Positions 1-64,000 of a DNA stretch of 64,000 nt are shown piece by piece. The stretch's first letter is position 1, and each line of letters opens with the position of its first letter. The DNA comes from Cycloclasticus pugetii PS-1 (GTDB taxonomy: Bacteria > Pseudomonadota > Gammaproteobacteria > Methylococcales > Cycloclasticaceae): assembly GCF_000384415.1 (NCBI RefSeq), contig NZ_ARVU01000001.1, positions 1,922,001 through 1,986,000 of the forward strand. The letters run 5' to 3'. Made by a program: the position numbers and the translations under genes. The notes beneath the pieces were generated by a model. It was not told where the DNA came from and made no database searches. It saw nothing but the letters and a program-made list of their open reading frames with translations.

Positions 1-338
1 TTATCGTTTAAAACATCCAACGCCATTCGTTGCATTAATTGAATATTATCTGCTTTTATCAGTTCTTTATTCGTCCTTAGTGCCTTTATTGCCTTAATAT
101 CTTTTTCCACCATTAAAACAGAACGCGCACCACGCGATGCCGCCTCAAACCCTAATGCACCACTACCTGCATATAAATCTAAACAATTAGCTTGCGGTAA
201 GTAAGGTTGCAACCAGTTAAATAGTGTTTCACGAATTGGGTCTGTAGTTGGACGCAAACCGTCAATACTAGGAAATTCGAGTTTACGCCCTCGCCATTGT
301 CCACCAATGATACGAACACGGTTTCCCTTAGCAGCCAT
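1..338 (-). CDS. rsmD: 16S rRNA (guanine(966)-N2)-methyltransferase RsmD, N-terminal part
   Basis: Only the first 112 codons are inside the window; the gene runs off the left edge. The protein begins MAAKGNRVRIIGGQWRGRKL and has the family's RPTTDPIRETLFNWL segment and the SAM-binding motif LDLYAGSGALGFEAASRGA. RsmD methylates the small-subunit rRNA during ribosome assembly, using S-adenosylmethionine. The ATG overlaps the stop of the upstream M16 peptidase gene as TAATG, so translation is probably coupled. The NPPY catalytic motif lies beyond the edge and cannot be checked. Confidence 0.93.
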   Translation of the reverse strand, partial: MAAKGNRVRIIGGQWRGRKLEFPSIDGLRPTTDPIRETLFNWLQPYLPQANCLDLYAGSGALGFEAASRGARSVLMVEKDIKAIKALRTNKELIKADNIQLMQRMALDVLND

Positions 339-1657
339 TAATCTTTTTGTACGACAGATTGGCCAGCAGTTACCATGACCATTTTTTCCATCTTCAGATG
401 TCTTTGGAAAGCTTGTTTTATTTGCTGCTGTGTGACCGCTTCTATTTTCTGCATATAGCTATTTAAATAATTTAAGGGCGCACCACTAACAACGATTCTC
501 ACCACATTTCCTAACAATTTTTTATTGCTGTCTAACTTAAGCGCGAAGCCCCCTATGATATTTTTCTTAGCGGCCATTAGCTCTTCATCTGTTGGTCCGT
601 CCTGTATAAAAGTTCGCAACGTTTGTTTAACAGCCATTGACGCTTCCTTTGCTTTTTCATTACGTGTCTGTAGGCCCATTACAAACGGCCCCTTTTGAAT
701 CATCGGGTGAAAGTAACTGTAGGCACTGTAGGCCAGCCCTCTTTCTTCACGAATTTCTTTAACAATGCGTGAGCTAAACCCGCTGCCACCGAGAATATGG
801 TTACCCACATACAATGGAAAGTAGTCTGGATCATTATGCTGTAATACCGGCAAACCATACAGTAAGTGCGTCTGCTCAGATGGATATTCTAGATGAATAA
901 CCTTACCTTTTTGCGGCGTCAGCACCGCTTCAATCGGCGCCGCTTTTTTACCCGCTAACAAATCAACCACCAACTCCTCCACCATGCGTTCGGCCTGATC
1001 ACGCGAAATACCGCCGACTAAAACAACCGCAAGGTTATTGGCTACATAATACTGCTGATAAAACTGCTTTAAGTCGTTAACTTGAATCTCTTTCACCGTA
1101 CTTTCGACACCTTGTATTGCATGCGAATAAGGGTGGTTTTTATATATTTCTTGGTAGAGCGCCAATTGCCCCAGTACTCCCGGTGACTCTTGGCGCTGCT
1201 TAATCCCCAGTAATGTACGAGCCTTAATTCGATTAAAGTCCTGCAGAGGAAAGCTCGGTTTGCTTAATACTGCTTTCAATAACTGCCACGAGGTTTGTAG
1301 CGCTTTTTCATCTGTTAAGCTTCGGTAACTAATTGTTGTTAAGTCACGCGATGTTGATGCGCTGAGTTGCGCCCCAACACTGTCTAGTCGCTCTGCAATA
1401 TCTTGCGCATTAAGCCCCGCTGCACCTTGAGTCAGTAAAGCACTGGTTAACGCTGCCACGCCATTTTTATCTCCGTCCGCTGAACTGCCTGCCCGCAAGA
1501 CTAGTTGTGCGTCTAAAATTGGCAACCCTTCAGTTGGCACAAAATATACCTGAACGCCGTTATTTGTTTGCCAATGTTGAATACTTGGGAGAGCCAGCGA
1601 TAACGGGCTGAGTAACAACAGAACACTACTGACTATAACCTTTATTTTAATTTTCAT
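338..1657 (-). CDS. M16 family peptidase-like protein, non-catalytic subunit
   Basis: This 439-residue protein has a signal peptide (about residues 1-22) and the two-domain pitrilysin fold, including the C-terminal EERGLAYSAYSYF segment near 305-317. The zinc motif HxxEH expected near residues 67-78 is replaced by VAALTSALLTQG, so it should not bind catalytic zinc. In other M16 heterodimers such a subunit pairs with an active one, and the gene directly upstream encodes exactly that. The two genes overlap by 11 bp. Export to the periplasm is inferred from the signal peptide; the substrate is unknown. Confidence 0.9.
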   Translation of the reverse strand: MKIKIKVIVSSVLLLLSPLSLALPSIQHWQTNNGVQVYFVPTEGLPILDAQLVLRAGSSADGDKNGVAALTSALLTQGAAGLNAQDIAERLDSVGAQLSASTSRDLTTISYRSLTDEKALQTSWQLLKAVLSKPSFPLQDFNRIKARTLLGIKQRQESPGVLGQLALYQEIYKNHPYSHAIQGVESTVKEIQVNDLKQFYQQYYVANNLAVVLVGGISRDQAERMVEELVVDLLAGKKAAPIEAVLTPQKGKVIHLEYPSEQTHLLYGLPVLQHNDPDYFPLYVGNHILGGSGFSSRIVKEIREERGLAYSAYSYFHPMIQKGPFVMGLQTRNEKAKEASMAVKQTLRTFIQDGPTDEELMAAKKNIIGGFALKLDSNKKLLGNVVRIVVSGAPLNYLNSYMQKIEAVTQQQIKQAFQRHLKMEKMVMVTAGQSVVQKD

Positions 1658-2999
1658 TAGCGTCCCCCATCGGCAGCATATGAACGACTGTTAAATGATC
1701 TTCAATCAAATATTGTTGTGCAACGGCACGAACTTGCTCAGCCGTCACAGCGTTTACTTTTTCAACATAATCATGCGCTTTTTGCCAACCAACACCTACA
1801 GTTTCAAGCATACCCAACTGCATCGCCTGATAAAAATTGGAATCTTTTTCATACACCGATGCCGCTATCACTTGCGCTTTAACCCTGTTCAATTCTTTTT
1901 CCTCAATTAAATCCGTTTGCAAGTTTGCTATTTGCTCCACTAAGGCCTCCTCAAGCTGTTGAATGCTTTTATCTGCAGCCGGCGCACCATCAAACAAAAA
2001 CAATGTCGGTAGCCGAGCATTCATGTCGTACCCTGCACTGGCACTGGAGGCAACTTGAGAACCCCGTACTAAATTTGAGGGCAATCGTGCGCTACTACCG
2101 CCGCTTAAAATACCGGATAACACCTCTAATGCGTACACATCCTCTTCATTCTGCACAGTGTTGAGCACAGGTACTTTGTAGCCCATCAATAAATAAGGGA
2201 CTTTAGCATTCTGCTTCACAATACTACGTCGCACACCCACCTGTGGCACTTCTGTTCTTTTTTTAACCGGCTTAAACGCGACCGCAGGAATAGGCTCAAA
2301 ATATTGTTCTGCCAACTGAAAGACCTGCTCATGCTGAACATCACCGACAACCACCAGTGTTGCGTTATTTGGCGAATACCACTGTTTATACCAAACCGCT
2401 AAATCCTCTAGTTCCATATCTTTTAAGTCCTGCATCCAACCAATGATAGGGTTTCGATAGGGACTACTGGTGTAAGCCAGTGCTTTAAAGTATTCGTACG
2501 CCTGACCTCGTGGTTTATCTTCAGTACGCATACGGCGCTCTTCCATAACCACTTGCAGCTCTTTGCTGAACTCCTTTTCTTGCAACTTTAAATTTTGCAT
2601 CCGTTCTGCCTCAAGCCGCAGACTTACCTCAAGGCGTGAGGCCTCCATGGTTTGAAAATACGCCGTATAATCAGCACCGGTAAACGCGTTTTCACGACCG
2701 CCATTTTCAGCAATTATTTTAGAGAACTCACCCGGCTCTAGGTTTTCTGTTCCTTGAAACATCATATGTTCTAGTACGTGCGATACACCGGTAATACCAT
2801 CATGTTCGTAACTGGCCCCGACTTTATACCAAATTTGCGACACCATAACGGGTGCTCGCCGATCTTCTTTAACCAACACTTTTAAGCCATTTTTTAGCAC
2901 TTTTTCGTGTACCATATCAGGCAGAGTTTCTGGCGAAGCAAAACTGTTCAGCGAATAAACGATATTCAGAATAAAAAGTGCCACAAATAACTTCTTCAT
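1647..2999 (-). CDS. M16 family zinc peptidase, catalytic subunit
   Basis: A 450-residue secreted zinc peptidase of the pitrilysin/insulinase family. The signal peptide covers about residues 1-21. The inverted zinc motif HVLEH is at 74-78, with the distal glutamate ligand in MEERR near 153-154. The segment GRENAFTGADYTAYFQ is typical of bacterial processing-peptidase-like M16B proteins. It overlaps the gene for its inactive partner by 11 bp, which suggests a co-translated heterodimer. It is divergent from ftsY with a 76-bp gap that probably holds both promoters. PqqL-like naming would be possible, but no PQQ genes are nearby. Confidence 0.92.
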   Translation of the reverse strand: MKKLFVALFILNIVYSLNSFASPETLPDMVHEKVLKNGLKVLVKEDRRAPVMVSQIWYKVGASYEHDGITGVSHVLEHMMFQGTENLEPGEFSKIIAENGGRENAFTGADYTAYFQTMEASRLEVSLRLEAERMQNLKLQEKEFSKELQVVMEERRMRTEDKPRGQAYEYFKALAYTSSPYRNPIIGWMQDLKDMELEDLAVWYKQWYSPNNATLVVVGDVQHEQVFQLAEQYFEPIPAVAFKPVKKRTEVPQVGVRRSIVKQNAKVPYLLMGYKVPVLNTVQNEEDVYALEVLSGILSGGSSARLPSNLVRGSQVASSASAGYDMNARLPTLFLFDGAPAADKSIQQLEEALVEQIANLQTDLIEEKELNRVKAQVIAASVYEKDSNFYQAMQLGMLETVGVGWQKAHDYVEKVNAVTAEQVRAVAQQYLIEDHLTVVHMLPMGDANEN

Positions 3000-3075
3000 T
3001 TAGTTCTCACTTAACTTTAAAACGAATTTAGAATAGGGATTTTACGATAAAGTTCCCACCAATAGACACAATATC

Positions 3076-4074
3076 ATGTTTGGATTTGGCAAAAAGAAAG
3101 ATACCGACACAACTAAGCAGCCGCCTGTCGAAGAACCTAAAGAAGGTTTTTTTGGCCGCTTAAAAAACCAGTTAACAAAAACACGCAGCGGATTGACCGG
3201 TGGTTTAGGTAATTTATTTTTAGGGAAAAAACAAATCGACGACGATTTGTTTGAAGAATTAGAAATGTTACTGCTAACAGCTGATGTCGGCATTGAAGCC
3301 ACTCAACACATCATTTCAAATTTAACTCAGCGAGTTGCGCGCAAGCAGCTAGCCGACCCACAGGCTCTCACCCAAGCACTTCAAGAAGAGATGCTATCGA
3401 TCCTTGAGCCAAACCAACAAGCTTTAACCATTCCTGACAGTGACGGCCCTTTCGTTATCTTAGTGGTCGGCGTTAATGGCATGGGTAAAACGACGACCAT
3501 TGGTAAACTGGCTAAACGTTTACAAGCCGAGGGCAAAAGTGTCATGTTAGCGGCTGGCGATACATTTAGGGCCGCTGCGATTGAACAATTACAAGAATGG
3601 GGGAAGCGTAACGACGTTGAGGTTGTTGCTCAACATACTGGGGCTGACTCTGCTTCGGTTATTTACGATGCCTTTGAGAAGGCAAAAGCGCGCAACATTG
3701 ACGTCTTACTGGCAGACACTGCTGGCCGCCTACATACCCAAACAAACCTAATGAATGAGTTAAGCAAAATCAACCGTGTTATTAAAAAACTGGATGACAG
3801 CGCGCCACACGAAACCATGCTGGTTCTTGATGCAGGCACCGGACAAAATGCCCTCGCCCAAGCTAAGAATTTTGATAAAGCCACCCCACTAACTAGCATC
3901 ACTCTTACGAAATTGGACGGCACCGCAAAAGGTGGTATTATTTTCGCCATTGCCAATCAATTCAAACTACCCATTCGTTTTATTGGTATTGGTGAAGGCA
4001 TCAATGACCTACGTCCTTTTGATGCCGCCGAGTTCACCACGGCTCTATTTGAAAAATCTGAAACTGACCATTAG
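3076..4074 (+). CDS. ftsY: Signal recognition particle receptor FtsY
   Basis: SRP-family GTPase that docks the SRP-ribosome complex at the inner membrane for co-translational insertion. G1 is GVNGMGKTTT (132-141), G2 is DTFRAAAIEQ (162-171), G3 is DTAGRLH (214-220) and G4 is TKLDG (278-282). The helical N domain spans about 50-120. At 332 residues it is shorter than the E. coli protein because the acidic A domain is reduced to about 45 residues, as in many gammaproteobacteria. It is first in ftsY-ftsE-ftsX with a 5-bp gap to ftsE. No clear Shine-Dalgarno sequence precedes the ATG. Confidence 0.97.
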   Translation: MFGFGKKKDTDTTKQPPVEEPKEGFFGRLKNQLTKTRSGLTGGLGNLFLGKKQIDDDLFEELEMLLLTADVGIEATQHIISNLTQRVARKQLADPQALTQALQEEMLSILEPNQQALTIPDSDGPFVILVVGVNGMGKTTTIGKLAKRLQAEGKSVMLAAGDTFRAAAIEQLQEWGKRNDVEVVAQHTGADSASVIYDAFEKAKARNIDVLLADTAGRLHTQTNLMNELSKINRVIKKLDDSAPHETMLVLDAGTGQNALAQAKNFDKATPLTSITLTKLDGTAKGGIIFAIANQFKLPIRFIGIGEGINDLRPFDAAEFTTALFEKSETDH

Positions 4075-4079
4075 CGCTC

Positions 4080-4742
4080 ATGCTTCAATTTATCAACGTC
4101 AGCAAACGTTACCCTGGTGGTGCCGATGCGCTTAAAAACGTTAATTTCGAGTTAGAAAAAGGCGAAATGGCCTTTCTTACCGGCCACTCTGGTGCGGGTA
4201 AAAGCACCTTGCTAAAACTTATCGCGATTCTTGAACGTAGCACGCAAGGTCAAGTGATGCTCGACAACCAAAACATTGGCCGCCTTTCCAAACGGCTTGT
4301 TCCCTATGCTCGGCGTAAAATTGGCATGATATTTCAAGATCATCGTTTACTGCATGACCGTACCGTTTTTGATAATGTCGCCTTACCTTTAATTATTGCT
4401 GGACTGGATCGTCATGAAATTCAACGCCGTGTTCGCGCAGCGTTAGATAAAGTCAATTTACTTGGAAAAGAAAAGCGCTACCCCATCACTTTGTCTGGCG
4501 GTGAGCAACAACGTATTGGTATTGCACGGGCAGTTGTTAATAGGCCGCCAATGATTTTAGCCGATGAACCAACAGGAAACTTAGACCCTGCTTTATCCGA
4601 AGAAATAATGCAATTGTTTGAACAGTTTAACCAAGTGGGCGTGACTGTACTGGTCGCAACTCATGATATTGCCCTTATTGAACGCATGAATTATCGAACA
4701 TTAGTACTTTCTCAAGGTGAAATAGTGAGCAATCATGGCTAG
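4080..4742 (+). CDS. ftsE: Cell division ATP-binding protein FtsE
   Basis: ABC-type ATPase of the divisome. With FtsX it controls periplasmic murein hydrolases (through EnvC in E. coli) rather than importing a solute. Walker A is GHSGAGKST (35-43), the Q-loop glutamine is Q86, the signature is LSGGE (138-142) and Walker B is MILADEP (158-164). The 220-residue length is normal. Its 3' end overlaps ftsX by 8 bp, consistent with coupled synthesis of the complex. Confidence 0.97.
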   Translation: MLQFINVSKRYPGGADALKNVNFELEKGEMAFLTGHSGAGKSTLLKLIAILERSTQGQVMLDNQNIGRLSKRLVPYARRKIGMIFQDHRLLHDRTVFDNVALPLIIAGLDRHEIQRRVRAALDKVNLLGKEKRYPITLSGGEQQRIGIARAVVNRPPMILADEPTGNLDPALSEEIMQLFEQFNQVGVTVLVATHDIALIERMNYRTLVLSQGEIVSNHG

Positions 4743-5694
4743 TCGTCGACAAAACGTACAAAGACCTACTAGTCTATTTAGTTTACGTGCTTACGTGCTA
4801 ATTCACTTGCATACTTTTTTTGCCAGCCTTGGTCGTTTTTCAAGAGCACCCTTTAACTTTATGATGACGGTCAGCGTCATTGCCATAACATTATCCCTGC
4901 CGTCCGGTTTATTAGTTTCTATTAACAACCTTCAATCACTTAGCGGGCAAATTGACTTAAACAACAATATTTCATTATTTCTTGATCAGTCGGTCAACCT
5001 TGAGCAAGCGTCCAAACTCAGTCAGGCACTACATGAACATGATCAGATCACCCAATCACTTTTAATTAGTAAGCAAGCAGCTCTAGAAGAGTTTCAGCAA
5101 TATAGCGGATTTGGTTCAGCCATTAGCGCACTTGCCAGCAATCCATTACCGCATGTTATCCAAATCACCCCTATTATTCAGCTAAACAACCGTGAGGCAC
5201 TTGAGGCCCTGGTTAATGAACTTAAACAACGAGCCGATATCGAACTGGTCCAACTGGATATGGGCTGGCTCGACCGGTTAAATGGCATCCTCAACATAGC
5301 CCAGCGTGGTGTTAGCATTATCACTGTATTACTGGGTTTTGCTGTACTCTTAATCGTTAGCAATACTATTCGATTAGAACTGCAACACCGTCGTGATGAA
5401 ATTGACATCACTCGACTAGTGGGTGCAACACGCAGTTTTATTATGCGCCCATTTATCTATAGTGGTTTTTGGTATGGTTTTCTGGGTGGTATTTTCGCTT
5501 GTTTGCTGGTTAATTTATCTGTGTGGCTAATTGATGGTCCCACCAGTTCTTTATCTGCTTTATATAATAGCTCGTTCAGCCTTAGCTTTATGCCTTTAGG
5601 GCATGCTATTTTATGGGTTATCTTCTCTATCAGCCTTGGTATTATTGGTTCATGGCTGGTTGTTAGTCGATACTTATCAGAACTAGAAAACTGA
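4735..5694 (+). CDS. ftsX: Cell division protein FtsX
   Basis: Membrane partner of FtsE. One transmembrane segment lies near residues 40-62, followed by a periplasmic domain. Three further hydrophobic segments follow, beginning near GVSIITVLLGFAVLLI, FWYGFLGGIFACLLVNL and HAILWVIFSISLGIIGSWL, which gives the four-helix FtsX plan. The cytoplasmic loop RRDEIDITRLVGATRSFI is a conserved FtsX segment contacting FtsE. Length is 319 residues. The gene ends the ftsYEX group; rpoH follows after 105 bp with its own likely promoter. Confidence 0.95.
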   Translation: MASRRQNVQRPTSLFSLRAYVLIHLHTFFASLGRFSRAPFNFMMTVSVIAITLSLPSGLLVSINNLQSLSGQIDLNNNISLFLDQSVNLEQASKLSQALHEHDQITQSLLISKQAALEEFQQYSGFGSAISALASNPLPHVIQITPIIQLNNREALEALVNELKQRADIELVQLDMGWLDRLNGILNIAQRGVSIITVLLGFAVLLIVSNTIRLELQHRRDEIDITRLVGATRSFIMRPFIYSGFWYGFLGGIFACLLVNLSVWLIDGPTSSLSALYNSSFSLSFMPLGHAILWVIFSISLGIIGSWLVVSRYLSELEN

Positions 5695-5713
5695 GTATCA
5701 TAAAGCCTTTAAA

Positions 5714-5743
5714 TTGCTTTATAAAATGAACCTTTGTTATACT
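5714..5743 (+). promoter_or_regulatory. Possible sigma-70 promoter of rpoH
   Basis: A -35-like TTGCTT (5714-5719) and -10-like TATACT (5738-5743) are separated by 18 bp, about 57 bp before the rpoH ATG. A second -10-like TATATT follows near 5753. The spacing is one base longer than ideal and the -35 is weak, so this is a candidate only. Confidence 0.3.
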
Positions 5744-5799
5744 TGCTGGTCTTATATTGTGAGTGTTAAGTTATTCAAGCACACAAAAGGAGGGATAGT

Positions 5800-6669
5800 A
5801 TGACTCATGCTTTAGCATTACCTAATCAATTATCAGCTGGATCTTTAGATGCTTATATAGCCTCTGTTTCCTCTGCGCCTGCGTTAACGGTAGAGCAAGA
5901 AAGAGATTTAGCAAATCGTTTACGAAATGAAAATGATTTAGAAGCTGCTCGCATGCTCGTTTTATCTCATATGCGTTATGTTATCCATATTGCCAAAAGC
6001 TATAGTGGCTATGGCCTTGCACTGCCAGATCTCATTCAAGAAGGCAGCATTGGCTTAATGAAAGCCGTTAAACGCTTTGACCCTGACATGGGGGTTCGTC
6101 TTGTCTCGTATGCCGTACACTGGATTAAATCTGAAATTCATGAATTTGTAATCAAAAACTGGCGTATTGTTAAAATTGCGACGACAAAAGCTCAGCGCAA
6201 ACTGTTCTTCAACTTAAGAAAGCACAAAAAGAACCTAGCATGGCTAGACGAAAATGAAGCCGACGCTATTGCAAATGACCTAGGTGTCGATAAATCTGCC
6301 GTTTACGAAATGGAAAAGCGTTTGAGCAATTTTGATATGGCTTTTGACGGTCATCAAGATGACAACACAGAATCAGACGAATTGATTCATACGCCTGCGA
6401 CATTTGTGACTAAAGAAGAACACGACCCTGCTACTTTACTAGAAACATACAACGAAGAGGCTCACGATGCTTCTCGCTTAAATACTGCCCTTAGCAACCT
6501 TGACGATAGAAGTCGATCAATTTTAGCAGAGCGCTGGTTAAGCGAAAAGAAATCAACTTTGCATGAGTTAGCAGATAAATATCAAGTCTCTGCTGAACGT
6601 ATTCGTCAATTAGAAAAAAATGCGATGAATAAGGTAAAGCAAGAATTAATTGAGTATAGAGCCTCTTAA
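5800..6669 (+). CDS. rpoH: RNA polymerase heat-shock sigma factor RpoH (sigma-32)
   Basis: Sigma-70 family factor that directs transcription of chaperone and protease genes during heat stress. Region 2 covers about residues 50-118, with LPDLIQEGSIGLMKAVKRFD. The RpoH-specific box QRKLFFNLR is at 132-140, and the region 4 helix-turn-helix lies near 233-275 with SAERIRQLEKNAMNKV. These features separate it from RpoD and RpoS. The length of 289 residues is normal. A strong ribosome-binding site, AAGGAGGG, stands just before the ATG. Placement right after ftsX is the standard gammaproteobacterial order. Confidence 0.97.
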   Translation: MTHALALPNQLSAGSLDAYIASVSSAPALTVEQERDLANRLRNENDLEAARMLVLSHMRYVIHIAKSYSGYGLALPDLIQEGSIGLMKAVKRFDPDMGVRLVSYAVHWIKSEIHEFVIKNWRIVKIATTKAQRKLFFNLRKHKKNLAWLDENEADAIANDLGVDKSAVYEMEKRLSNFDMAFDGHQDDNTESDELIHTPATFVTKEEHDPATLLETYNEEAHDASRLNTALSNLDDRSRSILAERWLSEKKSTLHELADKYQVSAERIRQLEKNAMNKVKQELIEYRAS

Positions 6670-6672
6670 AAC

Positions 6673-6711
6673 CGCCTAAAGCCCAAGAATATCACCTTGG
6701 CTTTTTAGGCG
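6673..6711 (+). other. Hairpin just downstream of rpoH, inside the 3' end of the convergent gene
   Basis: CGCCTAAAGCC (6673-6683) can pair with GGC followed by TTTAGGCG (6699-6711), with a two-base bulge and extra AAG/CTT pairing inside. It starts 4 bp after the rpoH stop and most of it lies in the coding 3' end of the convergent protease gene. It lacks a clean T-run, so it is either a weak terminator or an RNA 3'-end stabiliser. Confidence 0.35.
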
Positions 6712-7224
6712 TAGAGTCAGCTGTTTCCCGACTTGTATCATCTCGACCTGCTTTAAAAAACTCATCCCTAATAAAACAACCTCACCATCCATATGTGGGT
6801 TGATATGTGCCGCAACATTTTTTAGTTCAATCGACCCAAGGCTAACCGACTCAAGCGTAACCCGATACACCACAATATCACCATTGGCGGTTCGCGTTCT
6901 TTGCGGGTAACCTTCCGGCAATCGCATCTGTTTAGCAACTTTAGCGGGAATACTGATATTGGTGGCTCCAGTATCCAAAACAAACATAACCCAATGACCA
7001 TTCAATTTGCCATTCGCTACATAATGACCTTGTTTATTTTGTTGTAACGTTACCTCAGCCACACCATCCAAGTCATAGATAACATCAGGGCGCTCGTTGG
7101 GGTTCGCTTGCAAGTCAAGGTATCGATCGAAGCCTATCACTAACATGGCTAAAAGGCCCAACCATGTTAGCCAAACCATTATTTTTGAAAGCTTAGTATT
7201 CGGTTCTACACTTTTCATTAGCAA
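6676..7224 (-). CDS. Membrane-anchored retropepsin-like aspartic protease (clan AA)
   Basis: A 182-residue protein with one N-terminal membrane anchor (about residues 16-34) followed by a retropepsin-like fold. The catalytic motif FVLDTGATNISIP has its aspartate in DTGAT at 84-88. The second conserved strand is VLLGMSFLKQVEMIQ. This matches the TIGR02281-type family, which acts as a homodimer because each chain supplies only one catalytic aspartate. The domain is predicted to be periplasmic. Cellular role is not established. It is convergent with rpoH, its stop lying 6 bp beyond the rpoH stop. Confidence 0.85.
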   Translation of the reverse strand: MLMKSVEPNTKLSKIMVWLTWLGLLAMLVIGFDRYLDLQANPNERPDVIYDLDGVAEVTLQQNKQGHYVANGKLNGHWVMFVLDTGATNISIPAKVAKQMRLPEGYPQRTRTANGDIVVYRVTLESVSLGSIELKNVAAHINPHMDGEVVLLGMSFLKQVEMIQVGKQLTLRLKSQGDILGL

Positions 7225-7316
7225 ATATTACACACACTTACGGCTCACCGCATTATGACAGGTAGTTATTTAACTCGCTGTATGTGTAACGGTATTAAAT
7301 ATTTTGCCTATTTAAA

Positions 7317-8207
7317 TCAAAGATAATGATCGATAAGTAAGGCGGCGAATAACAGCATTAAATATAGAATTGAGTATTTAAATGCTTTCATTGCAATAAT
7401 GTCATCAGCTGTTTTCTTAAGCAGCACTGCATAATATAAAAAACCGAAACCTAAGCCGATAGCACTAACCAAATAGAGCATGCCACTCATGCCTGTCAAA
7501 TACGGCAATAAACTCACTAATATTAATAAAACCGTGTAAAAAACAATGTGTAGCCTAGTAAATTCGGCGCCATGAGTCACCGGTAACATCGGAATATCTG
7601 CTTTAGCGTATTCCTCCCTTCGCGCAACAGCCAGTGCCCAAAAATGTGGCGGCGTCCAAATAAAAATAATTAGGAATAACAATAAAGCATGTGGGTCAAT
7701 TGTCGATGTAACCGCACTCCAGCCCAATACAGGAGGCGCTGCACCCGCAGCACCACCAATAACAATGTTTTGCGGTGTAGCATGCTTCAAATAAACGGTA
7801 TAAATAACTGCATAACCAATTAATGAAAGAAAGGTTAAAAAGGCCGTTAACTCATTTACCAGAAAGATTAGCACTAGCATTGCAATAGCACCAATCGTAA
7901 AGGCAAATCCAAGCACCTGTGTACCGTTCAAATCCCCATGTGGTAATGGTCGCCCTTTTGTACGAGCCATTTTGGCATCAAATTTTTGATCTAGGTAATG
8001 GTTAATCGCTGCTGCTGAAGATGCTGCCAAACCAATTCCAATCGTGCCGAATACCAATGGTTGCCAAGGCACCATGCCCGGCACTGCTAAAAACATTCCA
8101 ACCACTGCTGTAAAAATAATCAGCAGGACTACCTTAGGCTTACATAATTCGTAATAGCTTTTCCAACTAATAGTGTTAGTGGAATCATTAATCATCTGTT
8201 CACTCAA
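7317..8207 (-). CDS. ctaB: Protoheme IX farnesyltransferase (heme O synthase)
   Basis: UbiA-superfamily membrane enzyme that attaches a farnesyl group to heme b, giving heme O for cytochrome oxidase. The Asp-rich motif lies in NHYLDQKFDAKMARTKGRPL, with the second polar loop near EYAKADIPMLPVTHG. About nine hydrophobic segments are visible. Length is 296 residues. It lies 14 bp after ctaA on the same strand, so heme O and heme A synthesis are probably co-transcribed. The position next to coxBAC separates it from a quinol-oxidase cyoE context, although the symbol cyoE is often used. Confidence 0.96.
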   Translation of the reverse strand: MSEQMINDSTNTISWKSYYELCKPKVVLLIIFTAVVGMFLAVPGMVPWQPLVFGTIGIGLAASSAAAINHYLDQKFDAKMARTKGRPLPHGDLNGTQVLGFAFTIGAIAMLVLIFLVNELTAFLTFLSLIGYAVIYTVYLKHATPQNIVIGGAAGAAPPVLGWSAVTSTIDPHALLLFLIIFIWTPPHFWALAVARREEYAKADIPMLPVTHGAEFTRLHIVFYTVLLILVSLLPYLTGMSGMLYLVSAIGLGFGFLYYAVLLKKTADDIIAMKAFKYSILYLMLLFAALLIDHYL

Positions 8208-8221
8208 AATATAACCCTAAA

Positions 8222-9196
8222 TTATAGTACTGGCTTACCAAGCCTAAATCTTACATACACTACACTTAATAAAAGTAATGCTGCTACTGCATTATGCGCG
8301 ACAGCAACGTGTAGAGGCAAATTTAGCAACACATTTAATATGCCCAGCATTACTTGCATAAATAATAGAGCACCAAGCATTATTGCTTCTTTGACGGCAC
8401 TTAAACGGATCAGTAAATATATCAAGAAACTAAATAATATAGTTGTTATTAAGGCGCCTATACGATGCACCCAGTGTATAGCTGCACGCGCTTCATTACT
8501 TAACACACCAAACTCATAGTCCACACCTAAGCCACGCCATAACACAAACCCTTCTTTATAATCCACAGCTGGGTTCCAGCTAGTACCAAAACAAGTCGGA
8601 AAGTCTGGGCAAGCCAACGCTGCGTAGTTTGTACTTGTCCAGCCGCCTAAGGCAATTTGCACGACTAATACTAACAGAGCAACTGATGTAACACCCCTGA
8701 CAGTGTTTTTTTTGTCTGTCTGTGCTAACCGTTTTGTCTGAATACGCAGCAACAGCAACAATAACAAACTAAGTGTTGCTAACCCACCGAGCAAATGACT
8801 CATAACAATCGCCGGTTTAACCAACAAAGTTACTGTCCACATTCCAAGCGCCCCTTGAAACATAACTAACAATAATAATAACGTCGTTAAGCCTCGCTGA
8901 CCAAGCTCTGGTTGCCTCCAAGCCATAATCGTTAATATTAGTATGACAAGACCTAGGCCACTAGCAAAATAACGGTGTATCATTTCCTTCCACGCTTTAG
9001 ATACCTCTAGAGGGCGCTCAGGGTAATGCTCAGCGGCATGCGCAACACCTTCATGCGATTCGTCGACAATGAGGCTTCCGTAGCAACCAGGCCAGTCTGG
9101 GCAACCTAGCCCTGCATCTGATAAGCGAACATATGCGCCCAATACAACGACAAACAAGGCCAAGAGTATTGCAAAAATAGTTAAGTTTCTGAACAT
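8222..9196 (-). CDS. ctaA: Heme A synthase CtaA (COX15 family)
   Basis: Integral membrane monooxygenase that oxidises the C8 methyl of heme O to a formyl group, making heme A. It has eight predicted helices in two homologous halves. Each half contains a periplasmic cysteine pair, CPDWPGC near the start and CPDFPTC in the middle. Histidine ligands appear in IHRYFASG, SHLLGG, WVHRIGAL and HVAVAHN. Length is 324 residues. It sits 4 bp after the Sco-like gene and 14 bp before ctaB. Confidence 0.95.
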   Translation of the reverse strand: MFRNLTIFAILLALFVVVLGAYVRLSDAGLGCPDWPGCYGSLIVDESHEGVAHAAEHYPERPLEVSKAWKEMIHRYFASGLGLVILILTIMAWRQPELGQRGLTTLLLLLVMFQGALGMWTVTLLVKPAIVMSHLLGGLATLSLLLLLLLRIQTKRLAQTDKKNTVRGVTSVALLVLVVQIALGGWTSTNYAALACPDFPTCFGTSWNPAVDYKEGFVLWRGLGVDYEFGVLSNEARAAIHWVHRIGALITTILFSFLIYLLIRLSAVKEAIMLGALLFMQVMLGILNVLLNLPLHVAVAHNAVAALLLLSVVYVRFRLGKPVL

Positions 9197-9200
9197 GTTA

Positions 9201-9779
9201 TTAACCTATTTGGGAGGCCTTAAATAAAAGTTTAAGGTCTTTTTGAATACCATATGGGTCTGCGTCTTGCGAATATTTCATCATGATGTTCCCAAGAGGA
9301 TCCAACAGCAACATATCACCATCGTTGATGTTTTTAACATTAGCTTGTAACTTTGCAAGATGCTGATCACTCCAACGTAAAACAAACAACTCAGGAGCCT
9401 GTGAAAGAAACACATTATCTTGATGTTCGGATTTGTCTAAATATACTCTTTTTAATCGCTTCGCATCTTTGTTTAACAATACGTGCAGTTGTTGAACAAT
9501 ATGAACAGACTGTTCACACAATTCAGAACACTCCCCATCCGTATCAATATGCACAAGAACCCATCGCCCCTTCAAGTCCTTGATCTCATCTTCTGAACCA
9601 ACAAAGTAGTCACTTAATTCAGAAGGTATTGCTGGTACAATTAATTCACCATAGTTTTTAGTACTGCCACCGTCAAGCCATTGTGGATTATTGAACAATA
9701 GCCAGGCCGTTAAAACTGGCACAGCAAACATACTTGCAATAAATATAAGTTTAAGTCTATTTTTAATGACGTTATCCAT
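9201..9779 (-). CDS. Sco-like cytochrome oxidase assembly membrane protein
   Basis: A 192-residue protein with one N-terminal membrane helix (about 10-28) and a periplasmic thioredoxin-like domain. A CxxxC pair, CSELC, is at 84-88, the position of the copper-binding cysteines of Sco1. The following text LFVLRWSDQHL and LLLDPLGNIMMKYSQD resembles the C-terminal part of short SCO-related proteins found between surf1 and ctaA. The canonical distal His of Sco1 is not obvious, so copper binding is unproven. It overlaps surf1 by 8 bp. Confidence 0.75.
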   Translation of the reverse strand: MDNVIKNRLKLIFIASMFAVPVLTAWLLFNNPQWLDGGSTKNYGELIVPAIPSELSDYFVGSEDEIKDLKGRWVLVHIDTDGECSELCEQSVHIVQQLHVLLNKDAKRLKRVYLDKSEHQDNVFLSQAPELFVLRWSDQHLAKLQANVKNINDGDMLLLDPLGNIMMKYSQDADPYGIQKDLKLLFKASQIG

Positions 9780-10491
9780 TCTTTTTTCTACCTAGTTTTA
9801 TGGTTAATACAAAATAAATAATGACCCAAGCCGTCGCTAAAGCAAACCATTGAAATGCGTAGCCATGGTGTTTTTGTGGGCCCATCTTCATTGGAACCCA
9901 ACGACGATCATAGCCATTAGGTTCTTGTTGGTTTAATAACAGTTGATATGGCAAAACAGTATAACCTAAGCGTTCCGACACCTTATCGACATCAATTAAT
10001 TGCGTTACCGAAGGCCAACCATTAGACAGTGTATCTGCTCCATCTAGCTTTATACCAACACTGGGGAAATGATCTAGTTTCCCACTAATTGTAACCTCAT
10101 TAGCCGGTAAACTGACATTTGGTAAAATATCTCTAGTCGGTCCAGCAGGCACCCACCCTCGATTCAATAAAATTGCTTCTGAAGCATTTAATTTTAAAGG
10201 TGTTAATACAAAGTAGCCCTGTCGACCATCTTTCACTTGATTATCTATTAAAATTTGTTGATCTGTGTCTAACAAACCAGTTGCCTTAACTGGCCAGTAA
10301 CGTAAGCCTTTATTAGCTCTCAACTGCAACGTTGACAACTCAACAGACTCCATGTTCATTCTGATGGACTGCAAATCTAATATATCTTGCTTTTCTTGAG
10401 CTCTATTAAGCTGCCAATTACCCAAACTTAGAAGCAATAACAAAACCAATATGGCAAGTATTGTTAAATATATATTCGCTTTGAATTGCAT
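9772..10491 (-). CDS. SURF1 family cytochrome oxidase assembly protein
   Basis: A 239-residue protein with the SURF1 layout: one N-terminal helix (about 6-27), a periplasmic domain, and one C-terminal helix beginning near WFALATAWVIIYFVLTI. Family landmarks are LGNWQLNRAQEKQ, LLNRGWVPAG and HHGYAFQWFALA. SURF1 proteins help deliver or retain heme A during assembly of subunit I. The gene is first of the surf1, Sco-like, ctaA, ctaB run and is divergent from the DUF2909 gene. Confidence 0.92.
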   Translation of the reverse strand: MQFKANIYLTILAILVLLLLLSLGNWQLNRAQEKQDILDLQSIRMNMESVELSTLQLRANKGLRYWPVKATGLLDTDQQILIDNQVKDGRQGYFVLTPLKLNASEAILLNRGWVPAGPTRDILPNVSLPANEVTISGKLDHFPSVGIKLDGADTLSNGWPSVTQLIDVDKVSERLGYTVLPYQLLLNQQEPNGYDRRWVPMKMGPQKHHGYAFQWFALATAWVIIYFVLTIKLGRKKNG

Positions 10492-10561
10492 AATAAAATA
10501 TTGTTAGTCTTTACACTAAGTTTAAATGACAATAGGAACATTATAATTTGAGAAATATGCA

Positions 10562-10810
10562 ATGAACCCCTTCATTAAATACCTAATTGTTTTTACATTA
10601 TGCGTCATTATTTACAGCCTCTTTAAAGCTTTCTACCATTTGTCTCGTAGAAAATCTTCCCCTAAAGAAGTGGTGAAGTCACTCGCACTACGAATTGGCC
10701 TATCATTAACGCTATTCATTTCATTATTATTATTTTCTTATCTTGGCTTTATTAAGCCTCATGCTGCCATACCCACCCAGCAAAGTAATCAACAACCATT
10801 AAATCAATGA
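10562..10810 (+). CDS. DUF2909-type twin transmembrane protein
   Basis: An 82-residue protein with two hydrophobic segments, about residues 7-25 and 46-67, joined by a basic loop HLSRRKSSPKEVVKSLALRI. This matches the small DUF2909 proteins that accompany cox clusters in gammaproteobacteria. Function is unknown; a role in oxidase assembly is inferred from position only. It is the only plus-strand gene in the block. It faces coxC, with a bidirectional terminator between the two. A -10-like TATAAT stands at 10542-10547. Confidence 0.8.
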   Translation: MNPFIKYLIVFTLCVIIYSLFKAFYHLSRRKSSPKEVVKSLALRIGLSLTLFISLLLFSYLGFIKPHAAIPTQQSNQQPLNQ

Positions 10811-10814
10811 CAAT

Positions 10815-10845
10815 AAAAAAGGCGCTATCTTGTAGCGCCTTTTTT
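10815..10845. terminator. Bidirectional rho-independent terminator
   Basis: Perfect arms GGCGCTA (10821-10827) and TAGCGCC (10833-10839) enclose a 5-base loop and are flanked by A6 and T6. It therefore works in both directions between the convergent DUF2909 gene and coxC. Confidence 0.92.
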
Positions 10846-10861
10846 AAATAAACCTCAGTCT

Positions 10862-11725
10862 CTATAGCCAATAGACAAAGACAAATAGTCCCAACCAAAC
10901 CACGTCAACAAAGTGCCAATACCAAGCCGCTGCTTCAAAAGCAAAATGATTTTCTGGCGTGAAGTGTCCCTTCATACTACGAAAAAGGATAACTGCGAGG
11001 ATAATAGCACCCATTGATACATGAAACCCATGGAAACCAGTCAACATATAAAAAGTAGAGCCATAAACGCCCGAAGCCATGGTTAAGTTCAAGTCATTAT
11101 AACCGTGACTGTATTCAAGGGCCTGTAAAGCAACGAATACGAAGCCCAAAATAACCGTTAACGCCAATCCGATAATAAGCTGTTTACGTTTATTAGCAAT
11201 TAAACCCCAATGTGCCCAAGTCACCGTCACACCACTTGTTAACAGAATAAGTGTGTTGATCGCTGGCAAACCCCATGGGCCCATTTTCTCATATTCACCA
11301 CCTACATTTGCTGGTCCATTTGTTGGCCACATCGCCTCAAAGCCATCCCAAATATATTCATTGGTACTCGCTCCTGAGCCTTCGCCGCCTATCCAAGGCA
11401 CTGAAAATGTTCGAATATAATACAAAGCACCAAAGAATGCGGCAAAAAACATTACTTCAGAAAAGATAAACCAAACCATGCCGCCACGAAAAGAAGCATC
11501 TTCATTGCTTTTATAAGCACCCGATTCACTTTCATTAATAACTTCGCCGAACCACCCAAACATCATATAAACCAAAACTAAAAAACCTACCGTCATGATA
11601 ATAGATGCAGAAGGAGCATTATTTAGCTCGGCAGCAAAACCACCAAAAAATAACATCAAACCAATGGAGCCAATAATCGGCCATTTCGCATCGTGAGGTA
11701 CGTAATACGCGTTTTCAGAAGACAT
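10862..11725 (-). CDS. coxC: Cytochrome c oxidase subunit III
   Basis: A 287-residue integral membrane subunit of the aa3-type oxidase, carrying no redox centre. Seven hydrophobic segments are visible, with conserved FSEVMFFAAFFGALYYIR, the ALEYSHGYNDL loop and LTGFHGFHVSMGAIIL. The C-terminal FEAAAWYWHFVDVVWLGLF is diagnostic. It follows the 32-residue small membrane protein gene. In many relatives cox11 stands between coxA and coxC, but there is no space for it here. Confidence 0.97.
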   Translation of the reverse strand: MSSENAYYVPHDAKWPIIGSIGLMLFFGGFAAELNNAPSASIIMTVGFLVLVYMMFGWFGEVINESESGAYKSNEDASFRGGMVWFIFSEVMFFAAFFGALYYIRTFSVPWIGGEGSGASTNEYIWDGFEAMWPTNGPANVGGEYEKMGPWGLPAINTLILLTSGVTVTWAHWGLIANKRKQLIIGLALTVILGFVFVALQALEYSHGYNDLNLTMASGVYGSTFYMLTGFHGFHVSMGAIILAVILFRSMKGHFTPENHFAFEAAAWYWHFVDVVWLGLFVFVYWL

Positions 11726-11746
11726 AAATTTACCTATTCTAATTAT

Positions 11747-11845
11747 TTATTCTGTAAGGAACATAAAAGAACCTAAATAAAAGCTTAATGCCATAGCGAC
11801 CAAAATAGCCACTGTGATTAATTTTTTTTTGCGTTGTTCTTTCAT
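11747..11845 (-). CDS. Cytochrome oxidase small assembly-type membrane peptide (32 aa)
   Basis: A 32-codon ATG-to-TAA frame in the coxA-coxC gap. The peptide starts MKEQRKKKLITVAILV and continues as one hydrophobic helix ending at TE, a classic positive-inside single-pass protein. Short peptides of this design are annotated as cytochrome oxidase small assembly proteins at the same place in other proteobacterial cox operons. No clear Shine-Dalgarno sequence is seen; a 9-bp hairpin lies between it and coxA. Expression is unproven. Confidence 0.7.
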   Translation of the reverse strand: MKEQRKKKLITVAILVAMALSFYLGSFMFLTE

Positions 11846-11854
11846 ATTAATAAT

Positions 11855-11878
11855 GCGTCTAGCCCTTAAGCTAGACGC
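11855..11878 (-). other. Intercistronic hairpin between coxA and the small membrane peptide gene
   Basis: GCGTCTAGC (11855-11863) and GCTAGACGC (11870-11878) form a perfect 9-bp stem with a 6-base loop. There is no T-run on the minus strand, so it looks like an mRNA processing or stabilising element rather than a terminator. It could set coxA to coxC transcript ratios. Confidence 0.6.
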
Positions 11879-11886
11879 TCATACCT

Positions 11887-13467
11887 TTATTTAATTTCAG
11901 GTGCCGTTGAAAAACTATGATACGGCGCTGGAGAAGGCAATGTCCATTCAAGACCTTCAGCTCCTTCCCAAACTTGATCCGTTGCTTTTTCCCCGCCTTT
12001 GATTGTTTTATAAACAATGAAGCAGAAAAATACTTGCGACAGGCCAAAGGCAAAACCACCAATACTCGACCACATATTAAATTCTGCAAACTGAACTGAG
12101 TAATCAGGAATACGACGAGGCATTCCAGCAAGCCCTAAAAAGTGTTGAGGGAAGAACAATACATTCACAGATATCGTAGATAGCCAAAAGTGCCATTGGC
12201 CCATTTTTTCGCTATACATATTGCCTGTCCACTTTGGAATCCAATAATAAACAGATGCCATGATTGAATACACCGCACCGGTCACCAATACGTAATGGAA
12301 ATGAGCGACAACAAAATAGGTGTCATGGTATTGAAAATCTGCAGGGGCAATCGCCAACATTAAGCCTGAGAACCCACCAATCGTAAACATAATGACAAAA
12401 CCAATCGCAAATAACATGGGTGTTTCAAATGTCATCGAGCCTTTCCACATAGTGGAAATCCAGTTAAACACTTTCACCCCTGTTGGTACCGCAATCAACA
12501 TCGTTGCGTACATGAAAAACAATTCACCTTGCAGCGGCAAGCCCACTGTGAACATGTGATGCGCCCAAACAATAAATGAAAGGAATGCGATCGACGAGGT
12601 CGCGTATACCATTGAGCTGTAACCAAATAGAGGCTTACGAGCAAACGTTGGAATAATCGCAGAAATGATACCAAAAGCTGGCAAAATCAAAATATACACT
12701 TCTGGATGACCAAAGAACCAGAAAATATGCTGGAACAACACAGGATCACCACCACCCGTTGCACTAAAGAACGTTGTATCGTAAAAGCGATCTGTCAAAA
12801 GCATTGTGATTGCCCCTGCTAACACAGGCATTACGGCAATTAATAAATAGGCTGTAATGAACCAAGTCCATACAAATAAAGGCATTTTCATCAATGTCAT
12901 GCCAGGAGCACGCATATTAAGGATGGTAACAATAACGTTTATAGCGCCCATCACAGATGAAATACCCATCATATGAATCGCAAAAATCATAAATGGAAAG
13001 CCGTTACCACCTTGTAGTACTAACGGTGGGTACATAGTCCAGCCACCTGCTGGCGCACCACCATCCATAAAGAATGTTGCCAATAGCATTGTAAATGCAA
13101 AAGGTAGTATCCAAAAACTCCAGTTATTCATCCTAGGTAATGCCATATCAGGGCCGCCAATCATAATGGGCAACATCCAATTGGCTAAACCCACAAAAGC
13201 CGGCATAACAGCACCAAAAATCATGACTAAAGCATGAACAGTTGTCATTTGATTAAAGAAGCCTGGATCAATAAATTGTAAACCTGGTTGAAATAATTCC
13301 AAGCGTATAACCATTGCCATTGCACCACCAACCATAAACATCACTAGTGCAAATACTAAATACAGTGTGCCAATGTCTTTATGGTTTGTTGTTGTTACCC
13401 AACGCATAAAGCCTTTTGCTGGACCATGATCGTGGTGATCATCATGTGAATCTATAACAGTCGCCAT
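11887..13467 (-). CDS. coxA: Cytochrome c oxidase subunit I (aa3-type)
   Basis: Catalytic heme-copper subunit reducing oxygen to water and pumping protons. It has twelve predicted helices over 526 residues. HPEVYILILPAFG (near residue 253) holds the Cu(B) histidine and the cross-linked tyrosine. WAHHMFTVG carries the next two Cu(B) histidines, and HFHYVLVTGAVYS the heme ligands. TTNHKDIGTLYLVF begins the core. It lies 12 bp after coxB. It should require heme A from CtaA/CtaB and Cu(B) delivery by Cox11, which is not encoded nearby. Confidence 0.98.
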   Translation of the reverse strand: MATVIDSHDDHHDHGPAKGFMRWVTTTNHKDIGTLYLVFALVMFMVGGAMAMVIRLELFQPGLQFIDPGFFNQMTTVHALVMIFGAVMPAFVGLANWMLPIMIGGPDMALPRMNNWSFWILPFAFTMLLATFFMDGGAPAGGWTMYPPLVLQGGNGFPFMIFAIHMMGISSVMGAINVIVTILNMRAPGMTLMKMPLFVWTWFITAYLLIAVMPVLAGAITMLLTDRFYDTTFFSATGGGDPVLFQHIFWFFGHPEVYILILPAFGIISAIIPTFARKPLFGYSSMVYATSSIAFLSFIVWAHHMFTVGLPLQGELFFMYATMLIAVPTGVKVFNWISTMWKGSMTFETPMLFAIGFVIMFTIGGFSGLMLAIAPADFQYHDTYFVVAHFHYVLVTGAVYSIMASVYYWIPKWTGNMYSEKMGQWHFWLSTISVNVLFFPQHFLGLAGMPRRIPDYSVQFAEFNMWSSIGGFAFGLSQVFFCFIVYKTIKGGEKATDQVWEGAEGLEWTLPSPAPYHSFSTAPEIK

Positions 13468-13479
13468 TATCTGAATCTC

Positions 13480-14331
13480 CTAATTATCTTTTAAGTCTCT
13501 TGGATTAAGCGCGTCAAGTGCTGCTATTTTCGCTCCCTTAACCCCTGATTTCTGTTCGGCTAACCACGCTGCATAATCTTCTTCAGATTTGACTTCAACA
13601 ACGATAGGCATAAAACCATGGTCACGACCACATAACTCAGCACATTGACCTCGGTAAATACCTGGTTTATCCACTACAACCCAAGCTTCATTAATATAAC
13701 CAGGGATCGCATCTTTCTTCCAGCCAAAATCTGGTACCCACCAAGAGTGGATAACATCACTTGCTGTTAATAAGAAACTTACTTTTTTGCCCACAGGCAG
13801 CACCAATGGGTTGTCAACATTTAACAAGTAATTCTCAACAGTGGCTGGATCAATTTCTGAACCAACTTGACGTGCTTCGTTACTGGCAACATCTAATGTG
13901 CTAAAGAAGTCTACGCCTTCACCGACATACTCATAACGCCATTTCCACTGGTAGCCGGTTACTTTGATTTTCATATCAGCTTCAGACGTGTCATGCATTT
14001 CAATCAACACTTTCGTCGCTGGAATAGCCATAACAATCAGAATGATGAATGGAATAATTGTCCACACCAATTCTGCCGCCATGCTTTCATGAAACTGTGA
14101 TGCCACTGCACCGCGTGATTTACGGTGATAAATCATCGAATAAATCATCGCACCAAAAACAACCACGCCAATCGCTACACAGACCCATAGGATCAACATA
14201 TGCAAATCATGAACTTGCTTGCTCGTCTCAGTTACACCCACCGGTAAATTCAACCCATAGTCCGCCTGGGCGATGCCTGACATCAACGTCAATACAGTGC
14301 CACCAGCAAAAAGTTGCTTTAGTTTAATCAC
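13480..14331 (-). CDS. coxB: Cytochrome c oxidase subunit II
   Basis: Subunit carrying the dinuclear Cu(A) centre that accepts electrons from cytochrome c. It has a signal peptide (to about residue 23), two membrane helices, then a cupredoxin domain. The Cu(A) motif GQCAELCGRDHGFMPI is near 228-243, with the upstream ligand histidine in VIHSWWVPDFGWKKDAIPG. The GTG start is supported by a GGGAGG site 8 bp upstream. It is first in coxB-coxA-peptide-coxC. No C-terminal cytochrome c domain is present. Confidence 0.97.
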   Translation of the reverse strand: MIKLKQLFAGGTVLTLMSGIAQADYGLNLPVGVTETSKQVHDLHMLILWVCVAIGVVVFGAMIYSMIYHRKSRGAVASQFHESMAAELVWTIIPFIILIVMAIPATKVLIEMHDTSEADMKIKVTGYQWKWRYEYVGEGVDFFSTLDVASNEARQVGSEIDPATVENYLLNVDNPLVLPVGKKVSFLLTASDVIHSWWVPDFGWKKDAIPGYINEAWVVVDKPGIYRGQCAELCGRDHGFMPIVVEVKSEEDYAAWLAEQKSGVKGAKIAALDALNPRDLKDN

Positions 14332-14736
14332 AGAAACTGCCTCCCTTATTTTTTATCTTTCAAAACTAATTTGATATTGACACGATTAGCATTTTCAAAT
14401 GTCGCATCACCAACTTTTCGTTTACTTTTAGTTACAAAAGCATCCGACCTCAATTTAATGTTACTACCTTGTAAGACAAGGTCTCTGGGCGTCAGTTATA
14501 TAGTGACGTCTCCAGTAATATTTATTTAACAACTAACGATTTTACTTTTATCCGAGTGAGTTCGTTCTCCTTCACTCACTTAAGATATACAAAGTAAAAT
14601 CAATTAAAAATATATAGTATTTTCAGAATACCCATGAAAATCTGAGTGTTAGTGTCAGGCATTCTATCAATGACTTCTACCGACTTTACCCATTAATTTT
14701 CATCTATCCAAGCATAAGACAGTATGGCCTCGCAAT
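14332..14736 (-). other. 405-bp gene-free region between bioD and coxB, with three consecutive hairpins
   Basis: I find no coding sequence here. Going upward in coordinate it holds a 7-bp stem with AAG loop (14466-14482), a CTGG/CCAG plus CGTCA/TGACG stem (14485-14515), and a long stem with 11-bp perfect outer arms, GATTTTACTTT (14538-14548) and AAAGTAAAATC (14591-14601). An inner AGTGAG/CTCACT pairing lies inside the last. The coxB promoter must lie in this stretch. The structures could form a cox leader, a small RNA or operator sites. Confidence 0.55.
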
Positions 14737-15435
14737 TTAACGAAATTCAATCAAATAATCAAGTAGACCCTTTATCTTTCTTTGATCCACAGCACTCTTT
14801 TTGTCTTTATCTGGTTGATATTCAATATTGCCTATAAATTTAGATTTCATTCGCTGCTTTAATGTCCGTATATTTTCATTTATCTCCATAAACTGACCGT
14901 TTAGGTCATTACCGATCCAACCTGCAATCCGACACCCCTTGTTCAAAATTGCAGCCTCAGTCAATAACGCATGATTAATACACCCAAGCTTTAAACCAAC
15001 GACTAGAATAACCGGAGCATTAAGCGCTAACGCCAAATCATCAAAACCAAGCTGATCATTTAGCGGAACCATCCAACCTCCGGCTCCCTCCACTATCACC
15101 ATATCAGCTGCCAACTTATGTTTTGCGTAAACCGCCTCAATGTCTGGCAAGTTAATGACCATGTCTTCTTGTTCCGCCGCAATGTGCGGTGCTATGGCTG
15201 GTTCAAAACAATAAGGGTTTACATCCGAATAGCCCAGCCCTGCCGTAGATTCCCGCATTAAATCAATTGCGTCTTCATTTTTAAATTGACCATCCTGCCA
15301 TGTAGCACCAGCAGCAACCGGCTTAAAACCAGACACCGTCAACTGACGCTCTGCTAAACCTCTTATTAAGGCAGCCGCGACATAAGTTTTTCCAACATCC
15401 GTATCGGTACCCGTAATAAAAAAACTCTTTAACAT
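14737..15435 (-). CDS. bioD: Dethiobiotin synthetase
   Basis: ATP-dependent ring closure of 7,8-diaminopelargonic acid with CO2 to dethiobiotin, the penultimate biotin step. The P-loop GTDTDVGKT is at residues 9-17, the substrate loop is GFKPVAAGA and the metal site VEGAGGWMVPLND. Length 232 is normal. The ATG overlaps the bioC stop as TAATG. It is the last gene of bioBFHCD; bioA is not in the window. Confidence 0.96.
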   Translation of the reverse strand: MLKSFFITGTDTDVGKTYVAAALIRGLAERQLTVSGFKPVAAGATWQDGQFKNEDAIDLMRESTAGLGYSDVNPYCFEPAIAPHIAAEQEDMVINLPDIEAVYAKHKLAADMVIVEGAGGWMVPLNDQLGFDDLALALNAPVILVVGLKLGCINHALLTEAAILNKGCRIAGWIGNDLNGQFMEINENIRTLKQRMKSKFIGNIEYQPDKDKKSAVDQRKIKGLLDYLIEFR

Positions 15436-16256
15436 TAAACTTTACCCACCTTTTTAGCATAAACATAAACTGCCTGAAAAGTGGCAGGGACCCCTTGCTC
15501 TGTTCGTAAACTTTCATACGCTTTGAGCATAGCCTTAAATGATTTAACACCTGTTAAACCAAGCCGTCGTCCTTGATTCATATTGTGTGCTCCCATCCCT
15601 TTCAGGCTCACCATCAATTGTTTTGGTGATGAGTAATAATTCACAATATTATCCGTCAGTATCGTTATGTCGTAAAAACCAGCACGTTGAAGCGCTTGCC
15701 GAATCACTTCTTCACCCACAAACGAATTAACGTGTACCGCCTTATCACTTTGCTGCCATGAGCTTTTTAACTCAGTCAATGTTGCAGGCCCAAATGTGCT
15801 GAACACAAACAAACCTTTCGGCTGTAACACCCTATGTACTTGAGCAAACACTTTCTCCAAGTTTTCACACCATTGAAATGCCAGATTAGAATAAATCACA
15901 TCCATAACGCCATCATTCAGTGGTAACTTTTCAGCATCGGCACATATAACGCCTTTCGCCTGCAAAGTCCCTAAATAATGACGTGCATGCTTCAACATAC
16001 CAATTGCAATATCTAAAGCATACACATCCTTCACTTCATTTAACTCAAATAATTTCTTGGTTAAATAGCCCGTTCCAGCGCCAATATCAAGAACGCTTTG
16101 ATTCGCATGATTTTGAGCTTTTTTGTGTAAAAGTAAGCGATCACCAATCAGCCGTTGAAGAGAGGTATGTTCGTTATAGTTTTGTGACGCTGAGTCGAAT
16201 GATTGACGCACCATTTCTTTACTATAAGTAACTTTTTGAAACCCGCCAACGCTCAT
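15435..16256 (-). CDS. bioC: Malonyl-ACP O-methyltransferase BioC
   Basis: SAM-dependent methyltransferase that masks the malonyl-ACP carboxyl so that fatty acid synthase can build pimeloyl-ACP. Motif I is LDIGAGTGYLTKKL near residue 55, followed by VYALDIAIGMLKHAR and the acidic PLNDGVMDVIYSNLAFQWCE. The start MSVGGFQKVTYSKEMVRQSFDSA fits BioC N-termini. The gene overlaps bioH by 4 bp and bioD by one base, so the whole operon is tightly coupled. Confidence 0.95.
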   Translation of the reverse strand: MSVGGFQKVTYSKEMVRQSFDSASQNYNEHTSLQRLIGDRLLLHKKAQNHANQSVLDIGAGTGYLTKKLFELNEVKDVYALDIAIGMLKHARHYLGTLQAKGVICADAEKLPLNDGVMDVIYSNLAFQWCENLEKVFAQVHRVLQPKGLFVFSTFGPATLTELKSSWQQSDKAVHVNSFVGEEVIRQALQRAGFYDITILTDNIVNYYSSPKQLMVSLKGMGAHNMNQGRRLGLTGVKSFKAMLKAYESLRTEQGVPATFQAVYVYAKKVGKV

Positions 16257-17038
16257 AACTCCCTATCTCCAGCAGACATAAATCGTACTAACTCTTGTGA
16301 TACCTCATTCGGGTGTGACAAAAAAGGAACATGTGTGGCGCCCTCTATGACACACACAGCAACACGAGGATTAATTTGTGCGAACTCATCTGCTACCTCA
16401 ACTGGCACCAATTGATCCTTCTCCCCAAGCAACAGCATAGTCGGACAGTTTAGTTTTTTTAACGCAAGCCGATAGTCAGCCTGAGATAAAATATCCAAAC
16501 CGCTAATCAATCCTTTTGTTGATGTTTCACTGCGCACCTGTAACACCGACTTTAGAAACCTCTCGATTGTTTGAGATGGTTCACCACCATCTGTTTGCAA
16601 TTTAACAAAGCGTTTCATAGTTGGCAGCGGCTTTCTTTTCAAGTGATTAGAAAAAACATCAAATACTGCTTTAGATTGGGCAGGCTGCCAGTCGGCAGAT
16701 TGTACGAATTTTGGTGTGCTCGCCAACATGACAAGCCGATTAACACGCTTCGGGAAGTGATCTGCATAAGCCAAGGCAACCAACCCGCCTAATGACCACC
16801 CCAAAAAACTACACTGCTGAGGTAATTGTGCCGCCATCATCTCCAGCAAGTCACTCATCTGCCATGGCTCGTTATACTTGCTGTTTCCGTGCCCCGGCAA
16901 CTCAACACAAATAACACGAAAGGACTGTTCCAAAAGAGCTAACCAATTATTCCAAACCAAGTTATTCATGGCCCAGCCATGTACTAACACAAGATTTGGC
17001 CCTTCACCCGATTCTTGTATATTTAATGCTGTTAACAG
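16253..17038 (-). CDS. bioH: Pimeloyl-[ACP] methyl ester esterase BioH
   Basis: Alpha/beta hydrolase that removes the BioC methyl group to end pimeloyl synthesis. The nucleophile is the serine of GWSLGG, and the histidine is in GATHVPFLS. The first ATG/GTG/TTG in frame, a GTG at 16990, would begin inside the first beta-strand (LVLVHGW) and lose about 16 residues. I chose a CTG at 17036-17038. It lies 7 bp after a GGAGG inside the bioF 3' end and places the nucleophile at residue 82, as in E. coli BioH. If CTG is not used, the end is 16990. Confidence 0.85.
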   Translation of the reverse strand: MLTALNIQESGEGPNLVLVHGWAMNNLVWNNWLALLEQSFRVICVELPGHGNSKYNEPWQMSDLLEMMAAQLPQQCSFLGWSLGGLVALAYADHFPKRVNRLVMLASTPKFVQSADWQPAQSKAVFDVFSNHLKRKPLPTMKRFVKLQTDGGEPSQTIERFLKSVLQVRSETSTKGLISGLDILSQADYRLALKKLNCPTMLLLGEKDQLVPVEVADEFAQINPRVAVCVIEGATHVPFLSHPNEVSQELVRFMSAGDREL

Positions 17039-18189
17039 AACAATTCCTCCAAACCCAGCAGTAAATTATCAACTTGTGAGTCCGTATGGGTTGCCGATAA
17101 CGTAATTCTTAGCCTCTCACTCGCTTTTTTAACCGCTGGATAACGAATAGCGCCCACTAAAACACCTTTCTCTTTTAAATACTCACCCGCAGCCATGACC
17201 GCCTCATTACTACCAAGAATAATCGGCTGGATAGGTGTCTGCGAAGGCATTAAGTTAAGCCCTAATTGCTCGGCGCCTTTCCTAAACCTAGCGACCAAAT
17301 GCCGTAACTTTTCTCTGCGCCATGTTTCTTGTTGGCAAATTTTTAAACTTTGTCTGGTGGCTGCCATTACCGCTGACGGCATTGCAGTGGTAAAAACGTA
17401 GGTACGCGCTTGCTGTATCAACGTTTCGATAAGTTCTTCACTACCTGCAACAAAAGCCCCTGATGTTCCCAAGCCCTTGCCTAACGTCGCCATCAAAATG
17501 GGGACTTGTTGCTGATTTAAGTCGCATGCTTCCAATAACCCACCACCTTTTTCACCCAACACCCCTAGCCCATGCGCATCATCAATCATCAACATTGCAT
17601 TTGAGGTTTCCGTTAGACCAACCAAGTCCTGCATGTTGGCTTCATCACCGTCCATACTAAACACGCCATCACTAACGACCAACTTTCTGCGAGTTGATGA
17701 GCCTTCGAGCAATTGCTTTAACTGCCCCATATCACCATGAACAAACCGTTTAACCTGAGCACCAGAAAGTCTTCCGCCATCGATCAGTGATGCATGATTA
17801 AGTTTATCTTGGAAAATCTCATCGCCTTTATGAGCCATTGCCGATATTGCGCCTAGATTTGCCATATAGCCAGTTGAAAAAATCAACGCGCGATCACGCC
17901 CGGTAAATTCTGCCAGTTCTTCCTCAAGCGCATGATGTTCGGCACTATGGCCACAAATCAAATGCGCAGAACCACTTCCAACACCGTAACGTTCAGCAGC
18001 TTGTTGAAATGCTTTAATAACCGACGGATGATTTGCTAACCCCAGGTAGTCATTGCTCGAAAAGTTATCGAACATTTGCCCAGCCATTTGGACACTTGCA
18101 CCTTGAGGACTTTCGATTGTTTTGCGCAAGCGATAGCGCTGCTGACGCTTTAACTCATCGAGCTTTGTTGCTAACTCCCAAGGATCCAT
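17032..18189 (-). CDS. bioF: 8-amino-7-oxononanoate synthase
   Basis: PLP enzyme condensing pimeloyl-ACP/CoA with L-alanine. Family landmarks include FSSNDYLGLANHP, GSGSAHLICGHSAEH and the MLMIDDAHGLGVLGEKG cofactor aspartate. The Schiff-base lysine is in ATLGKGLGTSG near residue 240. Length is 385 residues. It lies 8 bp after bioB. Its last codons contain the GGAGG that appears to serve as ribosome-binding site for bioH. Confidence 0.97.
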   Translation of the reverse strand: MDPWELATKLDELKRQQRYRLRKTIESPQGASVQMAGQMFDNFSSNDYLGLANHPSVIKAFQQAAERYGVGSGSAHLICGHSAEHHALEEELAEFTGRDRALIFSTGYMANLGAISAMAHKGDEIFQDKLNHASLIDGGRLSGAQVKRFVHGDMGQLKQLLEGSSTRRKLVVSDGVFSMDGDEANMQDLVGLTETSNAMLMIDDAHGLGVLGEKGGGLLEACDLNQQQVPILMATLGKGLGTSGAFVAGSEELIETLIQQARTYVFTTAMPSAVMAATRQSLKICQQETWRREKLRHLVARFRKGAEQLGLNLMPSQTPIQPIILGSNEAVMAAGEYLKEKGVLVGAIRYPAVKKASERLRITLSATHTDSQVDNLLLGLEELFC

Positions 18190-18197
18190 ACAAAAAA

Positions 18198-19193
18198 CTA
18201 CACCGTTGCAGGATAAATACCTAATCGCTTAAACAATTGATGGTCTGCACTTTCTTCTGGATTTTCTGTGGTTAACAGTTGATCACCGTAAAAAATGGAG
18301 TTTGCGCCTGCAAAGAAACACATCGCCTGCATTTCATCGGTCATATCAGAACGACCAGCAGACAACCTGACTTGAGAAGTTGGCATTAAAATTCGAGCCA
18401 CTGCGATCGTTTTTATAAATTCAAGCGAGTCTATCGCCTCGGCACCGTCTAATGGCGTCCCTTTTACTTGCACTAATTTATTAATCGGTACGCTTTCTGG
18501 CGGATGCTCCATGTTCGCTAATGTTTGTAACATCTTTGCTCGGTCATCACTGGCCTCACCCATGCCGACAATTCCGCCGCTACACACGTTAATGCCGGCA
18601 TTTCGAACCGTATCAATCGTATCTAAGCGATCTTGATAGGTTCGCGTCGTAATCACCTCTTTATAATAGTCTTCTGACGTATCAATATTATGGTTGTAAT
18701 AATCTAGCCCAGCGTCTTTTAACTGTTGCGCTTGGCCATCTTCCAACATTCCCAAGGTAACACAGGTTTCCATTCCCAAGGCTTTTACCTCTTCAACCAT
18801 TTTGGTGACTTTATTTAAATCACGATCTTTAGGGCTACGCCATGCCGCCCCCATGCAAAATCGGCTTGCACCATTCGCTTTAGCTTCTTTAGCCGCATCA
18901 ACAACTGCTCTAATTTCCATTAATGCTTCTTTTTCCAGCCCCGTATCGTAACGAACACTTTGTGGGCAATAGGAGCAGTCTTCAGGGCATGCGCCCGTTT
19001 TAATACTCAATAAGGTGCTAATTTGAACCGCATTTGGGTCAAAATTCTCACGGTGGATAGTGTGCGCTTTAAAAAGCAAATCGTTGAATGGCAAATCAAA
19101 CAGTGCTTGAATTTTCTTTAACGGCCACGTGTTCCTAACTATATTAACGGCAGCTTTTTTTTGCTCGCCAATCGCTTCTGATGCTATGCTCAT
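18198..19193 (-). CDS. bioB: Biotin synthase
   Basis: Radical SAM enzyme inserting sulfur into dethiobiotin. The [4Fe-4S] cysteines are C69, C73 and C76 in [12 protein letters not shown]. The [2Fe-2S] site includes the NICSGG-like [13 protein letters not shown] cysteine. Length is 331 residues. It is first of bioBFHCD and starts with a clear ATG after AAAAGG. A dyad TTGACAA/TTGTCAA lies in the short divergent region with comF; it is a poor match to known BirA operators, so regulation is open. Confidence 0.97.
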
Positions 19194-19273
19194 TCAAAAA
19201 TACCTTTTCAACTGGATATAAATTGACAATGGTACATTAGGTTAAAAAGTTGTCAAAATTAATTTATACAAAA

Positions 19274-19963
19274 ATGGACAACTGGTCAAATATTATCCAA
19301 TTTAACCTTTACCCGCCCACTTGTTTTATTTGTGATCAGCCAGGGCATAATGCATTAGACCTATGCACTGAATGCCTACAAGAACTAAAGCCATCAACAC
19401 ACGCATGCCCAGTCTGCAATATAGAGCTCAGCGCTGTATCATCCATTTGTGGCCGCTGCCTACAAAGGCCACCCTGTTTTGACCATGTGTTTTCGTTATA
19501 CCGATACGAAGGTATTGCACAATTTTTAATTAAGTCATTAAAATTTCAAGCAAAACACAGTTGCGCAAGAACCATCGGGCACCTAATGGGGCAGCACTTC
19601 AAAACTCTCGAAAAGCTACCTGACGCCCTAATAGCTGTTCCACTACACCCAAAACGCCTAAAAGAACGAGGGTTTAACCAAGCAGAACTTATCGCTCAAC
19701 ATATACATAAAGAGCTCAACATTCCTCTGGTTTCGCCCGACCTGACTCGAATCATTAACAGCACGAGCCAAACCAGCCTTAAAGCCAGCGAACGTCGAAA
19801 AAACTTAAAAAATGCTTTTTGCTATGAGCCATCAATAGAACTTAGATCCATCGCTGTTATTGATGACGTGGTCACGACTGGATCGACAGCAAACGAAATT
19901 GCCAAAACGCTGAAGAAAAAAGGAGTGCAACAGGTTGAAATTTGGGCTTTTGCTCGGGCTTAA
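19274..19963 (+). CDS. ComF family phosphoribosyltransferase-like protein
   Basis: It has an N-terminal zinc ribbon with three cysteine pairs (CFIC, CTEC, CPVC) plus CGRC, followed by a PRTase domain. The PRPP loop is IAVIDDVVTTGSTANEIA near the C-terminus. ComF proteins are linked to DNA uptake; in many non-competent bacteria the role is unclear. I chose the ATG at 19274, giving MDNWSNII, because family members begin this way. A TTG at 19250 with AGG 8 bp upstream would add eight residues. It is divergent from bioB and overlaps ubiA by 4 bp tail to tail. Confidence 0.9.
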   Translation: MDNWSNIIQFNLYPPTCFICDQPGHNALDLCTECLQELKPSTHACPVCNIELSAVSSICGRCLQRPPCFDHVFSLYRYEGIAQFLIKSLKFQAKHSCARTIGHLMGQHFKTLEKLPDALIAVPLHPKRLKERGFNQAELIAQHIHKELNIPLVSPDLTRIINSTSQTSLKASERRKNLKNAFCYEPSIELRSIAVIDDVVTTGSTANEIAKTLKKKGVQQVEIWAFARA

Positions 19964-20847
19964 GCAACAATACCTTTTACTGCATAGTCCGCAGCTATAC
20001 CTACAAAAACGATTAAACCGAGCCAGTTATTATTTAAAAACGCCGCCATACACTTTGAGCGATCTCGATCTTTGATCAAATACTGATGGTAAATAGACAG
20101 TAAAAACGCAATGAAGACGGCTGTAAAATAAAGGCTGCCCAAATCTGCTTTTTGCCCAATCATGATCAACGCTATAAAAAATAATAGCTGGAAAAAACCA
20201 ATCAATACTTTATCCAAATCACCGAACAAAATGGCCGTAGATTTAACCCCAATTTTTAAATCATCATCACGGTCAACCATTGCGTACATCGTATCGTAGA
20301 TCACTGCCCATATCACTGTAGCGGTAAAGATCAGCCAAGCCATCGCAGGCACAGTATTTGTTTGAGCAGCAAAAATCATAGGAACGGCCCAGCCAAATGC
20401 CATGCCTAAGAATATTTGCGGCAAATGAGTATGGCGTTTCATAAAGGGATACAACGAGGCTAAAAAAACAGCACCCAATGATAAATAAATTGTCAGCGTG
20501 CTCATCAGTAACACCAACAGCGACGACGCAAAAACCAAAACAAAAAATAATTGCAATGCTTCAGTGGGCTCTACTTGCCCTAAGGCTAGCGGTCGATCTT
20601 TTGTTCGCAACACATGTGGGTCAAGTTTTCTATCTGCATAATCGTTAATCACACAGCCAGCCGAACGCATCAACACCACGCCCAACGTAAACACGATCAA
20701 AACCAGAATATCCGGCTTGCCATTACTGGCGATCCAAAGCGCCCAATACATCGGCCAAAGTAATAATAGGCTACCAATTGGCTTATGCATGCGTGTTAAA
20801 CGCCAATACGCCTCAATGTTTTCTTTTTTTAATTCTAATTTCATCAT
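19960..20847 (-). CDS. ubiA: 4-hydroxybenzoate octaprenyltransferase
   Basis: Membrane prenyltransferase joining the polyprenyl tail to 4-hydroxybenzoate in ubiquinone synthesis. The first Asp-rich motif is NDYADRKLDPHVLRTKDRPL and the second YAMVDRDDDLKIGVKSTA. Eight to nine helices are visible over 295 residues. It is coupled to ubiC by a one-base TAATG overlap, so substrate formation and use are encoded together. Confidence 0.97.
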   Translation of the reverse strand: MMKLELKKENIEAYWRLTRMHKPIGSLLLLWPMYWALWIASNGKPDILVLIVFTLGVVLMRSAGCVINDYADRKLDPHVLRTKDRPLALGQVEPTEALQLFFVLVFASSLLVLLMSTLTIYLSLGAVFLASLYPFMKRHTHLPQIFLGMAFGWAVPMIFAAQTNTVPAMAWLIFTATVIWAVIYDTMYAMVDRDDDLKIGVKSTAILFGDLDKVLIGFFQLLFFIALIMIGQKADLGSLYFTAVFIAFLLSIYHQYLIKDRDRSKCMAAFLNNNWLGLIVFVGIAADYAVKGIVA

Positions 20848-21416
20848 TAATTATACAAAGCTGGTAAAAAAAACTCGCTAACCAAAAACACGTGTTTATT
20901 AAGCTGATAAGCATTACGACGTGCCCAGATATGCGGCTGACCTTCAAGCATTTTTTGAGTTTCTAGGTTTAACTGATGGCAGCCAATTTTAGCCAGATCA
21001 AGCCCTACTCTTTTTAACCTTGGGTCACTAAAAATGACTTCGCCCAGCGGTTTGTCCCCTAGGTGCGTTAATTCTTGCAAGTGATGGGCAGCTTTTCTTG
21101 GCAAAGTGGTCCGTGCAAATACAAACGGTTGATTATTAATATTCAGCTGCACCTCACGAATAAGCGCATACCGATACGGGCGCTGATTTAAATAGCGGGC
21201 ATCCGCCAATAAAGGTTTTGCCAGTCCTTGCCCTAACACATTGACACTAAAAGGCTCATCAAATGTATTTTTCATTCGCACAGTAAGTGAATTAGGCTCT
21301 AATAACCAGTCTACCACCTGTTGCGGCATCGAGTGTATTGGCCATCGGCTTAACGCACGCCATACGGGTTCTTGTAGGAAAAAGTTATTAATGTTCTTCA
21401 ACACAGCCTGACTCAA
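20847..21416 (-). CDS. ubiC: Chorismate lyase
   Basis: Converts chorismate to 4-hydroxybenzoate and pyruvate, the first committed ubiquinone step. The 189-residue protein has the UbiC features SLTVRMKNTFDEPFSVNVL, YALIREVQLNINNQPFVFART and LGEVIFSDPRLKR. E. coli UbiC is about 165 residues, so this one is slightly long. The gene begins immediately after the recG stop codon and overlaps ubiA by one base. Confidence 0.93.
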   Translation of the reverse strand: MSQAVLKNINNFFLQEPVWRALSRWPIHSMPQQVVDWLLEPNSLTVRMKNTFDEPFSVNVLGQGLAKPLLADARYLNQRPYRYALIREVQLNINNQPFVFARTTLPRKAAHHLQELTHLGDKPLGEVIFSDPRLKRVGLDLAKIGCHQLNLETQKMLEGQPHIWARRNAYQLNKHVFLVSEFFLPALYN

Positions 21417-23501
21417 TTAAACTTGCGCATATTCTACTGAATTCGCTATCCAACGGTGAACTAATGGCTCAACTAACTCCGGCTGTATTCGCAAAACCTC
21501 CTCCGCAGACAGTGCCACTTGATCTAACAACTCAGCATCTCTCACTAAGTCAGCCACTTTAAACCGCATAAAACCAGCCTGTCGCTGACCTAATATTTCC
21601 CCTGGACCACGCAATTGCATGTCTTTTTCGGCAATTTTAAAACCATCCGTTGTTTCACGCATAATTGATAACCGCTCACTGGCATTTTTTGACAACGGCG
21701 CCTTATACATCAGCACACAATGACTTTCTCGTTGCCCCCTGCCGACCCTACCTCGCAGTTGATGTAGTTGCGCCAAGCCCAAACGTTCGGCATTTTCAAT
21801 GACCATTAGACTTGCGTTAGGTACATCAACACCTACTTCAATAACCGTTGTCGCCACCAGAACCTGTAATGCTTGCTGCTTAAATTGCATCATCACAGTC
21901 TGCTTTTCTTGTGCTTTCATCCGACCATGTACCAAGCCAATTTTCAACCTTGGTAAACACTCTCGCAGCAAATCAGCCGCTACTTCAGCTGCCTGACACT
22001 GTAAAGCCTCCGACTCTTCAACCAGCGTACAAACCCAATACACTTGCCGGCCATCCTCAACCCCTTTTTCAATTCGCTCAATAATTTGTTCTCTTTTAGA
22101 GACCGGAAGCACCGCCGTGGTCACTGGTGTTCGCCCGGGTGGTAGCTCGTTAATAATCGACAAATCTAAATCTGCATACCCTAACATTGCTAGGGTTCTT
22201 GGAATGGGGGTTGCTGTCATCACCAACTGATGCGGATAACCCCCTGTCTTCGCCCCTTTATCGCGTAACGCTAATCGTTGATGCACACCAAACCGATGCT
22301 GTTCATCAATAATGACTAGACCTAGGTTTGCAAAGGTTACTTTTTTTTGAAACAAGGCTTGTGTGCCAATTACGATGTTAGACCGACCTTCGGCAATATC
22401 GGCAGTAATTGACTCGTATGTTTTTCCCTTATGTTGTCCAACAAGCCAATCCACTTGAACACCTAGATCTTTTAGCCACAATTGGAAGTTTTTGAAATGT
22501 TGCTCTGCTAATAGTTCTGTTGGTGCCATCATTGCTACCTGATACCCCGCCTCTGTAGCTGCTAAGGCAGCACACGCTGCAACCACTGTTTTCCCTGAAC
22601 CAACATCCCCTTGCAATAAACGTTGCATCGGGTGTGAACGTGCCAGATCTGACAATATTTCTTGAATCACTCGGTTTTGTGCATTAGTCAGCTCAAAACC
22701 CAATGATGTTAAAAAACGCTGTCGACTTTCCCCAGCCGATTTAAAACTCGGCGCAACATCACAACGAATGCCTTTTTTTAACCGGCTTAAACTAAGGTGA
22801 TGAGCCAGTAATTCTTCAAATATTAAGCGTTTAAATGCCGGTCGCTGACTGGCATCCGAGCTTGGCATTGTGTCTGGGTAGTGTAATTGCTGCAAACTGT
22901 CTACTAACGTAGGCAGACCGCGTTGACTCAACATGGACTGCGGCAAACAATCACGAATGCCCATCCCTTGTTGAAGGAGCAAAAAAGCCTGCCTTATCAG
23001 TTTCCTAAATGATGCTTGATGTAAGCCATCTGTTACTGGGTAAACCGCAAGCAAACCTTCTTGAATTACACCGCGTTGCGCTTCATTAATCAACTGATAT
23101 TCAGGGTGGACCACATCAGCAACCCCTTGTTTACTATAAGATTTAATATCACCAAAACAACGTAGCCACTGACCACGCTGCATAGCTTGTTTTTGACTGT
23201 TTGAAAAGTGAAAAAAACGTAATGTGACAAAGCCCGTCCCATCACTCAAGCGAACGAGCAAAGAGCGTCGCCCCCTAAAAACCACCTCTGCTAACTCAAC
23301 TTGACCTTCAAATAAAGACGACTCCCCTGTTTTCAACGAGCCTATCGCAACCACCTTGCTTCTGTCTTCATAACGAAATGGCAAATGAAACAAGATATCT
23401 GCAACACTCACGATCCCTAGCCGACTTAATTTTTCGGCTACTTTTTCGCCAACACCTTTAAGGTAAGTTATGGGCAAATCATCCAAATAACTATCCACCA
23501 C
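21417..23501 (-). CDS. recG: ATP-dependent DNA helicase RecG
   Basis: Superfamily 2 helicase that reverses stalled replication forks and processes branched DNA. The N-terminal wedge/OB domain spans about residues 55-170. Walker A is GDVGSGKT near 291-298, Walker B DEQHRFG, motif III MTATPIPRTLAM and motif VI QLRGRVGRGQ. Length is 694 residues. It abuts ubiC and lies 25 bp after ridA in the spoT-recG neighbourhood usual for gammaproteobacteria. trmH, which lies between spoT and recG in E. coli, is missing. Confidence 0.97.
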   Translation of the reverse strand: MVDSYLDDLPITYLKGVGEKVAEKLSRLGIVSVADILFHLPFRYEDRSKVVAIGSLKTGESSLFEGQVELAEVVFRGRRSLLVRLSDGTGFVTLRFFHFSNSQKQAMQRGQWLRCFGDIKSYSKQGVADVVHPEYQLINEAQRGVIQEGLLAVYPVTDGLHQASFRKLIRQAFLLLQQGMGIRDCLPQSMLSQRGLPTLVDSLQQLHYPDTMPSSDASQRPAFKRLIFEELLAHHLSLSRLKKGIRCDVAPSFKSAGESRQRFLTSLGFELTNAQNRVIQEILSDLARSHPMQRLLQGDVGSGKTVVAACAALAATEAGYQVAMMAPTELLAEQHFKNFQLWLKDLGVQVDWLVGQHKGKTYESITADIAEGRSNIVIGTQALFQKKVTFANLGLVIIDEQHRFGVHQRLALRDKGAKTGGYPHQLVMTATPIPRTLAMLGYADLDLSIINELPPGRTPVTTAVLPVSKREQIIERIEKGVEDGRQVYWVCTLVEESEALQCQAAEVAADLLRECLPRLKIGLVHGRMKAQEKQTVMMQFKQQALQVLVATTVIEVGVDVPNASLMVIENAERLGLAQLHQLRGRVGRGQRESHCVLMYKAPLSKNASERLSIMRETTDGFKIAEKDMQLRGPGEILGQRQAGFMRFKVADLVRDAELLDQVALSAEEVLRIQPELVEPLVHRWIANSVEYAQV

Positions 23502-23526
23502 TATAACAGCCTTCTATGCAATAGTA

Positions 23527-23916
23527 TTAATCGTCAACCAATACCATGACAGCGTCCATTTCAACACGACTATTTTTTGGTAATTCAGCCACGCCTATTG
23601 CCGCTCGTGCTGGGTAGGGCTGCGAAAAGTGGGCCGCCATTTTTTCATTGACCACCGGAAAGTCCGCCATATCAGTTAAATAAATATTTAGTTTTACAAT
23701 ATCTGCCAAACCACCGCCTGCCGCTTGTGCCACAGCGGTTAAGTTTTTTAATACTTGTTCAATTTGCTCTTCAATGCCGCCGCTAACCAGCACCATAGTT
23801 TCTGGCAATAGTGGAATTTGACCGGATAAATAAACCGTTTGGTCCACCTTAATCGCCTGCGAATAAGTGCCGATAGCATCTGGTGCTAAATCTGTATGAA
23901 TGACTGTTTTTTGCAA
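23527..23916 (-). CDS. ridA: RidA family reactive imine/enamine deaminase
   Basis: Small trimeric enzyme that hydrolyses reactive enamine/imine intermediates released by PLP dehydratases. The YSQAIKV and VYLSGQIPL strands and the C-terminal [20 protein letters not shown] signature, with its conserved arginine and glutamate, are intact. Length is 129 residues. It lies 10 bp downstream of spoT, an arrangement shared with many pseudomonads. Confidence 0.96.
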
Positions 23917-23926
23917 AGCGCCCTCC

Positions 23927-26089
23927 TTAGTTCCTAATTCGTGCTATTTTTATAACCGATGCAAGTGCATGTAAACGACGCATCACCCTTGCTAAATGCT
24001 TCCTATCCCGTACCGTTATGGTAAAAACATCACTAGAAGCATCTGCAGAACGTGAGGCTATTTTGATGTTTTCAATATTACAATCATACGATGATAATAT
24101 TGACGCAATCTCTGCTAAAACACCCCGCTCATTCTTTAACTCTAAGCCTATATCGGAACTAAACTCGCCTTCCACAATATTGGCCCACTGAACACTTAAC
24201 CAATTTTTGTGTTTGCGTTTATATTCCCGTGTGTTTTTACAATGCACCCGATGTACCACCACACCACGCCCAGGGTTAAAAAAACCAATAATTTTATCGC
24301 CTGGAATTGGCCTACAGCAGGTACCCAAATTAATCAGCATCCCATCTGCACCGTGGATATTAAGCGTGGCTGTTGCTTGCTTACCCTTGGCAATGTCGAT
24401 GAAGGAGTCTTCATCCCCAGCTGCTGCAATTAAATGTTGCGCAACCAACAAAGGCATTCGATTACCAAAGCCCAAATCCATCAATAAGGCATCAAGCGAA
24501 CCAATTTGCTGTTCGCTTAAAAACTTTTGTAATTGTTCAGGGTCAACATCATCAAAATTTAAGCCGACACTTTTAAACTCTGCATTCAACAGTTGACCAC
24601 CAAGACGAATAGCATCACGCTCTTTAAATTCTTTAAGGTGATTTCGAATAGCGTGCCTTGCTTTGTTGGTTACAACAAAATTTAACCAATTGGGGTTACA
24701 GACTGCAAAATCACTGGTCATAATTTCAATAGTCTGGCCATTTCTAAGCACTGTGTGCAACGGCTCCATTATTCTATTTATCTTCACGCCAGCACACGCC
24801 ATACCAATATCGGTATGAACCGCAAAGGCAAAATCAACCGCCGTAGAGCCTTTAGGCAATTTAACAATTTTGCCTTTCGGCGAGAACACAAAAATTTCTG
24901 TCGGAAACAGATCTACCTTTAACGTATCAATAAACTCAAACGAGTCATCAGAACCCTTTTGCGTTTCTAACAGGTTCCTTAACCATTCATGCGCTCTCAC
25001 TTTTGCATCATGCGCAACATCTGTTGTCTTATAAAGCCAATGTGCGGCAATCCCTGACTCAGCCAAACGATCCATTTCTAAGGTTCTAATTTGAAGCTCT
25101 ATTGGCACTCCAAAGGGGCCAACTAATACGGTATGTAATGACTGATAGCCATTCGTTTTTGGCAAAGCGATGTAATCTTTAAATCGACCCGGCACCGGTT
25201 TGAATAAATTATGCAGCAAGCCTAAGGCTTGATAGCATTGCTCAATTGTCTCGACAATCACCCTAAAGGCATACACATCAAACACTTCGTTAAAAGGTAT
25301 GTTTTGCCGTTTCATTTTTCGATAAACGCTGTACAAGTTCTTTTCACGCCCGTAAATAACGCCCGGAAAGTCGGTGTCTAAAAACTTTTCTACCAGTAAT
25401 TTCTCTACTTTATCGACGACCTCTTTTCGGTTGCCTCGAGCTTTTTTAATGCTTTTATTGATAATCGCTCTGCGACGAGGGAACATTGCTTCAAAACTAA
25501 GGTCTTCTAATTCAAGCCGAAACTCATGCATCCCTAGCCGATGTGCAATAGGCGCATAAATATCTAATGTTTCTTTGGCAATCCTCCGTCTGCTAGCGGG
25601 TTTCATCACCTTAATTGTTCGCATATTATGCAAACGGTCAGCTAATTTAATAATAATCACTCGCAAATCTTTTGCCATTGCCAAAAACATTTTGCGCATA
25701 TTTTCAGCCTGCGCTTCTTCACGAGTTTTAAAGTTAATTTTTGTGAGTTTACTCACTGCATCAACAAGGCCAGCAACATCATCATTAAATAACGAGGCCA
25801 ATTCCTCATAGGTCGTGTCTGTATCTTCAAGAAGATCATGCATTATGGCAGCCATAATGCAGTCAACATCCATTTTCATATGACTTAAAATGAGTGCGAC
25901 AGACACTGGGTGACAAATATAATCTTCACCACTCAATCGGTATTGTCCAGCATGTGCTTCACTGGCCACTTGGTACGCCTGATGAACCTGATCCAATTGC
26001 TCCTGCGATAAGTACTCAGACAACACTGACATTAGCTCTGCTAACAAGGCCGTTTGCGGCAATTCAACGTTTTCTTTTTCTACATCCAT
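23927..26089 (-). CDS. spoT: Bifunctional (p)ppGpp synthetase/hydrolase SpoT
   Basis: A 720-residue Rel/Spo homologue with HD hydrolase (HDLLEDT at 84-90), synthetase ([19 protein letters not shown]), TGS ([22 protein letters not shown]) and C-terminal ACT domains. The intact HD motif marks it as SpoT-type rather than RelA. No Shine-Dalgarno sequence precedes the ATG. M20 aligns better with the E. coli N-terminus, so the start may be internal. A strong terminator stands just 25 bp upstream, so it may not simply be read from rpoZ. Confidence 0.96.
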
Positions 26090-26116
26090 CTACAATTATT
26101 TTCTTTTTCACATAAA

Positions 26117-26145
26117 AAATGCCCATGAGAGCATCATGAGCATTT
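26117..26145 (-). terminator. Rho-independent terminator after rpoZ, before spoT
   Basis: On the minus strand AAATGCTCATGA pairs with TCATGGGCATTT through a 12-bp stem containing one U-G wobble, with a 5-base loop and a six-T tail. It lies 64 bp past the rpoZ stop and just before the spoT start. Confidence 0.85.
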
Positions 26146-26208
26146 GAGTCTATCACCAAAACTCTATTGGCGAATAGGCAGCGTTTCTAATTTTTTAGTT
26201 GGCCAACC

Positions 26209-26481
26209 CTAGTTTTCTTCAACAGTCACTTGCTCAGTTGAATCAGCGTCTTCAATAAACAGCTCTTCAATCGGTGGATTATCAACCAAGTCCAACGCTT
26301 CTTCGGTGATATGACCGGCTGCGATTTCTCTCAGAGCAAGAACAGTTGGTTTATCATTTTCAAGCTCAAGGCTTGAATCAGCACCATCCATTATCTGGCG
26401 CGCACGTCTTGAAGCTAATAAAACCAACTCAAAACGGTTGTCTAATTTTTCAAGACAGTCAGAAACTGTTACACGTGCCAT
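26209..26481 (-). CDS. rpoZ: RNA polymerase omega subunit
   Basis: A 90-residue protein starting [20 protein letters not shown] with [10 protein letters not shown], the conserved omega segment that folds around the beta-prime C-terminus. Omega also forms part of a ppGpp site in RNA polymerase, which fits its place next to spoT. It follows gmk by 63 bp. A strong terminator lies downstream. Confidence 0.97.
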
Positions 26482-26544
26482 TTGAACCCCTTTTAAATAT
26501 GAAATAATTTGAATAGTCGAACATTATACTATATTTTTAAATAA

Positions 26545-27162
26545 TTAATTAAGCAACTGATTAATCAAAGCCGAGTGGGTGAGTTTTCCCCTTTTCATGG
26601 CTAATCGTTGAGTCTTTACAATCATGGCTAGCTCGTCCAAAGCCACTTCAAAATCATCATTGACCACCAAGAAATCATATTCTTCATGATGCACCATTTC
26701 ATCCACTGCTGTACGCATTCGCTTATTGATAACCTCGTCGCTATCTAACCCACGTCCTCGCAACCTTTCCTCGAGAACCTGTTTGGACGGTGGCAAAATA
26801 AATATTGAACAGCTATCCTTCATCACACGGCGAACTTGTTGCGCCCCTTGCCAGTCAATCTCTAGAATAATATCCACCCCTTGTGCTAACTTTTCATCAA
26901 CCAAGCGCTTGGACGTTCCATACGAATTGCCAAAAACGGTCGCGTATTCTAAAAAGCCATCTTGCGCAACAACCTGTTGAAAGCCTTCCTCGCTGATAAA
27001 GTGATAATCAATACCACTCACCTCACCTGACCGTGGTGCTCTCGTTGTACTTGAAACAGACACCTCAATATCTGAGAGTGTCTCTAATAACGCCTTCACT
27101 AAACTTGTTTTACCAGCCCCCGAGGGTGCAGATACGATAAATAATTGCCCTGTTCTCGTCAC
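26545..27162 (-). CDS. gmk: Guanylate kinase
   Basis: Phosphorylates GMP to GDP with ATP. The P-loop SAPSGAGKTS is at residues 11-20. The GMP-binding segments STTRAPRSGEVSGIDYHFIS and EYATVFGNSYGTSK are complete, as is DIILEIDWQGAQQVR. Length is 205 residues. It lies 9 bp after yicC, the usual yicC-gmk-rpoZ order. Confidence 0.97.
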   Translation of the reverse strand: MTRTGQLFIVSAPSGAGKTSLVKALLETLSDIEVSVSSTTRAPRSGEVSGIDYHFISEEGFQQVVAQDGFLEYATVFGNSYGTSKRLVDEKLAQGVDIILEIDWQGAQQVRRVMKDSCSIFILPPSKQVLEERLRGRGLDSDEVINKRMRTAVDEMVHHEEYDFLVVNDDFEVALDELAMIVKTQRLAMKRGKLTHSALINQLLN

Positions 27163-27171
27163 TTTTGTCCT

Positions 27172-28038
27172 TTATTCTATGTTTTGAATTTGTTCTCGCA
27201 TTTGTTCTATCAGAACTTTTAACTCAACAGAAACATTCGTTGTTTGGATATCTGCCGACTTTGATCCCAAGGTATTCGCTTCTCGATTAAGTTCTTGCAT
27301 CAAAAAATCTAACCGTCGTCCAACCGGTTCTTCTTGGTGCAAAATCCTACGTACTTCCTTAACATGTGACTCAAGCCTATCTAGCTCTTCTTCAACATCC
27401 ATTTTTTGTAAAAAATAAACAAGCTCTTGCTCAAGCCTTGCTTGCTCAGGCTCATCCATCAAGTCCTTAATTTTCTTTTCTAGCTTTTCACGCAGTAAGC
27501 CCTGCACTTCTGGTAGCCGTGTTTTAGCTATGTCCATTTGTTCTTGAATCAGCTCACAACGCGAATCAACCATTTCCAATATATTGGCGCCTTCTCGTTC
27601 ACGCGAGTCAATCAATTGCTCTAACGCCTGATTTAATAATAACATCGCACCATCATGCACCGGCTCTAAGTCCTCCCTTACCTCTGCTTGCACACCCGGC
27701 CAACGTAAAATATCTAACGCAGACAGCTTCTGAAACTGTTCCATATTCGTTTCGATCTTCGAGGTTGCTGTTAGCAACTGCTTCAAGCGTGCTTGATTTA
27801 TTTCAATGCTTTCTTCGCCTTGCTTTTGTTTTCTGTAAACCAAGTTACAATCAACTTTGCCACGCTTTAGCCGCTTGCCAACTGCCTCACGAACTAATGG
27901 TTCAATCGTACGAAATATTTCAGGCAACCGAGGTGAAACATCTAAATAACGATGATTAACTGACCGAATCTCCCAAATCAACGTGTATCCTTCAACTTCA
28001 CACTCACTACTTGCAAAAGCAGTCATACTTCTTATCAT
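27172..28038 (-). CDS. yicC: YicC family endoribonuclease-like protein
   Basis: A 288-residue protein beginning MIRSMTAFASSECEVEGYTL and ending with the conserved RRLDFLMQELNREANTLGSK and SVELKVLIEQMREQIQNIE. The middle is strongly helical and probably coiled coil. E. coli YicC has been described as an endoribonuclease acting on small RNAs; this rests on family knowledge. It is divergent from the kinase gene and heads yicC-gmk-rpoZ. Confidence 0.94.
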   Translation of the reverse strand: MIRSMTAFASSECEVEGYTLIWEIRSVNHRYLDVSPRLPEIFRTIEPLVREAVGKRLKRGKVDCNLVYRKQKQGEESIEINQARLKQLLTATSKIETNMEQFQKLSALDILRWPGVQAEVREDLEPVHDGAMLLLNQALEQLIDSREREGANILEMVDSRCELIQEQMDIAKTRLPEVQGLLREKLEKKIKDLMDEPEQARLEQELVYFLQKMDVEEELDRLESHVKEVRRILHQEEPVGRRLDFLMQELNREANTLGSKSADIQTTNVSVELKVLIEQMREQIQNIE

Positions 28039-28103
28039 TTTGTCGCCTATACTTAACGTTAAACAATAAATATTAGGCTGTTTTTAAAAAGATTAATACC
28101 CTG

Positions 28104-29015
28104 ATGACAAAAAACACCTTCTCACTTCCTGCACACGCAACAACAAATCATACCGAGACCTTACCCTCTGGCACTGTTGTTAATGAATATATTATCGAAC
28201 GCGTCATTGCACAAGGCGGTTTCAGCACCGTCTATTTAGCTCGCCAACTAAAAGATCAGCAACAAGTTGCTATCAAAGAATACAAGCCTAAACACCTAAC
28301 TAGACGCAATGGCAACGCTGTCATGCCTATTGACTCGGCGGCACTAAACTTATTCCAACGTGGCCGCCAGTTATTTATGAAAGAAGCCACCTTATTAACA
28401 ACCCTCAAACACCCAAACATTGTTAGCGTGCTTAATTTTTTCCTCTGCAATAATACCGCTTACTTAGTGATGAATTATGACTACGGTATAACCCTTGGAA
28501 ATTGGTTAAAAGATTCAACAAATATCGCGACCACTGAGTTTTTACTGGACGTTTTTCTACCCGTAATGCGATGTATTAAAAACATGCATAACAGAGGGGT
28601 ACTTCATCTCGATATTAAACCCGATAACATTCTATTAAGACCCTCATGCAACCCTCTCATCCTCGATTTTGGTTCAGCACTGTCTTACAAAAACCAACAA
28701 CAGCTAAATTCACATAGCATGACAAAGGGTTACGCTGCACCAGAACAACACGAGCAAAGCAAAACATTAGGCCCTTGGAGTGATTGCTATGCAATAGGCG
28801 CTAGCATGCGCACTTGTTTAGATAGAACCGCCCCTATAAGCTCATCAGACGTTGTCGCTATTGAAAAAAGGCAATCGGCCCACCGTCTTTATAAGAAGCA
28901 AATTAATGAAAATATTCTTTACGCTATCGACTGGGCCATGCAAATGTCACCCTCTAAAAGGCCCCAGTCCATCGACGACTTATTGAATATCATAAACTAC
29001 CGCCAGAATTCTTAA
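28104..29015 (+). CDS. Eukaryotic-like serine/threonine protein kinase
   Basis: A compact 303-residue Hanks-type kinase. The glycine loop QGGFSTVY is at 37-44, the ATP lysine in VAIK at 55-58, the catalytic loop HLDIKPDN at 168-175, DFG at 188-190, and a GYAAPEQ activation-segment end near 213. All key residues are present, so it should be active. No membrane helix or sensor domain is seen. It sits between yicC and rph. Some pseudomonads have a kinase plus a PP2C phosphatase in this place, but no phosphatase is present here. Substrate unknown. Confidence 0.9.
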   Translation: MTKNTFSLPAHATTNHTETLPSGTVVNEYIIERVIAQGGFSTVYLARQLKDQQQVAIKEYKPKHLTRRNGNAVMPIDSAALNLFQRGRQLFMKEATLLTTLKHPNIVSVLNFFLCNNTAYLVMNYDYGITLGNWLKDSTNIATTEFLLDVFLPVMRCIKNMHNRGVLHLDIKPDNILLRPSCNPLILDFGSALSYKNQQQLNSHSMTKGYAAPEQHEQSKTLGPWSDCYAIGASMRTCLDRTAPISSSDVVAIEKRQSAHRLYKKQINENILYAIDWAMQMSPSKRPQSIDDLLNIINYRQNS

Positions 29016-29118
29016 TTCAGTCAGATAAAGTGATTTTTCTGGCCTATAATGCGCATATTATCAAACGTGGCATTTTCAACGTTGCCCGTCATTCAATATT
29101 ATTATCATAGGAAAAAAC

Positions 29119-29835
29119 ATGAGACCCAGTGGACGTAACCCTGACCAACTTCGCGAAGTAAAAATAACAACCAACTTTACGATTCACGCCGAAGGGTCTG
29201 TATTAATTGCCTGTGGTGACACCCAAGTTCTATGCACCGCTTCGGTTGAAAGCCGTGTACCAAGGTTTTTAAAAGACAAAGGTCAAGGCTGGGTCACTGC
29301 TGAGTACGGCATGCTTCCGCGTTCAACACACAGCCGTATGGGTCGCGAAGCTGCGCGCGGCAAACAAAGCGGTCGCACACAAGAAATTCAACGCCTCATA
29401 GGTCGTTCTTTGCGTGCCGCCGTTGATCTAAACGCACTAGATGGCTACACGATCACTATCGACTGCGATGTTCTTCAAGCAGATGGCGGGACACGCACCG
29501 CCTCTATTACGGGAAGTTTTATTGCTTTGTCATTGGCTATTGAAAAATTACTCGATGAGAAAAAAATCAAGAAAAACCCAATCCATGGTCAAATTGCTGC
29601 TGTCTCTGTAGGCATTTTCAACGGCGTGCCAGTACTAGACTTAGACTACCCCGAAGATTCCGAAGCGGAAACTGACATGAATGTCATTATGAATGAAGCA
29701 GGTGCCTTCATCGAAGTTCAAGGCACTGCGGAAGGGCATGCTTTCCGTCGTGAAGAACTGGATGAAATGTTAAACCTTGCCGCATCTGGCATTAGCGAAT
29801 TAATGCAGCAACAGCGTGACGCCTTAGCAAAATGA
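29119..29835 (+). CDS. rph: Ribonuclease PH
   Basis: Phosphorolytic 3'-5' exoribonuclease that trims tRNA 3' ends. The protein opens [16 protein letters not shown] and contains the phosphate-site region [20 protein letters not shown] (interior arginines) and [18 protein letters not shown]. Length is 238 residues. It overlaps rdgB by 4 bp. A -10-like TATAAT at 29045-29050 may be its promoter, although the -35 is poor. Confidence 0.97.
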
Positions 29836-30443
29836 TCCAACAACTTGTGCTGGCCAGCAGCAATAAAGGGAAAATAGCAGAAATTCAGGCGATGCTTAAA
29901 CATCAAAACATTGAGATTGTTTCACAATCACATTTTGATGTGCCTGATGCCGAAGAAACCGGCACTACGTTTATTGAAAACGCTATCATTAAGGCTAGAC
30001 AAGCAACAAAAATTTCAGGTTTACCTGCCATTGCGGATGACTCTGGACTAGAAGTTGATGCCCTTAATGGCGCGCCTGGCGTCTATTCTGCCCGTTATGC
30101 AGGCTTACCCAGCAACGATAAAAAAAATACCGCAAAGTTACTCAATGCGTTAGCCGACGTAGCTCAGGAAAAACGTACAGCACGCTTTCATTGCGTGATG
30201 GTTTTCATGGCACATGCTAATGACCCTTCCCCTTTGATCTCTCATGGTGTTTGGGAAGGGCGTATCGCATTTCAAGAAAATGGCGATAATGGTTTTGGCT
30301 ATGACCCCGTTTTTTTTACCCCTGAACACCAGTGCCTCTCTGCTGAGCTAGCGCCCTCTATCAAAAACACAATCAGTCATCGCGCTAAAGCATTGAACCA
30401 ACTCATGCCTCAAATTTCTGATTACTTCACGACACAAGCATGA
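29832..30443 (+). CDS. rdgB: XTP/dITP diphosphatase (RdgB/HAM1)
   Basis: House-cleaning pyrophosphatase that removes non-canonical purine triphosphates. The N-terminal [12 protein letters not shown] substrate loop, the central [20 protein letters not shown] with catalytic acidic residues and the [11 protein letters not shown] loop are complete, and SHRAKAL closes the active site. Length is 203 residues. It is translationally coupled to rph and hemW by 4-bp overlaps on each side. Confidence 0.96.
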
Positions 30444-31591
30444 CAAAAGGCTCAACAGATTATAGCCTCTATATTCATATCCCTTGGTGCATTAAAAAAT
30501 GCCCCTATTGTGACTTTAATTCACATGAAAAAAAAGGCGACTATAACGAAGAACTGTACGTTAACGCGCTGATAAAAGATCTCTCAACCGAAATAGAAAC
30601 TGTTAACAATAAGTCATTAAAAAGTATCTTTATCGGTGGCGGCACACCCAGCCTCTTTTCCGCCGCTAGTATTCACCGCATTCTAGAAGCAACCGATAAT
30701 GCGCTGGGTATTAATGAACAGACTGAAATTACCTTAGAAGCTAATCCTGGCACAGCCGAAGCCAAGAAATTTTCTGACTTTCACGCAATTGGTATTAACC
30801 GCCTATCCATTGGCGTGCAAAGCTTTAATAACGAACATTTGAAAAAACTGGGCCGTGTTCATGATGCTGAGCAAGCGCATAAGGCCATCCAACTAGCACA
30901 AAAAGCTGGTTTTAATAGAATCAATCTTGACCTCATGTTTGGCTTACCCGGCCAGAACATCCAACAAGCCATTGACGACGTTGAAATGGCACTAAGTTAC
31001 CACACAGGCCACCTGTCTCATTATCAACTCACCCTTGAAAAAAACACCTTATTTTATAAACACCCACCAGCGTTACCGCATGATGAGTTAATTTGGGATA
31101 TGCAAGTTGCCTGTCAAACAAAAATTGATAACGAACTTAACCAATACGAGGTATCTGCCTATGCTGCCGAGGGGCAGCAGTCTCGTCATAACCTAAATTA
31201 TTGGCAATTTGGCGACTACATTGGAATCGGCGCGGGCGCACATGGCAAGTTAACCGATGAACAAGGTACTATCACACGCTATTGGAAAAAGAAGCTGCCT
31301 CGAGACTACATCAAGCTGGCGGGCACTCAAGATGTTATAGGTGGAAAAAATATCGTTAAAGACGCTGAGTTACCTTTTGAATACATGATGAATGCTTTGC
31401 GCTTAAAATCAGGCTTTACAGTTGACCACTATCAACAACAAACACATCAAAACGCTTACCAAATACAAGCCATCTTAGACTCACTGGTTAACAAGAAATT
31501 ATTACAGCGGAACGCTTCAAGCTACCGCTGCACCGAGCAAGGATGGAACTTTCTAAATGATACCGTAGAACACTTTTTACCCAGCGAATGA
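30440..31591 (+). CDS. hemW: Radical SAM heme chaperone HemW
   Basis: Related to HemN but shorter (383 residues) and proposed to be a heme chaperone that delivers heme to membrane cytochromes. The [4Fe-4S] cysteines are C17, C21 and C24 in PWCIKKCPYCDFN. GGGTPSLF and NRLSIGVQSF are present, and the C-terminal HemN-like domain ends with a winged helix. It lacks the extra N-terminal residues needed for true coproporphyrinogen oxidase activity. It overlaps rdgB and the CPXCG gene by 4 bp each. Confidence 0.95.
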   Translation: MTKGSTDYSLYIHIPWCIKKCPYCDFNSHEKKGDYNEELYVNALIKDLSTEIETVNNKSLKSIFIGGGTPSLFSAASIHRILEATDNALGINEQTEITLEANPGTAEAKKFSDFHAIGINRLSIGVQSFNNEHLKKLGRVHDAEQAHKAIQLAQKAGFNRINLDLMFGLPGQNIQQAIDDVEMALSYHTGHLSHYQLTLEKNTLFYKHPPALPHDELIWDMQVACQTKIDNELNQYEVSAYAAEGQQSRHNLNYWQFGDYIGIGAGAHGKLTDEQGTITRYWKKKLPRDYIKLAGTQDVIGGKNIVKDAELPFEYMMNALRLKSGFTVDHYQQQTHQNAYQIQAILDSLVNKKLLQRNASSYRCTEQGWNFLNDTVEHFLPSE

Positions 31592-31785
31592 ACGAATTAC
31601 TGATCAACAAAACTTACAGTTGCCCATATTGCGGAGAACGAATCGATACCTTCATCGACACCTCTCAAGGCAACCATCAAACAGTCGAGGACTGCAGTGT
31701 CTGCTGCCGCCCCATTGAGTTAAACATAGAAATTGATATCAGCAGCCAAGAAGTTAACCTAACTGCACAAACTGATTCAGAATAA
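31588..31785 (+). CDS. CPXCG motif cysteine-rich small protein
   Basis: A 65-residue protein with two cysteine pairs, CPYCGE near residue 12 and CSVCCRP near 40, in a zinc-ribbon arrangement. It matches the Cys_rich_CPXG family of small gammaproteobacterial proteins of unknown function. The gene begins inside hemW (4-bp overlap), so it is co-translated with a heme-related protein; whether the two are functionally linked is unknown. Confidence 0.88.
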   Translation: MNELLINKTYSCPYCGERIDTFIDTSQGNHQTVEDCSVCCRPIELNIEIDISSQEVNLTAQTDSE

Positions 31786-31871
31786 TATCGCGCCAAAAGA
31801 TTGCTTCGTTCCTACGAAATAGAGCACCTTTCAGTATAAAATAGCCCAACATTAACCCAGATAATCAGACC

Positions 31872-32513
31872 ATGAAAAATTACAAACGCGAGTTTATTGA
31901 ATTCGCCCTGCAATGCAACGCACTCAAATTCGGACAATTCACCCTAAAGTCTGGCCGAATTAGCCCTTACTTTTTTAACACCGGGCTATTTAACACGGGC
32001 TATCGTTTACGAAAATTAGGGCATTTCTATGCACATGCCTTGATAGACTCTGGCATGGATTACGATATTTTATATGGCCCCGCTTATAAAGGCATTCCAC
32101 TTGTTTGCGCTGTGTCTATTGGCTTGTCTGAGGTGTCCAATCAAGATATACCCTATGTTTTTAATCGTAAAGAAGTCAAAGACCACGGCGAAGGTGGCTT
32201 ATTAGTCGGCTCAGAACTGAAGGGTAACGCTATCATTGTTGATGATGTTATTAGTGCCGGCACCTCGGTTAGAGAGTCTGTCGATATTATTCGATCAGCT
32301 AATGCGACTGCATCCGGTGTTCTAATCGCGCTTAATCGGCAAGAAAAAGGTCGTGGCGACACCTCAGCAATCGACGATGTGGAAGAAAGCTATGGCTTTA
32401 AAGTCGCTTCTATTATTGGCTTAGCAGACATTATCGATTACCTCAAAGAATCAGCTGAACCTGAGCATTTAAACAGTATTCTTAAGTATCAGGAAACTTA
32501 CGGGACTGGCTAG
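31872..32513 (+). CDS. pyrE: Orotate phosphoribosyltransferase
   Basis: Transfers ribose-5-phosphate from PRPP to orotate in pyrimidine synthesis. The PRPP loop is [18 protein letters not shown]. Substrate segments [13 protein letters not shown] and [11 protein letters not shown] and the flexible loop [13 protein letters not shown] are complete. Length is 213 residues. rph-pyrE proximity is common in gammaproteobacteria; here four small genes separate them. The 3' end overlaps a convergent hypothetical gene by 4 bp. Confidence 0.97.
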
Positions 32514-32806
32514 CCCCCACCACGAAGAAACTTAAGCAAAAACACGTCCATAAACTGCGCTTGCTTTTCATCATCCATCGTTGAAAAGTCAAAGCTCACG
32601 GGCAACATTGGTAGGCGCGTAGAGGATACTTTATGCGTACCCTCATGACCTAAGCTAAGACGCGCCTGTTGATCAGCTACTGTAAAGATAATGAGATTTT
32701 CATCGCGTTTATAAACCAACTTATTTTGGTTCTCGAGCAACGAAAGAAACTCTTTGCGCGAGAACCCCATGTCTAATGTAAATTGTTTTTTTTTAAATAG
32801 TTTCAT
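32510..32806 (-). CDS. Hypothetical 98-residue protein
   Basis: I do not recognise the family. The protein is basic at its N-terminus ([20 protein letters not shown]), has alternating strands ([17 protein letters not shown]) and ends in [10 protein letters not shown]. There is no signal peptide, cysteine or membrane helix. M13 is an alternative start. It converges on pyrE with a 4-bp overlap and lies downstream of the ferredoxin terminator, so it needs its own promoter. The reading frame is open throughout and codon use resembles neighbours, which argues that it is real. Confidence 0.65.
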
Positions 32807-32909
32807 TATTCAGCCTCACTTGTTGTCAACTCAAAGAACACTGGCTTTGCTGTTCAGGTTGCAACTTTTCGATTCATCACACGTTCCTTTAAAGCTAAAA
32901 TCAAGCATA

Positions 32910-32933
32910 AAAAAAGCGAGACTTTTGTCTCGC
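32910..32933 (-). terminator. Rho-independent terminator of the ferredoxin gene
   Basis: Arms GCGAGAC and GTCTCGC (32916-32922 and 32927-32933) enclose a 4-base loop. Read on the minus strand the stem is followed by a run of seven T, 75 bp after the ferredoxin stop. Confidence 0.9.
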
Positions 32934-33008
32934 CCTTTCTATTAGCACTTTGATCAGCTAATGGATATCAAACGCCGATCAATGCCATTTATCTTATAAC
33001 GTCAGTCG

Positions 33009-33476
33009 TTATTTTGCTGGCATCGCTTTCGCCGCATAACCTTTCATTTTGTCATACCCAGTCCAATTCGCATCTTGATAAGTAATAGCATCCGTTGGGC
33101 ATGCTTTTGCACACTCTGGGTCACCGCCACATAAATCACATTTAATCACTTTGCCACTGTCTGCATTATAGTTAACCGTTCCGAATGGGCAGGCAATCGT
33201 ACAAACTTTACAGCCAACACATAAATCATTAACAATTTCTTTTGCGCCTGTTTCTTTATTCAACTGAATCGCTTCAACAGGACAAGCATGCATACACCAC
33301 GCTTCATCACATTGGGTACACGTGTAAGGTACAAAAATACCTTCTTCATGAAATGGGAAGATTTTAATTCTGGATTTTGCTGGGTTAAAAACACCCTCGC
33401 CTTCATAAGAACAAGCCATTTCACACTGCAAACAACCCGTACATTTATTTGCGTCAATAACTAATGACATCTGCAT
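33009..33476 (-). CDS. 4x[4Fe-4S] ferredoxin-type electron transfer protein
   Basis: A 155-residue protein with sixteen cysteines in four cluster motifs: CTGCLQCEMAC (12-22), CTQCDEAWCMHAC, CVGCKVCTIAC and CDLCGGDPECAKAC. This layout matches iron-sulfur subunits that hand electrons to or from molybdenum or tungsten oxidoreductases, such as DMSO-reductase-type beta subunits and aldehyde:ferredoxin oxidoreductase partners. No catalytic subunit is encoded beside it. The start follows AGGAGGG closely. It is 113 bp downstream of moaA on the same strand. Confidence 0.88.
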   Translation of the reverse strand: MQMSLVIDANKCTGCLQCEMACSYEGEGVFNPAKSRIKIFPFHEEGIFVPYTCTQCDEAWCMHACPVEAIQLNKETGAKEIVNDLCVGCKVCTIACPFGTVNYNADSGKVIKCDLCGGDPECAKACPTDAITYQDANWTGYDKMKGYAAKAMPAK

Positions 33477-33589
33477 AACACCCTCCTGTGGGTTCTATTT
33501 ACTTTTAATAACATTAACAAAAAATTTATACCGTAAAGACATAAGGCCTAATTTGATTGGTAAAACTTACCTCTTTGCCACACTCACAC

Positions 33590-34606
33590 TTAACCGCCCG
33601 TAACACTCATATGTCGAAAAATAACAGGTTGTTCTGTCATATCAAAATCATGCCCTTTTGGCTTTATGTCCATTGACTCTATAAGCGCTTCTTTGACCTT
33701 ATTTAAATCTGTTGGGTTCGCTCTTAGTACCTGCTTTAAATCCATTGAGTGCTCTTGCCCCAGACACAATAACAACAAGCCCGATGCTGTAACACGCACT
33801 CTATTGCAAGTATCACAAAAGTTATGGCTATGTGGAGAAATAAAACCCACCAAATTGTCATAACCTTTTACGCCGTAATAACGTGCTGGACCACCCGTAT
33901 TTTTTGTACTTGGTAGCAATTCAAATTGTTGTTCTATATCGCGCTTAATTTCATCACTAGAGTAATACGCCTCTTGTCTCGAGTGACTTTCTATGGCCCC
34001 TAAAGGCATTTCTTCAATAAAGCTGATATCGAGCCCCTCTTTCATTGCAAACTGAACTAAGCTGTTTACCTCATCGTGATTCCTATTTTTAAGAATCACC
34101 GCATTTAGTTTAATTTTTTCAAAGCCCGCTTTTTTAGCAGCTTGAATACCTTCTAAGACAGTATTAAGGTCACCCACTCGCGTTACTTTTTTGAATTTAT
34201 CCGCATCAAGACTATCTAAGCTGATATTGATTCGTTTGACGCCAGCCTCTTTCAATGGGTGTGCTAATTTAGTTAATTGCGAACCATTTGTCGTAATAAC
34301 TAATTCTTCCAAGCCCTCTAACTTAGCAACATCTGCCAGCATATTGACGATATCTTTTCGTACCAAAGGCTCACCCCCTGTTATACGAATTTTCGTCACG
34401 CCCATTTCTACAAAAGCCTTCGATAAACGAGTTATTTCCTCTAAGCTCAATACCTCTTCGCGCGGTAAAAACTCCATATCCTCGCTCATACAATACACAC
34501 AGCGAAAGTCACAACGGTCTGTCACAGAAATTCGCACATAGGTGACTTGTCGACCAAATTTGTCGATTAACTTATTTGTGTTTATTATTGGCGATACGGC
34601 ATTCAT
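33590..34606 (-). CDS. moaA: GTP 3',8-cyclase MoaA
   Basis: Radical SAM enzyme opening molybdenum cofactor synthesis by cyclising GTP. The N-terminal cluster cysteines are C32, C36 and C39 in RCDFRCVYC. The C-terminal cluster is in CDTCNRVRVTASGLLLLC, and the protein ends with the required Gly-Gly. I chose the ATG at 34606, giving 338 residues and the normal start. A TTG at 34657 would add 17 residues unlike the family. No other moa gene is nearby. Two Fur-like boxes lie 68-100 bp upstream. Confidence 0.95.
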   Translation of the reverse strand: MNAVSPIINTNKLIDKFGRQVTYVRISVTDRCDFRCVYCMSEDMEFLPREEVLSLEEITRLSKAFVEMGVTKIRITGGEPLVRKDIVNMLADVAKLEGLEELVITTNGSQLTKLAHPLKEAGVKRINISLDSLDADKFKKVTRVGDLNTVLEGIQAAKKAGFEKIKLNAVILKNRNHDEVNSLVQFAMKEGLDISFIEEMPLGAIESHSRQEAYYSSDEIKRDIEQQFELLPSTKNTGGPARYYGVKGYDNLVGFISPHSHNFCDTCNRVRVTASGLLLLCLGQEHSMDLKQVLRANPTDLNKVKEALIESMDIKPKGHDFDMTEQPVIFRHMSVTGG

Positions 34607-34915
34607 ACAATCTAAACTGCTTCTCCTAATTTTTCTTAAGAAACTCCCGCACTTCAAAAGGTTACGAGCTTCTTGAGAATTACTTTCAATTGAAAATTAT
34701 TCTCATTTATAATTAATGACTTACAGCCACATTCGTACTTTGTACACCTTACCGCAGTTTAAATTTATAGGTCAATAAATTAGTTCATAAAGCTAACTCC
34801 AAACTAGGGCTTTTATATACCTCCCAAGGCCTATTTCATCATTCACTTCACCTTCACTGTAATTAAGATAAACTAGCTTCTATAACAATTATTACAACAG
34901 CCTCCTTTACTATAG
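34607..34915. other. 309-bp divergent intergenic region
   Basis: It separates moaA from the ABC transporter. It holds the tandem Fur-like boxes and presumably both promoters. Beyond the boxes I see no hairpin, repeat or coding frame that I can support. Confidence 0.6.
34674..34705. promoter_or_regulatory. Tandem Fur-like boxes between moaA and the ABC transporter
   Basis: TGAAAAT-T-ATTCTCA (34691-34705) matches the 7-1-7 Fur consensus at 12 of 14 positions. TGAGAAT-T-ACTTTCA (34674-34688) matches at 11 of 14. Together they form a near-perfect 30-bp dyad. The nearest gene start is moaA (68 bp away); the ABC transporter ATG is 211 bp away. Confidence 0.6.
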
Positions 34916-35902
34916 ATGCGACTGTCATTAAAAACATACCTCACCAGCTACGTACTGATAACTACATTTATTTTATCTTATAGCGCTGTCGCCGATACAG
35001 GCACGCCGATAAAAATATCTGTCCTTAAGTTTGGTACTGTTAACTGGACATTAGAAACCATAAAGAAAAACCGACTTGATAAAAAAAATGGTTTTGAACT
35101 CATCATCCAGCCTTTAGCCAACACTCAAGCGGGCAAAATTGCACTGCAAGCAGGTGCCGCCGATATTATTGTCTCAGATTGGACATGGGTTGCGCGCCAA
35201 CGCCAATTCTCATCTGATTATTTATTTGCCCCCTATTCATCCGCGGCAGGTTCTATTATGGTGCCTAATGACTCAGCTATTCATTCCATCAAGGATTTGA
35301 GCGGTAAGAGATTAGGGATCGCAGGAGGCGAGCTAGATAAAAACTGGCTGTTACTCCGAGCATTAGCATTAAAAAAAGGCATCGACCTTCAAACAGGCCT
35401 CGATACATTTTTTGGCGCCCCACCGCTGCTCAATAGCCTCATCAAACAAGGCCAGTTGGACGCCCTAATCAATTATTGGCACTATAGTACGCGTTTAAAA
35501 GCAGATGCTTATCGTGAAATTATTAATACGCATGAGATTATTCAGCAACTCGGTATCAACAAAACCATTCCAATCCTTGGCTACGTTTTTAGTGAAAAAT
35601 GGGCACGAGAACAATCAATCAGCCTCAATAATTTTCTCACCGCTAGCCATGATGCCACTCAGCTCTTATGTACTTCAGATAAACACTGGAAAGCCATCTT
35701 GCCGCTAACCAAGACACACAACACACTGACTCAACAACTGTTACGCAAGAGTTATTGCGAAGGACAAATTAAAAAATTTTCAGCTGAAGAGAAACAAGCC
35801 ATTGCTGATATTTACTCTATATTAGCCGATATTGGAGGTGAAAAACTTGTCGGGACAGTCAAGCAATTTGACCCTAATTTATTTTGGAATAGCGGCCATT
35901 AA
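34916..35902 (+). CDS. NitT/TauT-type ABC transporter substrate-binding protein
   Basis: A 328-residue periplasmic protein with a signal peptide ending near residue 26 (AVADTG). Family features are VLKFGTVNWTLETIKKN, the VSDWTWVARQR loop, LSGKRLGIAGG and LIKQGQLDALINYWHY. It belongs with SsuA/NMT1-like proteins that bind nitrate, sulfonates, pyrimidines or related small molecules. The sequence alone does not identify the ligand. It is first in a three-gene importer, 12 bp before the permease. Confidence 0.88.
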   Translation: MRLSLKTYLTSYVLITTFILSYSAVADTGTPIKISVLKFGTVNWTLETIKKNRLDKKNGFELIIQPLANTQAGKIALQAGAADIIVSDWTWVARQRQFSSDYLFAPYSSAAGSIMVPNDSAIHSIKDLSGKRLGIAGGELDKNWLLLRALALKKGIDLQTGLDTFFGAPPLLNSLIKQGQLDALINYWHYSTRLKADAYREIINTHEIIQQLGINKTIPILGYVFSEKWAREQSISLNNFLTASHDATQLLCTSDKHWKAILPLTKTHNTLTQQLLRKSYCEGQIKKFSAEEKQAIADIYSILADIGGEKLVGTVKQFDPNLFWNSGH

Positions 35903-35914
35903 TTAACCAACCTC

Positions 35915-36661
35915 ATGATGCTACGCTCCTCATTCTTAAACTCGATGTTATCATTAGGGCTGCTGATATTAATTTGGCAACTTGCCGCAGTCACATTTAA
36001 CAGCCCCGTCTTACCCTCACCTTTACTGGTTTATAAGACACTGGCTCATGCTATTCAAACCCATGAATTACCACATCACCTTGGCGTAACTTTATATCGG
36101 TTAATAATTAGTTTTTTTCTGGCCATGCTTATAGGAACCGCCATTGGGATTCTTTTAGGCCGGCACAATTCACTCAATCAATTTTTTGATAGTTGGCTAA
36201 TCATTCTGCTAAATATCCCTGCTTTGGTGACTATTATCTTGTGTTACATTTGGTTTGGTTTAGTTGAAACAGCTGCTATTTTCGCTGTCGTTATCAACAA
36301 GATTCCCAACGTTATCGTCACCATTAGAGAAGGCACTAAAAACCTAGATGAGCACCTTATGGAAATGACTAGGGCTTATCGATTTGGGCGCTACAAGACA
36401 TTGCGTCATGTAATTCTCCCCCAACTCTTTCCTTACATTATGGCTGCCGCCAGAACCGGCCTTGCTCTAATATGGAAAATAATTTTAGTCGTTGAAATGT
36501 TAGGCAGAAGCGATGGCATGGGTTATCAAATACACCTGTTTTTTCAACTTTTTGATATCCCCAGCATTATGGCTTATACCGTTTCTTTTATTATTGTAAT
36601 TCAATTGATAGAAAGCATGATATTAAAACCTTTGGACAAAAAATCTCAACGCTGGAAATAA
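35915..36661 (+). CDS. ABC transporter permease (NitT/TauT type)
   Basis: A 248-residue inner-membrane protein with about six helices and the EAA loop near MTRAYRFGRYKTLRHVILPQ (interior glycine), which contacts the ATPase. The N-terminal SLGLLILIWQLAAVTF and central LLNIPALVTIILCYIWFGL segments are typical of SsuC/TauC-like permeases. It lies between the binding protein and the ATPase, so the three should form one importer. Confidence 0.92.
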   Translation: MMLRSSFLNSMLSLGLLILIWQLAAVTFNSPVLPSPLLVYKTLAHAIQTHELPHHLGVTLYRLIISFFLAMLIGTAIGILLGRHNSLNQFFDSWLIILLNIPALVTIILCYIWFGLVETAAIFAVVINKIPNVIVTIREGTKNLDEHLMEMTRAYRFGRYKTLRHVILPQLFPYIMAAARTGLALIWKIILVVEMLGRSDGMGYQIHLFFQLFDIPSIMAYTVSFIIVIQLIESMILKPLDKKSQRWK

Positions 36662-36667
36662 CGTACG

Positions 36668-37399
36668 ATGAGCTCTCTTACTGTCGATATAAAAAAGAAA
36701 AACTTTCCAAAAAGTGGGCTTAAGGAAACGTTCACCGTCATAGAAAACCTTTCTTTCGATATAACAAATAATGAGTTTGTCTGCCTTGTCGGCCCATCAG
36801 GCTGTGGCAAAACAACGCTGCTTAATATTATCGCGGGCCTTGATAGTGATTATGACGGTACTATTAATAGTCAAAGCAGCAAGCTTCGACCCAGTTACGT
36901 TTTCCAAACTCCCCGTTTATTACCATGGCGAACTGTCTTGGAAAACATTCAATTAGCAACCCAGCCCGATGCTTCTTTAGCCAGCATAATAAAAACTCTT
37001 CAATCCTTAAACTTAGGTGACCATCTACATAGCTACCCCCATCATTTATCATTGGGAATGCAACGACGGGTTTCACTTGCAAGGGCTTTTTGCTTACCAA
37101 GTAACTTGTTGTTAATGGATGAGCCGTTCGTTTCGCTCGACCAGGCCAACGCGAACAAAGCCAGAGGGGCTTTATTAAACTTATGGCATGAAAAACCAAG
37201 GTCTATATTATTTGTTACCCATGATTTAAGCGAAGCGATAACACTAGCCGATCGCATTTTATTTTTATCCGCCCCCCCTAGTCATATTATCGCCGAGGTC
37301 AACATTAGCCTGACGAGAACTGAACGCACACCCAATCAAGTTAACGCATTTAAAGAGCATCTGAAAACCAGCCAACCAAACATTCGCCCATTTCTGTAA
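36668..37399 (+). CDS. ABC transporter ATP-binding protein (NitT/TauT type)
   Basis: A 243-residue ATPase. Walker A is GPSGCGKTT, Walker B LLLMDEPFVSLD and the switch histidine is in FVTHDLSEA. The signature reads LSLGM instead of the usual LSGGM/LSGGQ, a departure at the second glycine-region position that is uncommon in SsuB-like ATPases. The DEPF text is typical of the nitrate/taurine branch. It closes the importer operon and is followed by a terminator. Confidence 0.92.
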   Translation: MSSLTVDIKKKNFPKSGLKETFTVIENLSFDITNNEFVCLVGPSGCGKTTLLNIIAGLDSDYDGTINSQSSKLRPSYVFQTPRLLPWRTVLENIQLATQPDASLASIIKTLQSLNLGDHLHSYPHHLSLGMQRRVSLARAFCLPSNLLLMDEPFVSLDQANANKARGALLNLWHEKPRSILFVTHDLSEAITLADRILFLSAPPSHIIAEVNISLTRTERTPNQVNAFKEHLKTSQPNIRPFL

Positions 37400-37463
37400 G
37401 TTAAACGCCTAAACTGGCTATAAAAAATATAACCTCTGTTTTCTTAAGATACTCATAAACAAA

Positions 37464-37497
37464 AAAAATCCGCTACCAAATTTGGCAGCGGATTTTT
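37464..37497. terminator. Bidirectional rho-independent terminator
   Basis: AAATCCGCT pairs with AGCGGATTT, with a further CCA/TGG pairing inside after one mismatch, and with A- and T-rich flanks on both sides. It lies between the convergent ABC transporter and phasin genes. Confidence 0.85.
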
Positions 37498-37560
37498 ATA
37501 GCTATTAAACCATCCTCAAAAAGAGGACTTCTCACAAATGGTCAAGCAATTAGTTTCACT

Positions 37561-37923
37561 TTAAGCTGCTTTTTTAGCTGCTTTTTTTACAGTGTCTTTA
37601 ACTTCTTGAGTTACTACTGAGTTGCTTTCTTGAACAAGCTTAATCACTTCTTCGTTATAAGCCTTAACCTCTTCAATCAATTCTTTACTATCAGCTTGTA
37701 CTTTTTCAAAGCTACTTTGGGCCAGTTCAACCTGATCTTTAACAAAAGCACTTAGGCCTTCAAGATCTGTAATGGCAGTAGCCGCTTTAATGCGTGCTTC
37801 AGTGAGAGCAACATATTCTTTAGCTGCAGCTTGTTGTGCGGCAATAGCTTTTTCGAACTGTGCTTTATTTAATTCAACTAATTTTTTAGCAGGAGCGAAT
37901 AAAGTTTCTAGATTATTTAACAT
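37561..37923 (-). CDS. Phasin family protein
   Basis: A 120-residue all-helical protein starting MLNNLETLFAPAKKLVELNK, with the phasin-type amphipathic repeats (LEGLSAFVKDQVELAQSSFE, interior) and a Lys/Ala-rich C-terminus ending TVKKAAKKAA. Phasins coat polyhydroxyalkanoate granules and can bind DNA through such tails. No PHA synthase or depolymerase gene lies in the window, so a granule role is inferred. A good promoter stands about 60 bp upstream. Confidence 0.85.
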   Translation of the reverse strand: MLNNLETLFAPAKKLVELNKAQFEKAIAAQQAAAKEYVALTEARIKAATAITDLEGLSAFVKDQVELAQSSFEKVQADSKELIEEVKAYNEEVIKLVQESNSVVTQEVKDTVKKAAKKAA

Positions 37924-38230
37924 GTCATATCCTTTTATTTGTTTTAAGGTATAAGCAATAACTTCTTCTTTGCTGAGTTGGATTATACAGTGTTTTTATT
38001 GCAGCGCAACACTTATCTAACTATCGCATTTTGCACGCACTGTCAACACCCCTTGAACCACTAGTGGTATTAGTCCCCTTACTAAATATTTATATTGCAG
38101 TCTTAAAAGAACATACGCTAACCTCTTTAGTTAACGTATCATTAACGACGACGATATCCATTTAATAGTCTCGATTATTCAGCGTAATGAATGGTAAAAA
38201 AGTCTTATTTAACCAAAAAGGAGCAGTGTT
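37924..38230. other. 307-bp divergent intergenic region between phasin and ABM genes
   Basis: It contains the phasin promoter and a 12-bp palindrome, ACCACTAGTGGT, at 38057-38068, which could be an operator. I see no gene or structured RNA in the remainder. Confidence 0.5.
37982..38009 (-). promoter_or_regulatory. Sigma-70-type promoter of the phasin gene
   Basis: On the minus strand TTGCGC (38009-38004) and a perfect TATAAT (37987-37982) are spaced 16 bp apart. Transcription would start about 50 bp before the phasin ATG. Confidence 0.6.
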
Positions 38231-38533
38231 ATGTTTATCGCAATGAACCGCTTTAAAGTAAGCCTTGGCAAAGAAAACGAGTTTGAAGAAGTTTGGCGTT
38301 CACGCGAATCTCGCTTAAATGAAGTCCCTGGTTTTAAAACATTTCACCTTTTACGTGGCCCAGCACTTGAGGATCACACCCTATTTGCCTCACATACAAC
38401 ATGGCAAGATAAAGCGGCTTTTGATGACTGGACTCACTCGGACGCGTTTAAACAAGTGCACGCTCAAGCCGGGCAAACAAAAGGTTTATATATTGGGCAC
38501 CCTAACTTTGAAGGGTTTGAAGTCGTTTTATAG
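38231..38533 (+). CDS. Antibiotic biosynthesis monooxygenase (ABM) domain protein
   Basis: A 100-residue dimeric ferredoxin-like-fold protein with the family text MFIAMNRFKVSLGKENEFEE, SRLNEVPGFKTFHLLRG and FASHTTWQDKAAFDDWTHS. Members include heme-degrading IsdG/HmoA-like enzymes and quinol monooxygenases. The conserved Asn/Trp/His set of IsdG is only partly matched, so heme degradation is uncertain. A clear AAGGAG precedes the ATG. It overlaps fxsA by 6 bp tail to tail. Confidence 0.88.
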   Translation: MFIAMNRFKVSLGKENEFEEVWRSRESRLNEVPGFKTFHLLRGPALEDHTLFASHTTWQDKAAFDDWTHSDAFKQVHAQAGQTKGLYIGHPNFEGFEVVL

Positions 38534-39031
38534 CTTAGGTGGTTTAGTTGTTTTTTTTGTTACATCAGTCTCGTCTTCCCGCTTGAACTCACCTTCGATG
38601 ATATCCCCATCCAACGCGTCTTCACGGCTGCCTTGTTGAAACGGGCCATCTTGTTGGAAAGAGGCTTGGCCCATTAACGAGCTCTGCAGAATAGAGCGCG
38701 CAAAGCGATATCGTAACGACGGCACTAAACAAAGAAAACCAATAATGTCCGTCAAAAAGCCTGGTGTTAACAGCAAGGCTCCACTGACCAGCAACATAGC
38801 ACCCTCAACCATCTCCACTGCTGGTATCTCAGCTCTAGACAGGCTTGCCTGTATGCGCTGTAGTGTTGCTAGGCCCTGCAATCTAAACAGGTAAGCACCT
38901 AATACCGCTGTCAGCAAAATCAACACAACGGTAGGAAACGCACCGATTATGCCTCCCACCTGAATAAGAAAATAAATTTCCACCACAGGGACAACAATTA
39001 AGAGTAACAAAAAAACAGAAAAGGGATTCAT
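38528..39031 (-). CDS. fxsA: FxsA family membrane protein
   Basis: Cytoplasmic membrane protein with two to three helices starting at MNPFSVFLLLLIVVPVVEIY, the GAYLFRLQG loop and GALLLTPGFLTDIIGFLCLVP. The hydrophilic tail is acidic. E. coli FxsA prevents exclusion of phage T7 by plasmid F; its normal role is unknown. I start it at the ATG at 39031 (167 residues) because that matches the family N-terminus. An upstream in-frame ATG at 39091 would add 20 residues. Confidence 0.9.
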   Translation of the reverse strand: MNPFSVFLLLLIVVPVVEIYFLIQVGGIIGAFPTVVLILLTAVLGAYLFRLQGLATLQRIQASLSRAEIPAVEMVEGAMLLVSGALLLTPGFLTDIIGFLCLVPSLRYRFARSILQSSLMGQASFQQDGPFQQGSREDALDGDIIEGEFKREDETDVTKKTTKPPKL

Positions 39032-39270
39032 AGCCAACAGCTTACACAGGAACGATGCCTTTGTAAAAACTGGCATACAGATAAACAGCACAATAACAAC
39101 ATTAAAAAGAAAGATATCAGGAGCTCTTCAGGTCCTAATCTCTATGCAAAACAAAATCAGCTCCTTTGTATTACCGGTGGCGTTATAATGCCTACAAATA
39201 ACAATGAACAACAAGCACCTGAGCAATGCTTGATATTTCAAGTTAGCATACTGACCCAATCAATTACTCA

Positions 39271-41139
39271 ATGAAAACAAGAAATGTAATTATTTTATGT
39301 CTTCTCCTTTGCGCTGTATTTTCTACATCAATGGGGCTTGCAGCTGAGGCAGACCTTAATAAAAAAAATATTACCGATACAATAGGTGATTTATTTGATC
39401 GATTCAGCACTTCCCCCTCTGATGCATTACTGGAACCAGATGATGCCTTTAAATTTTTTGCAGAGGTAAACGATCAACAACACATTATCTTAAATTGGCA
39501 AATTGCTGACGGTTATTACTTATATCAACAACAGGTTGAGGTAACAGTAATCAACCCTCAAGGCATTCAGTTAGAAGCAATAAAATTCCCAAAAGGCAAG
39601 CGCAAAGTAGATGAGATATTTGGTGATACGGTGGTTTATTACCATGATCTACGACTCACCCAACGCTTAACCAATCCACTTGTTAAACCCACTAACGTAA
39701 CGCTCAACATTCGATTTCAAGGCTGTGCTGATATTGGGGTTTGCTACCCGCCCATGAATAAAACGGTGAGCTTATCCCTGCAACCGACAAACCACCTAAA
39801 TATTACCCAGCCGACAAAACCTACCCCTAGCAATATTTCGGAACAGGGCCGAATCGCCAAAGCCCTTGTGGACAATACCGTTTGGTTGACCGCTTTAACC
39901 TTCCTTGGGTTTGGTCTATTACTCTCATTGACGCCTTGTGTATTTCCCATGATCCCTATTCTGTCTGGCATTATTATTGGGCATGGCAAAAGCCTTACTA
40001 CACGTAAAGCCTTTTATTTATCCTTTAGTTACGTGTTTGCCTCGGCAATAACGTATGCGCTTTTCGGCATATTAGCGGGCCTGTTTGGTAGTAACTTACA
40101 AGCCACCTTTCAAAACCCTTGGATTCTCAGCATCTTTAGTGGGCTTTTTGTGTTACTTGCTTTATCGATGTTTGGCTTGTATCAAATACAGCTACCTAAT
40201 GCACTCCAAAGTAAACTATCTCAACTGTCACAACACCAAAAACACGGCTCCTTATGGGGCAGTGCAATCATGGGTATTTTATCGACACTTATTGTTGGCC
40301 CCTGTGTTGCTGCGCCACTCGCCGGGGTGTTGATTTATATAGGACAAACGGGCGATGCTGTATTAGGCGGCCTTGCACTATTCTCGTTAGGCCTCGGTAT
40401 GGGCATTCCATTACTAATTATCGGTGTTTCTGCGGGTAAATTATTACCTAAGGCCGGGCACTGGATGGAACCCATTAAGTACTTCTTTGGGGTGTTATTA
40501 TTGGCTGTCGCTATCTGGCTTGTTGAGCGCATTTTACCGGCCAGCATCACACTCCTTTTGTGGGCAAGCTTATTTATTATTTGCGCGATTTACCTTAACG
40601 CACTGGATCGGTTACCAGAAAATTCTTCGGGTTGGCAAAAACTATCCAAAGGAGTCGGTGCTATTTTGATGATCTATGGTGTTATTTTAATGCTCGGTGC
40701 AGCCTCCGGCGGAAGCAACCCCTTAAAACCTTTAGCCAACTTTAGTCTTTCGCAAAAAAATAACACTCTACAGCATAGCCTGCCATTTAAGAGAATCCAA
40801 AATATTGACGACTTACAGGCTGCTTTACAGCTTGCCTCTCAAAACAAACAATTCGTCATGTTAGATTTTTATGCTGACTGGTGTGTTTCCTGTAAAGAAA
40901 TGGAAGCCTTTACCTTTAGTGAACCATCTATCCAACAGGCTTTAAAAAACACCCTCCTGTTACAAGCAGATGTCACCAAAAATAATGATGAAGATCGAGC
41001 ATTATTAAATGCTTTCTCACTTATTGGGCCACCAGCCATTTTATTTTTTTCGCCTAACGGCACTGAAATAAAACAACATCGAGTCATCGGCTATATGGCA
41101 GCTGACGATTTTCTAAAACAACTACAAATACTGAAATAA
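39271..41139 (+). CDS. dsbD: Thiol:disulfide interchange protein DsbD
   Basis: Carries electrons from cytoplasmic thioredoxin across the inner membrane to periplasmic reductases. The signal peptide is followed by the periplasmic alpha domain, with cysteines in CADIGVC near 152-158. The eight-helix beta domain has cysteines in LTPCVFPMIP (near 222) and GPCVAAPL (near 345). The C-terminal thioredoxin gamma domain has CVSC near 538. Length is 622 residues. The stop abuts the start of the TlpA gene without a gap. Such proteins support cytochrome c maturation. Confidence 0.97.
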   Translation: MKTRNVIILCLLLCAVFSTSMGLAAEADLNKKNITDTIGDLFDRFSTSPSDALLEPDDAFKFFAEVNDQQHIILNWQIADGYYLYQQQVEVTVINPQGIQLEAIKFPKGKRKVDEIFGDTVVYYHDLRLTQRLTNPLVKPTNVTLNIRFQGCADIGVCYPPMNKTVSLSLQPTNHLNITQPTKPTPSNISEQGRIAKALVDNTVWLTALTFLGFGLLLSLTPCVFPMIPILSGIIIGHGKSLTTRKAFYLSFSYVFASAITYALFGILAGLFGSNLQATFQNPWILSIFSGLFVLLALSMFGLYQIQLPNALQSKLSQLSQHQKHGSLWGSAIMGILSTLIVGPCVAAPLAGVLIYIGQTGDAVLGGLALFSLGLGMGIPLLIIGVSAGKLLPKAGHWMEPIKYFFGVLLLAVAIWLVERILPASITLLLWASLFIICAIYLNALDRLPENSSGWQKLSKGVGAILMIYGVILMLGAASGGSNPLKPLANFSLSQKNNTLQHSLPFKRIQNIDDLQAALQLASQNKQFVMLDFYADWCVSCKEMEAFTFSEPSIQQALKNTLLLQADVTKNNDEDRALLNAFSLIGPPAILFFSPNGTEIKQHRVIGYMAADDFLKQLQILK

Positions 41140-41682
41140 ATGAAGAAGAAGGCTCTATTTTCAATTGGTTTTATACTTATCTTCGCTACCGTTGCTATCA
41201 CTTTGTTTAGCAAGAACCCTTTAACTATTAGCTCTAACGACACAACAGCTACTCAGCAGGCCCCAACCATGCGGCCAGAGTTTTCTTTTCCCGACCTTCA
41301 AGGCCAGTTACGAAACATTAAGGAATGGGACGGCAATTATATCGTGCTTAATTTCTGGGCAACTTGGTGCCCACCTTGTCGTGAAGAAATCCCTGAATTC
41401 ATTGCCATGCAAAAAGAATATGGTGCAACCAACCTACAGTTCATTGGAGTTGCCATTGATAACACGGTCTCAGTTAACAAATTTGCTTTAGAAGTAGGCA
41501 TCAACTACCCAAATTTAATTGCCGAAATACAGGGTCTGGATCTAGCAAGGCAATACGGCAACACCATGGGCGCCCTTCCTTTTTCTGTTATTATCAACCC
41601 TGAAGGCCGCATTATTACTCGTCAAGTAGGGCTTCTTGAACGATCCAAAATTCTTAAATCCATTCAGCTTTCAAAAGGCTAA
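41140..41682 (+). CDS. TlpA/ResA-type periplasmic thioredoxin
   Basis: A 180-residue membrane-anchored thioredoxin with an N-terminal helix (about 5-24) and the active site WATWCPPCREE, cysteines 77 and 80. The AlkA/TlpA-like cis-proline is in GALPFSVI. Its likely electron donor is DsbD, encoded immediately upstream with no intergenic base. A role in reducing apocytochrome c or copper-site cysteines is possible but not shown by sequence. Confidence 0.93.
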   Translation: MKKKALFSIGFILIFATVAITLFSKNPLTISSNDTTATQQAPTMRPEFSFPDLQGQLRNIKEWDGNYIVLNFWATWCPPCREEIPEFIAMQKEYGATNLQFIGVAIDNTVSVNKFALEVGINYPNLIAEIQGLDLARQYGNTMGALPFSVIINPEGRIITRQVGLLERSKILKSIQLSKG

Positions 41683-41820
41683 CTCCTGCTAACTTGCTTA
41701 TATTTGTCTTTATCTTTCGCGAAATAACATTTTATATAGACTTTATCCAAAAGCTTTGGCAAAATCCCCCCTTATTGCAAGATGAAATTGCATAACCAAT
41801 TATTTTTAAGTTAGTACATT

Positions 41821-42273
41821 ATGGCAATTATTTCAGTCATCAACGGCCCAAACCTAAATATGCTAGGCACACGAGAACCTGGGATTTATGGTGCTCAAAC
41901 TCTCGCTGATATAGAGCATTCCTTAACTCAGCTGGCCGAACAACACGGACACGAATTGCTTTTCTATCAAAGTAATGCAGAGCATGACCTTGTTAATAAA
42001 GTACAACAAAGTAAGCATGATAAGGTTGCTGTTATCTTATTAAACCCAGCGGCTTTTACGCATACAAGCGTTGCCTTGCGTGATGCCCTATTAGCAAGCG
42101 ACACTCCTTTTATTGAGCTTCACTTATCAAATGTTCATGCTCGCGAGTCATTTCGCCAACACTCTTATTTTTCAGATATTGCCAAAGGTGTTATCTGTGG
42201 CTTCGGCCCCGACAGTTATAAATTAGCGCTGCTTGCAGCTCTCCCATTAATACAAAAACCATCAAGAGATTAA
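41821..42273 (+). CDS. aroQ: 3-dehydroquinate dehydratase, type II
   Basis: Shikimate pathway enzyme that removes water from 3-dehydroquinate. Signature [17 protein letters not shown] includes the catalytic tyrosine at its end, followed by [29 protein letters not shown] and the [14 protein letters not shown] histidine/arginine segment. The length of 150 residues is normal. The aroQ-accB-accC order is widespread in gammaproteobacteria. It stops 2 bp before accB. Confidence 0.97.
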
Positions 42274-42275
42274 TT

Positions 42276-42725
42276 ATGGATATAAGAAAAGTTAAAAAAC
42301 TGATCGAACTCATCGAAGAGTCCGATATTGCAGAAATTGAAATTCACGAAGGTGAAGAGTCTGTACGTATCAATCGTTACTCTTCAACACAACCTGCTGC
42401 CGTAACACAAATGCCTGCACCTGCTGCCGCTCCAGCCGTTGCCAGCGCTGCGCCTCAAGCAGCTGCAAGCGACAATACTGAACAGCCGTCTGGACATGTT
42501 ATTACTTCTCCAATGGTCGGCACGTTTTATGACGCACCTGCGCCAGGCTCGGCCCCTTTCGTCAAAATAGGTCAATCCGTTCAAAAAGGCGATACCTTGT
42601 GCATTATTGAAGCAATGAAAATCCTTAACCAAATTGAAGCGGACAAATCTGGTGTTATTGCATCAGTGTTGACTGAGAATGGCCACCCAGTCGAATTTGA
42701 TCAGCCACTTTTCATCATCGAATAA
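42276..42725 (+). CDS. accB: Biotin carboxyl carrier protein of acetyl-CoA carboxylase
   Basis: Carries the biotin that shuttles CO2 in malonyl-CoA formation. N-terminal helical part, an Ala/Pro-rich linker (about 38-72) and the biotinyl domain with the target lysine K115 in EAMKILN. Length is 149 residues. It lies 22 bp before accC. It depends on biotin made by the bioBFHCD operon elsewhere in this window. Confidence 0.97.
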
Positions 42726-42747
42726 CCGCCCCTGAGACGAGAAAAAT

Positions 42748-44088
42748 ATGTTCGATAAAATTCTTATTGCCAACCGTGGTGAAATTGCTTTGCGTATTTT
42801 GCGTGCCTGTCGCGAAATGGGCATCCAAACAGTTGCCGTTCACTCCTCTGCCGACCGTGATTTAAAACACGTTCGTTTAGCAGATGAATCCGTTTGTATT
42901 GGCGGTCCTTCATCTACAGAAAGCTACCTAAACGTACCCGCCATTATTAGTGCTGCAGAAATTACCGATGCCCAAGCTATTCACCCCGGCTACGGCTTTT
43001 TGTCTGAAAATGCGGACTTTGCTGAACGCGTAGAACAAAGCGGCTTTACATTTATTGGCCCTCGCTCGGAAACAATTCGCCTAATGGGTGATAAAGTCTC
43101 AGCGATTGAGGCAATGATTAAGGCTGGCGTGCCTTGCGTTCCCGGTTCAGATGGCCCGTTAAACGATGACAAAGAACGAAATGTCAGATTAGCCCGTGAT
43201 ATTGGCTACCCCATTATCATTAAAGCTGCTGGCGGTGGTGGTGGCCGCGGGATGCGTGTGGTTCATACAGAAGCAGCCCTTTTGAATGCCATTTCACTGA
43301 CCAAAACCGAGGCTAAAAACTTTTTTGGTAACGATATGGTGTATATGGAGAAATTCCTTGAAACGCCACGCCATATCGAATTCCAAGTGCTGGCCGACCA
43401 ACACGGTAACGCCATTCACTTGGGAGAACGTGACTGCTCAACTCAGCGTAAGCACCAAAAAGTAATTGAAGAAGCGCCCGCAATTGGCATCAGCGAAGAG
43501 GTTCGCCAAGAAATTGGTACTCGCTGTGCGAAAGCCTGTACAGATATTGGCTACTATGGAGCAGGAACCTTTGAGTTCTTATATGAGAAAGGTGAATTTT
43601 ATTTCATTGAAATGAATACACGGGTTCAAGTAGAACATCCAATTACAGAAATTGTCACTGGTGTCGATATTGTTGCTGAACAACTGAAAATTGCCGCTGG
43701 TCTACCACTTGGTTACACGCAAGATGATATTAAAATTTCAGGTCACGCTATTGAATGTCGTCTAAATGCTGAGCATTCTGAAACCTTTATGCCTTCACCA
43801 GGGAAAATTACACAGTTACATATCCCAGGCGGTCCTGGCATTCGCTTTGATAGCCATATCTATAACGGCTACACCGTGCCTCAATACTATGACTCGATGA
43901 TCGGCAAACTGATCGCATCAGGCCCCTCTCGCGACTCTGCACTTGCTCGCACAAAAACAGCTCTTAACGAAACGGTTATTGATGGCATTCACACCAATAT
44001 CCCGTTATTAAAGGACATTGTGGTCGACAAAGATTTTGCCTCAGGCGTCTATAATATTCATTACCTTGAAAAGAAACTGGGGATGTAA
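42748..44088 (+). CDS. accC: Biotin carboxylase subunit of acetyl-CoA carboxylase
   Basis: ATP-grasp enzyme that carboxylates biotin on AccB. Opening text [20 protein letters not shown], the glycine-rich loop [14 protein letters not shown], the metal/ATP residues of [16 protein letters not shown] and the bicarbonate segment [19 protein letters not shown] are complete. Length is 446 residues. It is followed after 5 bp by prmA. Confidence 0.98.
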
Positions 44089-44093
44089 TCGGC

Positions 44094-44975
44094 ATGGCAT
44101 GGCAACAATTGACCATTGCAACAACTCAAGAGTTAGCCGCAACGATTGAAGGCTTATTAGAAAACCTTGGCGCTCTGTCTGTGACCATCACAGACAGAGC
44201 CGACCAACCTATTTATGAGCCGCCATTAAATAGCACGCCTCTATGGCAACATGTCTCCATTACAGGTTTGTTTGACGAACAAGACGACCTTAAAAATATC
44301 GAGCAATTTTTTAACCAACAACTTGGCCATCAGGGCGAGTGGCAATTAACTATTGAGCGTCTAGAAGACCAAGTCTGGGAACGTGTTTGGCTTGAAAATT
44401 TCCAACCCATTAAATTTGGCGATAACTTTTGGGTTTGCTCTACCGAACATGACATTGCAGATTCCAATGCAACCTTATTACGACTCGACCCTGGTCTAGC
44501 ATTTGGCACCGGCACACACCCTACGACCGCCCTTTGTCTCGATTGGTTAGCCAAACATGATCTTACAAAAAGCAATATTATCGACTTTGGATGTGGCTCT
44601 GGCATACTCGCTATTGCAGGTCTTTTATTAGGTGCAAAAAGTGCTATTGGCATAGACATTGACCCTCAGGCACTTATCGCCACAACGAGCAATGCCGAAC
44701 AAAACAATGTACTTGATAAAGTCAAAGTTTATGCCGCTGATCAATACCCTCGAAAACCCCAAGCCATTGTTATTGCGAATATTTTAGCTGAGCCGCTTAT
44801 CTCACTATCAAGCGATATTTCAGCCTTAGTTAAACCCAAAGGCCATTTATTATTGTCTGGCATCCTTAGCGAACAAGTAACGCAAGTTATTAGCGCCTAC
44901 CAACATGAATTCATCTTCTGCCCTGCCACCATTAGAGACAATTGGGCTTGCCTCCATGCCGTTAAAAAAACTTGA
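44094..44975 (+). CDS. prmA: Ribosomal protein L11 methyltransferase
   Basis: Trimethylates lysines and the N-terminus of ribosomal protein L11. The N-terminal domain opens MAWQQLTIATT. The SAM motif IIDFGCGSGILAIAG, the upstream LDPGLAFGTGTHPTTALCL and the NILAEPL motif are all intact. Length is 293 residues. The gene is 3 bp before the DUF3426 gene. Confidence 0.97.
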   Translation: MAWQQLTIATTQELAATIEGLLENLGALSVTITDRADQPIYEPPLNSTPLWQHVSITGLFDEQDDLKNIEQFFNQQLGHQGEWQLTIERLEDQVWERVWLENFQPIKFGDNFWVCSTEHDIADSNATLLRLDPGLAFGTGTHPTTALCLDWLAKHDLTKSNIIDFGCGSGILAIAGLLLGAKSAIGIDIDPQALIATTSNAEQNNVLDKVKVYAADQYPRKPQAIVIANILAEPLISLSSDISALVKPKGHLLLSGILSEQVTQVISAYQHEFIFCPATIRDNWACLHAVKKT

Positions 44976-44978
44976 GCA

Positions 44979-45713
44979 ATGCCTTATGCACTTTGTCCTT
45001 TTTGTTTTAGTACACTACATGTCACCCCTGAACAATTAGCAGTTAAGTCAGGCGTTATTCGCTGCGGCCATTGCCATAAAGTATTTAATGCACGGGAAAA
45101 TGAACTCAGCGCCGATATTGAGCGAACTATTCCCATTAAGCCCAATGAAGACATCACTCAGTCATCAACTGCTATCCAAGAGCATTCGTCTGAAATAGAT
45201 TCTCCTCCAATTATTGCGGCATGGGAGTCTACAAAAACCACCCATCACTATAAACTGCCTTACGGTCTGCTTTCATTTGTATTAGTGTTAGTGCTTCTCA
45301 CTCAAATTGCCTTCATTGAATCAACACGATTAACTCAGAACACACAATTACAACCCTTCTTCAAAAAACTCAATAACACCTTCGACTTATCAATTCCTAG
45401 CTACCAAAACCTGGATGAAATTCACATCATTGCACGCCAGCTTACGCCTCACCCAAAGCTAGATGAGCTGCTGTCTTTTCAACTCACAATCAAAAATTCC
45501 GCCTTAGCCGAACAACCCTATCCAAGCATAAAATTGCTACTAACATCGACTCTCGGTGAGCCAATAGCTCAAGGAGTTTTTACTAAAAATGATTACCTAG
45601 CAGACAGTGAAATCAATGATTATTTCGCACCTCAATCCCTAAGGAACATTACGCTTACCTTCCAAAAACCTAGCAAAACTGCCTTTGGTTTTGAAATATC
45701 CTTTCAACCTTAA
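44979..45713 (+). CDS. DUF3426 zinc-ribbon membrane protein
   Basis: A 244-residue protein with an MJ0042-type zinc ribbon (C6, C9, C29, C32), a low-complexity stretch, one membrane helix near 94-112 (LLSFVLVLVLLTQIAFI) and a C-terminal DUF3426 domain. The function is unknown. It commonly lies between prmA and dusB-fis, as here, so the context is ordinary. Confidence 0.9.
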   Translation: MPYALCPFCFSTLHVTPEQLAVKSGVIRCGHCHKVFNARENELSADIERTIPIKPNEDITQSSTAIQEHSSEIDSPPIIAAWESTKTTHHYKLPYGLLSFVLVLVLLTQIAFIESTRLTQNTQLQPFFKKLNNTFDLSIPSYQNLDEIHIIARQLTPHPKLDELLSFQLTIKNSALAEQPYPSIKLLLTSTLGEPIAQGVFTKNDYLADSEINDYFAPQSLRNITLTFQKPSKTAFGFEISFQP

Positions 45714-45767
45714 GGTAAAATGCTTGCGATAAATCGCCGCTAAGGATTGACTCAAGATCAGACAATA

Positions 45768-45806
45768 GCGACACTAAACACCTGAGAGTGTCGCATAAAA
45801 CTCTCA
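45768..45806 (+). promoter_or_regulatory. Two mutually exclusive hairpins in the dusB-fis leader
   Basis: GCGACACT (45768-45775) can pair with AGTGTCGC (45787-45794), an 8-bp stem. TGAGAGT (45783-45789) can instead pair with ACTCTCA (45800-45806), a 7-bp stem. The two overlap and cannot form together. The second ends 21 bp before the dusB ATG. No T-run follows, so any switch would act on translation or RNA stability. Confidence 0.4.
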
Positions 45807-45827
45807 ACTCAACCCCTTTAAGTTCTT

Positions 45828-46817
45828 ATGAAAATTGGTCCGTATACATTAAGTAACAACTTAGTCTTATCCCCCATGGCTGGAATAACCGACAGACCTT
45901 TTCGTCAACTTTGTCGGGAATTAGGGGCTGGCTTAGCGGTGTCTGAAATGACTGCGTCAAACCCTGCTTTACGCAAACACCGACGAACCTTATTGAAACT
46001 CGATCATAATGGCGAGAACGAGCCTCGCTCGGTACAAATTGTTGGCACAAATCCCAAACAAATGGCTGAAGCGGCTCTCTTTAATCAAGCCAATGGCGCA
46101 CAAATTATTGATATCAACATGGGCTGTCCTGCTAAAAAAGTATGTAATGTCGCTGCTGGTTCAGCCTTATTAAGAGACGAACCTTTGGTTGAAGAAATTT
46201 TAAAGTCTGTGGTTTCTGCCGTCCACATTCCGGTAACGCTAAAAATAAGAACCGGCTGGGATCCACTCAGCAAAAACGCCCCCACCATTGCTAAAATTGC
46301 CGAGCAAGCCGGCATACAGGCCCTTGCGATTCATGGTCGGACACGTGCTTGTAAATATGATGGAAACGCTGAATTTGACACCATTAAACTCGTTAAACAA
46401 TCCATCAACATTCCGGTATTTGCCAATGGAGATATAACTACCCCTCAACGAGCACGTGACGTATTACATCACACCAATGCAGATGGTCTGTTAATAGGCC
46501 GTGGTGCCCAAGGGCGACCTTGGATTTTCAGAGAAATTGACCATTTCTTGAAAACAGGCGAGACCTTAGCGCCACCTGACTTTGAGGAAATAAGACAGGT
46601 TGTTATTCGCCATATTACGCAGCTACATCAATTTTATGGTGATATTATGGGCGTCAGGATTGCCAGAAAGCATATAGCTTGGTATTTTAAACACCTAGAT
46701 ACATCATTACTGCCTCTTGTTAAGAAAAGTTTTTCCATCCAAGAGCCTCAGCAACAACTAGATTTTATGGATAAAATTTTTCATGCCCTTACACAAACAC
46801 AACACCAAGTAGCATGA
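45828..46817 (+). CDS. dusB: tRNA-dihydrouridine synthase DusB
   Basis: FMN enzyme that reduces uridine in tRNA. The catalytic cysteine is C100 in NMGCPAKKVC. The N-terminal LSPMAGITDRPFRQLC, LKIRTGWD and IHGRTRACKYDG flavin segments are complete. Length is 329 residues. It overlaps fis by 4 bp (ATGA), the classic dusB-fis operon in which expression of dusB controls fis. Confidence 0.97.
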   Translation: MKIGPYTLSNNLVLSPMAGITDRPFRQLCRELGAGLAVSEMTASNPALRKHRRTLLKLDHNGENEPRSVQIVGTNPKQMAEAALFNQANGAQIIDINMGCPAKKVCNVAAGSALLRDEPLVEEILKSVVSAVHIPVTLKIRTGWDPLSKNAPTIAKIAEQAGIQALAIHGRTRACKYDGNAEFDTIKLVKQSINIPVFANGDITTPQRARDVLHHTNADGLLIGRGAQGRPWIFREIDHFLKTGETLAPPDFEEIRQVVIRHITQLHQFYGDIMGVRIARKHIAWYFKHLDTSLLPLVKKSFSIQEPQQQLDFMDKIFHALTQTQHQVA

Positions 46818-47062
46818 GTTTAGATAAATCAAAACAACCTTTATGTCACCAAGTGACACAAGCACTCGAAAACTATTTTGCACAACTTGACGGTCAAGAA
46901 GTCGTTGACCTACACGCACTAGTCATCAGTGAAGTTGAAAAACCATTATTTGAAGCAGTGCTAAACCATACTAAGTCTAACCAGTCTAAAGCTGCGAAGA
47001 TGCTTGGTTTAAGCCGTGGCACGCTGAGAAAGAAATTAGCCAGCTACAATTTGGATATTTAA
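46814..47062 (+). CDS. fis: DNA-binding protein Fis
   Basis: Small nucleoid protein bending DNA at rRNA promoters and recombination sites. The 82-residue chain ends in the helix-turn-helix NQSKAAKMLGLSRGTLRKKL. E. coli Fis is 98 residues; this one lacks part of the N-terminal beta-hairpin arm, as in many non-enteric gammaproteobacteria. Start ATG overlaps the dusB stop. Confidence 0.95.
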   Translation: MSLDKSKQPLCHQVTQALENYFAQLDGQEVVDLHALVISEVEKPLFEAVLNHTKSNQSKAAKMLGLSRGTLRKKLASYNLDI

Positions 47063-47183
47063 CCCTAGTTCAGTTCTAAGCCGAGTAGCAAAAAGCTCAG
47101 CAAAAACATACGACTTTCTATAGAATACCCTGTTTTCAGATAGGCCAATTAGGCCTGACACTCTTTCATAAACAGGTCAAAAA

Positions 47184-48746
47184 ATGAGCAATAAAATCAC
47201 TCGCGCTTTAGTTAGCGTTTCCGATAAATCAGGCATTATTGAGTTCTGTCAACAATTGAGCAGCTTAGGTGTTGAAATCATTTCAACCGGCGGCACCGCT
47301 AAATTACTACAAAACAATAATATTCCTGTTGTAGAAATCAGTGATTACACCGGGTTTCCAGAAATGATGGATGGCCGCGTCAAGACGCTGCACCCAAAAG
47401 TTCATGGTGGTATTTTAGGTCGCCGTGATATTGACCAAACCATTATGCAAGATAATGATATCAAGCCGATCGACCTAGTTGTTGTAAACCTATACCCCTT
47501 CCAACAAACAGTGGCAAATCCAGATTGTGATCTTGCAACGGCCATCGAAAATATCGATATTGGTGGGCCCACTATGATTCGCGCTGCTGCTAAGAACCAT
47601 AAAGATGTCACCATTATTGTTGACCCTAATGATTACCAACAAACCATTGAGTCTATTAAGGCAACTGGCGGGGTCGATGCGCCTAGTCGTTTTAATTTTG
47701 CCGTTAAGACGTTTGAGCATACTGCACAATATGACGGCGCTATCGCAAATTATTTAGGGGCCATTCAAGAAAACGGCGATAAAGCCGACTTTTCTCGTAC
47801 TATTAACCTACAATTTAAACAAAAACAAGTGATGCGTTACGGTGAGAATCCTCATCAAAAAGCAGCCTTTTTTACCGAAGAGGCCTCTCAACCCGGCACA
47901 ATTGCTTCAGCAGTTCAGCATCAAGGCAAAGAGTTATCCTATAACAATATCGCTGATACCGATGCGGCGCTTGAGTGTGTTAAACAGTTTGATGATTCGC
48001 CAGCCTGCGTAATCGTGAAACATGCAAACCCCTGTGGCGTAGCCCTTGGTGATAACATTCTGGACGCATACAACCGAGCTTACCAAACAGATCCTGAATC
48101 TGCGTTTGGCGGCATTATTGCGTTTAACCGCCCACTTGATTTAGCAACAGCTAAAGCCATCACAGATCGTCAATTTGTTGAAGTCATTATCGCCCCAGGT
48201 GTTAACGAAGATGCCTTGGCCGTCATCGCTGGCAAGAAAAACCTTCGCCTACTGGACAGCGGACAATGGGAAAAAAGCGACGAAGATCGCTATGATTTCA
48301 AGCGTGTTAATGGCGGCCTACTTGTCCAAACTATTGATAAAGAGTTATTCACAGATCTAACCGTTGTTACCAAACGACAACCCAGCAAACAAGAAATGCA
48401 AGATTTATTGTTCAGCTGGAGCGTTGCAAAGTTTGTTAAGTCAAATGCTATCATCTACGGCAAAAACAACATGACTATCGGCGTAGGCGCCGGTCAAATG
48501 AGCCGTGTTAATTCTGCGAGAATAGCCGCGATTAAGGCTGAACAAGCAGGTCTAGATGTTACTGGCTCTGTCATGGCATCTGATGCATTCTTCCCCTTTA
48601 GAGATGGCCTCGATAATGCTGCTCAAGTGGGTATTCGAGCAGTGATTCAACCTGGCGGGTCAATGCGTGACGAGGAAGTTATTCAAGCGGCTGACGAGCA
48701 CGATATAGCCATGGTCTTTACGGGCATGCGCCACTTTAGGCACTAA
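47184..48746 (+). CDS. purH: Bifunctional AICAR formyltransferase/IMP cyclohydrolase
   Basis: Final two steps of IMP synthesis. The N-terminal MGS-like cyclohydrolase domain ([31 protein letters not shown]) and the C-terminal transformylase domain ([27 protein letters not shown]) are both complete. Length is 520 residues. It lies 15 bp before purD with an AAGGAG in the gap. An inverted AGGCC/GGCCT pair at 47142-47156 lies upstream but does not match a PurR site. Confidence 0.98.
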
Positions 48747-48761
48747 TCAAGGAGTTCTATA

Positions 48762-50048
48762 ATGAATGTACTAATCGTAGGCGGCGGTGGGCGTGAACAC
48801 GCCTTAGCGTGGAAAGCAAAGCAATCTTCTAACGTAGATACGGTTTATGTAGCACCCGGTAATGCAGGCACCGAACAAGAACCCGGCATTACCAATATTG
48901 ACATACAGGCTGAAGATATTGATCGCTTATTAACCTTTGCCTTAGAAGAAAAAATTGAATTGACCATTGTTGGCCCCGAAGCTCCGTTAGTGGCCGGTAT
49001 CGTTGATCAATTTACCGCTAACGGTTTACGTTGTTTTGGCCCGACCCAACTGGCTGCACAACTTGAAGGATCCAAAGCCTACTGTAAGGACTTCTTAGCA
49101 CGCCATAATATTCCTACCGCTGACTATCAAAGCTTTAGCGATATCGAACCTGCTTGCGACTACATTCGCAGCAAAGGCGCTCCTATTGTTGTAAAGGCTG
49201 ATGGTTTAGCCGCTGGCAAAGGCGTTATCCTTGCGGAAACTGAACAAGAAGCCATTGACGCGGTCAACGACATGTTAGCTGGCAATGCCTTTGGTGAAGC
49301 AGGTCATCGCGTTGTGATCGAAGAATTTTTGCTCGGTGAAGAAGCCAGCTTTATTGTCATTGCCAATGGTAATCAAGCACTGCCCATGGCCTCATCTCAG
49401 GACCATAAAGCACGTGATAATGGAGATTTAGGTCCTAACACGGGTGGTATGGGTGCTTACTCACCTGCACCTGTTGTAACACCTAAAATGCATGACCTCA
49501 TCATGGATACCATTATTCAACCAACATTGGATGGCATGATAAAAGACGGTATTCCATACACCGGGTTTCTATACGCAGGCGTAATGATTGACGCTCAAGG
49601 AACACCCAAAGTACTTGAATACAATTGTCGATTTGGCGACCCAGAAACCCAACCCATCATGATGCGCTTGAAGAGCGACCTGACTAAGCTGTGTAATGCC
49701 GCCCTTGATAATAAATTAGATACCATCTCAGCTCAGTGGGATACTCGCACAGCTATTGGTGTGGTTCTTGCCGCTGGTGGCTACCCTTTCGACTATCACA
49801 AGGGTGACATTATTACTGGTATTCCAACGGAAACCGATGATGCTAAAACCTTTCATGCTGGTACCAAAATGAGCAATGGTGATATCACCACTAATGGCGG
49901 CCGTGTCCTGTGCGCCTGTGCCCTAGGTAACAGCGTACTCGACGCGCAATTAAAGGCCTATGAGACGGTCGGTTCAATTCAATGGGACAATGTATACTTC
50001 CGAACTGATATTGGCCACCGCGCTATAAAGCGCGAACAATCGGCCTAG
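48762..50048 (+). CDS. purD: Phosphoribosylamine-glycine ligase
   Basis: ATP-grasp enzyme making GAR in purine synthesis. It opens MNVLIVGGGGREHALAWKAK. Other landmarks are IVVKADGLAAGKGVILAE, DHKARDNGDLGPNTGGMGAY and EYNCRFGDPETQPIM. Length is 428 residues. It is co-oriented with purH and followed by a strong terminator shared with rho. Confidence 0.98.
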   Translation: MNVLIVGGGGREHALAWKAKQSSNVDTVYVAPGNAGTEQEPGITNIDIQAEDIDRLLTFALEEKIELTIVGPEAPLVAGIVDQFTANGLRCFGPTQLAAQLEGSKAYCKDFLARHNIPTADYQSFSDIEPACDYIRSKGAPIVVKADGLAAGKGVILAETEQEAIDAVNDMLAGNAFGEAGHRVVIEEFLLGEEASFIVIANGNQALPMASSQDHKARDNGDLGPNTGGMGAYSPAPVVTPKMHDLIMDTIIQPTLDGMIKDGIPYTGFLYAGVMIDAQGTPKVLEYNCRFGDPETQPIMMRLKSDLTKLCNAALDNKLDTISAQWDTRTAIGVVLAAGGYPFDYHKGDIITGIPTETDDAKTFHAGTKMSNGDITTNGGRVLCACALGNSVLDAQLKAYETVGSIQWDNVYFRTDIGHRAIKREQSA

Positions 50049-50069
50049 CCTAATAAAATATCAACACGC

Positions 50070-50105
50070 AAAAAAAGAGCGTTTAAATATAAACGCTCTT
50101 TTTTT
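50070..50105. terminator. Bidirectional rho-independent terminator
   Basis: GAGCGTTTA (50077-50085) and TAAACGCTC (50090-50098) form a perfect 9-bp stem with a 4-base loop, flanked by A7 and T7. It lies between convergent purD and rho. Confidence 0.95.
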
Positions 50106-50126
50106 GTTTCTTAAAATTATTAATTG

Positions 50127-51383
50127 CTAACGCTTCATTGAATCAAAGAACTCGCCATTTGTTTTTGTTTTCTTAAAGCGTTCTAACAAGAACTCAATCG
50201 CACCCATTTCATCCATTGGATTAAGAATTTTGCGGAGAATCCAAGTTTTTTGAAGGATATCAGCGTCCACTAAATATTCTTCTCGACGTGTGCCTGAACG
50301 GTTAACGTTAATCGCTGGGTAAATACGTTTTTCAGCAATTTTACGCTCAAGATGAAGCTCCATATTACCCGTGCCTTTAAACTCCTCGTAAATCACATCG
50401 TCCATACGCGAACCGGTTTCAACGAGAGCTGTTGCAATAATTGTCAAACTACCGCCTTCTTCAATATTACGTGCCGCACCAAAAAAACGTTTAGGACGTT
50501 CAAGTGCATTAGCATCCACACCACCAGTCAAAATTTTACCTGATGAAGGCGCTACAGTATTGTAGGCTCGACCCAAACGGGTAATAGAGTCTAACAAAAT
50601 AATAACGTCTCTTTTGTGCTCCACCATTCTTTTTGCTTTTTCAATAACCATTTCGGCCACCTGAACATGGCGAGAAGCAGGCTCATCAAATGTACTGGAA
50701 ATCACTTCACCTTTAACGGTACGTGACATCTCTGTCACCTCTTCAGGCCGCTCATCGATCAATAGAACCATTAAATGGCTTTCTGGATTATTTGCAGCAA
50801 TAGAGTGCGCTAAATTTTGCAGAATCATGGTCTTACCAGCTTTAGGCGGTGACACAATTAAGCCACGTTGCCCCTTACCAATGGGTGATACCAAGTCAAT
50901 AACACGGGAAGTTAAATCTTCAGTCGTACCATTCCCCATTTCTAAAGTTAAACGTTCATTGGGGAAAATAGGCGTTAAATCCTTAAACGCTATTTTGTTT
51001 TTTGCATGTTCTGGTTTTTCATAATTAAGCTTATCGACCTTCAATAGTGCAAAGTAACGCTCACTATCTTTAGGTGGGCGAATTTTTCCCGAAATGGTAT
51101 CCCCCGTTCTTAAACCAAACCGACGAATCTGACTCGGCGAGACATAAATATCATCTGGACCCGCTAAAAACGAACCATCTGCCGACCTTAAAAACCCAAA
51201 ACCATCTGATAATATTTCAAGAACCCCATCACCATATACATCATCGCCTTTTTTGGCTATTTTCTTAAGAATTTGAAAGACAGTGGTTTGTTTTAATGAT
51301 CGTCCAGTGTTATCAACACCAAGTTCTTTCGCAAGTTCAAGGATTTCAGTTGCGGGTTTACGCTTCAGCTCAGTTAGGTTCAT
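50127..51383 (-). CDS. rho: Transcription termination factor Rho
   Basis: Hexameric RNA helicase that ends transcription at rut-containing RNAs. The N-terminal RNA-binding domain (about 50-125) has [20 protein letters not shown]. Walker A is SPPKAGKT near 175-182, Walker [13 protein letters not shown], and the R-loop/Q-loop region includes [20 protein letters not shown] (arginine finger downstream). Length is 418 residues. Order trxA then rho on one strand with rhlB divergent is conserved from E. coli. Confidence 0.98.
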
Positions 51384-51464
51384 ATAGATTTAAGGTTGGA
51401 ATAAAAAGGTATAAACGTGCACATTTAGCACTAGAGGTTTTTTAATTGATTTTTTTGATTGTTT

Positions 51465-51482
51465 GCACGGCAAGTGGCGTGC
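51465..51482 (-). other. Small hairpin in the rho leader
   Basis: GCACG (51465-51469) and CGTGC (51478-51482) form a 5-bp stem with an 8-base loop about 80 bp before the rho ATG. Rho leaders are known to be autoregulated. This short stem is only a candidate element. Confidence 0.3.
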
Positions 51483-51518
51483 TTAAGGGGTTCTTACTTA
51501 TGGAAGTAAAGGTAGCAT

Positions 51519-51566
51519 TAAAAAACACCCTCGTCTACCTTTAAGGCGAAGGCGTTGTATTTTTTT
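51519..51566 (-). terminator. Probable rho-independent terminator of trxA
   Basis: On the minus strand ACAACGCCTTCG can pair with CGAGGGTGTT, with two mismatches, and the stem is followed by a T6 run. It begins at the trxA stop. The imperfect stem lowers confidence. Confidence 0.55.
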
Positions 51567-51891
51567 AGATATTACTGTCAATAAATGCTGATAATTGTGA
51601 TTTAGTCACGGCTCCTACTTTGGTCGCTTCCACTTCACCAGCTTTATAAACCATTAAGGTTGGAATGCCTCGCACACCAAAACGCCTTGGCATCGCTGGG
51701 TTTGAATCTATATCCAACTTAACGACTTTCAACTTACCGGCATATTCGTCTGCAATTTCATCGAGGATCGGTGCTACCATTTTACAAGGACCACACCATT
51801 CAGCCCAAAAATCTACTAATACTGGTTGTTCAGACGCCAAAACGTCCTGTTCAAAACTATCATCGGTGGTATGAACTACATTTTCACTCAC
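51565..51891 (-). CDS. trxA: Thioredoxin 1
   Basis: General cytoplasmic dithiol reductant, also the electron donor to DsbD. The active site [11 protein letters not shown] has cysteines 33 and 36, and the cis-proline is in [13 protein letters not shown]. Length is 108 residues. It is upstream of rho on the same strand and divergent from rhlB. Confidence 0.97.
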
Positions 51892-52031
51892 TATTTATCT
51901 CCGTTCGGTTAATACTACGCACTATTACATCATAATAGAGTACGATATCAGATGCATAGCTTACCATGAATATTTCATTCCTAACTAAACTTCCAATTCA
52001 CTCCTCTATTTCTTCAACAATTACATAACTT

Positions 52032-53294
52032 ATGTCCGACACCCATCTTACTGATACTCAATTTTCTTCACTTGGGCTCACTGCCCCTTTAATTCAAGGT
52101 TTAGACGAGGCTAATTTCATAAAGTGCACGCCTATTCAGGAACAAACCTTACCCATCAGTTTGCTCGGCAACGATGTCGCAGGACAGGCGCAAACAGGCA
52201 CTGGAAAAACCATTGCTTTTTTACTCGCCACGTATCACACCCTACTAACAAAAACGCCTGCCGATAATAAAAAAGGTGTTAGGGCGCTTATTCTTGCTCC
52301 AACGCGTGAACTGGCGATACAAATTGCAAATGATGCAAAAATTATTGGTAAACACACTGACATTAAAGTCGGCCTTGCCTACGGTGGAACAGATTACGAT
52401 AAACAACGTAAAACCATAGAGGATGGTGTAGATATTTTAATTGGCACCCCGGGACGAACCATCGATTTTTTCAAACAAAAAGTATTTAACCTTAGAAACA
52501 CCGAGGTCCTAGTACTAGATGAAGCAGACAGAATGTTTGACCTTGGGTTTATAAATGATATTCGCTATTTATTACGACGATTACCTAAACCTGAAAACCG
52601 TTTAAACTTATTGTTCTCGGCAACACTTTCGTTCAAAGTTACCGAATTGGCTTACGAGCATATGAACAACCCTGTAATGGTTCGCGTTGAACCCGAACAA
52701 ATAACTGCAAAACAAGTGGTTGAGTCTGTTTATTACCCTGCTGATAATGAAAAAATCCCCTTACTTCTTCATCTGCTGACAAATGAGAAACCCGAAAGAG
52801 GGATTATTTTCATTAATACCAAACACACTGCAGACCGTTTACATCGTTACCTAAAGGGCAACGACTTTGATAACGCCGTGCTTTCAGGCGATGTACCACA
52901 AAAAAAACGACAAACCATTTTAACTCGCTTTCAAGACGGCAAACTACCTTTATTAATTGCCACTGATGTGGCCGCTCGTGGATTACACATTCCTGCTGTT
53001 AGTCATGTATTTAATTTTGACCTACCTCAAGATGCCGAAGACTATGTTCACCGAATTGGTAGAACCGCCCGCTCAGGCGCCAGCGGTAAAGCCATTAGTT
53101 TTGCCTGTGAAACCTATGCTTACTCACTGCCTGACATTGAAGCCTATATATCACACAAAATTCCTTTCGAAAATATTGATGGCGCCTCCTTACCGGATGT
53201 TAAACCAGCTACTAAAAGAACCGCTAAACCATCTACTCACAAACGCCCAGCAAACGCTCGAACACAACAAAAATCACGCTCACATAAACGGTAA
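52032..53294 (+). CDS. rhlB: DEAD-box RNA helicase RhlB
   Basis: ATP-dependent RNA unwinding enzyme; in E. coli RhlB belongs to the RNA degradosome. Walker A AQTGTGKT is at 53-60, followed by PTRELAIQ, the VLDEADRMFDLGF box, the SAT motif and HRIGRTARSG. The C-terminal tail (residues past about 395) is Lys/Arg-rich, typical of RhlB. Assignment among DEAD-box paralogues rests on divergence from trxA, the E. coli arrangement. Length is 420 residues. Confidence 0.93.
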   Translation: MSDTHLTDTQFSSLGLTAPLIQGLDEANFIKCTPIQEQTLPISLLGNDVAGQAQTGTGKTIAFLLATYHTLLTKTPADNKKGVRALILAPTRELAIQIANDAKIIGKHTDIKVGLAYGGTDYDKQRKTIEDGVDILIGTPGRTIDFFKQKVFNLRNTEVLVLDEADRMFDLGFINDIRYLLRRLPKPENRLNLLFSATLSFKVTELAYEHMNNPVMVRVEPEQITAKQVVESVYYPADNEKIPLLLHLLTNEKPERGIIFINTKHTADRLHRYLKGNDFDNAVLSGDVPQKKRQTILTRFQDGKLPLLIATDVAARGLHIPAVSHVFNFDLPQDAEDYVHRIGRTARSGASGKAISFACETYAYSLPDIEAYISHKIPFENIDGASLPDVKPATKRTAKPSTHKRPANARTQQKSRSHKR

Positions 53295-53303
53295 TTAAGC
53301 CGT

Positions 53304-53957
53304 TTATTTTGGCTGAATAGCGCCAAGACTTTCGACTGCTAAATAGTCATGTACGATACGCGGTGGCTCAGCGCTATCGGGTTTAGTAATAGCGACGATG
53401 TATTGAATGCCAAATGTATCGGCTGCCTTCAACACACTTAAACTATCATCCACCATCACGGTTTTAGATTTATCAAACTGCTCCAGCTGATGAAAAGCAT
53501 GCCAAAAACTTTGCTGCTCTTTGGGGTAACCAAAATCATGCGCAGAAACAATCGCATCAAAAAACTCTACCAAACCTGTTTTTTGCATTTTTAGGTTTAA
53601 ACTCTCTGCATGTGCATTTGTTACCAACACACAGCGTTTACCCGATGCTTTTATAGCTCCTAAAAAATCGCGTGTATGCGGCAATTCTTTAATATGTTCC
53701 TGTGTTTCAACTTTTAGCTTAACAATATCAATACCTAATGCCTCGCTCCAATAATCTAAGCAATACCAATTTAACAAGCCTTCTTGGGCTTTAAAAAGAG
53801 GCTCTAGCTGTTTAATTGCTTCATCAAATGAAATACCTTCCTTATTAGCAAAATAATCAGGCACAACACGTTGCCAAAAATGGTTGTCGAACCGTAGATC
53901 CAACAAAGTACCATCCATATCCAATAAAACAGTTTCTATATCCGACCAATTAATCAT
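53304..53957 (-). CDS. yrfG: HAD-family GMP/IMP nucleotidase (YrfG-like)
   Basis: HAD phosphatase with nucleophile and acid aspartates D13 and D15 in LLDMDGTLLDLRFDNHFW. Other motifs are LVTNAHAESLNLK and the metal aspartates of TVMVDDSLSVLKAAD. The texts LNWYCLDYWSEALGID and FGYPKEQQSFWHAF match E. coli YrfG closely, a nucleotidase acting on GMP and IMP. Length is 217 residues. It is convergent with rhlB, 9 bp apart. Confidence 0.92.
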   Translation of the reverse strand: MINWSDIETVLLDMDGTLLDLRFDNHFWQRVVPDYFANKEGISFDEAIKQLEPLFKAQEGLLNWYCLDYWSEALGIDIVKLKVETQEHIKELPHTRDFLGAIKASGKRCVLVTNAHAESLNLKMQKTGLVEFFDAIVSAHDFGYPKEQQSFWHAFHQLEQFDKSKTVMVDDSLSVLKAADTFGIQYIVAITKPDSAEPPRIVHDYLAVESLGAIQPK

Positions 53958-54017
53958 CTGGTAACCTAACCTTTACAACGTTAAACTTTTCGACTTACCT
54001 TCAAAAGGCATACCGGT

Positions 54018-54116
54018 ATGTTAAACCATTTCAGCAAACGCTTATCCCTTTTCCTAATAAGTGGTTTATTGCTTACCATCAATGCCTCTCAACATTCCCC
54101 CACCCATGCTATTTAA
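54018..54116 (+). CDS. Possible 32-residue small protein
   Basis: An ATG frame in the yrfG-nth gap encodes MLNHFSKRLSLFLISGLLLT followed by twelve mostly polar residues. It resembles a signal peptide or single-pass membrane peptide, and AAAAGG stands 9 bp before the ATG. It is short enough to arise by chance. I know no family. Confidence 0.25.
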   Translation: MLNHFSKRLSLFLISGLLLTINASQHSPTHAI

Positions 54117-54157
54117 GCGCTAACAAACAGATACTTACACAATAACTCAACTCACTT

Positions 54158-54793
54158 ATGAACAAAGCTAAACGCCTAGAAATATTCGAGCGACTCGCTC
54201 AAGCTATCCCTGAACCTGAAACCGAACTTAATTACAGCTCACCTTTTGAGCTTTTAATTGCAGTTATCCTTTCTGCTCAAGCTACCGACAAGGGAGTTAA
54301 CAAGGCGACCGATAAATTATTCCCTGTTGCCAACACGCCTGAAGCTATTTTTGCACTCGGTGAAAAAGGACTCAAAGAATATATTAAAACTATCGGGCTT
54401 TTTAACACCAAAGGCAGCAACGTTATCAAAACCTGTAAAATGTTAATGGAACAACATAATAGCCAAGTCCCTCAAACTCGCGAGGAACTTGAAGCCTTAC
54501 CGGGCGTTGGGCGAAAAACGGCAAACGTTGTTCTAAACACTGCCTTTGGTGTTCCGACTATCGCTGTTGATACGCATATCTTTAGGGTCAGTAATCGCAC
54601 TAAAATTGCCACCGGTAAAAATGTCTTAGAGGTTGAAAAGAAACTTGAAAAAAACGTACCAACAGCACACAAGCTTGATGCCCATCATTTACTGATTCTT
54701 CATGGTCGATACACGTGTATTGCTCGAAAACCACGCTGCGGTTCATGCGTCATTGAAGATTTATGTGAATTTAAAGACAAAACCATCTATTAG
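54158..54793 (+). CDS. nth: Endonuclease III
   Basis: Base-excision glycosylase/AP lyase removing oxidised pyrimidines. The helix-hairpin-helix is LPGVGRKTANVVL with the catalytic lysine K120, and the catalytic aspartate is D138 in AVDTH. These are the same numbers as in E. coli. The C-terminal [4Fe-4S] loop includes CIARKPRCGSCVIEDLC. Length is 211 residues. Confidence 0.97.
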   Translation: MNKAKRLEIFERLAQAIPEPETELNYSSPFELLIAVILSAQATDKGVNKATDKLFPVANTPEAIFALGEKGLKEYIKTIGLFNTKGSNVIKTCKMLMEQHNSQVPQTREELEALPGVGRKTANVVLNTAFGVPTIAVDTHIFRVSNRTKIATGKNVLEVEKKLEKNVPTAHKLDAHHLLILHGRYTCIARKPRCGSCVIEDLCEFKDKTIY

Positions 54794-54857
54794 ATCATTT
54801 TTAAATCAAGCTTATTAATTCTAGTAAAACTAAAACAAGCTGTAAGTTTTTTAAACT

Positions 54858-54885
54858 TTGCTTGGTCTATTAAAGCGCATATAGT
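54858..54885 (+). promoter_or_regulatory. Possible promoter of the MNIO/bufferin-type operon
   Basis: TTGCTT (54858-54863) and TATAGT (54880-54885) are spaced 16 bp apart, 85 bp before the precursor ATG. An ECF-type promoter cannot be excluded, because related loci are often ECF-controlled. Confidence 0.4.
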
Positions 54886-54970
54886 AAACCGGCTTACTCT
54901 TGTCGGTACTGCAGACAAACGCACTGAAATAAACAGTGACCCGAGAATAAAAAAACAACAGGATATTCTT

Positions 54971-55324
54971 ATGAAAAACCCTACAAAAAAACCAATCATC
55001 ACCGCGTTAGGGGCTGCCTTTGTCACCTCAATGGCATTTACTCCAGTCGTAAACGCAGACACAAACCCATTTGGCGCAACTGAATTAAAAACTGGCTACA
55101 TGGTGCTTGCCGAAGGTAAATGCGGTGAAGGCAAATGCGGTGAAGGTAAATGTGGTACTGAAAAAGCTGCTGACAAAGTAAAAGAAGCAAAATGCGGTGA
55201 AGGTAAATGTGGCGCTGAAAAAGCTGCTGACAAAGTAAAAGAAGCAAAATGCGGTGAAGGTAAATGTGGCGCTGAAAAAGCTGCTAACAAAGCAAAAGAA
55301 GGTAAATGTGGCTCTAAGAAGTAA
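54971..55324 (+). CDS. EGKCG-repeat secreted precursor peptide (HvfA/bufferin-like RiPP)
   Basis: A 117-residue protein with a signal peptide (cleavage likely after VVNA, residue 29). The rest is a Lys/Glu/Gly-rich low-complexity chain. It has six EGKCG motifs (48-52, 53-57, 58-62, 77-81, 96-100, 110-114) and two EAKCG (72-76, 91-95). All eight cysteines fall in these motifs. In nontypeable Haemophilus influenzae HvfA, EGKCG cysteines are converted by an MNIO enzyme to oxazolone/thioamide copper ligands. The MNIO gene starts 12 bp downstream, so the same chemistry is likely. AGGAT provides the ribosome-binding site. Confidence 0.9.
   Translation: MKNPTKKPIITALGAAFVTSMAFTPVVNADTNPFGATELKTGYMVLAEGKCGEGKCGEGKCGTEKAADKVKEAKCGEGKCGAEKAADKVKEAKCGEGKCGAEKAANKAKEGKCGSKK
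55112..55156 (+). repeat. Triplicated 15-bp EGKCG-coding unit
   Basis: Three head-to-tail copies encode EGKCG at residues 48-62. They differ only at third-codon positions, so the repeat is kept at protein level. Confidence 0.85.
55184..55297 (+). repeat. 57-bp tandem duplication within the precursor gene
   Basis: Copies 55184-55240 and 55241-55297 differ at only two bases. Each encodes a 19-residue unit with EAKCG and EGKCG followed by AEKAAxKxK. The near identity, including silent positions, points to a recent duplication. Confidence 0.92.
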
Positions 55325-55336
55325 CGCTAGCTAGCA

Positions 55337-56191
55337 ATGATTAATACCTTTCCCGTTCATGGAGTTGGGCTTGGATTAAGGCGGGCCTTTATAGGCCCGC
55401 TAGTTGAAAAGCCGCCTAGCAATATAGATTTTTATGAAATCGCTCCTGAAAACTGGATAAAAATCGGTGGTCGATATGGTAAGCAGTTACGCGCCTTAAC
55501 CGAACAGTTTCCTTTTGTAGCACATGGTTTGTCACTCAGCCTAGGTAGCCCAGACCCACTAGACGTTAAGTTCATTCGCGACATTCGAGATTTTATTAAA
55601 CTACATCAAATTAAGGTTTATACCGAACATCTCAGCTATTGTAGTGATGGCGGTCACCTATACGACCTGATGCCCATCCCGTTTACTCAGCAAGCAGTTG
55701 AATACGTAGCTGAGAGGATTCTCCACGTACAAGATATTCTTGGCCAACAAATTGCCATTGAAAATGCCTCTTACTATGCTGCCCCTGGTAAGGAAATGGA
55801 AGAAATTGATTTCATTAACGCAGTGATAAAAAAAGCCGATTGCAAGTTACTGGTCGATATTAACAATATATATGTCAACAGCGTAAACCATAAATACAGT
55901 GCGGAAGAATTTTTGAAAGCACTACCCGGTGACCGCATAAGCTATGCACATATTGCAGGACACTATAACGAAGCCGACGATATTATTATTGATTCTCACG
56001 GTGCTAATGTCATTGATCCTGTCTGGCAATTACTCGATAAAGCTTACGACAATTTTGGCCTATTTCCCACCCTATTGGAGCGTGACTTTAATATTCCACC
56101 ACTACCTGAGTTACTCGACGAGGTTCACCTTATTCATCAAGCCCAATTAAATTATTCACCCCAATCAGGTCAAAAACGTGTCGCAAAATAA
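55337..56191 (+). CDS. MNIO family (DUF692) multinuclear iron-dependent oxidase
   Basis: A 284-residue TIM-barrel-type enzyme of the family that includes MbnB and HvfB, which modify peptide cysteines using two or three iron ions and oxygen. Likely metal ligands by motif are H63 (HGLSLSLGS), E97/H98 (YTEHLSY), E142 (IENASYY), D174 (DINNIYVN), H205/H209 (AHIAGHY), D219/H221 (DSHG) and E249 (LLERDFN). Its predicted substrate is the EGKCG precursor encoded 12 bp upstream. It overlaps the DUF2063 partner gene by 14 bp. Confidence 0.94.
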   Translation: MINTFPVHGVGLGLRRAFIGPLVEKPPSNIDFYEIAPENWIKIGGRYGKQLRALTEQFPFVAHGLSLSLGSPDPLDVKFIRDIRDFIKLHQIKVYTEHLSYCSDGGHLYDLMPIPFTQQAVEYVAERILHVQDILGQQIAIENASYYAAPGKEMEEIDFINAVIKKADCKLLVDINNIYVNSVNHKYSAEEFLKALPGDRISYAHIAGHYNEADDIIIDSHGANVIDPVWQLLDKAYDNFGLFPTLLERDFNIPPLPELLDEVHLIHQAQLNYSPQSGQKRVAK

Positions 56192-56945
56192 CGCGCCTTC
56201 TTTCATGCAAACTCAACATGCATTCACCCGCTATATTCGTGACCCAAAAAATGCGCCAAAACCGAGTGATATTGAAGAACGACGCATAAATATATACCGC
56301 GACCTTCTGTTCACCAATATTGCCAGCGCGCTTAGTGATGGATTCCCGGTTGTTAAGACTATTTGCTCTGAACAACAATGGGAAAATATCTGTAGAGATT
56401 TTTATCATCGTCACCCAAGTCAAAGCCCCTACTTTTCTGACATTCCCCAAGAGTTTATCCACTATTTAGAGCACGAACGCACAAGTAATTCAGACGCCAT
56501 TGATGATACTCCATTCCTACTAGAGCTAGCTCATTATGAATGGCTTGAGTTTATCGTTTCCATTACTGACGATGAAGCCTACCCTCCCATTAGCGACCCT
56601 TTCAATCAAGCTTTAACCGTTGCGCCAACAGCCTTAGTTGCTGCCTATACCTACCCCGTACATAAAATTTCGCCTGACTTTTTACCCGCCGAACCACCCG
56701 ATCAGCCAACATACCTAGCCGTTTACCGCAATATTGAGCACACAATATGCTTTTTAGAAATAACACCAACAACACATGCCTTGCTTATCGCATTAGCCGA
56801 CAACACAAGCCAATTAACCAAAGACATTTTGTCAACATTAGCTAAAAACCTTCAACACCCAGACCCTAGCGTTGTTATACAAGGAGGGCTATCCATAATT
56901 AATGACTTTATTCATCGTGGTATCGTCGTTTCTGCCCCTAATTAA
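56178..56945 (+). CDS. DUF2063 domain partner protein (HvfC-like)
   Basis: A 255-residue protein with the N-terminal DUF2063 text FTRYIRDP, IEERRINIYRDLLFTNI and LSDGFPVVKTI. Proteins of this type bind the MNIO enzyme and are needed to present the precursor (MbnC, HvfC and TglI play analogous roles). The start is GTG, overlapping the MNIO gene by 14 bp; an ATG at 56205 is the alternative. The C-terminal half is a less conserved helical domain. No DoxX-like HvfD gene follows. Confidence 0.92.
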   Translation: MSQNNAPSFMQTQHAFTRYIRDPKNAPKPSDIEERRINIYRDLLFTNIASALSDGFPVVKTICSEQQWENICRDFYHRHPSQSPYFSDIPQEFIHYLEHERTSNSDAIDDTPFLLELAHYEWLEFIVSITDDEAYPPISDPFNQALTVAPTALVAAYTYPVHKISPDFLPAEPPDQPTYLAVYRNIEHTICFLEITPTTHALLIALADNTSQLTKDILSTLAKNLQHPDPSVVIQGGLSIINDFIHRGIVVSAPN

Positions 56946-57029
56946 TTTAACCCTCAGCACTTAAAACGAGCTTGCGATAGCCGCCTGAGCTATTTTCAAA
57001 ACTTTTTAACCCGCTAATGCCTGCTTTTT

Positions 57030-57058
57030 TTAAGTCCTTCATCTTTATTGCTTATAAT
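57030..57058 (+). promoter_or_regulatory. Probable promoter of hemL
   Basis: A perfect TATAAT (57053-57058) lies 17 bp after a weak TTAAGT (57030-57035). Transcription would start near 57065, after a TTG at 57048 and before the ATG at 57090. Confidence 0.5.
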
Positions 57059-57089
57059 GTTCCGTTATTCAAATAAACCACCCATTGAT

Positions 57090-58370
57090 ATGAGCAACTC
57101 TTCTCTTTTTGATCAAGCACAACAATCTATTCCTGGCGGGGTTAACTCACCGGTTCGCGCCTTTAAAGGTGTCGGTGGAGACCCTGTTTTTATCGACCAT
57201 GCAAAGGGCGCATACCTTGTTGATACTAACAATAAACAATATATCGACTATGTTGGTTCCTGGGGCCCTATGATCTTAGGCCATAGCCACCCCGATGTTG
57301 TTAAAGCCGTCCAAACAGCGGCCGAAAAAGGGCTTAGTTTTGGTGCACCCACCATTATTGAAACCACGATGGCAGAAAAAGTGTGCCAACTAGTACCATC
57401 CATTGAAAAAGTACGCATGGTCAGCTCCGGAACAGAAGCCACCATGAGTGCTATACGTTTAGCTCGTGGTTACACAGGCCGTGACAATATCATTAAATTT
57501 GAAGGCTGTTACCACGGTCACTCCGATTCATTATTGGTAAAAGCCGGTTCTGGCGCACTCACTTTTGGCGTTCCCAGCTCACCGGGTGTACCAGCCTCAC
57601 TGGCCGACCACACCCTAACGCTTCCCTATAATGATGCTGAAGCGGTCTCGCAATTATTAAAAACCAACGGCAATGACATCGCCTGTATTATCGTCGAACC
57701 AGTCGCTGGCAATATGAACTGCATACCTCCAGAAACCGGCTTCCTTGAGTGCTTACGAACATTATGTGACCAATACGGCATTGTGCTGATTTTTGATGAA
57801 GTGATGAGTGGCTTTCGCGTCGCGCTTGGTGGCGCACAACAAGTGTATGGCGTAACGCCCGATTTAACCACACTAGGCAAAGTCATTGGGGGTGGTATGC
57901 CTGTCGGTGCTTTTGGCGGCCGCGCTAAAATCATGGCTGAACTTGCACCTGATGGCCCTGTCTACCAAGCTGGCACCCTATCAGGCAACCCCCTAGCTAT
58001 GTCTGCTGGGCTCGCAACACTTGAGCTTATTAGCCAACCTGATTTTTACCACCAACTATCACTCCGTACCACGCAGTTATTGGATGGTCTAAACAACATT
58101 GCTAAAGAAGCCAACATCCCTTTTTCTACCAACCAAGTGGGCGGTATGTTTGGCCTATTTTTCTCTGAGCACAAAAATATTCGCCGCTTTAGCCAAGTCA
58201 TGGCATGCGACCAGGCACGCTTCAAACAATTCTTTCACCTTATGTTAGAACAAGGGATCTACCTCGCCCCTTCTGCCTTTGAAGCTGGGTTTGTCTCTGC
58301 TGCGCATAGTGAACAAGATATTAACGACACACTTCATGCTGCCAAGGTCGCCTTTGAGAAATTAACATGA
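57090..58370 (+). CDS. hemL: Glutamate-1-semialdehyde 2,1-aminomutase
   Basis: PLP enzyme making 5-aminolevulinate in the C5 heme pathway. The Schiff-base lysine is K264 in [12 protein letters not shown]. Other motifs are [29 protein letters not shown] and [10 protein letters not shown] chose the ATG at 57090 (426 residues, the E. coli length). A TTG at 57048 would add 14 residues, but its codons overlap the -10 box. It overlaps the globin gene by 4 bp. Confidence 0.97.
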
Positions 58371-58780
58371 TTGACACATTAAAACCTGGCCAAACCTATA
58401 AACTCACCCAATACGAAAAACTAGGTGGTGAAACAGGTATTCGTCAACTTGTTAAGTACTTTTACGAGGCCATGGACAACACCACTGACGTTAAAACAAT
58501 TCGTGACATGCATGCGGCAGATTTAACGGAGGCTGAAGACAAATTATTTCTTTTTTTAAGCGGGTGGCTCGGCGGCCCTTCGTTGTATATTGAAAAATAT
58601 GGTCACCCACGATTACGAGCGCGCCACTTACCTTTTTCCATTGGCATTAAAGAGCGTGATCAATGGTTACACTGCATGGATAAAGCTCTCCACAAAATGA
58701 ATATCGAAAAAGCCATGCACGATGAATTGATGCAAGCATTCTTTAACACCGCAGATTTTATGCGCAACCAAACTGAGTAA
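58367..58780 (+). CDS. Group II truncated hemoglobin
   Basis: A 137-residue two-over-two globin. The text [20 protein letters not shown] opens the fold, the proximal histidine lies in [11 protein letters not shown] and the G8 tryptophan in RDQWLHCM. Group II globins bind O2, NO or peroxide; the exact role here is unknown. The ATG overlaps the hemL stop, which links it to the heme pathway at the level of translation. Confidence 0.9.
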
Positions 58781-58792
58781 CAACTGAACTGA

Positions 58793-59398
58793 ATGTTTGC
58801 CGAACTGCTCGACACCTTCACTCAGCTAATTAACCAGCACCCAACCTGGGCAGGCCTTATTGTCTTTCTAGTTGCCATGGTTGAATCACTGGCTATTATT
58901 GGGGTGGTTATACCAGGTGTCGCTATTATGTTTGGAGTCGGCACACTTATTAGCAATGGCACATTAGATATGGCTAGCACTGTTATGTGGGCGGCAGCAG
59001 GCGCATCATTTGGCGACGGACTAAGCTTTGCATTAGGTAAGCACTACGATAAAAAAATTTACACCATCGCTTGGTTTAAAAACAATCCGGATGTATTAAA
59101 AAACGGACACGAATTTTTTGAAAAGTATGGCGCAATTAGTATTTTGATTGGGCGTTTTATTGGCCCTATTCGCGCGATTATTCCACTTATTGCTGGTATT
59201 TTAGACATGCCTACTAAGCATTATATTCCTACCAACCTTATTGCGTCGGCTTTATGGGCGCCTGCTTATCTCATACCCGGCTTTTTTTTTGGAAAATCGA
59301 CGACCCTCATCACCACTAATCTTGAAAATGGATGGCCTTTCATCCTGCTCTTTGCTGTGCTTATCTGGGCTTTTTACAAAATACTCAAACAACGCTAA
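58793..59398 (+). CDS. DedA family membrane protein
   Basis: A 201-residue inner-membrane protein with the DedA text ESLAIIGVVIPGVAIMFGVG, ASFGDGLSFALGKH, FFEKYGAISILIGRFIGPIR and LIASALWAPAYLIPGFFFGK. The family takes part in lipid or undecaprenyl-phosphate recycling and membrane homeostasis. It is 12 bp after the globin gene and convergent with the GGDEF-EAL gene. No hairpin terminator is visible in the 84-bp gap. Confidence 0.93.
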   Translation: MFAELLDTFTQLINQHPTWAGLIVFLVAMVESLAIIGVVIPGVAIMFGVGTLISNGTLDMASTVMWAAAGASFGDGLSFALGKHYDKKIYTIAWFKNNPDVLKNGHEFFEKYGAISILIGRFIGPIRAIIPLIAGILDMPTKHYIPTNLIASALWAPAYLIPGFFFGKSTTLITTNLENGWPFILLFAVLIWAFYKILKQR

Positions 59399-59482
59399 TA
59401 AACTGATGGCTTAACCCTGATTAAAACCTAGTTAAACCTGTTAAGTCGTGCTATCAAAAGCCAACCCATTGCTTGTCAGCCT

Positions 59483-61543
59483 TTATAAAACAACCACATT
59501 TCTAAATAATAAATCATCCATCTCTTTTGCTGGCATTGGTTTGTGAAAATAATACCCTTGAAAGACAGAACACCCATGATAGGTTAAAAAGCTCAATTGG
59601 CTTTCCTTTTCAACACCCTCGGCGACCACATCCAAGCTCAAACTTTTAGCCATCGCAATAATCGTAGCGGCAATTTCCGCATCCGATTGATCGACGTGCA
59701 AATCTCGAACGAATGACTGGTCGACTTTTAATTCACTCAGCGGCAGCTTCTTCAAATACATTAACGACGAATACCCCGTGCCAAAATCATCCATCGAGAT
59801 TTTAAAGCCGAGATCTGTCAACGCATGCATTTTATCAATAGTCAGGTGTATATCTTTAACAGTAATCCCCTCTGTTATCTCTAACGTCACATAACTTGCA
59901 GACATACCTATTTCCTCAAGCAGACTTGTTATTGTCTCGAGAAAATTATCCTGATCAAATTGATACGGGCTGATATTTATCGATAATCTAAAATCTGGAG
60001 CGATGTCTGCCTGCTTCCATTTTTTCAATTGCCCGAAGGCTTCTTTTATAACCCACTCACCAATCGGTAAAATAAGACCTGTCATTTCAGCTATTGGTAT
60101 AAACTCCGACGGGGACACCATTTCTCCATCTTTTTTAAACCAACGTAACAAGGCCTCAGCCCCTAAAATTCGACCAAACTCATCTACCTGCGGTTGATAA
60201 TATAATTTAAACTCATTAGCACTAAGAGCATGTCTTAAGTCCGTCTCCATTTGCAGCTTAGCATCTGCATCTGTTTGCATTTCAAGCTGGTAAAAACGAT
60301 AACCATCACGTCCACCTTCTTTAGCACGATACATTGCGGTATCAGCCTGTTTCATTAAACCTTCCGGGGTCGTGGCCATATTTGGGAATGTGGTAATGCC
60401 AATACTCGCTGTTAAGTGATAAATTTCACCTTGGATAATGAATTTTTCACTTAAAACATGTCGTAACTTCAACATTAACGAATGAATTTGGTTAATAACC
60501 GCCTCTTCAGAATCTTCCAGTTGGCCTGATAAAATAACAAACTCGTCTCCACCCAATCTAGCAATCGTATCCACCCCACGAAAAACATGCTTCAAACTAT
60601 CGGCTACTTTTTTTAATAGTTCATCCCCAGCTGCATGACCACGTGAATCATTCAGTGTTTTAAAGTTATCTAAGTCAATAAACAGTAATGCACCGTGCCG
60701 GTGTTCTCTGATAGCAATATCGAGAATGTACTCCATGTGTTCTGTTAACAGCCGCCTATTCGCAAGGCCTGTTAATTCATCATAATAAGCCAGCTCCTGA
60801 GCCACTTTTTTTGATTGCTCAACCTCATTCAACGTTGCATTCATCCGTTGCAATAAACTATTAAAATGCTTGGCCATTTCAGCATACTCACTGCTATCTG
60901 CCTTATTGACAAAGATTGTCTTTGCATAAGCCTGCTCAAGTGTAATGTCTTTGATATCCTCCATTAAATCTTGTAGCGGCTTGACGAAAATACTTTGTAA
61001 CCAGATGGACAAGAGAATAGCCAAAACAAACGCGATAGGAATTGAGATCACAATCAACTCCTTTAGCGCTATTAGAAGCTTTTCAGAACTATCAGTAGAA
61101 ATGGCATAAGTGACAGCACCCACTTCCTCTTCGCCATACATTACAATACTTTTGTATAACAGTAGGTTGTCGACTGCTTTTATTGTATCCGGCTCAACAA
61201 GTTGAATATTTTGATGTGCTTGTGCAGATTTTGAATAATGCAAAATAGTCTGCCCAGAAGCCCCCGCAAGATCGGCATGCTCAATAACAGGAAACTGTTG
61301 CCATTTACGCAATAATTCCGCACGCAAGCTTGGCACACCATTCAACACCAAGGCAGCATAATCATTTTCTAAGACCTGAGTGATGGCTTTCAATTCGCTA
61401 ACTGATTCTTTAGCATACTCAGCCTTTTCATGTTGATAGGCAAACACAGAATAAAAAACAATCAGTGCTGACGCCATCACCATCATTAACAAGATAAATT
61501 GATACCTGACAGGGAGATAAGAAAGCTTCACTGTATTTAACAA
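59483..61543 (-). CDS. Membrane GGDEF-EAL cyclic-di-GMP enzyme
   Basis: A 686-residue protein: membrane helix (about 15-36), periplasmic sensor region, second helix (about 162-183), HAMP-like linker, GGDEF domain with intact RLGGDEF (331-335) and EAL domain with EALLRW (near 462) and DDFGTGYSSL (near 585). Both catalytic motifs are intact, so it may make and degrade c-di-GMP. The input signal is unknown. It follows a 98-residue hypothetical gene by 11 bp. Confidence 0.95.
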   Translation of the reverse strand: MLNTVKLSYLPVRYQFILLMMVMASALIVFYSVFAYQHEKAEYAKESVSELKAITQVLENDYAALVLNGVPSLRAELLRKWQQFPVIEHADLAGASGQTILHYSKSAQAHQNIQLVEPDTIKAVDNLLLYKSIVMYGEEEVGAVTYAISTDSSEKLLIALKELIVISIPIAFVLAILLSIWLQSIFVKPLQDLMEDIKDITLEQAYAKTIFVNKADSSEYAEMAKHFNSLLQRMNATLNEVEQSKKVAQELAYYDELTGLANRRLLTEHMEYILDIAIREHRHGALLFIDLDNFKTLNDSRGHAAGDELLKKVADSLKHVFRGVDTIARLGGDEFVILSGQLEDSEEAVINQIHSLMLKLRHVLSEKFIIQGEIYHLTASIGITTFPNMATTPEGLMKQADTAMYRAKEGGRDGYRFYQLEMQTDADAKLQMETDLRHALSANEFKLYYQPQVDEFGRILGAEALLRWFKKDGEMVSPSEFIPIAEMTGLILPIGEWVIKEAFGQLKKWKQADIAPDFRLSINISPYQFDQDNFLETITSLLEEIGMSASYVTLEITEGITVKDIHLTIDKMHALTDLGFKISMDDFGTGYSSLMYLKKLPLSELKVDQSFVRDLHVDQSDAEIAATIIAMAKSLSLDVVAEGVEKESQLSFLTYHGCSVFQGYYFHKPMPAKEMDDLLFRNVVVL

Positions 61544-61554
61544 GCTTATCCCCT

Positions 61555-61851
61555 TTAATTAATTGCTTTTTGTAGTAAGCCGACAGAAAACTGCTGCCAC
61601 TCAAAAAAGGGGGCCAGATTGGTGCGCACAGGTACAGCTATTAGGCAACGACCCACATGATTAACAACCGGCCACCTAGCCTTGCTCTCATAAGTGGCCA
61701 CCATCTCAATATGCCACGCTTTCATCTTGTGTGTGCAACTCACCAATGGTTTTAGAGCTTGAGCAAGTATCCAAGCATAAATATTGCCCCTGAAAAAATC
61801 TATCCAAGCCAAACAACGAGCTAGATGTTCTCGATCGCTCATTGCCTTCAT
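61555..61851 (-). CDS. Hypothetical 98-residue protein upstream of the GGDEF-EAL gene
   Basis: I do not recognise it. It has two tryptophan-rich amphipathic stretches (CLAWIDFFRGNIYAWILAQA and FEWQQFSVGLLQKAIN) and two cysteines, with no signal peptide or clear membrane helix. AAGGAG stands 2 bp before the first ATG, so the ATG three codons later (61842) may be the real start. Its 11-bp spacing to the c-di-GMP enzyme gene suggests an operon and perhaps a linked role. Confidence 0.55.
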   Translation of the reverse strand: MKAMSDREHLARCLAWIDFFRGNIYAWILAQALKPLVSCTHKMKAWHIEMVATYESKARWPVVNHVGRCLIAVPVRTNLAPFFEWQQFSVGLLQKAIN

Positions 61852-61958
61852 TACTCCTTATTTTTACACACATACCCAAACGACCCGGTCATAAAATCTT
61901 TTAACCTTTAAAATATAGCAGATAAAAGCTCTTCTACAAGTCAATAAACAAAGGCAAT

Positions 61959-62543
61959 TCAATGAGCCGATAACAAACCCAAAATCACCTCTAATCGCTC
62001 GGTAGGGTTGTCTATTTCAAGCAATCGTTGGCGCATAATATTTTCCATTGGAAATACTTCTGTTAGGCGGCAACTCACCCAGTTTGCATCTTTAAACCTC
62101 GATTCATCCAATGGGCTATTCGGTTGATGCTTTTTAAGTATTCTTTTTAACATCGTGATTAACTCAGAGCATTCAGCAGGAATCGTTGCGCCCACAGGTT
62201 CCTCTAAAATTTTAATACTAGCTGTTCTTAACTGTTGATCAGACACTTGGCTATCTACTATGCTGAATCGCTGACAACCTAATGCCTCAATTTGCAGCAC
62301 GCCATCGGCTGACTGATCCCAATTGATGATTTTAGCTAATGTGCCTATTGCATAACACTTGGCTGCATCACCCACCTCATGACCATCTTCAATCATATTA
62401 ACGCCAAAAGGCATATTTTGTTTTAAACAACGGCTCACCATATCGAGGTATCGCGTTTCAAAAATTCTTAGCGACAAAACCCCTTCTGGAAAAAGGGCTA
62501 CGGATAATGGAAAAATAGGGACATTGTTTGTTGAAATTTGCAT
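61959..62543 (-). CDS. Lon N-terminal (LON substrate-binding) domain protein
   Basis: A stand-alone 194-residue protein with the Lon N-domain text NVPIFPLSVALFPEGVLSLR, IFETRYLDMV and the helical tail ending RLEVILGLLSAH. It has no ATPase or protease domain. Stand-alone LON-domain proteins are widespread and not well characterised. It lies 7 bp downstream of mpl on the same strand. Confidence 0.92.
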   Translation of the reverse strand: MQISTNNVPIFPLSVALFPEGVLSLRIFETRYLDMVSRCLKQNMPFGVNMIEDGHEVGDAAKCYAIGTLAKIINWDQSADGVLQIEALGCQRFSIVDSQVSDQQLRTASIKILEEPVGATIPAECSELITMLKRILKKHQPNSPLDESRFKDANWVSCRLTEVFPMENIMRQRLLEIDNPTERLEVILGLLSAH

Positions 62544-62550
62544 GGCCGTG

Positions 62551-63906
62551 TTACGAATTTAATCTGTCTTCAATTATTTGATGAATACCGCTAAAACTAC
62601 CATTGCTCATAAATAACACATGGTCATTTGATTGCACAACACTAACGGTGGCTGCCACTAAATCATCAATGGTTTTAAAAAGCCTAATATTGGGATAATT
62701 ACCCATCTCCATTTGCCAGTCCATCTCATCCGGCATAAAAACAAAAGCAAGGTCTGCTTGCTCTAACGAGGGTAACAAGGTCTCTTTATGCACGCCCATT
62801 TTCATAGTGTTGGATCGTGGTTCAAGCACCGCTATTATCCGTTGATCTGCAACCTTTCCTCGCAAACCCGCCAAGGTGCTAGCAATGGCCGTTGGGTGAT
62901 GGGCAAAATCATCGTACAAGGTAATATTATTTACAACCGCTCGAACTTCCATTCGACGTTTAACGTTTTGGAATCGCGCCAGCGCTTTAATTGCGGTGGC
63001 CGGCTTAACACCCACATGAGCTGCCCCTGCAATAGCAGCTAAGGCATTTGATACATTGTGTTGCCCGCTTAAGCTCCAACACACACGCCCCATAAAATCA
63101 CCTTGATAATACACATCAAACTCGCCTTCACCTGCGTCAAGGTTATCGGCAAACCAAGTCGCTTTAGCTGATGACTGTTTAGCAAATTTTTCTACCGGAG
63201 ACCAGCAACCTTGTATGAGCACCTCGTCTAAGTTTTCATCACCGGAAGGGGAAATCAACAGCCCATTGTTTGGCACCGTTCTTACCAAATGATGAAACTG
63301 GCGTTTTATCGCACCAAGGTCATCAAAAATATCAGCATGGTCAAACTCAAGGTTATTTAAAATACAGGTCTTTGGCCGGTAATGTACAAACTTCGAACGT
63401 TTATCAAAAAAGGCCGTGTCATATTCATCCGCTTCAATCACAAAGTAATCAGATTCTCCCAACTTAGCAGATATAGCAAAATTTAGCGGCACACCACCTA
63501 TTAAAAAACCTGGTTTTAAACCAGCATCCTCTAAGATCCACGCTAACATCGAACTGGTTGTCGTTTTGCCATGCGTGCCAGCGACAGCTAACACCCAATG
63601 ATGTTGCAATACATGTTCGGCCAACCATTGTGCACCTGATGTGTAAGGCAGATTTAGGTTCAACACCGCTTCAACCTCTTCATTGCCTCGCGACAGTGCA
63701 TTACCTATCACAACAATATCTGGCTTTACCCTTAAGTTATCAGCACTATAACCCTGCATCAACTCAATCCCTTCGGCTTCAAGCTGAGTACTCATGGGTG
63801 GGTAAACACCAGCATCTGAACCAGTAACGGTATGGCCTAAACGTTTCGCCATAACGGCAAGCCCGCCCATAAAGGTGCCACAAATACCTAAAATATGTAC
63901 TCTCAA
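62551..63906 (-). CDS. mpl: UDP-MurNAc:L-Ala-gamma-D-Glu-meso-DAP ligase
   Basis: Murein-recycling ligase attaching recovered tripeptide to UDP-MurNAc. The N-terminal MRVHILGICGTFMGGLAVMA distinguishes Mpl from MurC. The ATP loop is VAGTHGKTTTSSMLA, with EADEYDTAFFDKRSKFVHYR and YDDFAHHPTAI following. Length is 451 residues, the family norm. Its 94-bp upstream region reaches the right edge of the window, where an ATG at 63988 on the plus strand might start another gene. Confidence 0.97.
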   Translation of the reverse strand: MRVHILGICGTFMGGLAVMAKRLGHTVTGSDAGVYPPMSTQLEAEGIELMQGYSADNLRVKPDIVVIGNALSRGNEEVEAVLNLNLPYTSGAQWLAEHVLQHHWVLAVAGTHGKTTTSSMLAWILEDAGLKPGFLIGGVPLNFAISAKLGESDYFVIEADEYDTAFFDKRSKFVHYRPKTCILNNLEFDHADIFDDLGAIKRQFHHLVRTVPNNGLLISPSGDENLDEVLIQGCWSPVEKFAKQSSAKATWFADNLDAGEGEFDVYYQGDFMGRVCWSLSGQHNVSNALAAIAGAAHVGVKPATAIKALARFQNVKRRMEVRAVVNNITLYDDFAHHPTAIASTLAGLRGKVADQRIIAVLEPRSNTMKMGVHKETLLPSLEQADLAFVFMPDEMDWQMEMGNYPNIRLFKTIDDLVAATVSVVQSNDHVLFMSNGSFSGIHQIIEDRLNS

Positions 63907-64000
63907 TTCACGTTTTCCTAGATAATATCGCTGAAGACCATCTTACTTCAGATACTGTTTATATTTGAAGGTAAAGGCCAATTTATTATGAACAACCACC

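Follow-up and report, generated by a model that had tools for sequence, protein, structure and literature searches.

Cycloclasticus species are marine hydrocarbon degraders, and a stretch of 64,000 nucleotides of the C. pugetii PS-1 genome (the window, whose first letter is position 1 in what follows) holds a short cysteine-rich precursor gene beside the genes of a DUF692 iron enzyme (MNIO) and a DUF2063 protein. The locus raises the question of what peptide such a gene set would make, and what that peptide would do for the cell. Our literature search returned no paper combining Cycloclasticus and MNIO.

Identity and layout of the three genes

The genome that carries the locus is a single contig of 2.38 Mb, 99.99% complete. 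The preliminary description had placed three open reading frames at 54971-56945, with the DUF2063 gene overlapping the MNIO gene, and this layout was recovered (Table 1), hvfC having a GTG start and overlapping hvfB by 14 nt.

Table 1. Features of the hvfABC locus, with positions in the window
Feature	Position	Strand	Description and evidence
hvfA precursor	54971-55324	+	117 aa; EGKCG-type; NCBIfam match, genus alignment of 15
hvfB, MNIO (DUF692) peptide-modifying iron enzyme	55337-56191	+	284 aa; NCBIfam, Pfam, AlphaFold2 model
hvfC, DUF2063/NGO1945-type partner protein	56178-56945	+	255 aa; NCBIfam, Pfam, PDB 3DEE
Cassette array in hvfA	55112-55308	+	TRF and parse of sites
Predicted ECF-sigma-type promoter of hvfA	54842-54871	+	Alignment of 15 Cycloclasticus spacers
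Probable hvfA ribosome-binding site AGGATA	54960-54965	+	Read from sequence
nth (endonuclease III), kept upstream neighbour, outside pathway	54158-54793	+	TIGR01083 278.3 bits (cut-off 211.7)
hemL (glutamate-1-semialdehyde aminomutase), downstream neighbour in genus, outside pathway	57090-58370	+	TIGR00713 631.2 bits (cut-off 527.3)

The HvfA, HvfB and HvfC family and gene roles proposed earlier are borne out by NCBIfam and Pfam matches, and by PDB and structural matches. The precursor matched the repeated KCGExKCG domain (NCBIfam NF050137) at 55.7 bits (cut-off 19.5, E 2.8e-15) and scored 84.4 bits against the full-length equivalog NF050188, under the cut-off of 95, so it was classed as an EGKCG captophorin and not as an HvfA equivalog. 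Moreover, no Pfam match was obtained for it at E ≤ 1, and it is therefore without DUF2282. HvfB reached 434.1 bits against NF003818 (cut-off 360, E 1.9e-130) and matched Pfam PF05114, while HvfC reached 280.1 bits against NF050145 (cut-off 142, E 1.7e-83), matched PF09836 and PF22106, and found PDB entry 3DEE at E 5e-10. A methanobactin-type locus was ruled out by the NCBIfam score of HvfB against the MbnB family (46.4 bits, cut-off 325), and a DUF2282 bufferin by the lack of a Pfam match on the precursor together with an HvfB score of 265.8 bits against the BufB family, under the NCBIfam cut-off of 310. The bufferin likeness that had been drawn thus holds in part: an MNIO with a DUF2063 partner, a probable signal peptide and putative copper handling are common to this locus and to bufferins (BufABC) as described in PMC12452194, but bufferins proper, with their DUF2282 precursors, are a sister group.

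In addition, the PS-1 genome was searched for further copies, and no second KCGExKCG precursor, MNIO gene or DUF2063 gene was found in it. A DoxX/HvfX gene is absent from the hvfABC operon. A single DoxX protein was found in the genome; it belongs to the HvfX family (232.7 bits against NF050144, cut-off 80), a frequent though dispensable companion in such systems, and its gene lies 173 kb from hvfABC, at genome position about 2152001 (L160:11002-11595, + strand). The genome thus encodes HvfX as well as HvfA, HvfB and HvfC, with hvfX unlinked. This hvfX gene stands directly downstream of a transporter-like open reading frame.

A PDB sequence search with HvfB returned 3BWW (E 2.8e-69), another DUF692 protein and MbnB, and the AlphaFold2 model of HvfB (pLDDT 87, from 32 sequences) had 3BWW as its best structural match (E 1.2e-23, 39% identity), followed by TglHI and MbnB. 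According to PMC13419390, 3BWW is 72% identical to H. influenzae HvfB, in which N175, D242 and H244 are essential; mapped via 3BWW, at an offset of one, these residues would correspond to N176, D219 and H221 here. For FonB, PMC13097082 describes D249 as the catalytic base, with F250 adjoining it, and R15 and R16 as residues of the Lys-Cys group; by motif mapping via 3BWW, rather than by comparison with a FonB sequence, the probable counterparts are D250, F251 and, in the same places, R15 and R16. N176, D219, H221 and D250 are invariant in the 32 HvfB sequences, and R15, R16 and F251 are kept in at least 90% of them. The earlier statement that the DUF692 ligands are in place is thereby supported for the iron-site residues N176, D219 and H221, through a mapping that is partly inferred. 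A Phe following the catalytic Asp is described as conserved in the Lys-Cys group (PMC13097082), and its presence is consistent with the KCG sites found here. The eight closest MNIO relatives are 77-87% identical and come, by title, from six Cycloclasticus MAGs, one Piscirickettsiaceae and one Methylococcaceae.

Read by eye, HvfA residues 1-29 are a probable Sec-type signal peptide (MKNPTKKP, a hydrophobic stretch and VNA, ahead of DTNPF) that is kept in the genus, and the leader NPFGATELKTGYMVLAE is near-invariant across 15 Cycloclasticus precursors. H. influenzae HvfA lacking its signal sequence is reported to be poorly modified, from which its authors conclude that the signal peptide acts as a leader (PMC13419390). 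AlphaFold2 run on the genus alignment of HvfA gave no fold (pLDDT 41.6) and DSSP gave nothing; a beta-helix fold is described for 17-residue repeats (PMC12452194).

The oxazolin system of Haemophilus influenzae (hvfABCX) has in common with this locus an EGKCG precursor with a Sec-like signal (a probable one here), the HvfB MNIO, HvfC and an HvfX in the genome, but its six sites, in three AEGKCGEGKCG motifs (PMC13419390), differ from the eight found here in 19-aa cassettes with Lys/Ala-rich linkers, and hvfX is unlinked here. Fontiphorin (fonABC), of the captophorin Lys-Cys group, is alike in its EGKCG repeats and in the R15, R16 and Phe by the catalytic Asp of its MNIO, with seven sites as opposed to eight (PMC13097082). 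Bulbicupramide (mmrABC of Microbulbifer) is alike in its cassette core, its conserved leader with variable site number and its genus-wide conservation, with 5-8 sites in MmrA (PMC12538549) against the wider range in Cycloclasticus given below. Overall, the locus is an operon of the EGKCG captophorin/oxazolin kind, sound and well conserved, whose family is known and widespread, and it brings Cycloclasticus into this known copper-peptide family.

The cassette array and its variation

As had been noted, every cysteine of the precursor lies in an EGKCG/EAKCG site (eight of eight; six EGKCG and two EAKCG). The array begins with three EGKCG sites, continues with two 57 bp units, each a linker with EAKCG-EGKCG, and ends with a final linker and one EGKCG. 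At the DNA level, TRF detected a tandem repeat with a period of 57 bp (3.1 copies, 94% matches, score 310), and this score together with the NCBIfam E-values places the array beyond chance. The number and arrangement of sites, initially considered unusual, are not so. Precursors carry 4-14 cysteines among the 15 complete Cycloclasticus sequences (leaving out L139, cut by a contig end), where eight is mid-range, and 2-13, with a median of 6, in 83 loci outside the genus (not deduplicated, save for L112, left out as a duplicate of L038); the longest protein on record is described as having 58 (PMC12452194). Eight sites is an ordinary number for the family.

The linkers were then compared within and between genomes, using 46 units from 15 genomes. 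Among linkers of equal length, DNA identity was 0.95 within genomes (28 pairs, of which L034, L035 and L037 supplied 19) and 0.62 between genomes (244 pairs), the parser having put an extra EGKCG on some first linkers; this contrast was reached by none of 300 label permutations, in which genome kinship is ignored. Third codon positions of residue-identical units agreed likewise more within genomes (0.86, 36 pairs) than between them (0.61, 338 pairs). The array evolves by whole cassettes, which are homogenised within genomes. Sharing one leader, having 4-14 cysteines and standing each beside a related enzyme pair, the 15 complete orthologues form a natural series in which any scaling of capacity, processivity and aggregation with the number of sites could be followed.

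Some Cycloclasticus precursors, among them L036, L136 and L033 (the last from a Bathymodiolus symbiont by its title), have KCA in place of KCG in later cassettes, and a published enzyme is described as favouring a small residue at the position replaced. In another EGKCG precursor, that of L093, an insert (DADGDGSITKEE) looks EF-hand-like; EGKCG/EF-hand fusions have been described before (PMC12452194).

Conservation, neighbourhood and promoter

The precursor was found in 16 of 18 Cycloclasticus genomes, the two without it being 89% and 58% complete, and hvfB and hvfC adjoin it in 15 of these 16, the remaining locus being cut by a contig end. All 15 Cycloclasticus loci with enough flank keep the order nth-hvfABC-hemL. 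At L037, hvfC is separated from hemL by a pair of genes for a cytochrome bd-type oxidase, one of them assigned to subunit I by NCBIfam. Outside the genus, of 61 loci with at least 2 kb of upstream sequence, 40 have nth upstream in the same orientation, 5 have it on the opposite strand and 16 lack it in the available stretch. With the genus included, it is linked in 48 of 69 loci (80 loci taken), with a gap from nth to hvfB above 2 kb in 4 of the 48; the 80 loci are the closest relatives, and the figure is therefore not family-wide. Linked loci include some titled Methylobacter, Thiohalobacter and Sedimenticola, and the Nitrosomonas loci L083, L086 and L099 have no nth. Pairwise distances of Nth and HvfB are correlated (Spearman 0.50, 0 of 999 permutations, 55 linked loci with Cycloclasticus included), which fits vertical inheritance and is no proof of a common function. 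A literature search on nth-hvf linkage gave nothing relevant by title among ten of its 16 matches, and the linkage goes unmentioned in the available text of PMC12452194 and PMC13097082, searched for nth and endonuclease.

Upstream of hvfA, positions 54841-54890 are the most conserved part of the nth-hvfA spacer in 15 Cycloclasticus loci, with a mean column conservation of 0.91-0.96 for 20-nt segments starting at 54841-54871, against 0.18-0.83 for the others. This block holds the predicted -35 box GTAAGTTTT (54842-54850) and -10 box GGTCTATT (54864-54871). It also runs on past the -10 box into CGCATATAGT, conserved to the same degree, and AAAGCGCATATAGT (54872-54885), just 3' of the predicted -10, hardly varies across the genus though it would be expected to be transcribed leader. 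An RNA element in the hvfA 5' UTR was considered and rejected, as Rfam gave no match at E ≤ 1 over 54700-57100 and RNAalifold gave no pair from 16 sequences; no conserved RNA pairing was found that accounts for 54872-54885.

On the plus strand of the nth-hvfA spacer a sigma-70 scan found no site, and over 54700-57200 the six promoter-like sites (5.8 expected) and two terminator-like sites (2.6 expected) were at chance level. With strict patterns, the Cycloclasticus promoter matched the PS-1 genome once, at this site, with no second target, and the reversed pattern gave 0 matches. As a regular expression, the Cycloclasticus-type promoter matched 10 of 69 precursor upstreams, the matches at L037 and L115 being off the block site. 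An ECF-like pattern of GAAACTTTT-N-GTCGTA-like sites, which had been picked out by eye in the same data, was scored on another 69 upstreams without Cycloclasticus (loci not deduplicated, some starts wrong or antisense ORFs), where it occurred in 15 in the sense direction and in 0 antisense, was missing in the other 54, and had a mean of 0.045 in 200 Markov controls; a looser form gave 16 of 69 sense and 0 antisense, with a mean of 0.2 in controls. The Cycloclasticus -35 box departs from this pattern by AAGT for AACT and by a spacing one base longer. The pattern from these other upstreams resembles ECF/sigma-E promoters, and the promoter of hvfA is predicted to be of the ECF-sigma class.

As for the sigma factors themselves, the PS-1 genome encodes RpoE (TIGR02939, 299.7 bits, cut-off 236.15) and at least one further ECF sigma factor (TIGR02937, 65.9 bits, cut-off 42.9), and five sigma region-4 matches, one of them below cut-off, were obtained besides these two genes. 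By eye, a GAACT-N16-GTCT-like site stands upstream of rpoE, and none is obvious at the second ECF sigma gene. Both the ECF-like promoter and the retention of nth next to the locus point to a stress operon of long standing, inherited vertically, and not to a mobile resistance gene.

Copper buffering and alternative roles

The oxazolone/thioamide chemistry invoked in the preliminary description is outdated: the authors of the HvfA assignment, like others, have since replaced it with 5-thiooxazole, and oxazolin, fontiphorin and gonophorin are now described as 5-thiooxazole peptides in which each Cys loses four hydrogens, or -4 Da (PMC13419390, PMC13097082). Copper binding is reported for fontiphorin, gonophorin and bulbicupramide (PMC13097082, PMC12538549), and EGKCG peptides are described as binding copper in a manner suspected to be stochastic (PMC13097082).

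With gene identity and conservation established here, and modification, export, copper binding and induction carried over from relatives by analogy, we consider it very probable that this HvfABC-type (EGKCG captophorin/oxazolin) operon of Cycloclasticus makes an exported, multi-site Cu(I) buffer peptide. An ECF-type sigma factor encoded elsewhere would activate hvfA in response to envelope, oxidative or metal stress; HvfC would hold the signal/leader region of HvfA and support the iron cluster of HvfB; and HvfB would carry out a four-electron oxidation of each Cys, converting the eight E(G/A)KCG sites to 5-thiooxazoles, as in relatives. The modified HvfA would then be exported by Sec and, if it binds copper as its relatives do, act as a flexible multi-site Cu(I) buffer in the periplasm, with HvfX, encoded 173 kb away, as a likely helper. 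Array length would shift through cassette gain, loss and homogenisation, leader and enzymes staying fixed.

Other roles were weighed against this one. It seems unlikely to us that the main role is in oxidative or reactive-chlorine stress, in which the thiooxazoles would be a sink for oxidants or redox equivalents, with copper binding as a secondary property, given the copper binding of fontiphorin, gonophorin and bulbicupramide; even so, the ECF-like promoter of hvfA would suit such a role, as would the H. influenzae hvf/doxX cluster, putatively RpoE2-regulated under hypochlorite (PMC7907618), and the endonuclease III neighbour, though linkage alone is no proof. The three copper P-type ATPases over cut-off and the one multicopper oxidase match already present in the PS-1 genome also favour it. 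A locus that is decayed or silent, with non-functional genes, is highly improbable, as all ORFs are intact, the catalytic residues are invariant, and leader and promoter are conserved across the genus.

Supply is another possibility, the peptide being a copper store for copper membrane monooxygenases instead of a detoxifying buffer. AMO/pMMO-like subunit A occurs in 12 of 18 Cycloclasticus genomes, and precursors average 9.9 Cys where it is present (n=11) and 7.25 where it is not (n=4), a difference that is suggestive at most (permutation p 0.049 one-sided and 0.086 two-sided, without regard to kinship); of the four genomes lacking the enzyme, two are only 78-80% complete. EGKCG leader-cupredoxin fusions in the order-mates G007 and G014, in the latter inside an AMO-like operon, point the same way, but the PS-1 genome, at 99.99% completeness, shows no AMO/pMMO-like subunit A and keeps the operon nonetheless, and we regard a supply role as rather improbable. 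Returning to the Cu(I) buffer, we put forward, as speculation, that the EGKCG array could be a quickly evolving copper-dose dial, in which cassettes are gained, lost and homogenised per species while leader, promoter and enzyme pair stay constant, so that site number would track the copper load of the cell (e.g., from copper monooxygenases); relatives would have gone further, fusing leader and sites to a cupredoxin, once inside a copper monooxygenase operon.

The fusions, from genomes G014 and G007 of the same order and another family, are proteins of about 270-276 aa in which an HvfA-like leader and KCG sites are fused to a cupredoxin domain (L114:5531-6361, - strand; L165 and L166). The G014 fusion matched Pfam Cu-oxidase_2 at 26.4 bits (cut-off 20.4) and NF050137 at 24.3 bits (cut-off 19.5), and adjoins AmoC/AmoA/AmoB-like genes and a multicopper oxidase, with hvfBC on another contig. 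The word 'cupredoxin' does not occur in PMC12452194. Queried whole, the fusion found some match in 306 of 311 genomes of the order, a few perhaps through the EGKCG part only; KCG sites were present in two of the 20 best cupredoxin loci and absent from 16, the filter having missed the other two (L176 and L177). Finally, four cupredoxin homologues (L167, L168, L169 and L172) have isolated N-terminal CG sites, e.g., GMACGANM and VCGSNM, and these are perhaps remnants or relatives of the fusions.
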